DNA of 64,000 nucleotides from Datnioides undecimradiatus (taxonomy: Eukaryota; Chordata; Actinopteri; Lobotiformes; Datnioididae), in NCBI GenBank assembly GCA_008933995.1, contig WARS01000051.1:2170001-2234000 (forward strand). The letters run 5' to 3'. The position numbers and the translations under genes were made by a program. Below are positions 1-64,000 of the stretch, piece by piece. The notes below the pieces were generated by a model. It saw nothing but the letters and a program-made list of their open reading frames with translations. It searched no databases and was not told where the DNA came from. Positions within the stretch are counted from its first letter, which is position 1. Each line of letters starts with the position of its first letter.

Positions 1-3000
1 CATTCAGGTTGTCATTGTCCACAATCTGAAGCTGCTCCCACATTACTGGCCGGGACTGACCCTCCAGCAGACTGAGACCTGTGAGGCAAACTTGGTGAGT
101 ACTGTAAATGTCAGGCTAAAAATCATTTGAACATTTGTAAAAGGTTTGCACATCTGTAGCGTGGCAATACAAGCATACCCATGTTCCAGGATACTCTGGG
201 TGCATTCGTGTCTGCAGCCCTTACAGACATATGAACAGTCATTGATGAGCTCTTCTCAAAGAAAAAATCATGAACTTCAAATTCCACCTGCATGGGGAGA
301 TTACAAAGATCTTCAGAAACACACAGTGACAACACCAACAACCATTGGTTTATATGCTGCACAAAGCAGGAGAAAGGTTGCTACCTCGTAATTCCTGCGT
401 TGGGTATGTGAGGTGTTTGGAGGTTGGTACCCAATGAGCATGTCGTTGAGATCCAGCCATGTAAAGGAGGAGATCGGGCGAGTGTGATCAGATAGATGGG
501 TAATGAAGCCTTCCGTGGGGGGCTTGGTGATGTTGAAAACCAAAAGCTGTTTGAGAGTTTCCTCGTCTTCAGCGTCTAGCGTTGCAGTGGAGAGCGGAGT
601 GAGGATGAACTGGTCCACTTCCAGGATAAACATGGACATGAAGGATGGTTTGGGAGGTTGGTTGGGCATTGCGCCGACTATTTGCACTGGAATCCAAGCA
701 TGTTCTGACTGCACAAGGAAAACAGTGACCAGCACTTCAAATTCAATTTTCCAATGTAGTGTAATGGTCAAATTATAAAACTCAGTCACCCAATAGCCAA
801 GTAGTACCATGTCTTGAAACGTGTCTACAAGATCCTTATATTACCTGATATACGCTGCCACTCCTAGTATCCTTGAGGTCCAGTCTGATTGCAATGTAGT
901 CTATGTCTGGAGATGGAGGGTCAATGTGCTGATACCTCAGCCCCATCACCAGGAAGTCATCACAGGGAATTTTGGTGAACTTCACTAGCTTCAGACCCTT
1001 CAGGCAGTCCTCGGACTTACACATCGCTCTGGCTTTATTATCTGAATAATTACAAAACCAAAGAGAGATGACGAATGTTTGCCATCACTTTTGTATTCTT
1101 GTGTTCAGGGTGATATTTAGATGTTACACTGCACCAGTGACAAATTTCATTCTACATATAGAGGCTATTATGATTGATTACCTTTTAACACTTCTGCTAT
1201 CTCTTAGTGACTTTTCAGAGGTTACCTAGCTGCTGGCGTAGGTGGATGAAGCTCTCTGGCTCGTCCCCCCTCTTTGTAGCTTTCTCTGGCTCTCCGGTGA
1301 CCAGTTGGCCATGGGCTGGCAGGTGGGTGTCGTGGCTACTGAGATGGATGCTACACTCCAGGCTTGACCTCTTCTCATAGTGGAAGGACACCACATTACC
1401 GTCCACAGCATCAGAGAGGCTGTAGAATTCAGGCACCTCCAGGGATTTGGGCCCCAGCTTTATCATGCTGCACTCAGGTTCCATAATGTCCACGTGGAGG
1501 GAAAACACCTCCATGTACGTCTCTGTCTCTGTGAACCTGGACAAAGACAAAAGGTGATCACACAAGCAAGGAGAGAAAAGAAAAAAGCCATCTCTTTCTT
1601 AACAATATCCAGGCGTTGTACCTGTACAGTCGAAGTTTGACAGTGTCCTCTTTTAACAGTGGACAGCCATTATGGACGTACTTCACCTCATCACCTAGAT
1701 AGTGGCAATCAAATACCTGAAGAAACAAAGGGAGAAACTGTAATCATTAAACACAATGTGCCAGCAAGAACCAACAGGACCCCTTAGTTAATAGTTTAAT
1801 TGGAAAAAGACCATGTAAGTATAATCATTACATAATGGTGACTGTAAAATGTAGTGTAACAGTAGCACAAGTATACAACATGTGATGTAAGTTAACTGCT
1901 GCTCATCTAAGAACAAGTGAGTTTGTAGCAGTACAACATCTAAGTGTAGGTGAATACCTTTGATTCAACTTTTCAGTTTTAAGTATGTAGTGTTTGTGAT
2001 AGTAGCTTCCATTATGTCCAGTCTGGAAACCAAAATCAGATTTATGGTAAATCCAGATTTAAAACCACAATTAAGATCCTACCCTCAGGCTATCTGCCAA
2101 AGACCGAATAAATACCAAATCAGGGAAGTATCAGGAAAGGAACGCTTCACAACTAAACATAAGGGCAAGAATACAATTTATATACAGTATTTGGAGGACA
2201 ATGTTTACTACTAATAAATAAATGGCAAACGAATATTTACATATATTGTTACAACAGAGCTTTACTTTGAAGGACACTTCTATTTTCCCTATAATCATGA
2301 CTAAATTACAAATTTCAAGAGACACTTTTGAATACTTCTGATTAACTCTGAACAGGGTGTTAAATATGACCAATAACTCAATGTAAAATCCTAATTTCAT
2401 ACATGCGTATTATAAGATGAGGTTGCAGTAAAGAATTGGAGATATGCCAGAAAATGACACAAAGTAAACTGAAATTAATGTTGTACTGTCAATGTAGATG
2501 GCTTGCTGGCTTGTCACCATCTTATATGTAACTCATGATATTGAGGTATGTGAAAGATATAAATTATATGGGGGCCTGGAATTAGTAAAGTGAATGTTTC
2601 AAGTTTAATTCATCATTCATTTTCTACAATTAACCAGGAAACAACTTGTCCTGGACGTTCAACAGAAGGCTGTCAGCACAGAATCATTAGATAGGAGACG
2701 GCCCGTCTACCTGAAAAACAAAGGAAGAAGCACAGACTGGCCTGTCCACCCTATGTTGCCCAAAATACCTCTCTGCTCTCGACTGAAGACAAGGAAGCTC
2801 AAGAAATTCAAAAAGGTTTTTACACTTAGCTTTGACTTGAACCCTAAAGCCAGCTAACAGCTGTATTTAGTTAATATCCCAGAATGTGCAGTAACCTAGT
2901 CAACCATGGCTGAACTTCTTGTGTTCTGACCTCCAGCTCCATCTTCATATTCAGCCTAATATTACAACACGTTGTAAATACAGCGTTGATGGCACAAGTT

Positions 3001-3535
3001 ACTTTGAAATTGTCAAATTTGTTTTCATTATTGTCTTCTCACAAATGAAAATACAAGTACCACCAGCAGATTTGGTAGGAACATGACAAGATCTGTGAGA
3101 ATCTGTGAGAAAATAAATCAAAGGGCCGCACCGAGCTCTTGTCATCAGTACAACACTAATAATAGATGACATAGCTTCCTACATGTTAGCTGTCAAACAG
3201 TGCTGTGGAAACTCTCCATCTCAGTTTTACTACTTGTGGTAAATGGCCTGGAATACCCTGGAGTTTTCATTGGAGAAGGATTTTTCCATTACCTGAGGCA
3301 TTAGTTTTCCCACTCGTTGAGTTATGGGCTCATTTAACACCACCTCCACCTTGCACGCATCCTTCTGTCGGGGAATATGGAACTGCAGGTCACCCTCCTG
3401 GAGGTAGGCTGCCTGCCCCCGTTTCACCTTTAAACCCTTATTGACTTTCACAAGGGAGCTGTGTGATGAGCAGGTCATTCCCAGCAGAAGCAGTGGAAGC
3501 AGGGTCCCGGCCAGCGTCTGACCCTGGGAACCCAT
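1..3535 (-). CDS. frem1: FREM1-like extracellular matrix protein, N-terminal part (7 coding exons; runs off left edge)
   Basis: FREM1 is a secreted basement-membrane protein of the FRAS1/FREM complex that anchors epithelium to mesenchyme. Coding exons in transcript order are 3535-3293, 1716-1622, 1536-1226, 1041-845, 708-385, 287-179 and 78-1; junctions are GT-AG and phases match. The start at 3535 is the first ATG and opens a signal peptide ([19 protein letters not shown]). Segments such as [61 protein letters not shown] and DTNAPRVSW follow the human FREM1 N-terminal region in order and lead into the first CSPG repeats. About 452 residues are encoded here; the remaining CSPG repeats, Calx-beta and lectin domains lie outside. 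FREM1 fits better than FREM2 (different N-terminus) or FREM3. I cannot tell frem1a from frem1b. Confidence 0.93.
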
Positions 3536-3736
3536 CACTGTTAGTCACGAGCTGACGTCCTGTAGGGTCTTCACAGACTGGCTCCAAACGGAAGTAGGAT
3601 CGCTTTCAGGAAACGCACGTCAGTCTGGATAACTAACAAATGTCTTTCTCTTGAGAAGAAGCTGCATTTTCTGCTGGTTGTATGTTGTGTCCTGACGTGT
3701 TTATGAGCTTTGAGCAGTTCACATGATCTTCAGGGG
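3536..3736 (-). other. frem1: frem1 5' UTR part of the start-codon exon (predicted)
   Basis: On the minus strand a strong acceptor (pyrimidine-rich tract ending TTCTTCCACAG) puts the exon start at 3736, about 200 bases before the ATG at 3535. This implies at least one upstream non-coding exon, as is common for FREM1. Two upstream ORFs lie here: ATG directly followed by TGA at 3724-3719, and a 15-residue ORF at 3667-3620. The exon boundary is inferred from the sequence alone. Confidence 0.5.
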
Positions 3737-4439
3737 CTGTGGAAGAAATTAAACAAGTTTCAGATTGTTGCATGACATAAATGAAAAAAATTTAATCTTT
3801 CTCACAACTTTAAAAACTCAGTTTGTACCCCGGTTTGTCCAAAACATGCAGAAACGAGGATTATAAACAGGTCTGACACCGTGTATGACTAAGGTCCACC
3901 TAAGAAGTCTACTTTTCACTCTCCTCCTTGCTCTATTTTGGTCTCCACCAACTCCACAACTCCTGACAAAATGATTTGGCACATTAGCTTCTACACGCTG
4001 CACTGTTTTCACCAGCTAGCAGCTAAATTTGTCTGCTGTATGGTTTGGGGGCAGGGAGTGAATTTTTTTCTGGAAAAGCTAGAACAAACTAAAAGCTCCA
4101 CAGGGAACTGCAGAGTTGGGTGTGGATTGTTGTCTGGTTTTTAGTGATTTTACACTGTGATTTCACATAAGCTCACATTCTCCCTCTGAAAGTTCTCCTG
4201 TGCTGAGGATATGTTCAGAAACAACAGTATTTCTTGATGAACAGCTGGGAACAGTGACGGTTTGCAGTATCTCAGAGCTAGGTTGGATACCAGCGATAAG
4301 TTACAAACACCAAAACCTAAACCTTTGTTTCCTGACTGTATCTAACAATGCCCACTAAACCTGAAGCAGCTGCACAGAAGTGTTGGGACAAGGGATACAA
4401 GGTAGTTCACTAAAAATAGATATAGCACATAACTCACCC

Positions 4440-4650
4440 TCAAACCCGAGAAATGTTTTTCATTACAGTCTAGGAGCATCAGGAGTGTTGGTCATCATAT
4501 TTCTGATCTTTGGATAGAGCCAGGCTCTCGGTTTTTATGTTTCCAGTCTTTATGCTAAGCAAGGCTAACTACACCCTGACTCCAGCACTGTGCTCACACA
4601 CAATATCAATCTTTACTTCTCACTCGCTTAAAGAAACCCGATAAGCTTAT
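4440..4650 (-). repeat. Percomorph interspersed repeat, copy 1
   Basis: Bases 4515-4580 (a stretch with GCCAGGCTCT, TTTCCAGTCTTTATGCTAAGC and AAGGCTAACT) are the reverse complement of a sequence family I recognise as very common in percomorph genomes. A second copy, in the opposite orientation, lies at 50970-51420 in slc1a1 intron 1. The edges and the class (SINE- or MITE-like) are uncertain. Confidence 0.6.
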
Positions 4651-5357
4651 CTTTCAAACGGTTTTCCTTTTTGCAGAAGAACTCAATCATATAAGTGCTG
4701 TTGCATGTGGTAAAAGGTTTTACTTTACATGCTACTATAGAGAGTATAAACTCCAGCATCAGTTCTCCATTATCATCACTTTTATATCTGTTAAGAAGCA
4801 CCACAAGAAACGTTATAATTAGGCAGAACTACTATTTCAACAAGCTGAAGCATGAATGAGCACCAATATAACCACACCACTGCTAGTTTATGACAACAAC
4901 CGGAAAGTACAGTTGCTGTTCATTGTTGTTGTAATTATATGACGGGGAACAGCAAGAGTTTTTGACCAGCTTCAGGCACGTTCCAGATCTCTATTAACAG
5001 ACTTTTGTGACTTGTTCTGCGCTCAGGTTGCCAGGAAATATGTTCATTATGCACAAATGTTGGACTTTCCCTGAGGCAAACCAGGCTCTTTGGTAATGGC
5101 ATGATGTTTTCAGTGAACTTCGACCTTTATATAGTGTGACTCCTAACATGGGTCTTTCCACTATAGAAGACTTAATCTCTGCTGAAGTCAGCATGATTAT
5201 TAAAAGCAGTAGGGGACAAACATTCTATAAAACTCTCATTAAAACGTCCTTTAATATGACCTAAGGGCGCCTCATATCGTCCCCCCTCTTTTGCAATCAT
5301 AGCCTGTTTTCATTCAGTGTTCTGTTCTGCTATTGGCTGCTTGAACCTAGTTTCCTT

Positions 5358-5663
5358 TCACCACAGGGATTGATTGAAGTTTAAATGTACCTCGACCCTG
5401 TAGACCCCACTAGGATGTGTGGTGGTGTTTAAAAAATAAAAGGCTTCAGATGCCATCCTGCCACATTCCTTCAACACTTCTCTAGGACACCTATCCAGGA
5501 CCTCACACAGAAAGCAGCTTGGACAGAAAAGCACCTTATAATCAGCCTCTGCATTGGGGAACATGTTATGGCTTGTCCCCATGAACAATGCTTGTTTTGA
5601 AGGAAAGATCATGTTCAAGGAGCTGAGTGCAAAAACAGGATTCCCAATGGCCACATCCCCCAT
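5358..5663 (-). other. Unrecognised 101-codon open frame, probably not a gene
   Basis: An open frame on the minus strand begins MGDVAIGNPVFAL. I see no domain, signal peptide or membrane segment, and no paired splice sites linking it to another exon. It lies just beside the Tc1-like fossil, so it may be part of an old repeat. Listed because it is among the longer open frames of the gap. Confidence 0.15.
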
Positions 5664-5999
5664 ACACTTCCATCTCAGACCCCATCCAGGGTGCTAGTTA
5701 GTCCTTAGACAACTCTCAGCAAAATCTTGACAGTTCACTTAAAAAGGCTAAAAAGCCTCAAAGCGAATTTGAGGGATCATCATTTGTGGGCCCTCTTTCA
5801 CATTACGCATCATTTTTTCAAAAGTAAATATAAATAAATTAATAGTGTTACTATTGGAAAAAGGAAGACTACAAGCAAGTACAGTCATTAATGTGTGTAC
5901 TTACAGATGGTGCCATACTCTATATAACAAAGGTACTTGGACCCCACATGGTTCAGAGTGCATGTGGTCTTGGCCTGTTTGGTTTTGATGCGTTCCTCC

Positions 6000-6225
6000 A
6001 ACTTTCTCACAACAGTTTGTGTTTGTCCCTTTTCCTGCTTTAACATGACTTTGCCCTTTTACACAGAGGCAGCTCCATGAAGATAACCCAGTCTGATGTG
6101 GAAGAACTTGACCTGCTCAAAGAACTGATGTCAACCCCATCCAACACCTCTGGGATGAGCCAGACCCAATCACCTACCATCAGTGTCGGACCTCAGTGAT
6201 GTTCTTGTACCTTAGTGGAGGCCTG
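6000..6225 (+). mobile_element. Degraded Tc1/mariner-like transposase fragment
   Basis: DNA from about 6030 to 6215 follows the C-terminal part of fish Tc1-like transposases. It has a CTGCTTTAACATGACTTTGCCC stretch, then a GTGGAAGAACTTGACC stretch, then TCAACCCCATCCAACACCTC with TGGGATGAG (the DLNPIQHLWDE region of intact elements), then the TCAGTGTCGGACCTCAGTGATG stretch (SVPDLT). Stops and indels break the frame, and I could not find terminal inverted repeats, so this is an inactive relic. Confidence 0.65.
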
Positions 6226-8104
6226 TTAATGCCTCTGATTTTGTTTACAACCTTTCAATCACAGTGTTTCTATTGTGTAATTTCATAAATAGTACAATGA
6301 AAGCAAATTTTAAAGACCCACTAGTCCACACATGTCTACATACCATGAGGTTTTTTGAGTAACAGCTGTAGAGCAAACCAAAGTCCAACTGCATGCCAGA
6401 GATGAGAGTAGATCACATTTGAGGAGATAAGACCCTGTCCAGCATTGTGTCACACTGAAGCATGTTGCTGCTATTTACTCTCTTTTTGATGGCTCAGAGG
6501 CCTCAGTAATCTGTCCTGTTGCAGATTTGGATGGCCCACCGACTCATGTGGGTCCCAGTGGGGAATCTGCAGATGGGAGGTGGGAGTGCTGGGAAAGGTC
6601 CTAATGTTAAGCTGCCTGGAGCAGTCTGAGGGTCCTGTCCCTGTTTGTAGTTGATCCTCTTCCTGTTTTGGCAGAGCTTCACGTTACAGTCACTATACAA
6701 TATAACAGCAACACGACGCAGCCAGGGAGGCATCCTCTTTCCTGTCACGTCGGGTGCTGTGAATTCAGATCCTAGACAGACGGGTAAAGAGCAGCAAGCT
6801 CAACTTGAATTAACCTCACATGTCAGGAGCGAACTGTTTTCTGTACTGACATGCCATTCAGCGGGAGGCTCAGCATCTGCAGAGTGTCAGAAAGAGCAGG
6901 TCTAATGACAGACTAGATTTACATTCCCATAAGCCCGTGGTAGTACAACATGCACTCCCTAATCCAGACCTAAACAAAACATCACAGCTGCATGGTATGG
7001 TGCCACTCTCTCCAGCCGAGTCACGTCCTCTTAAAGGTGTATGTTGGGATTATCTTACAGGTGAGGAGGAGTCCTGCTCATCCTGTGAAAGCAGTTATTA
7101 CATGTCTTCTGTGGTTTTAGGGGGAGCCTCCCAAGGTCTGATCCCAGCACCACTTCAGAGCCAAATAAATTCATTCCAGTGGCTGCGCAAACAGAGGTTC
7201 AGTAAATCCATCTGATCTTTAACGGTAAATTAAACTGTTGACTGAAAGCAAAACGTCTCAGCAGGTTTCACCTTAATAGGAGTAGAAAGCGCATGTACAG
7301 CTCTCCTATTCCAGTAGTGGGCTGAGTAAACACAATGAAAAATAAGCTGCTGAGATGCAGAATGCAGGATTTCCTACATTAACTGTATATTCAGCAGGAG
7401 CACACCAACAGCTGCAGCATCAATACAAGCTCCAGTCAATCTGTCACATGGTCTGTGATGCTTTCAATATTTAAACATGAATTGAAATTAACAATACTAA
7501 TAAGCAGTGGCTCCAGCTGTCATAGCCGTGAGGATATGTTAGCCTTAATGCAACATTGTTGTAACGTGCTAACGCAGTTTGTAAAGCTGGGAAGCTGTGA
7601 GCTACACAGCCACTGGGCCTGGCCGGTACATTCCCAGCGAGCTCGCGTGTTAACGGTTAGCCTGGCAGTCACTTTATGCAGCCGGCCAGCCTGGTACGTA
7701 GTTACTAAGTCACCAAGCTTTCCACCATCTGTTTCACACGTACATGCTGATCAACCTCTCCACAGCACTTTCTGGTGTTAAAGCAAGAAGATGTAACTTT
7801 AGCTGAACAGCAGCCACTGTCACCAAAAGTAGCAATTACTGCAGAGCAGTAAAAGCTAAAATGCACTGAGCCAGTAACACAAATAGAAAAGAGTTAGAAA
7901 GTGACAGGCAGTACTGTCAGACATGCACCGCAGAGTTGAACTTGCTAACATCAGCCAACAACACAACCCTGGGTAAGACAGTGGGATCCAAAATTCTGAG
8001 TGTTATTGAACAAAGCAAAGCTTATTATAAATTCATATCTTCATATAACTTACAAAGTTGTATGATTCAACCTTATGAGCAAACATTTCTTTACTTTTGA
8101 TTCA

Positions 8105-8245
8105 ACCTCTGATGATGTCATCAGGGTTATCTCAGCTTTGAAACTACAGCAAAAAACAGGGTTACAATGCGTGGATGTTGAGTATTAAATGTGGAACATT
8201 TACCAGGCTGGGAGGGGCTGATGAAACCTACATGGAGATACACCA
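8105..8245. repeat. Possible interspersed repeat
   Basis: The stretch with GATGATGTCATCAGGGTTATC followed by GGCTGGGAGGGGCTGATGAAACC resembles sequence I associate with fish interspersed repeats. There is only one copy in this window and no terminal structure is visible, so the call is weak. Confidence 0.25.
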
Positions 8246-8749
8246 GGGCCTAAAAGTCTCTGCTGCTTAGATGTCAACCATTCATTACAAAAACAGTGTT
8301 TTTAATAAATGACTTTGATGGTTTCATAGCTGAAAAATATACTGCATACATCATAAATTTTGGAAAGAGGGAGGACTGAGACCATATACCAGCTGGGAAA
8401 AACATGTGCTTTCTGTCTGTTTACTCCTCCTCCCCTTTGGAGAGAGGACATAACACAAGCATTAAATGCTGATCACACATCATATAGGTCACATAGCATC
8501 TCATAACTCCACCACATTCTAAGGAGCCCCTCCATAACCCAGCTGAATTTCATCCTGACTTTCCCAAACCGCAAACTAGCAATGAGCGCAAAACACACAG
8601 CTGCGAGGGAATGCAATGTGTCACATAACAAGTGGCTTCGCTCCACAGCTGGGAACGTCTGCTGCATCCACTCACAGCCACGGCTTCTTCTTCTAATCTT
8701 AATAATGACAGGGTCCTTAGCAGCCGGCAATTTTCAAAGAAAGATGGGG

Positions 8750-8804
8750 GAAGAAGAAGAACAAGAAGAACAAGAACAAGAAGAAGAAGAATAAGAAGAA
8801 GAAG
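8750..8804 (+). repeat. Purine (GAA/GAACAA) microsatellite
   Basis: An imperfect tandem array of AAG, AAC and AAGAAG units. The leucine-rich and glutamate-rich open frames across it are artefacts of the repeat. Confidence 0.9.
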
Positions 8805-9339
8805 GTATTCTGCTGAAAACATGAGTGGATAACATTTGGCTGCTGTCCAGAACCATGGTCCAGAATGTGCAGCAGAGAGCTAAGAAGCTACCAGATAGTC
8901 CCTACCTGCTAGAAACAAGAGCTGGGTATGTGACAGATGGGTGAAAGTGCAGCTTTGTTTGAATGTTGCAGAGACAGAAGCACGTTTGTGCGGTCTCACA
9001 ACCATTTTACCCATAAATACACCCTCAAGGAAGATGATCAGTAGGTAAGCAGTTCCGTCAAATGTATACCTGGCTATGATAGTTCCCACCAAGTGCTTAC
9101 AACGTTATATTAAAATATTACTGCAGGACTTTGATGAGGCGTCTGTTGATTGGTTGATGACTTTTGAGACGCTCATCAAAATCATGAATAAAGAGACACA
9201 GGGAGCCACATCAAAACAAGAAAAACACCAAAACTAGAGGCAGAAGAAGGAGGAGGCATCAGAGCAAACATCTCATTAGGTTCCTGAAGAAGAAAGGTCC
9301 CCAGTGGTGATCGCCACATGCATTTAGACATGTCCTTAC

Positions 9340-9605
9340 CTGATCTGCTAACATCTGGCGATTCTCCTTCCTCCTCCCTACCTGCCTGCTCTCCGCAGCG
9401 TTCAACAAGCAAACTACCTCATTGACAGAATCTCGCTCGCTCCTCAGCGACAAACTCCACCCACAAGGGAGTGAGATGAGTAGGGAGGGAGGAGGAGGGA
9501 GGGACGGAGGCCGAGGGCAGGAAGAGCTGACGGAGGAGGCCTTCCTCCTCTTGCTGCTGCCGTGGGATCGGTTATCGGAGCGGAAAAACCTAAAGACAAA
9601 CACGG
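9340..9605 (-). promoter_or_regulatory. Candidate upstream promoter / non-coding first exon of frem1
   Basis: A GC-rich block ends, on the minus strand, in a consensus donor (AGCAGATCAG|GTAAGG; last exon base 9340). It could pair with the acceptor at 3736 that begins the frem1 start-codon exon. The block has a G-quadruplex-capable run on the plus strand at 9483-9503. No TATA box was seen. The link to frem1 is inferred from splice-site logic and position only; it may belong to an unrelated transcript. Confidence 0.3.
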
Positions 9606-12459
9606 AGCCCTGAGATCAAAGACGGGTCCAAAGTGCCTGGTGGTTTAAGGAACAGCTTTGTCATTATTGAGTAGAGAGGAGCAAAGATAAAAGGCTTAAC
9701 GCTGCACTAATGTAAGGGAAGCACCAAAAAGAGACAGAATGGACTTTATCTGCTCTATGAAAGGACACACACACTGTGGAGCTGCTGCCCAGTGGTGTAA
9801 ACCTGGAAAAAACACAAAAGGCATGAAAAAACATCCCAACTTAACAAAAACTTGGATATTTTCATCGTCATTATTAAAGGTTGCCTGTGTGTGATGTCAA
9901 AGTTCTTGCAGTGAGGAACAGAACGTGATCTCTGCAGCTCCTCAGCACTGCGGACCTTTTTAGGTTCCTTTAGCTTTAGTTTTGCCTCTCTGCTCACATC
10001 GAAAATGTTTCCAATCAGCGTCAGAAAGCTATCTTTATAGTGAAAGCTCTAATAAATGAATCGTCCATGATCTGCTCAGCACCAAACAGCAGGCAGACCC
10101 GGGTTAATGTAGTGGAAGCTTTAGCAGCTAAAGATATTCTGTATCTGGGAGCTGGTGGAGACCAAAACTGGAACTAACTTCAGTTTAGACTTCCTCTGTA
10201 GGCACAATGCCCTGAAGTAACCTCTGATTTGGCACTGTGCAATCAAAATTGAATTAAAGTGAATTGGACTGAACTGATTTGAACATCATAAAGTCTTAAG
10301 TATAACTCTATATATTTTGAAGTAGCCTAACATTTGTCTTAACAGCTGTATGACAGCAAAAAACCAAATCCAACAATGAAAGTAGAACTCAAAGTCAAAT
10401 TTCAACAATAGCTATTATCAGCGTTCACATCCAACCAGAGGGACTGTCATAACGTTGTGCTGCGATTTAAAAAAAACACATCACAGAGGAGTTTTGAAAT
10501 AATTCCATTTTAAAATTAAGCACTCAAATCCAGAAAAATGAATAAAATGTATTTTAAGTTTCGTGTTTTCTTCTTTTTTAACTCAGGGCGAAACCTCCTC
10601 TGAACACCACCAGCAGGTGCTCATTAAGTTCAAAGCTGGATGATAGTCACTGACTCAAGTGAGCGCATCAACAGTTTTATCAGCTCTTCTCGTATCAGTG
10701 TTTAGAGGAATGTTAGCGGGTGTTCTCCCACCCCCTCAGTGGAAATGACTCCTTTATCGTTTGACCAAAATAATATTTAAAACAAGACTGAAGCTGTGCG
10801 GCTGTGTGGTTACTCATTACGCCCAAAGTGATGAAAGTGATGGTTTAGCTGCTCTAACGGCTGGAGGAGGTTTAAACAGATGAATGTGTACAGTATGCGG
10901 CTTTCGTCAGTTGGGATGGATTTGAATTGAATGTGCTGGTCGTTGCTCTGGACCGCACTCAGTCCTGCACGATGCGGCCTCCGTGCAACATGAAGTGCGC
11001 TCCTCTCTGGAGACCTGAACATGCCTCAGATGTAGTTGACAGAGAACTAGCAGCACATATAAAACCCTACTAATGCTGAGTCTGCAAATTCCATTTCATT
11101 AAATATATTAAATACATATAACTAATCCACTTTACTACACTTGGACTGATGTGTGTTGTGGTATATGAAGGATACACCTCATCTAAGGAAGGAAAAGACC
11201 AAGCTTCTGAAACACTGTCTGCATATCAGCACTTCAGTTATGAGCTTTGTTCATTCTGACCCACACTGAGTCACCAAGCGCCAAACCAGGGTCGCGTAAC
11301 CGTGGCTGTCTGCAATGCAAACCAGCCGAGAAGACTTACTGTACTTACTGGACAGGCCCTGCATTAGAAGCAAACATATTTTACAGTATGCTAGTCGCTG
11401 GGTGAAGAGTTGCTGCATGTTGCAAGTGAGTATAAAGTCCTGATCTTCAGTAGGCAGTCATCAGCAGGTCAACACTGACACAGTACTGTACTGACACTGT
11501 ATTGGCTCAATTTTACAAGTTTGAGCTTACTATTATTTTGTAATATATTACTTTATATAAATCATCAGAGCTTTATCTGAAAATAAAGAATTTACAAAAT
11601 AAACTCTCTGAACCTTGGAAAACTGATTGTATTATTTGGTTCAAAGCTAAGTCCTCTGAGCTCAGTGTTACAAGTGATGCTGAAACGTGTGTGAAGTTCT
11701 CTGTGAGGCTGTGAGTCGGACAGATCCCTCACTGAGCAGACGGACACAAAGAGCCGCTGCCGAGACGAACCAGAAAATCACATTTGTGGCATTTATGGAC
11801 GAGGAAACCCTGAAACCGTTAGGCTGAACCTGCAGGACACGGCCCAGCAGCGCCCCCAAGAGGGTCACTGCTAAACTACTTACCCCATGTATCATGTTGG
11901 TCACTCACAATACAAAGAATTACAAGAGCTTTAGTGTTAACATGATGGGATCAAAATGAGAGAATGACTCACAGTTACATGTATGTGAATGTGTGTTTGT
12001 TAGCATGTGTGCCCGGTGAGGTGTATGCAGGGGTTATGTGTATATGAGTGTTACAGGTGGGAATGTGTGTGTAGGTATGTATTAAAGTATCCTATGCATG
12101 TACCAACATGTAGTATGTATATATATATGTATGAGTATATGTAGATAGAGAGATACAGATTATTAATATACTGTACTGTTGACTTGATTAACAGTGTTAT
12201 ATGTCAGAATATCCTACTCACCTGTGACTTGTGTTGCTACTTTAATTCCTAGAAAGAGGACAACAATGGAGATAAGTTATTCTTTAATAAATGTGCAAAT
12301 GGTCCGGCATATATTTTGAAATATATTTTTAAAATGCATTTCAATATAACCTCTGTTATTTTCCCATCTTTCCTTTGTTGAGCCTGCTGCTCCACACTGT
12401 GGCTCATTACAGTGTTTGTCCAAAGGAAGCTGAGGAACATTCCTCAGATTCAGAGGAGG
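9606..12459. other. Intergenic stretch, no gene recognised
   Basis: Only short open frames without domain features occur. The DNA is AT-rich with small TA/TG-rich runs (for example near 12115-12135). It separates the frem1 5' side from the TGF-beta-like gene, the two being divergent. Confidence 0.5.
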
Positions 12460-12612
12460 ATGGCCTCACTCAGTCCTGACAGCCCCTGTGGTTCCTGCAT
12501 GCCTGAGTGCACAGGCTGCTGCAACCGGCCTGCCAGGTGGACGTTTCAGCAGCAGACACAGGATCGTATGAGACCGCTTGGAAACTACTCATACAACTGC
12601 ATATACATCAGA
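12460..12612 (+). other. Possible in-frame N-terminal extension of the prodomain-like protein
   Basis: The exon 1 frame stays open upstream, with another ATG at 12460 that would add 51 residues, including a cysteine cluster (CGSCMPECTGCC). A start there would place the signal peptide internally, perhaps as a membrane anchor. I favour 12613 because it gives a normal signal peptide; the transcript start is unknown. Confidence 0.3.
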
Positions 12613-14231
12613 ATGGTCGGAGCGCTCCGTTTGGGGTTTCGTGACGTGACGCTGGTCTCCCTCCTGCTGTGCTCTGTCATGGGCTTGCTGCTGGTGGACC
12701 ACCACGGAGGTGTGGAGGACAACCAGGAGCTCAACAAGGCCATTTTAGAGATGCTGCATATCAACAAAGTGTCTGCGAGCCACCAGGCCAAGCCGCATCC
12801 CTACATGAGGAGGATCTATCAGCGTCTGGACTCGGTGGAGGCCCAGGACCTCGGGAGTTCAGATGGAACGCTGGTGCAGAGTTACCGCAGTGTCGCTGGT
12901 GAGAATTCTAAATGGCTTGCTTGCTCTCTTGTTTCAATTACTCTATTGTCCCTCAGTGATGACTTTTAATAGTTTTATTTAAATCTAATCATGACGGATA
13001 AAAGAAGCACTGGAGAGTTAACCTGAGCAGGCAGCAGCCCGACACCTGCTGTGACATTGCTGCTTTGGCCAGATGTTCTACACGCCTAAAACCTTACTAA
13101 GTATGAAGATGAATGAGTTTAAAATGAGAACATATATATATGATAATATACAGACAGTTGGATGAAATATGAAATCAATGTGCTTTAAAGCTGGATTTTT
13201 GGCCACTTGGGGGCAGCAGAACAAGCTATAGATGCTACTGACATGCTATCACCATGTAAAGCTAACATTGTAACAAACACAGAACAGCAGTAGAACTTAT
13301 CTGGACCCATGTTGGTGTCCATCTGATGAACCTCAGCCTGACATCACTCTCCCTTTAGCTCAGACTCCTGAGAGGAAAGACCAGGCTGCTAACTGCAAAC
13401 AGTAACAAAAGCAGCATAAAAACATTAATTAGTGCAGCTGTAATAGGCATAAACAAGAGAGATATATGATGTGTCAGATGCTACGTTTCCAGACACTTTA
13501 TGAACTGAATGATATTTGTTACTAAGCTCTGTAGAAACATCTGCAGCACCTTCCACAGTTCACTCATCCAGTGACTGAATTATGCAACTCATGTCCTGCA
13601 AACTTGTCCTAAATGTATGATTTTACAGGTTTTAATTATAATAATTATAATAATATATATAATTATGAAATATAATTATATATACACTGTAAAAGGACTT
13701 CACAGATTAAAGTGTCTGCAGATTATTGTTCCAGACCAAAATGAACGGAAAGCAGCCGGTACCTGCAGCGGTGAAGTGTGTATGTGCAGTGATATCTGTT
13801 CTTTGGGTCACCCAGGCCCACATCACGCTCCTCCGGGGTGGATCTGGTTCAACGTGAGCAGTCTGAACCCCTCCATGCTGGGTGCAGAGCTGGTCCTGTT
13901 CAGGAAAACCCTCCACCCCCGGCCCATCAGCGTGACCGTCACCCTGCACAGCGTCACAGCTTCGCAGGGGGCCCTGAGGGAAAGCCCAGCACTGGAGGAG
14001 AGGCTGCTGACCCTGGACCAGCGACCCACGTCCGGATATGATGTGTTTGACGTGTCGGCTGTTCTTGCTCTGAAGCCCCTGGAGGTGGTGGGCTTTCAGC
14101 TGCGCTACACGGACGAGAGCGGCAGTCTGGTCCTTCATGAGGCTTTGACACAGAGTCTGTACTGTCTGAACAGAGGCTCTCTGAGTGAACCTTTACTGGT
14201 GCTTTACCAAACATACCCCCTGCACGTCTGA
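12613..14231 (+). CDS. Secreted BMP/TGF-beta prodomain-like protein lacking the mature ligand
   Basis: Exon 1 is 12613-12898 and exon 2 is 13816-14231; the phase-1 junction (G|GC, GTGAGA donor, CACCCAG acceptor) gives 233 residues. The chosen ATG has a strong context (A at -3, G at +4) and begins a signal peptide (MVGALRLGFRDVTLVSLLLC). Prodomain-type features follow: an N-terminal helix (NKAILEMLHINKV), YMRRIYQRLDS, SDGTLVQSYRSV, GWIWFNVSSL, an AELVLFRKTL strand, YDVFDVSAVL, and a final EPLLVLYQTYPLHV with TGA. In BMP-type ligands the last segment is followed by a basic furin site and a cysteine-knot domain. None is present in any frame up to 15600. An AATAAA at 14716-14721 suits a short 3' UTR. 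It may be a true prodomain-only gene or a truncated paralogue. The family call is from motif pattern, not a search. Confidence 0.72.
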
Positions 14232-14715
14232 CTCAATGGGACCAACGTTAAATACGCATACATACAATGTAACCTTTTTAGCGTCACCATCATTATTATT
14301 CTGAAACGTGTAATTTAACTGAACCAGAACTTTGTTTTAATGGTAATCTTTTATTTTGAAAGTGTAGGGCAGTTTATGGGAGTTGCATGTCATCAGCTTG
14401 TACAGCTGGCTGGTATTAATATCAATATCTTTCAGTCAGCATCACAGAAGACAGTTATGCCAAGATTGGTTAACAGTTAACAGTTGTATGAATATGGAGT
14501 CGCATGAATTAATGAGTGTTCAGCTCTGCGGACCAAAGGAACCTGATGAGAGGTTATGACATGACACAGTATCTGAACCTAAATATACTTAAAGTACCAA
14601 GAGTTAAAGTTGTTGCAGCCCATTCCAGGATACATGATATCATAGTCATTGATAGATGGATGTACCACTTTGCAGCTGGTCATAACTGTCTATTCTGCTG
14701 TGAAACATGATCTAC

Positions 14716-14721
14716 AATAAA
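14716..14721 (+). terminator. Polyadenylation signal of the prodomain-like gene
   Basis: Canonical AATAAA 485 bases after the stop codon at 14231, with T/G-rich DNA just downstream. Confidence 0.5.
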
Positions 14722-15580
14722 TATTTGATTTGTTGCTAACAGCCTATTTGTTTTATTGAATTGAACAGACAGTTAATGGGAGCATAAGATGGGAGCAGAA
14801 GTCAAAGTGCCTTGAAATTCTACTTAAGTACAATAGCTGAGTAAAAGTACTCTGTTACTTTCCACCACTGTTCTTCTGTCACTGCTGGAGCTTTGTATAA
14901 TGTTGATTCCCTGGAAGTCTACTGACCATTTTCACTCTGAATGGGTTGAAAATTGCGTGGACAAACATTTTCAACCCATTCAAAGCGTGTGTGTGAAACG
15001 TTTAGCGTAAGTTCCTGCTTTCCCACTTCCACCATTCTCACTGTGGCTGCTGCCTGTCATTGTGTCACGTGTCAGAGCTGGCAGGTTTTGGGGCTTTTGC
15101 CTCCTGTTGACTGCAGTTATTTTGTGCATTTTAAATATTTGCACATTGGTTTTGTTCTGTTTGTGGAAGCCATGATGGTTTGCATTGTGATTTATGTCAT
15201 ATGGTGGAAAAATTCAACAAGAACATTGAATATATATTCTAATTAGAAGATTTTTAAACTACATTTAAAATGTAATTTTATCAAAATTCAAGTTTAATTT
15301 ACATTTTCCGACAAAATTACAAAGATGGTACAAAACACAGTGTGGAAATCAAATGTATGATGGTACTTTAAAAAATAAAACTGAGCATGTTTATTATAGT
15401 AGGTCTTGTCCTTATTGTTATGTTTCTGGAATTGTTTCATAAGGACTTCAAGATGAATTTAAATTCCAGAATATTGCAGTTTTACGGCGTATTACTAATT
15501 TCCCGCCATGTGACCTAGTTAAAAGTGGGTTGCTATAGCAGTTCCTTCTTCTTCCTTCTCCTCTTCTTAATTAGCCCTTA
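14722..15580. other. Intergenic stretch between the prodomain-like gene and tspan5
   Basis: Apart from the hAT-like end fragment, it is AT-rich with no exon recognised. A 97-codon frame at 14953-15246 has scattered cysteines but no cysteine-knot spacing. Confidence 0.5.
14815..14870 (-). mobile_element. Terminal fragment of a teleost hAT-like element
   Basis: The block from TACTTAAGTACAATAG to TTACTTTCCACCACTG is the reverse complement of a widespread fish terminal repeat beginning CAGTGGTGGAAAGTAAC. Only one end is recognisable and no duplication was found. Confidence 0.5.
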
Positions 15581-15587
15581 ACGTTGA

Positions 15588-15971
15588 GGACACCGGAAGG
15601 GCGCCATCCTTGCTCTCATATCATTGGTTGCAACCTCTGTCTTTCAAGTCTTCCGTCAGCCAATCACAGACGAGCGTCCGGAGCAGCGGTGCCGCCCCCT
15701 GTAGGCGCAGTTCGCCCAGAAATCGGAGGATAATTTAGACCGTGCGGTTCGCTGCCCTGACGTCCGTTTATATTTCGAGCACTAGGTGCGCGAACGCGTC
15801 CCGGGCTCGTGTCAGCATGCTCCTGGTGCGGGTGTGAAGCGGCTGCGTGGACATCCGAAGCGGACAAAGTGAAATGCATCCTCGGGGCGCTGAACCTGTT
15901 CCATCCCGCACACAAAGCCTGTGAAGCAGGCCGTGTTTTTCCTCACGCACTGACACCGATGATGCTCAAAC
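15588..15971 (+). promoter_or_regulatory. tspan5: tspan5 promoter and 5' UTR
   Basis: A CpG-rich TATA-less block contains an ETS-type CCGGAAG next to a YY1-type GCCATC (15593-15608), an inverted CCAAT box (CATTGGTTG, about 15623-15631) and a direct CCAAT (CAGCCAATCAC, about 15658-15668). Three upstream ORFs follow: 15817-15837, 15874-15924, and an out-of-frame ORF from 15959 that overlaps the tspan5 start. The exact start site is not determined. Confidence 0.55.
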
Positions 15972-18900
15972 ATGTCGGGGAATCATTACAAAGGCCACGA
16001 AGTCAGCTGCTGCATCAAATACTTCATTTTTGGATTCAACATCCTGTTCTGGGTAAGAAGCTTTTATTATTTGCGCGACGCGGCTGCGCCTCTCTCCAGT
16101 GCACTTCGGTTATTATCGGCTCCGCTGGCCAATAGGGAGGAAGGCCGCAATCATCACCGCATCTTAAAACGGAACCGTTATCGTTCATGCTCACATTCAC
16201 GGTCGGACCCGGGTGGTGCGTGACTGCGGTTGTGTTCATGCAGTAATATTGTAATAAATAAAGCAGCTGCGGGTCGGTTGACAGCGCGCAGCTAATCGGC
16301 TTTCTGTAGTGACCTAATGGGAGCTGAGCGCCTCGGTGTCACTGCAGGCTCATCACCCACCTGACACACACACACGCGCGCGCGCGCGCACACACACACA
16401 CTCCTAAAGCATCCAGCACCTTACACCCGGTCCCGGCGTTCTTCACAATGTTCAGACATGACGTAATAAGTTTGAAAAGGTGATGTCAATCATTTAGAAG
16501 GCGTTTCCAGTTATTGTTCATTATCTCTGCAGCGGCTGATCGATTAATCAGCATATTAATTATGTCTAATTATGTCACATTTGAATCGAGCGCGTGCAAC
16601 AAGCACTAAGGGGTCTTGGGCGCGCGGGCTTTGTTGGCGTCACCATGCGCACCTGCTGATTGAGTTCGCATTTGCACTATGTGCTATAAGAACAGACCTG
16701 CAGGGATCTGACTATGCAATGGTTCCCATATGTGTCTGTGAAAGATGAATATCAGCTGACTAAACTCTGATCAAACTAGTGGCCTGCTCATTTTCTGCTG
16801 ATTGATTAATTGGTTATTAATAGGTTATAATTGGACTTCTCAGAATGCTGACTCTGCAGTTAATGATCATATGAGTGATAAAGACCAGTGAGACCAAACA
16901 AAGAAACATACATGTAATAATAACATCAGAAATATGTTATTAAAACCTAAAACTATATTTAAATCTTATAAATAATTGTATATAGTAAACGATGTTGAAA
17001 CAAACGGACTTTGTTATTAGAGTAACTTATTATAAAGTGTATGCAACACAGCTGATAGACGTTACTATGATAGAAGGGAAGGTCAGATCAGAGTCAGGCG
17101 AGCTTGACTGATCCCACATGATCATGGGGTCATGTGACCTCACAGGCCATTACTGTGTTTTTCATGTCGTAAGAACGTGACATGCCTGCCACCGTGTCGT
17201 TTTGCATGGAGGTGTGTTTTGCAGTGATCTGACGTGACTGTGGTGTGTTGCAGCTGCTGGGCATGGCCTTAGTGGGGATCGGACTGTGGGCGTGGAGTGA
17301 GAAGGTGAGTAGAGACGCTTGGACATTACTGAGGATATTGGAAAATAGGAATGGTCATTTTAAAGTTCCCTGTTGGAAGTCTGATTAATAATTAATTAAT
17401 GAAGTGAATTAATAAAGTGTTTGCAGATCTATATCATTGTGAAGGTGATTAAACACACATTTAAAACTGATGCTCAGAGTCTTTGTGTTGAATCTGGTCC
17501 GTGCTGTGCTGCAGCCTCACTCACCCTCTGAGTTCAGACAAGTCTCAGTCTCGTCCCGTGTTGACGCCGCCGGGGCGCTGTGGGCGAACTCGTGTTGCGT
17601 CCTGGGAGAGACGCAGCTGCTCGCCTCAGACTGAGCCGTGTTGTTGTGCTCTGCCTCTCTCCTGCAGGGGGTTCTGTCCAACATCTCATCCATCACAGAC
17701 CTGGGGGGTCTGGACCCGGTCTGGCTGTTCATGGTGGTCGGTGGGGTCATGTTCATTCTGGGTTTTGCCGGATGCATCGGGGCGCTCCGGGAAAACACGT
17801 TCCTGCTCAAGTTTGTACGTTCCATGACAAGACCTCCAGTTTGCACGCCGCAGTGGCGAAGGATTGAACCTGGGTGACCTCAGTGTCTCGTTCTCTGTCT
17901 GTGGCCGCAGTTCTCCGTGTTTCTGGGGATCATCTTTTTCCTGGAGCTGACGACGGGGATCCTGGCGTTCGTCTTCAAGGACTGGATCAAGGACCAGCTC
18001 AACCTGTTCATCAACAACAACATCCGGGCGTACCGGGACGACATCGATCTACAGAACCTCATCGATTTCACTCAGGAATACGTAAGTGGAAACAACAGCA
18101 GAGAATCACCCAGATACAGGTTGACTGAAAGTTTAACACTAGCACCTTGATTCTAGCTTTTTTTCCACAGCTTTCAGCCACGTCCCACAGTCTTCTTCAG
18201 TAAATAGGGTTTGTAAAGCAAACACGTGATTATCATGAAACACTGAGACACTTAAACAAGGAGCAGGGACAAACAGGTTTAACATGAGAACAAACTGAAG
18301 GAGTCAAAACAAAGAGTGGATGTTGCTGCAGCGCCTCCTAGCTGCTGTTTTACTGGCTTCTGATCCATCAGACAGTTTACACCACCTCAACCATGAAAGA
18401 GGTTCTGTAGGAGGAGAGGACCTGGACCCAAAAGTCCCAGTTGGTGTTATTTTAGTCATGGGATCATAAAGGTCTTGTAGTTTTGTATGTGCATCAGATA
18501 AAAGTGATAGATGACAGCTGATGAAGGTGACGGGCTGTGACTGCAGGAGACGTTCTCACAGGCACAGGTCAGACCAACAACAGCAGCTCCTCCGAGTTAA
18601 ATGAGGTGACACGGCTCTGTGGAGGCTTTGACTTCAAAAGCCACAAGCTCGTCTGATTGGACTAGTGAGTCCTTATTAATGAGGGGAACCAATCAGGTCA
18701 TCAAGTCCGCTTGTGGTGCTTCTAATTCTATTAATGTCTGGAACTGCCCATTGAGAAAAGTGCTCTGTCTTTCCTGGAACGTGGAGCCCAGCAGACGGGG
18801 CCTTTAACAGCCGTTTTTCCCTCCCTGCCTGATCAGTGGGAGTGCTGCGGCGCGTTTGGAGCCGACGACTGGAACCTGAACATCTACTTTAACTGTACCG

Positions 18901-21607
18901 ACGGGAACCCCAGTCGGGAAAAGTGCGGCGTTCCCTTCTCCTGCTGCACCAAGGACCCAGCGGTACGATTCCCTCACCCTGCATGCTCACATCGTACAGT
19001 ACACCATCTCTGACCTTTCCAATATGAACCCATTTACGTCTTTTTGGAATTAGTCATGTGTGAATTTACTGCTTGTGTCCTGAAATATGTTCAGAACGAC
19101 CACAACACAGCGTAGGACCTGAGGAAGTTCTCTCAATTCAAATAAAATGCCTGAAGCAAACGAGAAGGCTGATAAAACTTGACAAAAACCCAAATTAATG
19201 AGGCGTTGTTTGTGCTGGTGCTCCAGAGCTTCATCATTTCATTGTTTTTATGCCTCTGCCGGCCACAGCTGTTGCTAAATGCCTCATGTTTGAAGGTTTT
19301 CTGTCTGTCCCATTCTTGGACATCAGATTTGGCTGGATTCAAGGGTGAACTGATTAGATTCTGGAGGTCAGAGGTCAGCGTCACTGTGGCTTCACTCCAG
19401 AGGTTTTTGGCCATGTGAACATGATCTCTGGGATGTTTTAAGGGAGCTTCTTTAAATTTGGCACCAACAGCTGGACTGGAAGACGAATTGAAGGTCACAG
19501 TGACTTCACAAAACACATTTTTTGGCTTAAATATGACAAGATTTTACACAAATGAGAGGATACGTAAGGAAATAATTACATTTCATATATTACTGGAGTC
19601 TGGGCAGACATGGATGGTCACTAGAACTTGACTGGCTGGTGGAGAACAACCATTAGTGGTTGGTCCAAGTTTATAGCTGTCCCTGAACGGTCCAGCAGGT
19701 TTAAGATCAGTGTCCAGTCTGGATTGGTTTAAAGGTTCCTGTATGATGAGTTCTGTGACTCTGAGGATCCTCCTCACTGAGCATCATCTGGACAGAAGTT
19801 CAGCTACACCAGTGACCTTCCCATCAGCCTCAGCAGTCTCCGTGCTTAGCAAACATTAGCATGCTAACACAGACGCCAGGCGTTTCCTCAGGGTGTCACT
19901 GTGGCTCACGCAGCTGCTGGATGTTAGCTGAGGTACAACTCTGCTCTAAAAAGGTTGGACACTGTAACGTGTGCTCTATTTGTCCACAGGAGGACGTAAT
20001 AAACACTCAGTGTGGATACGACATCCGGGCTAAACCAGTAAGTGACCGAAATGATCTGATTTCCAGATCAGATCCAGATTTCTTCCAAAAAATGTAAAGT
20101 TTATTCCACCAGTTCAGTGATTCAGTGCAAAAGATTGTACTAACCAGTGGCAAATGGTAGCCATCTAAAATAAAAACATGATTTTACTGCTCTCTTTGCA
20201 CACATACACACACTACAGAACATCACTCATCTGTGATCCTTCACTGACTGATTTAGGAAACGCTGCCAAGATTCAAGGTTCATTTCCAAGTTCACCGCTA
20301 GTCTGCTAAGCGCAGCGCACACCTAGCAAAGAAACAATGAAACCGCACAACACCACCGCACTCAGACTGACACACTCGCGCAGGTAGCGCGCTGTACAGT
20401 TACACACAGTGATTACTCCGCTCGGCTGGCTGCCACACAACCACACCTTAATAACAGTGTTACAGTTACTAATACAAAGACACAACACACGAATTAAATG
20501 CACAACCCCAATGCTTGACGAATTCAAGACGGACATTATAAAAATCATTAAACGAGTGCGGAAACAAAGCGCGACGAGTTCAACGAGCTGCAGCGATGCG
20601 GCAATCCAGCAGTAACAATTCAGTTTCACTCACCTGTGACGTTCACTTGAAGACGAAGTCCATCCGTCCGTCCTTTTGGATTAATTTTTCAATAACCCCG
20701 GTCATAAAGCTGATCACTGCATTCAGATCCGAGAGAAGTTGCATTTCTATAGCTGTCGAAGTCCCAAACCCTCCCAGCAGCAGACCCTCTTGTGCCGAAC
20801 CGAGCGTGTAAACTATCCGGTCCGAGCTGCTAGCGGTCGCACATAGCCCGCTTTAGCCGGTTGACGGAGTCCGACGTGTTTGGGCGTTGGGCAGACTCTT
20901 TTTTTAAGCAATGTCCATCTTTTCGCTGAACAGTCGTCGTGAAAAGGGCACTGACACTAAACTCCGCGACAATATCATCTCCACCTGTTGCCATTTTCAA
21001 TGTTGCTACGGACCGCTAGTTAGCATTAAGCTAGGTCCCCTGTTAAAGTAACTGTGCGGGTCTCCGAGAACGCCCAGTAGCCGTGGGAAAACCTAAAGAA
21101 CACGCCCATTGCCTAAATTTCTAAACGTGATTGGTTGATCAAACGGTCAATTCAAAGGTACGCTCTTATTCAGTTTAACGGCCATGGCGTTCTACCGAGG
21201 CTATACAATACCTTAAACCGAGGATATTCTGCCCAGCGACGCAGCAGGAAAATATCTGATTGGTTGCATTCTTTTTCCAACACACAACCACCTAAAGTGT
21301 AGCGCGCGGACGTAAACAACTAACACAAGCCGGCGTAACATCGTAATACAGCAAACAATCAACACGAAGACAGTTTTTATTCATTTTATTCGAATTTAAA
21401 TTTTTATTATAATCAAATGTTTTTATTTTTCCTTCTTTGAATACCTCGAAGGCCCTGACTATTCGCCACTGGTACTAACAGGTGGATTAAAGCGGCTAAT
21501 AGCCAATAATTATGCTAATGCTAAATGTTGCTATCGGAGGCCAGGATTCAAATACTGAAAAACACGTGAATTGTGAATCTGTGTCTCTCTGTACTGAACT
21601 CACAGAA

Positions 21608-21647
<40 letters not shown>

Positions 21648-21967
21648 GACGTCCGTCACTGCTAACCGTCTGTTCCCGTCAGGATTCGGAGCAGAAGGAC
21701 TACATCAACGTGAAAGGCTGCGTCCCGCAGTTTGAGAAGTGGCTGCAGGACAACCTCACGCTGGTGGCCGGGATCTTTATCGGAGTCGCGCTGCTGCAGG
21801 TCAGATTCAGCCATGTTCCGGAAACAGATCGCAGCGTCTGAAATCACTTCACGCTCACGAACTCTGTCATTTCTCCCCCACCCCCCCTCCTACGTCCGCA
21901 GATCTTTGGGATTTGTTTGGCCCAAAACTTGGTGAGCGACATCGAAGCCGTGCAGGCGAGCTGGTGA
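15972..21967 (+). CDS. tspan5: Tetraspanin-5
   Basis: A four-pass membrane protein of the TspanC8 group, which binds ADAM10 and controls its exit from the ER and its substrate choice, including Notch. Exons are 15972-16052, 17254-17304, 17668-17814, 17911-18081, 18837-18962, 19990-20037, 21683-21799 and 21902-21967. All junctions are GT-AG and phase 0, giving 268 residues, the same length as human TSPAN5. The product starts [20 protein letters not shown] and ends [12 protein letters not shown]. The large loop carries the CCG motif ([12 protein letters not shown]) and eight cysteines. TSPAN17 is the nearest relative, but the N-terminus and IEAV tail match TSPAN5. Human TSPAN5 is also convergent with RAP1GDS1, which supports the call. 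I cannot tell tspan5a from tspan5b. Confidence 0.97.
16363..16402. repeat. Composite (CA)n(CG)n(CA)n tract
   Basis: About 39 bases of strict purine-pyrimidine alternation, with a CG core flanked by CA runs, in tspan5 intron 1. This is the kind of tract that can form Z-DNA. Confidence 0.9.
20145..21471. mobile_element. Non-autonomous hAT-type DNA transposon in tspan5 intron 6
   Basis: The element is bounded by imperfect terminal inverted repeats: the left end reads CAGTGGCAAATGGT, and the right end, reverse-complemented, reads CAGTGGCGAATAGT (12 of 14 bases equal). An identical 8-bp target duplication, GTACTAAC, flanks it at 20137-20144 and 21472-21479. The 8-bp duplication and CAGTGG ends are hAT hallmarks. 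The 1327-bp interior has no transposase frame. Its middle (about 20640-21350) is GC-rich and promoter-like, with a CpG-rich block and an ATTGG box (GATTGGTTGATC). It lies between coding exons 6 and 7, which still splice correctly on paper. Confidence 0.85.
21609..21647 (+). repeat. (ATTG)n tetranucleotide array
   Basis: About nine copies of ATTG/TTGA ending 36 bases before the tspan5 exon 7 acceptor. Confidence 0.9.
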
Positions 21968-24900
21968 GAGAGCGATCCTTACCTTTACTGTTTGAGCCCG
22001 GTGCGTCGCTCACCCTCACACAGACGCCACTGGTCCGCCCCTTTTGATGCGCTCTCCCCTTGATGTGCACCCATCTGTTCTCAACTGTGTCCATTTCACA
22101 GCATGAGGCATTTCAGCTCAGGGCCCATGTTGCTGATACATTATGATAATAATGTATTTAATAAAGGGGAAGGGGAAAAAGTATCTATTGCTGTATTTTA
22201 AGGATATGCTAATTGTGTTTGAATTACAAACACAAGCCATTATTAGCAAAAGCAACAGTCTGCATTATGTTTTGGCTCTAAACAGAAGGTTTGCACACAG
22301 GTCTGGATCTGCAGAGCCTCCAGAGTGATGAAAGATTGAGATTCATACGATATTCATAAATCTGGTTCACACAAGAGCCACATCACGTGCACAGCAGTTA
22401 GCATGTTTGCAGAAAGTATATTGCTCTTTTGGACACAAGTTATGCTGTTAGCCGCGTGCACGAAACCCATGTCATGTGTCTTGTGCACGCCAGTTGTTAT
22501 CTTGCAGCCGTAAAACATTGTGTGCACTAGTCATTAACCAGTGTGCACAAGCCTGATTTATCTAGTTTGCATAAGATGCTGACCTTGTGTGCACAAGATA
22601 AAAGGAATATAATGTTTGAGACTCCAGAGGCTCTGCGAGGTGCAGGATGGTGCGACATGAGGATGTAAACAGTCCAAAATACTGAAAATTAGATGTGAAC
22701 GTGTGGGGTGTGGATGCAGAGATGAAAGCCTGCAGCTGCTAGAAGAAGACATCGCTGACTTGTCACCAAACATCCGCTGAGCGGGAGATGTTTGGTGTGT
22801 CAGCCTTACCGTCATGATGCCACAGACTCACCTCACGCCTCATTCTTCCTCCTCCATGCTTCGTCAGGGTGCCCCCCCCTCTCTCCATGCGTCGACTCCC
22901 ACCACACTCCAGCAAGAAAGCGTCGGCTTACTACTCATGAGACACACACACGCACACCTGCCGCATGTGTGTTTGTAGCCGGTGGGTGTGAAGGATCCAT
23001 TTGGTCATGTGTCTTGTCATTGCTGTGATTGGGTGGATGGTCTCTGTCTGATGTTGTGATGTTGTGTTGTGTTTAAGGTCCATATGTGTAAACTAGGGGC
23101 TGGTGTGTATCTACTCTCCCCTCACTGTGCCGTATGGAGGCAAACGTGTGCCACTGGAGTCATTCTGTTTTAAAATCAATTAACAATCAATAACTAATTA
23201 TTACTCCAGTGACACATCCCAGACTCCATACTACTAAAAACCACAGTTTAACCTCGTCCCTTTGCGCTCCATGCACATCCTGTTATCTCTGTATAAGGCA
23301 ATGTTAGCTAGCTAGCAAGTCAGGTCATTATAGTATAAAACAAGTGTTCTGCTGCTCCATGTGTGGCATTCACAGTCTTGCAGGCATCAGGTACAGTTAG
23401 CTGAAGGACAGTGGGAGCCTGGTGTTGCTGCCTAGGGCCTCCACACATGCTGAAATCAGACTCACACTCCCTGCACTGAACGATGTGGGTGCACTGAGGA
23501 CTAAGCTGAGATAACTGTAAATAAACATTATTATTGTGTTAAAGTACAGATATATATATATACATGATTACACAAATAACATATTTTGCAAGTCAGGTGT
23601 TTTACCCTTTAAGGTTTTGACGCAAATCAGATTCCATACAGGTCCCCTTAAAGTGATCTCTAGACACCTTTTGTTTGATATGATCACGGCCATTTACATC
23701 TACGCAATATGTCCCACGCCCCACTCAGAGCTCACAAAACACACAGAACCCAAATACAAATCGGTTTGATAAATCATACACACTCACTCAGAGCCCCATA
23801 TAGAGACTTGAGACAAAAACCATTGCAGCTATTAGGTTTGTTGCAGAAAGCAGTGTTTAAGACTGCAGTCCTAGCACCGTTAGCATTGAAGCTAAGGAGT
23901 TCCACAGCACACACCTTGTGTGTAAAGTCAGTCAGTCAGTGTGTGTAGTGCGTGTTGGGATCAGGTTTTACACTGGACCTAGTGAGAGATAGAGTGACTG
24001 CATGCTGACGACCCGCCTCCATGTCCCCACTGAGCTGTAGCGTTTGGGTGGTTTGCATTAACAAGCCGCGGAGTCTTGTGACTTAGACAACAATCCCGTC
24101 TTTCTTCCGCTGTCCGCTCACTGTCACTTTGTCCAACTGGACACACTTTGTCTCTCTCCGTGTTCCCCCTCCGCCTCGACTCGCAATCCGAAGCCTTCTC
24201 TCTCCAGACTGTAGTCTAGACCGCTGATCCCTTGCAGAAAACTGGTCTCCGAGCTTTCCTGACCTCTAACCCTGAACCCATCTCTTTTCTGCTTCCTGTC
24301 ATGTCCTGAGCTTTTATTTTGAAAGTGTTGAGCCACACAGGGCTGTTGGAAACACATGATTTCAAATCTCCCCATCTCCTCTCTTCCAGTTTCTTTACTT
24401 AACGCTGAGGCGGCGTTTCACTTCTAACAGGTAACCTTTTAATCAAACCTAATTTTGCCTCGTCAGGTTAATGAAATGTTTAACCAGGTCACAGAAAAAT
24501 GGAATTCAACATTTGCCTCCGCTTTGTTTTGTCAGCTCCGGGTCTTTGAACGCACTGTCGGGGGGAAGCATTCCAAGGACTTGCACCGATCACCTGCACC
24601 GTTGTGTTCACCGAACCAGCACCTTTTCTCCAAGGCACTAATACGTGAAAAGCTGTGTATATAACACTGTGTGTGTGTGACTACTGTTTAAAAAAAAAAA
24701 ACAACAAAAAAACAAAACATGCACCACATGCAGATCGTCCCGACGCTCCAGTTTTGATAGCTACGTGTAGAGAGTAGGAGTTTTGATACATCTTTTTGAT
24801 ATTAGATCGGTATTTTTCACTGTGGAAACGAGGCTCCGTCGCTACACCCGTCATGTAGGACTGTGAAATAGTTGTGTGCAGCAAAACTGAGGGTCTGCTT

Positions 24901-27900
24901 CTTTAAACTTCAGTGCTTGCTTTATGTACATTCCCATTTGTCCCGGTCACGAGGTCATGTCAGTTCAGAGTCTTCGCGCTGAGAGCAGGAAGTCCCTTCT
25001 CTCTCAAAACGACACGTCATTAGGACGTCTGGGCAGCCGCCGCGGCAGATTCCAGCGCTTCTCCCGCACCATGAATTCAAGTTAAACCAGAACCAACCCG
25101 CTTCATCCACAAACTTCAACAGAATACTTGTTGTTGCTCTAATATTGAATTTGAAAGGGTCTCCGGACACTAAATACACCCAGCGTTAAAGAGGAGACGC
25201 CTACAGCTGACCTCAGCTATCGTAATGAGTTGCTACTCTTTAACGAATGGAATCAGAGTTAATTGAGTGATGCAGTAAAAGGGGTTTCTTGTTACTGACA
25301 GAGACTATGGAGCTGCTCTGTGCTTCGAACCACGGCTGGATGTGCCACGCCGTCACATTTCAGTCTGGGTATCAAACCTCTGCAGCTTTGTAGGTTTTGC
25401 TGGAGTGTGAACCTGGCACTGATCTGATATCAGTCTATCGAACACTTAAAACAGGAACTGGGTAGCTTCACACTTCTCCAATGCTGCGTGAACGCCGAAC
25501 TGTTATCGGTTGCTTTCCAGGAACTCCATCATCATACGTACGGCACGAAACATCAGAACCGTGTCTAGACAATGAAGAGAATTCAAAGGGAAGCGTGATT
25601 CATAGTTTTTTTTGGATTGAAACTCTAATTAGCACTAGCATAGCTAGCAGAGAATTCCAAATGATAGCCAGTCCCAAAGCTATAAAGCAGCAGCTGGTCT
25701 AAACCATTTAATTCACACCTTTTTAAACACTTTGGAAACACGAGCCGAGGAAGTCATCGGTTCTTGCCGTGGGTCTGAGATCACGAGACTGAAAACATGT
25801 TTCTCAGGCGTGGCCGCCACAGCTCGGATGAAAACGTTGTGCCCCGCCGTCGTCTTTCACCACGTGGATTTGGATGCGGATTTAACACAATCCTTAAATC
25901 CAGAGGCCGAGTCTGGAATCACAGCGAGAGCGCCAAGACGTCGACTTTTAGCAGTGTTTCTTCGATGGTTTGAAGTGTTTATTTGCTGAAGGCATGCGTC
26001 GCCGGGGGTCGTCTGTAGCAAAGTATTGACAGTATTATATCAGTGAGGTATGTTTCCTCGGTTTGATATTATGGGATGCGTCCTGAGAAGTTTTAAAGCT
26101 ACTTCAAAAAGGGATTGACACTGTTTTTGATACTAAATATTTATTGTTCTTTAATTTGGTTTTTATGACTTCTGTGGTGGATTGGGGCAGAGAAACATGA
26201 CGAGCCAGTAAAACGGACTCGTCGTGCCAGGTGCAGGGAGCAGAGCGCTCCACTGAGCTGTTCTCCTGCTGTACAGACGTCACACTCATCACCTCCGAGG
26301 ATTGTTCAGACGCTCACAGTAAAGCCCCGCAAACATTGTAATGTAACTACCTCCTTAGCCCCCCCGTCTCATGTCCTGTTGGAATTGGACTGATTTTAAT
26401 ATCGACTAAAATTAATTAATAAAGGTGACAAAAAAACCCAAAATACATTGGTTCAAGTGATTTCTGTCTTTCTTGGCACCAGGAGCTCAGCTGATTTGTT
26501 TATGCGTTTCACCTCCCACACATCGTCTGTCAGCGTTCCCGGACATCTTTACTTTGCATCCGCGGGCGACAGACACCGGTCTAATTCCTGCTTATTCCAG
26601 ACAAGTGGACTCAGGAAAGAGCTTGCAGACCAGACATGTTCCCTGAAGAGGACATGCGTGTGTGCCCCGCCTGCACATCCTGTTCTAAACATCTCAGGAT
26701 GAAATGCTGCTTCGTCTGGACTGTGACGTTCCTGCACATCGCTGGGTTTAATGAGCTGATGCTATGTAAAGAGAAGTGACGAAGGAACGAGCGGAGGTAA
26801 GTAACAGAGAAACTGAGCTGTACGTGGTTAGCTGGCTCACGGTCACAAATAAACCCAGCAGGCCAATTTGTGCAAATGACTAAAAAGCGTCAATCTGCAT
26901 CACTTTCTGTCCCAACGCACCTTGATAATCGGGTTACCATGACGACAGATCAGTATTCAGCTGCGATCGGGAGAGCCTCCGTCGAGCGTGATCGTCCGAA
27001 GGAGCGACTGAGAGGCTGGAGGAAGAAAGACATGAGGCGTCTCCAGCTATCATCTTTTAATTATCTGCTGAGTTACAATCCTCCAAATGTACAACTCATG
27101 ACATTTACAACAAACATTTAAGTTTATAGTATTTTACGCAGTTACTATGGATACACCTCCACTGGCATGTGTCTTTAGAAGAGCACAGATCTGATAAATA
27201 ACCATTCATACCTTTAAAAAAACAAAACAAAACAAAAAAAGCCTGGGCCCAGACTAGTGAACACACTGTGGCATGTTAACAGAGTGGCGGTACAGTGTCG
27301 GATATGCTGAGATGTGCATGTTAGCAGGAATCCCTTTGACTAGAAGAACCAGCTGTCACACACAGAGAGAGAGAGAGCGGTCCTCCGGACTTTGACCTTG
27401 ACTTGTCCTGCTCCCGGCCGCTCCTCACAGTTTACTCTAGCGTCTGCTGACCGTCCCAAACTACTGACGAAAACACTTACTGATATCATCGTGGGTGTGT
27501 CCACAGCGCAACAGACAGGACACAATGACGAGGAGCTGCGATGTGTTGACCGGACTGATATTAAACAGGCGACCTCATCAACGCGTGGGTGGGAAACAGT
27601 GCGGGGTGGGTGCAACGTGACGAAACATGATCACGTAAAACTGAGTCTGAGCAGGAGAGACAGACTGGATCCTGCAACACTCACTGTTTGTGTTTTGTAT
27701 TGACCTCAGTGGACTTCTCTTGTTCAGACTTGTGTTTTCGGTACTTTGGACCCACCTGACATTGTTTTTCCCACCTTACACGCCTACCGTACGGCCAGTT
27801 TGTACTTACAACAGTCTTCCTGAAATCATCTTCACGCGGGACCGAGACGTCCGAGCTCAGGGGAGTTAGACGTGGGATGGTGGTCCTGGATCAGGGCTAA

Positions 27901-29150
27901 CGCAGCACCTCTGGGTGGATGTGTTAAGCTCTGCAGAACATCTCCCTCTGGACAGACCCACTACCACTGAACTGGAATCACTAAAGGTAGACTTGACTAC
28001 AGCCCTGCTCTACAGGATGTTTGCTGACATGGCTCTCTCTCTCTGAGCGATGGAGGGGGGTGGGGGGGGTGGAGCCTCTAACTGCACTGCACAGCTGCTG
28101 GGGGGTGTGGATGTGTTCGGGCGACTGTGGAATTAAAAATCTGGTAAAATCTACAGATCTGAAAGAACGAGTGCAAAAACAGGAGTGTACGGGACCGGGG
28201 GGTGGTGTGTGGAGGAGGGCGGGCTGCACTCTGGAGTATGCGAGCGGCAGAGAGGTCAAATGAACACTGTCACACCTTCAACAGGACTAAAACATGCACA
28301 GTTTCTAGTCAATTTATACTCGAGCTACATGGGACACGACTGGGCACATCATGGGTGGCTGCTGTTTCTCAGAAATGAAAGAAAAAATCACGACAGGAAG
28401 GGATTTTTTTTTTTTTCTTTTTGTTCTTTTGTGCACATTTTTCACTGGTGGGTTACCGGCGGGTGGCATCACAGCTATGGTCGTAGAAGAGTGTCGTCTC
28501 TTTATCTATTGCGTTAGGCTGTTTATGGCGCCTCAGCTCCCGTGGAGCTACTTGTAGCAGAAGATGCATGCACAAGTAGAGGTGGGGACCCGGGTTAGAC
28601 TGACGCATTGTACTGATATTCTAGTATTTGTGTAAAAACAATAATAAAAATGATAATTCAGCGGGGCGTCCACCTTTAGGGCGAATCGCTCCACTCAGCA
28701 TCACCGGGGTGTCGGTCTGCAAAGCCTGGAATGAACCTGCCTCACCCTGCCTTCAGGACGTGCTAACCCACCTAAATAAATCTCATTATTATGGCTTTCA
28801 GAGGAGAGTTTTGGTGTCCCACAGTAGTCTAAAAACAGTTTCAGAGGCTTTTCCACCCTAACAAGTATTCAGTTCTGGGCAAATTCCCTATTCAAAATAA
28901 AAATTCAGGTAGGAAATGCTCAGATTCTATGGCGCGCATCAGTCTAACCCTGGCGGAGGTGGGCGGGGGTGGGGCAGAGGGTCGGGGGGCGGAGACGTGA
29001 CGTATGTCTGGCTGGCAGTTAACGCGACACGGTACCTTGGCACATGACGATGGGGCACGGGAGAGCAGTCATGAGGTGTCATTGGGTGATCGGGTGGTCA
29101 GGCAGGCATTTGGGTGGATGGGGGTGGGTGTGGGGGGTGGGCACAGTCAT
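21968..29150. other. Convergent gene ends: likely tspan5 and rap1gds1 3' UTRs, no other gene
   Basis: No further exon of either gene is recognisable and the open frames have no domain features. An AATAAA at 22160-22165 lies about 190 bases past the tspan5 stop, with another at 23520-23525; which is used cannot be told. Long 3' UTRs are plausible for both genes, but transcript ends are not visible. G-rich runs occur at 28050-28072 and 28950-29142. Confidence 0.5.
22160..22165 (+). terminator. tspan5: First polyadenylation signal after tspan5
   Basis: Canonical AATAAA (in TTTAATAAAGG) 193 bases after the stop codon. Later signals may give longer forms. Confidence 0.35.
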
Positions 29151-29339
29151 TTAGCTCTGGGCAGTTAGCCGCTGCTCCGTGAGCGACGCCTGGTGCGATA
29201 CCGTTTTGTTCTCGTGAGCCCTCAGCTTGGACACCACGTCGATGAAGGCCAGGCTCTGCACTTCTTTGTGGAGAGGCTCTGGACAGAGAGCAGAGGGAGA
29301 GCGGTGTGAAGGAACATGCAATGCACAGTTCAACCACAG

Positions 29340-29384
<45 letters not shown>

Positions 29385-32300
29385 TTACCTGAGCCCATGA
29401 CTGCACAGATGAGGATCATAGAGTTGTACTTGATCTCTGGTGCGCTCCTCTCGTCTGACAGCAGCTTGTGAAGCACTGACACCAGGTTGGCTCCAACAAA
29501 GTCCTTCTCAGCGGCGACTGAAAGCCAGAGGCGACGTCTCAGCGTGTTGCCACCATGAACACGACAACATAATGTCTACAGTCTGAGCTACAGCAGGTGC
29601 TCTGGAGACAGCATAGCTAATGCAGGCTATACTGCATTCTGCCTGATGTGATATTGTCAGATATTGTGATGACACCGATAGATTGTTCTGCCCTTTTAAA
29701 CATGTCTCAAACATTTTAAGTTCTATAACAAACAGGACCTCCTGCAGATCCTGTATCAGTTGTTAGAGCTCTGCTCTGACAGCGACAGGGGGACAATCAT
29801 CAAAATGCCAATGATTCCAGTGAAAACGCTGCAGCTTCAACATTTTCCTGCGTGGAATAAAGAGCATGCAGTAAATCCACATAATCCATTGTTGTTCTTA
29901 CCCAAATCCAGCCCCGCTATGAGACCCAAAGCCACCAGTGCTTCGTTCTGCATGATCATATGCTCGCTAGTTGCCATGGTTACTAAATGCTTGACGCCTC
30001 CTCCCTGGATGACCGTTCTGACGACTTCCTGTAATCGACAAAAAACAAAACAAAACCCTTTGATAAAGCAATCCTGAGCTGCACCTGCAGAGAAATGCAG
30101 GAATGACAGTGATGTGTGGATCGGCGCCGACATCAGCTGACTCCTTGCATTAATCTGCATAAATCATCCACCTGCCCCTCCCCCCCCCGAACAAATTACT
30201 TTCTCACATTCAGAGACCTCCACCCACACACCGCTCACTCCACTGCTGCCGTCACTGCAGGTCGCACTGTGAGTTTTCCACAGGATTACCTAATGTGTGT
30301 TGTCTTTAAGTGTTTACTTTAATGCTTCTACAGAAGGGAGACGTTCGCATGCCTACGGGGACGTTAGTAATGACAGAGTTGAACATTCAGCATCTGAAAT
30401 ACATTTAAAAACAGCTGTGATGGGGCCCGGGGTCGATCAGGAGCACAGCTGCTTCAATCAAATCTATTTCACTGTGTGAACCTGGACTGTGTGTGTGTGT
30501 GTGTGTGTGTGTGTGGCACATATGTGTTTTCTTATTCAAACTGAACAACACATTTACAGCTTCTGAAAATATCACGCTTCTAAGCTCAGTTTACATCGAC
30601 ATCCCACACTGAGTGCATCTTCCTGTACCAGATCATCCATGTCACCAAGACAACACACATGTAGTTAACTCTCGTGGCTGCTGCCCTATGGTGGTGGGGA
30701 GTATTAACAACTCCCAACACTATCAGAGTTGACAGAGTTGACTTAACACACAGTCGGACAAAAAGTGAAACTTAAAAGATGTTGTTTTACTGCTAATGAG
30801 GTCCCACAGTGTTGCCTCCTGGTCTGTGGCCAGTTACAGGCTTGCATGCGAGCACGGCGTCTCACCTTGGACTTGCTGTGTCGAATGAGGGCCGACAGCA
30901 GCCTGTTGGACTCGCCCATCACTCCTGCGTGATCTTTGGCTTCGCACCACTCCACTAGCCTCTCCACCAGCTTCCCATTGGTTCCCAGCTGGTCTGCGGC
31001 TTCAGCTGAACACACACATGCAAAGTTATTGTCAATTATTATAGTGTCAACTGTCTCCAAAGTCCAAAGTGAGATCTGCTGCACAGTCTTTCCTGTGTCA
31101 GGTTCGATGTGTGAGCTGGGATGATTTTCATGGGTTTGGTGCACAGACACTAGACAAAGGTGTGATGAAGACACTGACCTTGTGTATCGATGAGCATGCG
31201 TAACGTCCCCAGGAGTTTAAACTGGACCGGAGGCATCTCCGACTGTAAAAACTTCAACACCACGTCTGCCACTCCAGCTGACAGCATCTTGGATTTGTTC
31301 ACCACTGGACACAGGAAACAATGCGGATTAAAACTCTGCTCTGACAACGGCAAACAACGAAGCATGAGGTTTTCACAGATCATCAGCTGGCATGCTGAAT
31401 GCTGGCACCTTCAGAAATCATAATCATAGACAAATATCTCATTTATGCTGAGGCACCGCTATGAAATGCAGAGGCTGACAAAGGAAGAGCAGCAGCAAAC
31501 GGCCAAAAACAAGACGGTGGCTGGCACACGTCAGGAACGACTGGGAACACAGCAGGAACTCTGAGTTCTCCTGGTGTTTATATCTAAATTATTCCTGATG
31601 TATGAAGTATGAAATGAAAAAAAGATCACGCACACTCTCACACAGCAATAAGTGCATACTGTAGCCCTCAATTCAAAGCTGATGTCACTTAATATTCTAT
31701 CTTGTCTCTGGCTGGCGTAGCAGGCGGCTCACCGGGTATGGCCAGGTTCCGCAGGGCGCTCAGTGCCGCGTGTTGAACGGTGACGTTGCCTTCCTCAACG
31801 TGCCGATCGAGCAGCTCCAGAAGCTTCTGCACTATGCCAGTGTCCACCATGTGGATGCAGTTCCCATCTGTGCAGAGACAGCAGTAGATAGCATGATGCT
31901 TCAAATGTCTTGTATGAAGTTTATCCAGAATCTGAGCTGAGAAGGTGACGTTAGATTAAAACGTTATCAGCAGCTTTCTTTGCTGAACTGCTGTTACTGA
32001 CGCTGCACTGTCCTACTTCCCTCAGAGGGATGAGGGACGTTCTGGTGGGTCACTTTGTTCTGGGACCACAAAGTGAGGAGAAGCTTACCGTTGCGGGCGA
32101 AGTTAGCGATGGCCAGAGCCCCGGCGAGCTGCAGCTGATGGTTGTGAGACGGAATCCAGGACAGGACCCTCTGGAAGACGCTGCCCTTTCCTCCCTCAAA
32201 CAGCTTCTGCATGGACTCGTCTACGCAGCAGAAGACACACAGGTTACTGCACAACGCTACGCCATATGACACTGACAGCAGGTCAGCCGGGCTTTGGGTC

Positions 32301-32408
32301 ATCCTGCATTATAAGGGACAAGTTCCACTCGGGGTGGAGGGACGATCATGTATCATGATCAGATGTATAAACAATGTGTACGCACAGAAACCAACTGTAC
32401 TGCTTTAG

Positions 32409-32459
<51 letters not shown>

Positions 32460-35400
32460 GATGGAAGAACATGTGGTGAGTGTGTGCAGGTGAGACGATG
32501 AGGTGACCATGATGTAACATTAAAGTAAAACACTGTTTCACACTGTGCATCACAGAGCTCTGTGAAACGTCACTCGGACGCCTTCAGGCTGGAAGCTTAC
32601 TGAGAGTCACTGATGACTGATGAACATTCCATGCATCATCTCTGCTAATGAGCGTTTCATTAGGGCACAGCAAAGTGTTTTGTAAGTTCTGTTTGAACAT
32701 GTAGATTAATCTTTGGTCATTCATTTAAATTATTACTATTTTCATTGTGTCGTCCGTCTGAATTTAGATCGGAATGCAACAGAGGTCTTTAGTTTCTCGT
32801 ATTACAAAAGTTCCTTTCACTTTATATACAGCTTATCTTATCAAGAGCAGGAGCATCTGGCTGAGTGTCCGGCATGTATGTTCAGGACACACCGTGCTCA
32901 GGTCTCCTCTGCTGCAATGAAATATTTACATAGAGGCTGAATTATTAATACTGGGACAGGAGACTGAGTGCATTTACATTCCTGCACATACAGCATGCGC
33001 GCACGTTAGGTTCTCTGTCCGTTAATTAAGGCAGCTACGGGATCGGCGTATCCAGGGGCGACCATTCGGCTCCAGGATCTGTGCGGCAACAGTAATCTGA
33101 CAGATTGAACAACGTATGAATATTTAACTGCTGTTACACAAGGTTCTCTTTAAGTTCAGATGCAGAGGGAATGTGCAGATGGGAGTCAGTGCAGACACGA
33201 GGCTCTGGAACTGGATTAATAGGACTCCTTAAACCCTAATTCACAAATGTATGTTTCTGAAAACACATTTTTAATGTTTAATATTTCATGACAGAACACA
33301 GCAACCCTATTAAATGTGTGCTATAATTGGTGCTAGTGAAACCAGTTATGAGGAGCTCACGCTGGCTCTATAAGCCCCGAGGCATTTACCTCCAAGCAGG
33401 AGGAGAACCATGAGGTCGGAGGCAGTCTTGAGCTGGGCGATGTCCTCCTCCCTCTCTCCGTCCACCGTCTGAGCCACCACCTCCAGCAGACACTCGACCA
33501 AGCCCGCCTCCACGAGCTGCAGCTTTATCACATCTGGCGGGGGAGAGAGCGCGAGACGTTTAGACGGGACCGCGGCGAGCCGCTGCGTCTGAAAGTGCTG
33601 CTGCAATGCAGTGGTGCGTGCCATGTGCATCATATGTACTCGGCACACATGGGCCCAGCATACCAACCAGACCGCACAGCACTTGAAGCATAAGAATGGA
33701 ACACGGGTCATTCAGTTAAGCTTTAGGAAGGAAGCATCATGAGCAGACTGCACGTCTACATATATAATACTCACTTTAGGTGCCAAGCTTTATGAACTCT
33801 GATAAACTGATGCAGACTGAGCAGCCCAACATTATACCAAGTGTCAGACGGACACGGTTCGTTCTGCACACGTCTCATGACTCCTTTTTTTACTTTGGAT
33901 GCTTTCCGTCCATTCTGTTTTGTTAGTACTGACACCATTTTTCTAAAGTCTGGCGTTTTCACAGAAGAAGTGTTGCAATGTGAACAACATGTAGGTAGAG
34001 GTAGGAGAGAGGTAGAGAGAGAGGTAGAGAGAGATTTCTCTAGAGTAGAGTTAAGTAGGACGTTGTCCTGGAGACTGACAATGTGGGAGCACCCAGTGTG
34101 CCTGGAATGGTGATAACAACAGGCAGTAAGATGCTCTCTGCTGCTGAAACAGACACGCACAGACACACAGGCCGGGTTGAAAAAGAGCAGCTGAGCAAAC
34201 GCAGGAGCTGTCTGCCATGACTGTGCAGTTAGCAGCTAGCCTGGAAAGCATGACTCACACTCGGGCTAATTTACTACAGAGTAGGTGGACATGATTCTCA
34301 TCTCAAGTCAGGAGAGAACGCCGCAGTCTCTCGCTGTTCATTCCGATCTCTACACGCTCTCAAACGGTGAACGTGGCCTTTGGTGAGACGGTCACATTAC
34401 CATTTTCTGCCAGTGGAGCCAAGACTTCGAAAATCATTTCCTTCTTCTCGTGCTCCGTCTGCTTCTGGAAAAGACGCACCAGCTCCTCGGCGATGTTGGT
34501 GGAGGCAAACTGCTCTTTGCTGGACTCTGAAAACAGCAGATGTGTGTCACAGGGGTGTCATGTCACGGTGATCTCGCGTGCATTTCGCTTAGGGCAGTGA
34601 CTCTGTAAGCGCTGCAGCAGGGAGCGGGAGACAGGTTTTATTTAAAGTCCAACTGAAACCTACTGCACTTCAACAACCAGGCCAGGATCACACAGGTCAT
34701 TTGTTAATTACACGCATTACGTAAAGTTTAAGAGATGTGAGAGGTTAACGATGCCGTTTGTTAGCTTGACTAAACAGGGGCGGTTATACTCACCGAGCTC
34801 GGCCAAATTCCCAAAGGCAATTAGACACATTTCTGTCAGGGCTGTGTTGTGGGAGTGGATGCCTAGCAGCTTCACCAGAGTGGGAATCACACCCATATTG
34901 ATCAGCTGGGCTTGTAAGGAATCTGAAAAAAAACAAAAGCACACGGACATAAAAAGCCAGGCGGCGGATCCTGCTGTTTGAAACGTAATGCAGAGCTGAG
35001 ATCAAGAGAAAAGCCTGTGCGCCGCGGCCTCTGCTTCAAAGCTCATTAGCTAAAACTAAAAACTGAGCATTTGTGTGGATCTGATTTAAAAAATGATTTC
35101 CAAAAAACAGCTCGACGCTTAAAAGACTGTGCCTCGCTTTGAAGCAGACAACACGATTTAAGGACCGTAAAGCAGGAGGACGGTGCTTTTTAAGGAGGAA
35201 CGAACACATTTTCCTCTTGTAGAAATAAGCTAGCAGCAAGACACTGTTCGCTGCAAAGCACTACGAGGATGACTAACTGCAGCTTGTCACACCACAAAGT
35301 GCTACAGCAAAATGAATGGGGTGAGTTAACCCGGAGCCTCCCTCTCTCCCGTCGTGCTCACTCAACCCTGACGCCGCTCGCCATCACTTGCCATCGTATT

Positions 35401-38400
35401 TAATAAGGGAAGATAAAGCAAAGAGAGGAGCACAGAGGCTGGTTAACAGTAAGAACACTATTAAGATCTTTTCGTGTGCTCATCGAATGCCGATCAGCAC
35501 TTAGAGCAGCAGGATGGACTCGACCCTTGAAGCCATATGAAGTAAGCAAAGGATAGAGGCAACAAGAACAGAACCGGAGCTTTCAGCAGGATGGGGAATC
35601 TGATGTGTAGCTTGATCGCTCTGTGTGAAGGTGCTGCTCCTGGGGTGCCGTGTGGTAAAGGGACAGGAAACACTATAAAACCACTTGGAGGTCAGTGCAA
35701 TGGGGTTTCTATTGCTGTCCTGTTGTTTCATCAGACACTACGTGTGTTATTGGGTTACAGAAACAAACTTGACGTGCGTAGACCACAAACGCAGGTGGGT
35801 GGGCGAGAAGCAGGACCACAGCCAATAAAATCCTGCTGTGAGACAGAAGCCGCTCATCAACTGAGCTGTGGTCTCATCAGTAGTAGATATCGCCAATATA
35901 CTTTTCCTTAAGAGATTCCTTTCAACTGATGCGGCTGATTCAGTGTTAGTGGGGAGCTGTATCAACATTAGCCAGATATGAAGAGTCAGCGAGATGCTGA
36001 GAGCTGCTGAAAGCTGCACAAAGCCACAAAAACTCATCCACTCTGTTAGCGCAACAAAAAAAAAACCCCTCCCATCCGCTGGCCAAACAGACCAAACCGT
36101 GAGCCAGTGCCAAAAGACACCTTGGCAGGAGGTCTGAGTCTGTCAGATCACATACTGGCTGCTCTCAACGAGCCTCGTTATCACAGAGACACAAACTGTA
36201 GCATAGTCCGGGGAAAGAGACACGTTTGAAGAGAGACAGCAGAGTGCACAGTCGCCTTTGTAACCTTGTGTAAATGCATAGTAAAAGGCAGCAGATACGT
36301 TATGAAGGTGGACATATATGGAAGCACACTCTCTGGAAATATCTAAACTGGGCTGAACAGCAGGGCGAACCCTGCGGGGGAGGGGAGAAATATCTGGATA
36401 AAACTACTTCAAAACTGTCAGGACCAAGTTAGCCTTGCTAATATTTGCTAAGTAGGGCTAAACACAAAGTACAGCTGAGGTTGATGGGATTGGTGTTCTG
36501 GAGAATTTGGAGCTTTTCACCTGATAATGGAACTAGAGGAAAAGTTAGACAATCACTTGAGTTGTTCTAATAAATCTTGACTTAAAGGATAGTGATAAAA
36601 ACATCATGGTGGAGCTATGGGAGACTTCAAACTTTGGTGCAATCGTCTATTTCACTGGTCAGGTGACAAGTTCGACCTACTGGTGCCGCAAAAGGTCAGG
36701 GCATCTCCATGGTCGTCAGAGTGAATTTAGGAACCACGGATACGGTCATTGCTGAGATACTTAACAGACCAACATCACCATCCATGCAGCCATCTCCCGA
36801 GCACGGCTGCAGAGCGAGGAGGGGAACTAACTAACGAGTAGGTTCTACCCTGCTGAGTCTATTAACAGCACACACTTCCAGGGTAGAGGGGAAAGGGTAC
36901 TGCTACCGTGAAAGCAGCCTCTCAGCAGATATTAATAACTGCGGATTACCTCAGGGGTGAAGTTGGAAAAGCAACAGAGAGCATGGTAGAAGGATCAGGA
37001 GAAAGGTCAGTCCAAGAAAGAAAAGCACAGAATCTTCAGTTTCAGTTTTACCCTCCTGTCTTATGACAGAACAACAACGTGACATCGTCTGTGTAGAAGA
37101 AAGAGAACATCCGCTGATTAGTTGAGATTAGTTAACAGGTGTTCTTGGGGGAAGATGGTCATTACCATTATCATTGCTATAGTTCATCAGCATGCCACAA
37201 AAGACAGTCAACAGCTTCTCATTTTCCGGCTCAGTATTTTGGTAGAGGGCTTTAATGTGTTCAGCTACTATCTGAGCCCCTCCTGCCAGGTCAACTGCAC
37301 TCCTGCCCTCATCTGCAAAACAAAGAGGCCAGGACACAAATCAACCACAAAGCAAAGAAAGAAAAGAAAAGAAAAGAAAAAATAACCACAACCTGAAAAA
37401 TACATATGAAAGCAATGTCATTAAGCAGTGCAAAACATACAAAGCAATGCAAAACTAAGGCAATAAAACATTCTGAATAGAAGACTGCTGAATAAAAAAA
37501 ATGGAAATCACTTTGACCACCACAATGACATAAAGTAAATCCAAGTTTTGGTTGTGTGTGGTCAAAAGGGTCCATCTGATAAAGGATTTTATTATTCATA
37601 TCCATTTAAAGTCCTAGAGTTTCATTTGTTCTACGTCCCAGTTGACCTCGGTGGCCATAACTGACCCCTTTTCTTTTATTTCTTTACAGAGTAAGTAACG
37701 GAGTAAAGCCGAAGCTCTCCCTGCACAGTTTACTAAATAGATTCATAATGTTGCAACCAAGACTTAAGAATCAGCACAATCAACCACAACAAAATCAAAG
37801 ACCTGCAATCTTAAAAGGAGAAAAGAAGCTCTGATTGGCAGAATTTAGCCATTGTGCCCATTTCTAGTGAACAGTCCGGTACACTTTACCTTTGAGAGAC
37901 AATAAATGCACAGTAGTGGTTGTCTCTCTGGGAGGGCTTTGTCTGGTGGAAGAGCTGCCAAAATAACTGTTACATGAGTCAGACTTCTCAGCATCAATGT
38001 GTCTGCTGCTTTCATTCAGTTGTGGCAGCATTCCACGCCTGAACCCCCAGCAACATGCCAGTGGTATGTGCATGATATTTCCTGTTTCCGTTCAGTTCAC
38101 ATGAAGCTGGTGTTGACGCAGACTATACAGATATGTGTAGAACTGTATATTCAAAGCAACAGTCCCAGCAGGAACTTGGGAAGAGCAGAGACGGGTTACA
38201 ATTAAAGGTTTAAAGCGTTACCATTTAGCAATGCCTTGCCTTAATTAGCCTTGGCTGACAGATGCCTGGCCTGCATGCACATAACTTAACAGGAAGCTGT
38301 AACTAATATTGAACCTTACTATTCCAGCCTAAAGGTCCGTTAGTAATGCCACAAAAATTCCAATAGGTTTTGGCTCTAATCTGCAGGACCACCTCTCCAG

Positions 38401-41400
38401 GGTAGGAACTCTACCAGACAGGAGCCTGTGTTGTTGTCTTGTGCTTCATCGGGGTCGGGTTAGTTGAAATGTGTTCCCTGTCATAAAACCTGGTGCAGTC
38501 ACAGAGGAGTGGACCACCTCTTTTCTTTTACAAAGTCTATATGGTCTTACTTCAGAGCTCCCTTCTCTGGTGCAAGTCAAGCATTCTGGTGACTGCTGGA
38601 CTCTAGACACGCAGCCACAGACTGCCGACACAGTTTTGCTGGCTTCAGCAACCTGTGAGTTCAAAGGCTTACAGGACCAGCCTGGGTGTGAAACAGCTGG
38701 AATGAAGGTCAGCCTCCCCTAGTCTGAGGCATGCTACAGAAAGGGGTTGGTTGCTTAGCAACAAGTTTCTGCCTCAAATGAAGCAGCTCAGGTGTGTTTG
38801 GGTAGTGTCCAGAGGGTAAGCTGGAGCATTTGATTGGCCGCTGGATCAAGGCAGCACTGGCTGCAGATGTGGCATTGGCACTGGATCATGGTGGTAAAGG
38901 GAGGGTGAGGGTGTGAGGGTGAAGCTCTTGAATCTCATCACTGGTCAAACAGATTTTATAAGTTGATTTTCAGCACACAACGGGAAAACTAAACCACTAC
39001 AGCCTTACCTGTGAGTATGTACGACCTGTCTTGGAGCCTTCAGAGCAGGCAGAAACACTTTGGACAGTTCTGTATTAGGGACTATTTCTGAAAGCTTGTC
39101 TGACTGGAATACTAAACCATTTAGGAAGAGGAGCTCGGGGTAGAGCATGGAGCACAACCATCGCTCCTGCACACTGAGAGGGGTCAATGGAGGTGGTCTG
39201 GATATCCCATTATACCCGTTCCATCCTTCCCTTCATGATCAAAGACTGAAGATTTATTTCTAAATATACTACATGACATCAAATATGTAGATTTCTTCAA
39301 ATGTAAAGAACATTTCACTAAATTTGTGACATGTCGATTACTTGACTGATATTTTGGCTGTATGAATAATTAAATGTTTTAATTAAATATGTTACAAATG
39401 ACAACTCTTTGTCCTGATCCTGCGTCACCTCAGATGTACTCGGTGATGTACTGTATATTTGCATACTGTGCAGACAGTAAATAGCTGAACCAGTTTCAGA
39501 AGGTCTCGTCTGATCCACTTTACTAAAGCAACTGGGGCAGCATCGCCCATATTACAGTGTGTTTCTTTAAGGTAGCGAGCAGCTGCTTCTCCACACTCTC
39601 CCAGTGCGTCGATCAGAAAACCACGCCGGCTTACCGAGACCCCCCTCCACTCGAACAAATGTCACATCTCACCAGATTCCACGGACGCCCAGCTTTTCAA
39701 CAAGGGGAGAAACTATGCACCAGAACTGACAGCTGTGATTAAAGCCTCTAAAGCTGGCTGCAAAATCAGGCTTAAACTCCGCTACTCCTCCCTGAGGTCA
39801 ATGCTCAAACCCTCCATGGGAACGCTCACTAATGAAGTTTCCTCGAGCAGATATCTCAAAGGTGCCACGGGTTGAATTTGGAAAACAACTATTTTATTTT
39901 CAGAGCAACTGTGATTGTGTCCGACGTGGTTTTGTTATCAGACGATATCTATACTACATTATATCCTGTCACTTTATTATGACTTTAAACACAGAATAAG
40001 CTTGTTTCTGTAACTGAGGTATACTTTGACATCATGCATATACTTCTGCACAAATCAGCTGTACTTGAAGGCAGCAGGAGCTCATACTGCACACAACCTG
40101 ATATCATGTCATGCTAATTAGTTGAGTTTACATCTGTTACATGTTGTATTGCTATTGTCTATATGATATCATGTATTAATGATTATTGGCATTGTATTGT
40201 GCATTGACTAGTTATATTTTCATATGAACTATAACATGGTGCAGAATAAACAGCTATCCTCGATGTTGGTGGAAACTCAGTTGAAGTGTTTCCGGCCCCT
40301 AACAGACAAGGCAGCAGCTGTAGTGCCGTCTGTGTGAATGCAGTGTTTCGCTGCATGACAAGCTATAACCCTGTTAAAGGTCTGTGCAACAGAAACACAT
40401 GGTTAAACATCAAAGCTTAATCTAGTGGAGCCCAAAAGCAGCAGCATTTTTATTACTTATCTTCTTTTAGCCCTGCGATGGTGATGACAAGGCTCATGAG
40501 GGATTCAGTGTTCCCTGAGCAAAGCAAACTCCTACTTACGGCTGTCATAACAGATGTTGCCAAGAGCTCGGCCCGTCTGCAGTAAAACCTCCTGGTCGGT
40601 GGAGTTTAGCAGCTGAATTAGAGGAGGGATGAGGCCCGCTTCCACACAGGGACTCCGCATGAACTCTGGGAGAGGGAGAGGTGTCGGATAGCAGGTCAGT
40701 ACAATACCGTGCGAAGGTAAACCTGATTAATGAAGTCGGGTCTGTCAAACAGCACATTTACTACATTCCCACTGACTTCAAATGAAAACAGGATGCAGCT
40801 ACAGTTCACTGTCCCCTGCTGAAGCCATACAGAGGTGCAGACATTTCACCAGAGACCACAGTGACCTCACCACTCATCATCATGCTGTGCGCTCTGTGTT
40901 CAGATGAGCATGAGACGCTGCTCTCTGTTGTTGAGGTGATTTAAGATGTTTTTTTTTTCCATTAAATCTCGCCTGGGGCAGCTTTAAACAATCATGTCAG
41001 TTCAAACTGTCAGACAGAGAGGGAGTTGTCTTTAGCCCAGCAGTCACTTGGCTGCTCGCGGAGATTTCCGGAAGCGGTGACAGATAAATGCCAGCGGGTT
41101 GTTGCCAAGCTTGGCAAACTGCTGGGGAGTGATCATTAGCTGCAGTCTCGCAAGCTGCTAAAAACCCATTCATTATCCTAACCTTTTCTTGCCCCAAGTT
41201 CTATTCATGTCTGCTTTTTTCTACTTTAAAAGCTTCCCCTGTGCTCGCACAAAGGCTTTATGGAAAATGGAAGCTCTCGGACACTGCAGTTACGCAAGGT
41301 TTGATTCCTCGCACAATCACCTCACAGTCAGCGACAGCTTAGCAAGGAGGGCTGCTGAAACTACCCCCGGCCTGAAATGGCCCGTCAGTCAAGCATGCCG

Positions 41401-44400
41401 CCGTTTGATTCTTCATATATCTTGATTCACAGAAAGGTTCTGACACGTCTAACGAGGCTGCTCCGCTGCCTCACCTAACCATGTCTTCACAAAGGAAACA
41501 CGTAACGCCAAAAAGCATGAGAGCAAGGGAAAGTGAAAGAGCGCAGCACGGGCAGATGGAGGAACAGAAAGTCGGGGTGTTCTGGGGCGGGTGGCTTTAG
41601 AAACTGAAACTCACCGTTTTTGGCCACCTCGGCGATGATGTTGGCTACTTTGGGGGTGCAGGAAGACTGGGGGTTCAGCAGGGTGGGGAGCAGGGGCAGG
41701 ACACCCATCTCCTGGATCTTCACACTGGCTTCAGTGTCTGCAGGGGAACAAGAAGAATTCCAAACACACTGACGCGTACTTCACAGACAACAGACTTTAC
41801 TTTGAGTACCCATGAGTTCTTTGATCTACACTCCATGTACAGTTTGCTCAGTCGAGTTCACACGATGCATTGTCTTGTTTTTAGGATGTTTACATGTTAT
41901 TTAGCGCGAGTGGACACATGGCGCCGTGGGATCTTCGTGTATCGTCGTGTGCTGTGAACAGCACGTCTGTGGACACTTGCAGCTTTGCTTCCAGTGTATT
42001 CTGTCCTGTCGTGCTGTATTCAGCCTGGTTACAGGCGTGGGTCGCTGCAGCAGTCATGCTGTGAAAATTTGGGACGGTGTCAGAGTTTAGATGCCGGCTG
42101 ACTGGTTAATGTGTCTCTGCAGACACCATGTTTGATTGATGCCAAAGATATGTCTGTCCGCCGATGACTTCACCAGGGTAAATGAATATTAGACTGAACT
42201 AATATGATCAGACGGGCTTTGAATAGGTAATACCTCTGGTTAAGATCAGAGCTGCTTCACAGTCGGCCAGGGAAGAACTGCTCATTCAACTGTGGGACGT
42301 CATTACTCAGCTGACAAAGACTGTCACACAGGCCATAACGTGGCCTCAGGCAGACGCAGCTGTCAATGGCCCACTTCCAGCACACATATACGCTTATTAT
42401 CTGAGCACAGTTCAGATATGATTTATCAAATTCACAACTGGCATCAGGAATCAGAGGGTTCGGATCAGATGACCACTTCTTTCCATTTGAGCCACACAAA
42501 CAGACTCTATTACAGAAACGTTGCTTTGCCCAGAGTAGGTGGGTTGTCGGAGATGCTCTGAAAGGGAAGTGATGGACTAACAACACACTGGGTGTGAGCG
42601 GCGCTCTACTCACTGTTGTTGGCGAGTGCTTTCAGCAGGCAGTCCAGGCAGCTCTCCACGCTGTCAGTGGCGCTGTCTGTAGACGCGAGCTTCAGCTTCT
42701 CCAGGGCTTCACTTAGGTTGTCTGAGAACACATAAACACATGTGATCAAAAAACACTGAAAGGCTCCAAAGGCTGTACTGATGTTGATTTGATTTACAGT
42801 ACTTTGTTACCAAACATGAATAATAAACATGACTTTTTAATCTGCTGTATTGTAAACATATGCATAAACTCAAGTTCCAGTGATTTCCCCCCAACTGATG
42901 AGAAGTAATGGACGCCTTTAATAAGGTTATTATAACAAGGACCATGCCTTTGCTCTATCTACACCATCACATGCTGCATCTGCATGTGAGTAACAGTTTA
43001 ACAGTGGCTGTGCATTTGTAAATGCTTTCACATTATGTTCCCACACTGCTGCGGGTGCAGAGAGACTTAAAATGAATGAATAATTACTAACTGGCTGTAT
43101 GTTTGACATCCTAACAGCATAAAGATACACGTTACGGGAGCTCAGCACAGTAACTGCTGGGACTCAAACTGCTCAAACAGCCTGTGGTGGCAACTTGAAT
43201 GAAACCAATACAGAAGCGTTTAGACAACAGTGTAAAAACAGCTGAATGTCTGTCGCTGTTGTTTCAGTAGGTGTGTCAGTGGGGTGCTGCTGCAGTTCAA
43301 CACATAAAGACAGTATTCCACATATTCCACACATTTAATATACATCAGGCTGCTTTGGTTACAGCATTCCCCATAAAAAGCCACACTGCTCCGCTGACCA
43401 CTCGTTGACATAAAGGTGAAACTCGTGTGTGTAATCATGTGTGCAGCATCATCACCTGGAGTTAGAATAAGAATCTACTAATCTGCATGTTAATATCCCG
43501 GTTTGGGCGTCTCAGCTGGGAACATGGAAACACTCAGACAGAGTGGTCACCAGAGCCGGTAAAATCACTGGGAACCAGCTGGGGAATTCGTATTCTGACA
43601 CATGCTACCCACCCACTGATCAGTTAGAATTGGTGTTCTCTGCGAGGCGTCTCATGATGCCTCTGGCAAACCTACAAAGAGGCTTACATTACAAATGCAG
43701 CTCAAATTTCAAGCAGGAAAGTGTGGTATTGTTATTTTAATCATGCTTTATTTCATTTGTAGCTTTTGGCTTGCTTCCACATAAACTGATCACAGTGGTG
43801 TAGGGCAAGTCATCAATTACAAACCAGTATACATGTAAATGTTGTTAGACTCCATTTACACAGCCTTACTCTCTTAGCTCTCATATCCAATCTCAGCAGA
43901 GTGTAAATGATAAGAGACAAGATGTTAATTGAGGCACATTCCAGATGTAGGAGAGGTGTTACATGCATCTGGCTGTGCATGACAGATAAAACACTTAGTC
44001 CTCAGGAGTTTGACTGTCGGCGAGGGATCTGTTCTCTGATCAGCTAAGTCGTTTAATAGCCTGTTTGGGTGACTGGAGCTTCTGTTTGGGTGTCAGCTGA
44101 GTTTATGAGGTACGAAATACATTGACATACATTTTTCATGTGGCATATGCCAGTCGGACAACAATAGCATACCAACTATCAGTGTGGCACACCATTTACA
44201 ATATACAAATGACGCTACACCTAGAATGGCACAGCCCTTTTTACTGAGCTGGCCTAACTGGTGGCCAGGGGCACGTTAAAGGTCATGCAGGGCAAGCTGA
44301 TTGGCTCAGGCAGCCGCGTGAGCCCTGTAACATCTGCGAGCAGATGAAGCAGAACTAAATTACCTTTCTGGTCAACAATACAAGAGAACTAACATCATGA

Positions 44401-46731
44401 GTGGGTACTGCTGGGGCGGCTGGGGTGTGTGTTCTCTCCTCTCCAAGTCTGATGTCAGCAAATAACAGTAACGGCAGTTTGACATGTGAGCTCGCAGGTG
44501 AGAGTGAAGCACGACTCTTCATCAGGTTTGATGAACACTAATGGGAGACATGTTTCTATAGACCTGCTGCTCGACAAAGACAACCCTGTTACAACCCTGT
44601 TACATGACGTCACATCCTGTACGTGAATGTGACGTCACTCCCCATTGGTGTGAGCAATTTAAAAACCAGCCAATGAGTGTCTAGTCTCTCAGCCAAAGTC
44701 TGGCCTGACAAATACCGAGTCTAAAATGGAGATCAGCTGGCCTCGCTGAGCAATACGGGCGCACATCTCTGAGTAAACACTGACCAGCCAGTATCAGCTA
44801 CACCGTACAATGAAAGGTGTTTCATATAAACTGTATCAGAGGATCCCGGGCAGTCGGGCTGAATGGCTCGGAGCAGCTATTTTAAGACCCTTCGAGCTGA
44901 TGTATACACTGTACAGCCAAAGCTAACTGTATAATACTGTGAGGGCTGGATAACTAACCAGGCGGCAGAGCAAAAGCTCAACGTTTTTTGGTTTTTTTCA
45001 TTTTCTACATGAATATTTTCATCTCTCTGGCTGCCAGGCAGGTGAGAAATTACCCAGACTCAGCAACCGAGTGGAAAATAAAAGTTCCGCAGTCACATTT
45101 TCACTTTCCTTTTTTGTTCCACGACTGACATTTTCCCTCTACTGCAAATCCAGCGGCTACCTACATCTGTCTCTTGTTACCATACGATGCTGCTACCGAG
45201 CAAACGTCATGCAAGCAGTTTATAATACGAGGAACACATGGGCCAGTTGTAGCTGAAACATCTCTGCTTCACTGCTTTGCTTTCTTCCCCTCCTCGCTCC
45301 GCCATGAGGCCGAGTCGTGCTCGCCACAGAAACTGAATCGATGATTTACAAGTCCTCCACATCCATTACACGCTATGACAAATTGGATTCATTCTTGTTA
45401 CTCTATTAATCAGCGAAAGAAACTAATCGCAGTTGCTCTCCTTCCTCGCAATGTGACGCAAGGGCGTCACAGATGCTCACTCACTACATCTGTTCAGCTT
45501 TCAGCTTAATCTTTATTCCCAGCCTCGTGTCTACAATCTCAGCAAAACCTGAACAGGCCTGACCTGTCGGGTTTGGTCCAGAGAGCACTCTAATTACTTC
45601 AGAGGCTGACACACTACTTTCCTGAATATTTTATTGAGCGTCCACAGAGAATGAGATTTATCTCAATTATTTAAAACGCTGGCCAAAAAATGAGTTGGAA
45701 TCTTCTCAGCTGACATCCCCGCGTTGTTCCTACAAACCAGGTAATGACCGATTGCATAAGGATTGCAGACGCTGTTGCAGTGACCTGGTTGTTGCCTGTG
45801 CGCCGCACAACCCACACATCTGCTCCCACCCACCCCACCCACCCGGTGATAACTGCCTCACATCAAACGACAACATGAGTGATCCAGCCTGGGATCAGAC
45901 CCTGCGAAATACCTCATAAACTGCCATGCACATCGCTCTAGATCCCATCCAGGGATGCCACCGCCTCATGCGCGCACTGGGGGGAGAGGTGATAGTGGAC
46001 CCACAGCATGTTTTAATGTCCATTTGTATTGAATTCCATTCAGAGATGTGACTGTTACAGTAGCCACGGGCCTGTGCTCAAACAATCAGTAAGCAGCGTG
46101 CGTCCACCATCAATAACCAGTAGAAACAGTGACATTACAGAGAGCAATGGAGTATAAACAGCAACACAAAGTGGGCTGCTGGATCCTATTGCATAACAGC
46201 TGTGGAGATGGAGGAGTGCCATCTCCACCATCAACGGCACTGCCATTTCAGGGGATCCACAGTCATTTAGCAACCGGGACCTTCAAGCCATTTCAAATCC
46301 CAGCTGAACTGCATCAGCCAGAGCGAAGGCGATGCGAATACATCACGTTTTCAGGGCAAGCCTCGCTCAAAGGAAAAGAAAATCACGCCCACTGAGAGCG
46401 GCTAGTGGATGGAGAGTCAGGGAGGCTACCCCACCCGAGTCCTGAAGCCGACACGCGCACGCACGCGCCAGTATACAAGAATTAGCTATAGTCACCTTTT
46501 CATACGACTGACTAACGTTAATGTTAATATAATAAAACATAAAACTAGAAAGGCAAACACAGTGGTGTAGTGGTGTTAATGCATGGCACATAGCGTTAAC
46601 TGTGAGCCATACGTGGCTGTTGCAAGCGTTTGAATTAAAAACATTTAACGGTTAAACTAAAAGGTAAAAACAGTTCATGTAAGCTAACTCGGCTCGCGGT
46701 GAGCAGGTTAGCTAGCTGTCTACTCACCCAT
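29151..46731 (-). CDS. rap1gds1: Rap1 GTPase-GDP dissociation stimulator 1 (SmgGDS)
   Basis: An armadillo-repeat cytosolic chaperone and exchange factor for small GTPases with a polybasic tail (RhoA, Rap1, Rac1, K-Ras), controlling their prenylation and membrane delivery. Coding exons in transcript order: 46731-46728, 42721-42614, 41737-41615, 40665-40540, 37312-37166, 34922-34794, 34526-34401, 33533-33390, 32220-32089, 31867-31733, 31304-31179, 31005-30866, 30028-29902, 29517-29389 and 29278-29151. They give 607 residues, equal to human SmgGDS-607. Landmarks include KVANIIAEVAKN, LLTVFCGMLMNYSN, INMGVIPTLVKLLGIH, MQKLFEGGKGSVFQRVLSWI, HAGVMGESNRLLSALIRHSKSK and HQASLTEQRLTAQS-stop. Most exons are 123-147 bases, about one armadillo repeat each. 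The first exon carries only ATG plus one base. The fifth exon (147 bases) is the cassette that separates the 607 and 558 forms. Confidence 0.97.
29344..29383 (+). repeat. (GT)n microsatellite in the last rap1gds1 intron
   Basis: About 20 uninterrupted GT units only a few bases from the exon 14 donor (exon ends at 29389 on the minus strand). Confidence 0.95.
30488..30515 (+). repeat. (GT)n microsatellite
   Basis: About 13 GT units in a rap1gds1 intron. Confidence 0.9.
32410..32457 (+). repeat. (CA)n microsatellite
   Basis: About 24 CA units in the rap1gds1 intron between exons 8 and 9. Confidence 0.95.
33990..34034 (+). repeat. GGTAGAGAGA-type minisatellite
   Basis: Imperfect tandem units of about 10-12 bases (GGTAGAGAGAGA, GGTAGGAGAGA) in a rap1gds1 intron. 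Confidence 0.7.
37352..37384 (+). repeat. (GAAAA)n repeat
   Basis: AGAAA/GAAAA units about 40 bases outside the cassette exon (37166-37312), in the intron upstream of it on the minus strand. On the transcript this is a U-rich tract near the exon 5 acceptor. Confidence 0.85.
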
Positions 46732-46980
46732 CTCAGCAGGATGTTGCTACGGAAAATAAACCGGCTGCTAAGCTCTCCAGGTCAGCTGGAAACCGAGTCG
46801 TACTAGCCGGAGGCCCCGCTTCCCCCCACGCTGCTCTTCCTTTAAACCGCCGCCTTAAACTGCAGAAGTTAGCGTGTTGAGGTTAGCTAGCTAGCTAGCC
46901 AGTTGGGTAGCGACAGCAGCCAACGGGCCGGTCGGGTGGTCCCGCTCAGATGGATGCTGCTGTGCAGCGGCCTGTACACC
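46732..46980 (-). promoter_or_regulatory. rap1gds1: rap1gds1 promoter / 5' UTR region
   Basis: The DNA upstream of the ATG at 46731 is GC-rich and CpG-containing, with no TATA box and a GCTAGCTAGCTAGC palindromic run near 46883-46899. It is the expected place for a housekeeping-type promoter. The transcription start is not resolved. Confidence 0.45.
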
Positions 46981-47350
46981 GGGTGACTACCAGGTTAACA
47001 CATCTGACTTCCTCTCATATCCTCACCAACAGTCGGAACCTGCTGGCTGACGCTCCCCTGGACGACTGGCTCAGTCTGACATGCCACAGTCAAGGCAGCC
47101 AACCAGGATTAAGAGATGGCTTCCTGTCCTGACTTTCAAAATAAAAGCTTCTCAAAGAACACGGCGCCGTGGAAAACCTTTTCTCCTCACCGAAAGGCGG
47201 CAGCCTGGGACATATCTGATACTAGATGTTTAGATATTCAATCTAACTAAAAAATACTTTTTACCAAAATATTTACCAAAGTAAAAGAAGCAATATCAGA
47301 AATGTAAAATAATGATATGAATGAATGAATTTCCCATAATTGCTTAAAAG

Positions 47351-47643
47351 CAGTGATCCCCTTAATTTCAAGCGTATAGTCAGCCTGCTTTGTAATGCTT
47401 CAAGAGGTACATGAGATTTAAACGTGCTCTGATAATTAGCAAAAAAATTAAACAAAATAAGGATCAGAGAAAAGTCCAAAAATAAAAAAAAACAAAAAAC
47501 AAAAACAGACTTGCAAATCAAAGGTATGTGGGGGGAGGTTTTTTTGGGGGGGGGGTGTTTTTCTCCTACTAATCACCCGACGACCCCTCAGATGTATCTA
47601 CTGACCCTTTGGAGGGGCTCGACCCCGAGGTTTAGAACCACTG
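47351..47643. mobile_element. Possible hAT-like non-autonomous element
   Basis: The right edge (47600-47643) reads, reverse-complemented, CAGTGGTTCTAAACCTCGG, a terminal sequence typical of hAT/Charlie-type elements. A candidate left edge CAGTGATCCCCTTAA starts at 47351. The flanking 8-mers (CTTAAAAG and GACTAAAG) match only partly, so the left boundary is unsure. The interior has a G10 run near 47548. Confidence 0.4.
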
Positions 47644-47880
47644 GACTAAAGTAGCTAACATATAAACATATAATGATACTATACTACACATGAAGTACTT
47701 CCAAGTAGCTCCATCTGGAGTAGCAATAACATCATGCTCTGACATTGATGCATCAGTGTTAATGGAATTTGTGATAATATATCAGTCATGGGGTCCAATT
47801 GTCTGTTACAGGAGTACTTTGATTACTTTAAATACATTTAAATACATGACTGTTACATTCAGTCCCAATAGGGTTTAAAA
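47644..47880. repeat. Probable degraded teleost interspersed repeat
   Basis: Stretches such as ACTAAAGTAGCTAAC and GGAGTACTTTGATTACTTTAA resemble the interior of the fish hAT-like family whose end is seen at 14815-14870. Divergence is high and no ends are recognised. Confidence 0.3.
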
Positions 47881-50050
47881 TAATTTGTAACTGCATTGGA
47901 TCAAACATTGCCAAGTAGTTTCAGATACGACACTATATATTAGATGTGGCAGCCCTTCTGTATGTAGTTCTTTACAGCAAGTCTTCTTACTGCATGGAAC
48001 TCTTGTTTAATTTTTGATTTTTGCTGATTAATTTATTTTTGGGCCATATTAAAAAAGATGTCATAATATAATATTTCAAAACGGAGAAAAATAAAACAGT
48101 GTGTGTGCACATTTATTTGATGTGTTATGAATGGATTCAAACCATCAGCAATGCTTGCGTTGCACTTGTTGTTCAAGTGCAGAAGCATGGTGCTGGGAGG
48201 AGACAGTGGAACCTTTTCTAGCAACAGGGGTGAGGGACTAAGTTGACCCTCATGGGACAAGGACCCACAAAGATACTACAATGAGTAGCCATGAATTTGG
48301 GGATGAGCACATAGTGCATAGACTATCCCAGGTGGAGGCTGGTACCAAAGATGTGCAGTCTGTCAATGATGCATGCAGATGTTATGAGGTCCAGGTTAAC
48401 AGCAGCTAAGCCTAAAAACAAACATGGCCCCATAGCAACCAAGTTGGAGGACTTTGAAATGAACTCTGGTAAATTTGCAGCTGAAAAGTTCAGCGCTGTC
48501 TGAACAGAGCAGCAAAGGTTTTGCTATTCTTAGAGGTTTACTGTGCCAGTTGCATGGGTTAAATGTCAGGTTGATCCTAAGGGCAGTGTTAAAGGGCACA
48601 TCGTGGGGTTGTTGAAATTCTAGGGTTTAATTTAAAGCTTAATATTCAGCATGAAAGGTTCAGAGTTTTTCCCCGGGGTGCCACATGAGGAACACTCATC
48701 AACTGTCCGCCATGGAAGAGGTCCATCCTCTGGGTAGTAAGAATCTGCTCATGGCTAAAACTCAATAACAATGCATCCATGAGATTATGGTATTTCTGGA
48801 ACACTACTGGATATGTCAGCCTGAAGGTGGCATAAGAAGAACAAATCAGCAAGTCACTAATAGCCTTGGGATTCAGCCTCTGGTGACTACGAACCCCCAT
48901 AGAACTGGTTTACCTACAATAAATAAATTACACTTTTCTGTATTTCCATTTCATTTTCAGCAGAATTTTACAGTTATTAGACTATAGAGTAAGGAATTTT
49001 ATTATACAGGCACCTGTTAAGATGCACCTGTTTTAAAACCTTATATACTTTATATACTCCAGTTTTTTAGGACGTATAAATCTCGTGATTGATTTAGTGG
49101 CCTTTTCTAAACTTTAAACCACATCAGAGACTTGAACTGGTTCAGTTGTCATCAGTTGTGAGTGGAGAGTGAACACTGCAGCCACGAGGGGAGGTCCCAA
49201 GCCGTCTACCAGGAGACAGTTGACTTTGGATTATTTGTCACAAGCACTAGTCCTACACTAGTCCAGTAGATGGCAGCGTAATTACATAACAGATTTTAAA
49301 GGAGGCACCTTGTGGTGCAGTGAGAAGCACAGTGGGGCCAAGTACACAGGCCCATAACCCATAACCAGAAGCTTGTCTTTCTCTGCATTCATTGCTGAGC
49401 ATCAGCATCTTTTTGCTGATTTTGCTAATGTGTAGGTGAACCACAAGTTATCGTGTCATGTATGGTCGAGTCCAGGCTCAACATCTTCTCATGTCATTTG
49501 AGTCTTTATAAGAGTCATACTATAATATCATTTAAAATGTTTTTACAACATCTCTAAGGCAATATCTGATCAGTTTTATTATTTATTCGCAAACATTACT
49601 TAAAATATTCCATCAGCTGTATTAGAAATGTATAACCCAAGTTACTTTAATTTCCACTTCCCTGTCAAGCCTGTCAAGTTGGATGTGGATAAGGGGGGAC
49701 CTTTTGTGCCACACCACAGGCTGCAAGACCAGTCTGTTGAGTGTGGCTGTAATGAAGGATCAGGCCGGAGTTACATGCATTTAAAACAAAGCTGCAGCAC
49801 CGTGCACTTTGTGGCATAATCCAGACTCATATATTGCATTAAAGCCTTGTGTGAAACAGAGTTGTAGCTCCTGGAACGTCTCTTGGATGAGGTCAGACTA
49901 GATCACAGAGATTCTTTGAATCACTCTTCAATAAAAATGTTTTTAAATGAGGACTTAACTATAATTCTTAAGTCCTCTGATTGCAACACAGCTGGTGTCA
50001 GTCATCTAAAGGAGAAAATGTCAGAGACACCTTGTGTGGGGGAAGGGTAG

Positions 50051-50302
50051 CTCCCTCCCTCTCTCCTTCCCTCCCTGCCACCCCTCTCTCTCTCCTTTTC
50101 CAGCACACACACACACACACACTCCCTCCCTCACACCATCGCTGGCCATCAGCAGCGTCTGACGGCTGCATCCTTTGCTGTAGCAACGCGGCTTCTCCAT
50201 CCTCCCCTGCGTCGTCTGCATCTGACATCCCGACCGCAGGAGTCTTTTGTGTCTCCACGGGGGCCATTGTTGTTCCTCCCTTTTTGGAGAAAGAGCAACA
50301 CC
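50051..50302 (+). promoter_or_regulatory. slc1a1: slc1a1 5' UTR / promoter-proximal region
   Basis: A polypyrimidine run (CT-rich, 50051-50100), a (CA)n microsatellite (50103-50122) and a GC-rich segment lead to the ATG at 50303. The ATG has an ideal context (ACACCATGG). No TATA box is evident and the start site is inferred only. Confidence 0.4.
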
Positions 50303-53300
50303 ATGGACATGATGGGTAACAGAGAGCGACGAGGCGTGAATTTCAAAGGCTTGCTGAGGAGGAACTGGCTCCTGATTGCCACGGTTTTATCAGTGCTGCT
50401 CGGTACGTGGAAGCCACTTAATGTCTGCTCATGTGTGCTGAGAGAATGAGACGCTTCCATCTTCACTGATGTCCTTGTTTACTTATCTACAATGCTGTTG
50501 TATGTCCATCCATCCCTTTTTTGCTTTACCATTCAGTCCTAGTCTAGCTGCTGTCCCTGTTTGAATAAATCACCCTCTTTTGCATCAGCTGACTACAGCT
50601 GCTCGACCAAAGAGCAACACCAAAAGCTGAGACGTGTGTTAGGGAGCACATGCCTTGTCTTTCATCATTGTGTCTCATTAAAGAATGGAGGATGGGTACA
50701 GAGTGGGGTGTTCAGAGACGTTGCCCCTATCCTCTCCCCCTGTGTCTGGTTGTGTCTCAGTCAAACGTGACCAGACTGAAGGGACAGCTGATGCTGGCTC
50801 TATGTGGAGTCCCAGCACCGAGGCAGCACAGCGCATAGACTACATACAGTATCAGTGGGTGCTTGCTGTCAGACATATGGGACTGAATGGGTTAAAATGG
50901 TTATAACTGAATTATTGAATGTATGTTTCTTACTTATGTTTGACAGGCCTATGTTAGATTCATCCAGATTAAAGGAATAGTTTAACAGTTTTGGAAATGA
51001 ATTGCTTTGTTTCTGATAATAAGATGAGATCAGTATCAACCACACGTCTGGGTCTGGATGCAATTAGCCTAGCTTAGCATAAAGGCTGGAAGAGAGGGGA
51101 AACAGGTAGCCTTACTCTGTCCAAAGTACAAGAATGTATAGTTAATTACACAGAGCTTATGTTTAGGTATCCATTTACCCAGTGTCGTGTAGTGTCTGTG
51201 GCTTTAGTCTGCTGTTCACCAACAAAATGCTCATAATTAGAAAGTGACTGCGACTGAAATCACAAATGATCATTTGCACATTTCAACTTGACAACAGACT
51301 GAAAAACTGTTTTGATCAATGAGCTTAAGATGTGCTTGTAAGTATATTTTGGAACTTCGGACCGTGCCAGGCTAGCTGTTTCCCCCTGCTTCCAGTCTTG
51401 CTAAACTAAGCTAGGCTAATCACAGCCTGACTCTAGCCAGTTATGGTTATACTCTGCCCTAAAGTAATTACACAGATAACATATCTGAGGTCAGGCATTT
51501 CCTGTTGTTAACCGCTCAGTTGCCCTGCGACCTGTGGTCTTTTAACATATGATGCTTAAATAATGTTATTCATACACTTGCATAAAACAGCAACGTCAAC
51601 AACGTTAACAACCAAAGGGCGCCACAACAAGAACCACAGACTTTGTACCTTGTCACATTGGCTTTATGGCAAACATTAACGCCTGGGTCCTGTTGCATTA
51701 TAAATCTTCAACACACATCTGAACATGGGTTAAGTATTAGACAGATGCATCTGTGCTTTTCCCGGTGTTTCTCTGGAAATCAGGAGGCGTGAAAATAAAA
51801 GCAGAAACAAATGGCGCCTGCTGGGAGGAGGAGAGGGCGGTGATGACCCAGGTTCAGTTCATATGTTGTGGTAATTCGGTTAATTGCAGCTCATATCTCC
51901 AAAGTGCAATATATTGAGTTTTCAGGGACCATGTTCATTCACATGATTGCATGCAGCACTTTCAACAATAAGTTGATTGCGGAGCTCAGGATAAATGAAG
52001 CCCAGATGATTGAATCCAAAATTATTTCAAATCCTCAGGTTTAAAATCAGATTTTAAATGTGCAATTTTTTTTAAAAAAAAGAAGCTAATTTGCCTGCCT
52101 TGATCTGGTCAAGGAGGAGGAGTGACATAATATTTGTATTTGACACGTAAAATTTGAGCAAATTCATATTAGACTCTGGAGAATCAGGTATTTATCATTA
52201 TCAGGATTAAATCAAACCATATTGTATAACTCATATTTTTGCTGCTTTGAAGTCATCTGTAGCATTAAAAGAAAGGCAGAACTATAAGTACAAGTCTTGA
52301 ATGATCATAGAATCAGTTGGTGATTTGTTAATTGTTAACAGGGTGACAGATACCCTAGATGCCCTCCGAGCTAGAGATATATATAGATCCAAGACAAAAC
52401 CAGCAGTAGGTCCCGGTCCAGAAAAAGTCCAGACCACTATTTTGTCTAACTTGCTTTATTGTTTTCTATTTATCTGTGCCCTAAGTTTGCATTTGAGTAG
52501 ATATGTTTGTGGTGTGGTAGTGGTGGTGCTTCGCGGTACAGCTTTTAATAATCGTCTCGTTATGTCTGTGTGTCACGTTTCAGAATGCACAGCTTTAATA
52601 GGCTGAGTTGTTTGTAGGTCGGGGCCAGGATATGATTGTGGAACTGGACCTGGACCTCCATTTGAAGATGTAGAGGGGGGTGGCAGGTTAACAGAGATTC
52701 GTCACCAGTTACCAGTGAATTCCTTTTGTTTTAAGTCATTATGGACTCACCTCCAGTGCCTCTTATATCAAAACTGAAACTGAATGTCTTTTTACAAACC
52801 ACAAACAAATATTTGAGAAGAATCCAGCCAGCAGTCCACACAGCGCTGAGACCGCTCCGGTCAAGATCACCACTGACCTGCTGCTTGTTGCCGACACTGG
52901 CCTGTATTACGTTTTAATTCTCCCTGACCTAAGCTTAGCACTTGATACGATGGACTATGATGTTTTAATCAGCTGTCTGAAATACAATGTTGGTGTCAGT
53001 GATGTGGTCTCTGGATTGATTCAGCTCTTATCTGTGCAACAGTTTCTTCTGTGAACTGTAACACTCGGAGAAGCCTCCTCCTTCTCCCGTGTGCCTCCGC
53101 TTTGAGGGGTCCACCAGGGCTTTATTTGAGTCTTGGGGTTATACAAACTTTTAGTAAAGAGGTCCTTAATTAGTGAGCCCAGTGGAAGAAAACCAAAAAG
53201 CTCCACGTTGCAATGAATCTCCAGCACACTATATGTGACAGATGTTTGTGAGGGAGCTCCCAGGCAGCTAGCCCGGATTCCTCACATCCACAGATGCCAA

Positions 53301-56300
53301 AGCACAGGTCAGGTTTTGATGTATGATGTAGTCATGGCATCCACGCACAGTCTGCTGCGTCATCGCAGTGTTTTACAAGCATCTTTAACGGTGGTCTGGT
53401 ATGCGCGATAACACAGATTGAGGCTTGAAGTGCATTGCATTGAGTGGGGTCCTTGTGAGGTTTATAGCTGGATAATAAGCTGAAATAATGCGTCAGTGAT
53501 AGTTTCTGATGCAGAGCAAATTCTGCATTGCTTGATCCAATCATACGTGCAGCCTAAACCAAGAATTCTTTATGATTTGACTTCTTTCCCTCTCAGGAAT
53601 CAGTTTGGGCGTCGTGGTCAGAGAGTATGCATCCCTCACCCACCTCCACAAGCAATACTTTGGCTTCCCAGGAGAGATCCTAATGCGAATGCTGAAGCTT
53701 GTCATCCTACCGCTCATCATTTCAAGCATGATAACAGGTAACTACAGTTTCTGGTTGTATTCATAGTCCAGGTGGACTGACTATGGCAATGACAGATGCA
53801 GAAGTGCATTAAAACAATTAAGGGTTATGTTGGTAGTAAAGACTTGCATGCTCCTATAGACAGATCCATACTGAAGGTCGAATGGTCCCACACACAATCA
53901 ACATGACCAAAGGTTCATTTCCTGTAATCCTGAATTCATCCATTCATTAAATGTGTGTTGTTAATCAACCTGCTATCAAAAGAAAACAATGGGTTATTTC
54001 ATCTTCTTACTTCTAATGTTTAACAGAGATCAGGAGTGTCACCATGGACAGAGAGTGACTTAGCAAGTGACTTAAACTGAAAATGTCACATCAAGGAGCA
54101 GCCAGTATTGATCACTGCATCAGACCGTAGGCTACTTGAGCCTTCAAGGTCTAACACAAGCAGAAACTCCATTGTGTCGTTCTGATAAAGAAAACATTTA
54201 GATCAGTCCTTATAAGGTTTGCTACCTGTCAATAACTACCTGTCTGTCTCCTACCAAAACATGGACATGACATTTTCATACATATTATACCCTAATGCAT
54301 CATCGCTTGCTTGGAATAACATGAAAAAACATTAAACCAAAAGAGTTTCAAGAGTGGAGAAGTATGAAATCAGAATCTGTCACCTACAACGGCAAGCAAG
54401 TCAATCGCTCAATGTCATCGTTGCCCTGGTTATTGGGAGTCAGACACATGTTTTGTTAACCCCTTATCTCAGGAAAAAGACTTCATTTTCTGGAGATAAT
54501 AAAAAATGAACTTGTGAAATCAAGATAATAGTAGTAGAGCAGTGAAATGCAACACACACGTAGACATACATTAATGAAACAGTAGTAAAATCAATCAAAA
54601 AACATCATTACATAATAGAGAAGTACTGACAGAATGAACATTTTATGTTTAATAGTGAATTTTGCTGATAATACGTATTGATATGATTCCCCAAGTAACG
54701 TTTGAATTTAAGACTCTGGGGACTTGTAGTACTGGTACTTTGTAGTTCTATTTGTAGTTTTACTTGAGTTCTGTTACTCTCTTTTCCTTAACCTGTACAC
54801 CCTTAACAGAAACCTTATCTATGGTTTGGTGCAGACAACTAGAACCTCTCCCTGGCCTTCACCACACCATGCCTTGGATGTGTCACTCCACATATGTTCA
54901 ATATCAATCTTGTGCTTGGTCGTAGCATTCTTAGCAACCTCGGAAACTTTATCAGTTCATGGACATTAAAATTATTCGTTAATCCATTCTTCGTTAAAAA
55001 AGCAATCTGAAGGCAACATCTGGGGATTTGTGAGGAACATGCGCTATTTTCTGACAATGACTAATCAATTCATCAACTAATGGTTACAACGATGTAAGAT
55101 TAACTGACAATTCATATACAGTTGAAGTCAGGCTGTGCACATTTGAGGCGCTCCCCTTTGCCATCTATCCGGTTATGCAGATTTGCTGTCTGAAGGGGAA
55201 ACACTGAGGAGAACCATTTACTGTCACAAGAAGACAGTAGGATAACTGATACAAGTGGCTGTTGATAAATGTCATCTAGGAGCTGAATTACATCTTCTTT
55301 GACTAATCCCTCCCCCTCTTTCTCAGCAGCATATCGAGGCTCCCTGTTGAAATGGAGCTCATTCTTAAATGGAATACTTCTCAGGAGCCACAGACTGATT
55401 GCAACTGTGTTTGTTGATTGTGTTGACCATTTTGTTCCATTGTTTTCACATGAAAGCAGTACCTGGATTGGTTGTTCAGGCTGTGCATTTTCCTCCTGCA
55501 TTTCCCTGGAGTGTTCCCTGAGTTCCCTGTGCACCATCATCTCTCGCTGTGTGCACCAGCTCAGTCAAAAACACACAAACAGGCTGACTGTAGTATCAGT
55601 ATAAGGCTTGGAACTGTCTTTCTGCTCAAACAAGCATGTGGAGGAGGAGGGAATGTGTTCTGCAATGTGCTGCTCAACAATAAGGTGAAAGCACTGCACC
55701 AAAGTATTGAGAACAAACAGCTTTGACAATATAATCCTGATTCAGCGTCCCCTTACAAGCTGTTTTTAGCTGTTAAAGGTACCTCAGTCTTCTTATAGCT
55801 CATCCTTTCTGATGATGAAGCTTGTGAGAAGCTGTTAAGACATCAGGAAAAAGGCTTTTTAAGTCAATAGAAGTCTACAATAGAATGTATTGAACATATA
55901 TATCTACACAGATGTCAACATTCATAAAAATATAACTAAAATATAATAACATGAATGTGTTTGACCACTTGCTTCATTCCCGTTTTGGTATTTGATCATA
56001 AGACCCTTGCAAAGAAACTGTGAGAGGCCATTCATGGTTGTAACATAACTGGATCGTCAGAGTGCACTAATGGTTGATGCAGCATATTTTTAATGTTCTA
56101 ATCCAATCAACCAAAACCTGCATTACATGTATTTTGATTTATAATGAAATTATTTGAAAGTCTACAGAGCTGTGGATCTTTAAGTCATTTTACTATAGCA
56201 ATAAATCTAAAGTAATAAATAAAATAAGGTTTTAAGACATCACACAGTAGAGCCCCTTATTATTGCATTTTTACATACAACTGTGACCATTTTTTGTGGT

Positions 56301-59300
56301 TTTTCAGCTGCCGAGACTTTATAATCTCCTGTCTTTTTGCTTAAATTTCAATCAAACATTGTGCTCTTTGTCCACAGGGGTTGCAGCTCTGGACTCTGAG
56401 GTTTCAGGGAAAATAGGTCTGCGAGCTGTTATTTATTACTTCTCCACAACCATCATCGCAGTTATTCTTGGTGAGCTGATATTTTCACTCTCTCGAGCCT
56501 TTCTTTACACATTGTATTCAAATTAAGTCACTCAAACGTTGTTATGTATAAATAGTGGCTGATACGAAACCTACAGCAAGCTAAGCTGTGTCATCCTTTG
56601 CAGGCATCATTTTGGTGATGACCATCAAGCCGGGAGTCTCTCAGACGGCTGAACATATTGACAGAGCTGGCACGACGCCCAACGTCACAACAGTTGACAC
56701 GCTGTTGGACCTCGTCAGGTGAGCTCCCAGACGCATGACGTCACAGTGTCACAGTGTCCAGATGCTCCAGTGTCCAGATGATCCAGATGCTGAACAGAAA
56801 TAGATTGCAGGATTCCCTGGTAGCCCAACACTGAAACGATTGTGATCAGTCAGTTATCATTTGTCACTTCTATTCTGCCTTGTTCTGAATGGCCACAGTC
56901 AAAAGAAGTGTGAAAAGCCGACCATGGTGGCCTCCTCCTCCATATCCCAATACCTCCCAACTCTCTCATGTCTCGCACGTCTTTGTGGTGTCTGAGCAGT
57001 GCAAATGGAGAAAATGATGCAACTCAAACCTCTGCTCATCCACCCAATGACTTTAAGTATTTGTGATCATTTGATTGTCTATTTCAGAAAGTTGCATCAA
57101 CTGGAAATGTTCCATCAACTTAGAAACAGACTGAAACTTGAAATGTTTTGTTGCTGCAGATAATTCCGAAAACTTGAATCATAACCTCAACATGACAAGT
57201 TGATTTGGCTGTCAGAGAGTGGTTTCCAGGTGCTCTTAGATGATCTAAAAGTTCCTTCTTTGTAGCATACGGTGAGATTAATGTATGCAACCCTCGTTGT
57301 TGTTTTTTTTTTCAATCAAGGACAGTTACTTTTGGTTAGCATGTGTTGAAAATCAAGCTCCTAAAAAACTCAGAACTCAAAAAAACTCAAAACAAAATCT
57401 TGGCATTCCTAGGAAAGGCATCAGCAAATAACTAATGCTAATGATTTAGCTCCATTAACTCAAAGGGAGTTCACCACATTCACTGTCTTTTAATGAATTT
57501 GAAAATTCAGCCCTGGATTTTGACTTCCAGTACACATCCAAACCTTCTGTCTATTTCATTTACATCCATTCTTGTCATTTCTGATCAACAGAAATATGTT
57601 TCCAGAGAATCTGGTGCAGGCTTGCTTTCAGCAGGTAAGAGGCTTTGCACGTCCCTCATTCACTCCTGTTCTACGATCTACCCTAGTGTAAAGTGTCATG
57701 ACTGGTGAGTACCCAGCAACATGAACATAACTCTGATGTTGTGAAATGTGACCTGTAGTACAAGACGAAGCGCAAAGAGCTGGAGCCTCCAAAAGTCTCG
57801 GAACATACCACCACAATTCCACCTCTCACAACAACTCTCATGGCCGCGGTCGAGGTAGGCGTGCGCATTACTCATACTCTGTTCATCTAGCACTCAGTAC
57901 CTTATTGCTTTTGATGTGTTTCCTTGTTAATCAAGCAAGCAAAGCTACATTTGAACCGGCATCTTCTGCTGAAAACATCCATTAACATTACCGTCTGGGT
58001 TTTGATCTTTTCATGAATAGCGTGTCCTTGTTGATCCACTTGCTACACTTTACGTTTCATGTTTCTGCACCTGGCAACCTGTGTCTGATCTAAATGCATC
58101 ACAAGACCCAATAATGGCTCATAAGTGGCCGTGGGTCATTGGGCTGTGATCCTGTAGAAAACATTTGCACAGCTCATCAATGGCTCTTTAGAGTAAGCTA
58201 ATGTGGTTGTGAAAGCAGCTTCCTGGCCTGGTCTTGGTTAGCTGAATGAATCGCCTCCTTGTTTCCTCTCTTGGCAGAACATAACCAAGGACTACAAAAT
58301 CATCGGGACATATTCAGATGGAATCAACGTGCTGGGGCTCATCGTGTTCTGCGTTGCTTTCGGCCTTGTCATTGGGAAGATGGGTGAAAAGGGTCGTATC
58401 CTCCTGGAATTCTTTGATGCCCTGAATGAGGCAACCATGAAACTGGTCCAGATTATTATGTGGTATGTAGAAAAAGACTAATGTACAGGTTCTGTATGAG
58501 TTAGATTTTAGGTCCATATAGAACTTAACTTGGTCCTATATGTTTTCTGTCATCAACTCCTCCTTTCAGCTCCAGTCTCTATGCTCTGTATTTGTTATAA
58601 TCTCAGATCCTATACCCCAAAGGACTTAAACACCATGTGTTTTTCAGCTACATGCCAATAGGGATCCTGTTCCTAATTGCTGCTAAGATCATCGAGGTGG
58701 AAGACTGGGAGATCTTCAGGAAGATGGGTCTTTATATGGTGACGGTGCTGAGTGGGTAAGCTGGTCCATTACTCTGTATCCGCCTGTTCCAGACACTGGG
58801 ATTTATGGTTGACATTTGGGCCAATCCTCCCTCCAGTGATACAGTAAAAGCTGAGCTCTGTGTAGGCACTGATAAGGGCCAAGGACATTTAAAACTGCTC
58901 AACCTGCAGATGCAGTAATGAAAGCATCGCTCAGACCCCTAAATCTATGTGACACCATTAAAGACTGTACAGTAAATCCCATCCAGTTAGGTCACAGGGT
59001 TAGTCAGAGGCTCTGTGTGTTCCTGTGGTGACATGTTCATACTCTGTCATTGTTCTGAATGCAGCATTCAGCGCATGTAGGAACTTTTTCAGGCTTTTCT
59101 GTTTTAGAACTTTAAACGACAGCGAGTCAAATTAAGAGTTTTTAACACGATCAACCGGAAAAGAAGAGTCAAATGTCAATAATAAAATGAAATGTGCCTT
59201 TTTATAAGCACTGCAGTGTCAGTTCAGGCAGTTAACATTTAGGCTTGCCCTGCCTTTATTCAAAGGCCTTTGTCAATGTGCATACTATGGTCATTTTGAT

Positions 59301-62300
59301 CAGAACCTTTACTATTAAAGAATGAAATGCACTCTATAATCATTCCAAAACTAATGTAAAACTTACCCAATGTCAAGTTGGAAAACTTAACTCTTTAGGT
59401 TTTAAACTAATCACATGTGGTTATGCTTAATACACAACATTAGTTTAATCTACCAGATATCAGTTTGACATATTAAAAAAAGCATCTGCTGTAATTCATT
59501 TCTAAAATCCCTACCGCACTTTATTAGGAACGTTCTTTTCACAGGGTTTGAAGAAAAGAGTTGTTTTACTGTCTCTCTCTCAGCTACACCTGGGCCTCGT
59601 GAAATATATCCAAACTTTTCTTTTTTAATGTGTTACTTAGCTGCTTTTTCCAATAATAAGATGATTGTTGATGATTTTGAGAGAGCCAGGTTAGTCATTT
59701 CAGTTAATTCTAGCTGCCAATTTGCTGTTGCTCTTAACACCTGCCTTGTTAGACTGTTGAAGCCCAATGAGAAGTGGCATTAGATAAGTTAAAAACTGAA
59801 AACTAAAGCTTCTCTGCATGATAATAAAAACGTTTTTAGAATATAAAGCCTGTAAACGCAGAGTAGACACTTTAAATTTCACATTTGTGCCAAAACCCAC
59901 AGTACTCCATGTCATTTTAATTGCATAAAACTGAACAATGAATAAAATGAAACCACTTTGACTGATGATGGGAGATGTGAAAGTGTCTATTTCTCATTGA
60001 TCTTGTAATACAAGATATAATTGGTTGTGTTTTGTCCTTCAGTCTGGCGATCCATGCCACTATCTGTCTGCCGCTCATCTTCTTTGTCATTGTGAGGAAG
60101 AACCCATATACATTCACACTGGGAATGGCTCAGGCACTGGTGACAGCACTAATGATCTCCTCCAGGTCAGAACCCAACTCCTGACATGTAAAGCCAATTC
60201 ATTTTCTAGCTATCTGAACATCAACACCTGCATTTTTCATAGGTATGAATCAAAGACATTGTGTGATATCCCCTAAGGTCACAGCTACTCCCTGTCTTGT
60301 CTTCCAGCTCTGCCACCCTGCCTGTCACTTTCCGATGCGCCGAAGAGAACAATCGCATCGACAAGCGGATCACCCGCTTCGTCCTGCCGGTGGGTGCCAC
60401 TATTAACATGGACGGCACAGCGCTGTATGAGGCGGTGGCAGCCATCTTCATCGCCCAGCTCAATGACTACGCTCTGGATGTGGGCCAGATCGTCACTATC
60501 AGGTGCGACGCACTCACAGGGCTACTTCTAGCTGCAGATTATGGTACTACAAAGCACAACATATCATACTATAAATCACAAGTTATGATACTATAAAATA
60601 TAACTGTTGTTGCATTGTCGACCTAGAAATTTGATGCTGACTGACCAAGAATACCTCATCACATACCACCTCACATGGACATAAAAACATAAAACACTGA
60701 GAACATCTGAAACAAGAAATATGTAAAAACAAGCATTGAATATAATGAAATGACTGACATGACTATGAACAATGTAAATGACAAGAAAGGTTTAACTGGC
60801 ATACATTTTTTCTACTGGGTTAGAAACTTGGTTTGCCCCAAGATGACCACTTTGTCAAGTCTGGCAAAAATAATAATAAAATAACTTGTAAATGAGGGGG
60901 AAAAAAATCATTTATAACTTTGAGGATTCTTCCACAGTCAATCGGACAACTTTAACTCATTTTGAGGGGGCATTGTGTTAATCTGATAATTACACAAGAG
61001 CCACTTTGATCACTGTTTGTGCCAAACAGAGAACAAAGAAATACAATGGGAGGGACCCAAATGCAGATAGTGGACGCAGAGAAGAGACATCATAAAAGTT
61101 TAATGATGAACAGAAAACCAAACCTTATGAAGTCCAACTAAAGCCAACAAATCCATAAAGGGACAGAGACCAAAAGTTCATAAATCAGGTAAAGTCCAAG
61201 GGAATGGGCTGGGACACTTCACACAAGGAATGAAGACAAACTAGCCAAAAACAAATGAAAGACATGCAACATACACACACCAGAGGGAAGGCTGACGAGA
61301 CACAGGTGAAACTTATCAACCAACGACACAGGTGACCATGAAAACAGGCAAGAAAACCAAGTAAAAGGTGGAAGGAAGGAAGTGAGATACAAAGACCCCT
61401 GATGAAAACACTCGGACAAAGTAAAACACAGCTGAGCATTCCCTACAGGTGTTAAGGTTTTTTTTGAATTGTCAATCCCACTTCACTGACTGTTTAAACG
61501 GAGAATGGAGAGTCTCCATTTAAGTTCATGGTCTTCACCCAAGGTCTTCTGGACCTTGGGCAAAGACTTGTATAACATCTGAGGTCTAGAATAAACCTTT
61601 TAATTACAGTTAAGGAATGACTGTGTTAAAAAAAATATATTGTGATCATCTTTAGAATAACTTAAATTTGACAACCCATTCATCCACCCAAACATTCATA
61701 GGTTTGCCTTTGTTCCTAACAGAACAGTCTCCTGACTTCAGACAAGTTCCATTTGAGCAGGACTATTTGATTTTGGTGTTTGCAGATATTCTGCTCCTAA
61801 TTATTATTATCACTATTTTTCTAAATACTTTAGTTATCTCAGAAGCAACAGGTCATCTTGCTCACACTTGATCACCTACAACCTCAAACACTGACCTACT
61901 GCGCTTTTTGTTGCCACTGATGTGCAAAATTTGTGTCTCTGCGTTGCAGTATAACAGCAACAGTTGCCAGTATTGGAGCCGCAGGAGTCCCAAATGCTGG
62001 ACTTGTTACCATGGTGATAGTCTTAACAGCTGTTGGCTTGCCTGCAAGTGACGTCACTCTGATAGTGGCTGTGGACTGGCTGCTGTAAGTTTATCCAGAC
62101 TCTTGTCCTACTAAACAGTTTAACTTAAGATGATGTGGATTGACATTGAGTGGTGTGTTTCAGGGACCGGTTCCGCACTATGATCAACGTCCTTGGTGAT
62201 GCTTATGGCGCCGGAATCGTCCAGAAACTATCCAAGAGAGAACTAGAGAGGATGGATCTCACATCGGACGTGGACGTCGCCAACCCCTTCGCTCTGGAAG

Positions 62301-62404
62301 CCACTTTGGATGATGAAGAGTGCGAGAAGAAATCCTATGTCAATGGAGGTTTCACTGTCGACAAGACAGATGCAATCTCCTTTACTGAAACCTCCCAGTT
62401 TTAG
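50303..62404 (+). CDS. slc1a1: Excitatory amino acid transporter 3 (EAAT3/EAAC1)
   Basis: A sodium-, proton- and potassium-coupled glutamate, aspartate and cysteine transporter of the plasma membrane. Exons: 50303-50402, 53597-53737, 56378-56470, 56604-56718, 57592-57634, 57759-57854, 58278-58462, 58648-58755, 60043-60165, 60308-60502, 61950-62084 and 62164-62404. All junctions are GT-AG and the total is 524 residues, equal to human EAAT3. SLC1 signatures are complete: hairpin-1 serines SSSSATLP (about residues 333-340, split between exons 9 and 10), NMDGTALYE (368-376), [13 protein letters not shown] in hairpin 2, and [13 protein letters not shown] with the carboxylate-binding Arg449 (Arg447 in human). 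Glycosylation sites NVT and NIT lie in the large extracellular loop. The tail ([13 protein letters not shown], then ETSQF) matches EAAT3 rather than EAAT1, 2, 4 or 5 and ends in the PDZ-type TSQF. Confidence 0.98.
50970..51420. repeat. Percomorph interspersed repeat with inverted arms, copy 2
   Basis: The forward arm (51066-51112: AGCCTAGCTTAGCATAAAGG, then GGGGAAACAGGTAGCC) and a second arm (51370-51417) are inverted copies of each other, about 260 bases apart. The family is the same as at 4440-4650. It lies in slc1a1 intron 1. Confidence 0.6.
52740..53200 (+). mobile_element. LINE (CR1/L2-type) reverse-transcriptase fossil
   Basis: Reading 52812-53054 gives a degenerate RT region: a block equivalent to HSTETALVKVTNDLLL (here [16 protein letters not shown]), then a block equivalent to LDLSAAFDTVDHDVLI (here [16 protein letters not shown]). 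It ends at a stop at 53052-53054. A PQGSILGP-like block with a premature stop follows near 53100-53140. Frame shifts and stops make it inactive. It lies in slc1a1 intron 1. Confidence 0.75.
61040..61450 (-). repeat. Probable interspersed retroelement-like fragment
   Basis: The minus-strand sequence (with AACTTTTATGATGTC, TCTGCGTCCACTATCTGC and ATTTGGGTCCCTCCCAT) resembles the tail of a repeat family frequent in fish genomes. It lies in slc1a1 intron 10. Class and borders are uncertain. Confidence 0.4.
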
Positions 62405-64000
62405 CCTCTGGCTGGCTCAGAGAAGCAGAGAAAGTGCCATGCTGCTATGGATGTAAAACGGAAAACCTTCCATCATGTATCAGCACCATGACGAGAGAGG
62501 AAAACTATCCAACCAGACCCATCCAAGCTCAGACATCAGCAATAGCAGCCTCCATTAAGCTTATCCAAGATGATCGCCCTTCATGTCGGACATTTACAAC
62601 TACGACTAGATTAAAGTGCTTCCTTCTTACACTCAAACTGTGCCAAGATTAAGAAAAGTCAGTTTTATGTTGAGGAAGAGTGTGTCCTTTCTTGCAAAGT
62701 TGCATTCAAAAGAAAAGCTGTTTGTGTGGATGTGTGTGTGTGTACATGTGTGTGCACAAGGTCATTCTTTTTGGATATGTCTGAGAGGTGTGTATTGATT
62801 CTGCCAAACAGAAAATGTCAATTTAACACAAGTATAAAGAAAACAACATTCTGATTGTGGAACTTAAATTCTACTTTTATTTGCTCCTTGATTCGTCAGT
62901 GACTCTCTGAAATGTCTGAATGATATTTCCTGTGTGGCTGTTGTTAAATGGCTATGTCCCATAATGCACTGCTTGTATATCTATCTCTATATTTAAACTG
63001 TGCCAAACATATGAAGAGGTTTTCCACGAAGTTGCATGAAGCAATACGTTAACAAAATGCTAATTGCTGGCTGCAGACTGATTTTTTTATGGAGACTTCA
63101 TAGGGACCGGAGATTGTTGACAAAGGCTCATGAAGTCACTGAACACTGTGAAAATTGAGGACTTGTTTTTCGGAACCAAATCACTAACTTGCATTGATTT
63201 ATTGCAAACTGTAATGATCATAAGTAGTGTATGTTTTAAGGCATCAATCCTGAAAATGCCTGAAAAATTCCCAAACAAGATCTGAACTGTCACATAATGA
63301 ATGTATATGACAGTAATTATCAGATAATCAAATAATGCCTTTTTAAGTGCTTTTTCACTGTTTTGCTTCTATATTTTCCTCTGTGGCGTAGGCTTGAAAT
63401 ATGTTAGATGCTCTTTAAACCAGCCGCTCGGCGATGGATGGGACATGTGATGAGCTTTCGTCCGGTGAGCAAAATTATGCATGTCGCACACGTTTCTGTT
63501 TAAACAACGTCGGTAAATACGCCTCTATGCTTTCATGCAGAGAGTGAGGGGAAAATGTGGTGGTTTTAACATTTCTATTCGTGCGCTAATTAAGTATATA
63601 AGGGATGTGTTAATTAATGAGCCTTGGTGTAGCTGGGGGAGGCTCCAGTTAAGTACTTAATGAACACGACATAGGAAAGGTATCAATTTTTCTAGTATTT
63701 CCCAAAATGTTCATCTGTTTCTTTGATAAGGGGCAAAAACACAGACTCAGATTGAAACCAGCAATCAAATACAGAGCCAGAAGAGTTAGCTCTACCAGTT
63801 TTGTTTCCCAAGCAAACCTCTGTGTTAAAACTGAAATGTTGACCAAGACTGAAAAATTAACACGACATTACCGTGTCAAAACATGTCTATGACAACATCT
63901 CCTTTGTGACTGCAGGGCTGCAAACTCTCACATACCTTGGAATAAGTCCAGTTGGGCTGCACTGAATCAGTATGGTGTATCAATTGACATTTCACGCAAT
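62405..64000. other. slc1a1: slc1a1 3' UTR and downstream sequence
   Basis: No open frame with domain features follows the slc1a1 stop. A weak ATTAAA (62610-62615) is present, but no canonical AATAAA was found nearby, so the 3' end is unresolved. The remainder to the right edge is AT-rich with no recognised element. Confidence 0.45.

Follow-up and report, generated by a model that had tools for sequence, protein, structure and literature searches.

A candidate ligand-less prodomain gene of the BMP/GDF type in Datnioides undecimradiatus

The locus and its gene model

The sequence analysed (the window) comprises 64,000 nt of Datnioides undecimradiatus contig WARS01000051.1 (C8 in our own-genome search). 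It carries a two-exon gene (Table 1). A FREM-type gene lies to its left on the opposite strand. A tetraspanin gene, recognised with Pfam profiles and presumably TSPAN5-like, lies to its right. A further neighbour, which we take to be a RAP1GDS1-like gene, gave no Pfam match for the piece searched.

Table 1 Features of the prodomain gene and its left-hand neighbour (positions in the window)
Feature	Position	Strand	Description or basis
FREM/FRAS-type extracellular matrix gene ORFs	316-840, 3233-3544	-	Pfam Cadherin_3, Frem_N
Exon 1	12613..12898	+	N-terminus resembling a signal peptide; straitjacket-like helices; final nt opens a Gly codon (phase 1)
Predicted helix, residues 35-53	12715..12771	+	AlphaFold2 without alignment, mean pLDDT 62.9
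Predicted helix, residues 63-75, motif PHPYMRRIYQRLD	12799..12837	+	AlphaFold2 without alignment; paralogue exons
Intron	12899..13815	+	GT-AG, phase 1, 917 bases
Exon 2	13816..14231	+	arm-domain-like beta region in a single exon; ends LLVLYQTYPLHV followed by TGA
N-glycosylation sequon NVS, residue 108, within FNVSSL	13851..13859	+	motif scan
Cys212, sole cysteine outside the signal region	14163..14165	+	sequence
AATAAA, polyadenylation-signal-like hexamer	14716..14721	+	sequence

The exons are joined by the donor CTG/GTGAG at 12898 and the acceptor CACCCAG/GCCC at 13816. The joined frame from the ATG at 12613 is 702 nt long and encodes 233 residues. It ends with LYQTYPLHV and the TGA at 14229-14231. 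The preliminary description had proposed two spliced exons encoding 233 residues with a stop directly after this C-terminal end; its gene model is right to the base and the stop is seen in the joined frame. The frame of exon 1 remains open for 77 codons upstream of this ATG (12382-12612, back to a TGA at 12379) and includes three additional in-frame ATGs (12568, 12499 and 12460). The start at 12613 is therefore probable rather than certain and a longer N-terminus is possible. After a basic start, the hydropathy profile peaks at 2.75 at residues 17-27. This stretch looks like a signal peptide and the product would then be secreted.

At the DNA level the gene is single copy in its own genome, apart from a short intron repeat. 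A protein search of the same genome for close relatives returned only the protein itself and one match with an E-value of 9.57. Pattern searches of genome-contig and viral-contig collections yielded 109 and 16 stretches respectively, none of them a relative, and no Rfam family was found between positions 9000 and 20000 of the window. Two short segments, one in the intron (13183-13237, 10 other genome matches) and one in the 3' flank (14781-14884, 17 other matches), are probably fragments of interspersed repeats.

Next to the TSPAN5-like copies of C325 and C467, 8 kb were searched on a single side in each case, and no sister gene or relic was identified (best tblastn E-values 0.25 and 0.55). 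Contig C13, which carries a second RAP1GDS1-like copy, has no PF00019 match among the matches listed. Three pairs of tetraspanin matches on C471 and C472 have equal scores and nearly the same offsets and a fourth pair nearly so, suggesting that these contigs are duplicated haplotigs or a near-identical sequence pair in the assembly.

Similarity to BMP/GDF prodomains

A Pfam scan of the whole protein returned no family at E-values up to 10. The PF00688 (TGFb_propeptide) match for which the preliminary description had suggested looking was thus absent even at this permissive level. This profile is a weak test here because a genome-wide search with it (E 0.001) listed no match at the GDF5 (C66), GDF3 (C468:3.56M), GDF9 (C467) and BMP15 (C67) loci of the same genome either. 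A sequence search of the PDB gave two matches (E-values 0.61 and 1.6) which were judged to be due to chance. As Pfam was not decisive, a prodomain profile was built from 13 rows of the own genome: BMP2, BMP4 exon 2, BMP16, three BMP9/10-type, GDF5, two GDF6, GDF3, two Nodal and a partial ADMP sequence. We assigned the paralogue names (BMP2, BMP4, BMP16, BMP9/10, GDF5, GDF6, GDF3, Nodal and ADMP) presumptively, from remembered ligand sequences.

The 233-residue protein scores 34.4 bits against this profile, in an alignment covering residues 36-180. The best of 5000 shuffled sequences (3980 of which scored high enough to be reported) reached 8.2 bits, the best of 4000 block shuffles 9.4 bits and the reversed sequence -2.4 bits. 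Among the six-frame segments of the window, the ORFs of exon 2 and exon 1 rank first (E 6.5e-5) and second (E 0.0099), the third having an E-value of 3.8. The score does not depend on a single group of paralogues: with each of five groups removed in turn, the protein still scores 23.0-34.0 bits, and no block shuffle in these trials exceeded 11.1. Genuine rows held out of the profile score from 36.2 (GDF3) to 107.3 (BMP2), which places the window protein slightly beyond the most divergent genuine member tested. Profile similarity therefore supports the assignment of the window protein to the BMP/GDF-type prodomains, and the hallmarks of a BMP-type prodomain noted earlier are borne out by these scores.

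A low-confidence model of exon 2, calculated without alignment, best resembles the prodomains of TGF-beta1 and BMP10. The prodomains of known structure (latency-associated peptide and pro-BMP10; PDB 8rew, 7poi and 5vqf) are made within a ligand precursor and freed by cleavage, whereas that of the window gene, modelled here with low confidence, would be made alone. Its phase-1 intron lies between the straitjacket and arm regions and the arm is contained in one exon; a phase-1 donor occurs at the same place in the BMP2/16, BMP10 and GDF5/6 paralogues (both read by eye). By analogy, the first predicted helix would correspond to helix alpha-1 of the straitjacket. The motif of the second resembles the P..YM..(L/I)Y motif of BMP/GDF paralogues from the same genome. 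At the place of the sequon, FN-x-S/T is present in 8 of the 13 rows of the paralogue alignment (BMP2, 4 and 16, three BMP10-type, GDF5 and GDF3) and absent from the two GDF6 and three Nodal rows.

Within the family, exon 2 scores 17.0 bits and exon 1 10.3 bits against the GDF5/6 profile, compared with maxima of 7.1 and 7.3 among 2000 shuffles each. All other single-family profiles, five on exon 2 and six on exon 1, remain below the shuffle maximum; on exon 2 those rejected are GDF9/BMP15, BMP9/10, Nodal, BMP2/4/16 and GDF3. Omission of GDF5/6 also lowers the score of the joint profile most (from 34.4 to 23.0 bits). Exon 2 is 24, 26 and 33% identical to GDF6a, GDF6b and GDF5. Over the whole protein in the tree alignment, the highest identity is to BMP16 (24% over 200 columns). 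The tree groups the window protein with GDF5/6 and Nodal with support of only 65/70, and its terminal branch is long (3 changes per column; 3.32 for GDF3). Sequence comparison thus offers GDF5/6 as a lead to the nearest relatives in the genome. An ADMP origin is disfavoured: in both ADMP-type genes the arm is split over several ORFs.

The GDF5/GDF6 precursors of this genome (L030/L058, L027 and L029/L059, which we take to be such) likewise have two exons, separated by a phase-1 intron in the corresponding position. They have in common with the window gene a PH.YM..Y helix motif, an F(N/D)VS(S/T)L..GAEL strand and a V(F/L)DV motif. However, they run through a basic cleavage region into a seven-cysteine ligand within the same exon, whereas the window gene ends with the prodomain.

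Three ligand genes of the GDF5/6/7 class were recognised (C66:295679, C307:33604627 and C480:9955564), presumably one GDF5-like and two GDF6-like. No GDF7-like gene was recognised in the inspected part of the PF00019 matches, at least 63 in number; GDF7 may be absent from this genome or may have been missed. Synteny provided nothing pointing to the window gene as a GDF7 remnant. The name 'GDF16' gave no lead, since we take the neighbourhood of syndecan-2 to be the place of GDF6. A passage of PMC1464127 gives 'GDF16' as a neighbour of syndecan-2.

Absence of a ligand and state of the reading frame

The whole 233-residue protein contains no [RK]xxR sequence, that is, no proprotein-convertase site of the RxxR type. 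After residue 171 its only basic residues are K182, R192 and R215. Exon 2 stops where the paralogues proceed to the basic cleavage region and the ligand. A profile of 18 ligands from the own genome identified no ligand in the window (best E-value 0.49, for a segment at 33 kb). A genome-wide PF00019 search (E 0.001) returned at least 63 matches, none on contig C8 among those listed. With neither a PF00019 ligand nor an RxxR-type site, the product is not a precursor of a TGF-beta-family growth factor, and the absence of a basic cleavage site and a cysteine-knot ligand reported in the preliminary description stands. The two-exon gene has similarity to prodomains and no ligand; the ligand and cleavage site were presumably lost.

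A tblastn search of positions 11501-19000 with the 18 ligands gave as its best match 21 residues at about 15990-16052 (E 0.009). These residues fall within tetraspanin sequence, in that gene's first coding exon; the match was attributed to chance. Displacement of the ligand by a transposon was also rejected, the downstream DNA being single copy except for about 100 bases at 14781-14884.

By a codon-use score trained on 18 ligand-bearing ORFs of the own genome, the coding frame outscores the other five in each exon (0.211 and 0.229 bits per codon). In both, GC content has its minimum at the second codon position and its maximum at the third (0.64/0.35/0.77 in exon 1). Among stop-to-stop ORFs, that of exon 1 ranks fourth; that of exon 2, which extends into the intron, comes only 17th of 112. 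Codon use thus fits a coding gene.

Unconstrained change was simulated in 2000 runs with kappa 2 and an assumed 12 indels per 100 substitutions. The rounded proportion of intact 702-nt frames was 0.398, 0.158, 1% and 0.000 at 0.01, 0.02, 0.05 and 0.1 changes per site. With substitutions only, the frame was intact in 15.7% of the runs at 0.1 and 1.3% at 0.3. A decaying ligand remained recognisable in all 60 runs at 0.1, in 80% at 0.2, 30% at 0.3 and none at 0.5 changes per site, figures that are optimistic because the test ligand was itself among the 18 in the profile. Under this model, slow decay is very unlikely to have erased the ligand from a gene whose prodomain was equally unconstrained. 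The simulation therefore leaves two histories: a prodomain under selection after the loss of the ligand, or a clean and recent excision of the ligand. The earlier argument against random decay holds in part: it is strengthened by the codon signature and the simulation, but the same observations would fit a ligand deleted cleanly and not long ago.

Possible histories and function

We consider it somewhat probable that this is a real single-copy two-exon gene of BMP/GDF descent which, without its ligand, has been kept by selection and acts in trans as a prodomain. An ancestral gene of BMP/GDF type, nearest to GDF5/6, would have lost its cleavage site and cystine-knot ligand. The ligand-less gene would then have been kept by selection, encoding only a secreted prodomain. 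The alternative that a single deletion recently removed the ligand part of exon 2, the frame being intact for lack of time, is possible though distinctly less probable. The abrupt end of the exon at the expected end of the prodomain, with no ligand-like sequence after it, agrees with such a deletion; intact frames are common in the simulation below 0.02 changes per site, and the long branch in the tree could mean relaxed constraint. However, the genome contains no close full-length paralogue, and the codon signature of both exons, the sequon, the splice sites and the motifs have all been retained. That the ligand vanished as the entire gene gradually decayed is very unlikely under the simulation model.

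That the animal does possess the ligand, deleted in the assembly or carried by a far exon joined by splicing, seems improbable. The evidence comes from a single assembly, but the genomic PF00019 matches listed include none on C8, the 64 kb contain no ligand-like segment and, except for the short common repeat, the DNA downstream occurs only once in the genome. Moreover, in the sister genes BMP2/4/16, BMP10, GDF5/6 and GDF3 the ligand shares one exon with the arm domain. A separate ligand exon would therefore be unusual and a distant search unneeded. Slightly more improbable still is that the protein is no TGF-beta-family prodomain, but either a secreted beta protein of other origin or two open frames paired by chance. 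The joint profile score and its persistence when groups are left out argue against this, as do the alignment-free resemblance in fold (from the low-confidence model), the phase and place of the intron and the coding signature.

Prodomains of the TGF-beta family fold, escort and hold their ligands, and those of several members fold by themselves and bind ligand. For a ligand-less gene kept by selection, the protein would be expected to fold as straitjacket helices and an arm domain. Both helix motifs, the arm strands, the sequon and the single non-signal cysteine are kept, so that the likeliest role would be to bind a BMP/GDF ligand or precursor in trans. The prodomain could bind the mature ligand or the proprotein of a BMP/GDF relative and serve as buffer, antagonist or folding helper. 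Antagonist or buffer appears the likeliest of these proposed roles, if still well short of probable; the antagonist or carrier function raised in the preliminary description is likewise conjectural. That this is a vertebrate lineage in which selection dropped the growth factor and retained a free prodomain as a trans-acting BMP/GDF buffer or antagonist is a tentative proposal.

The TGF-beta1 pro domain, expressed independently, reportedly binds the mature ligand (said to be the work of Gentry and Nash in 1990). It too would have had no ligand in its chain and have bound ligand in trans; it was apparently an experimental expression, whereas the window gene is natural. No natural prodomain-only gene of the TGF-beta family was found described in the titles and abstract openings of the literature searched, whose coverage was incomplete. 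Noncovalent complexes of the propeptide with myostatin are described in PMC3906830. If selection were shown in other species, the window gene would be an unusual natural case of a gene encoding only a prodomain. Such a gene would allow the independent function of a prodomain to be tested cleanly, and its product might be a hitherto undescribed secreted regulator acting on BMP/GDF signals in fish. Should the gene instead be a fresh truncation, it would document, on a small scale, an early stage of gene loss.
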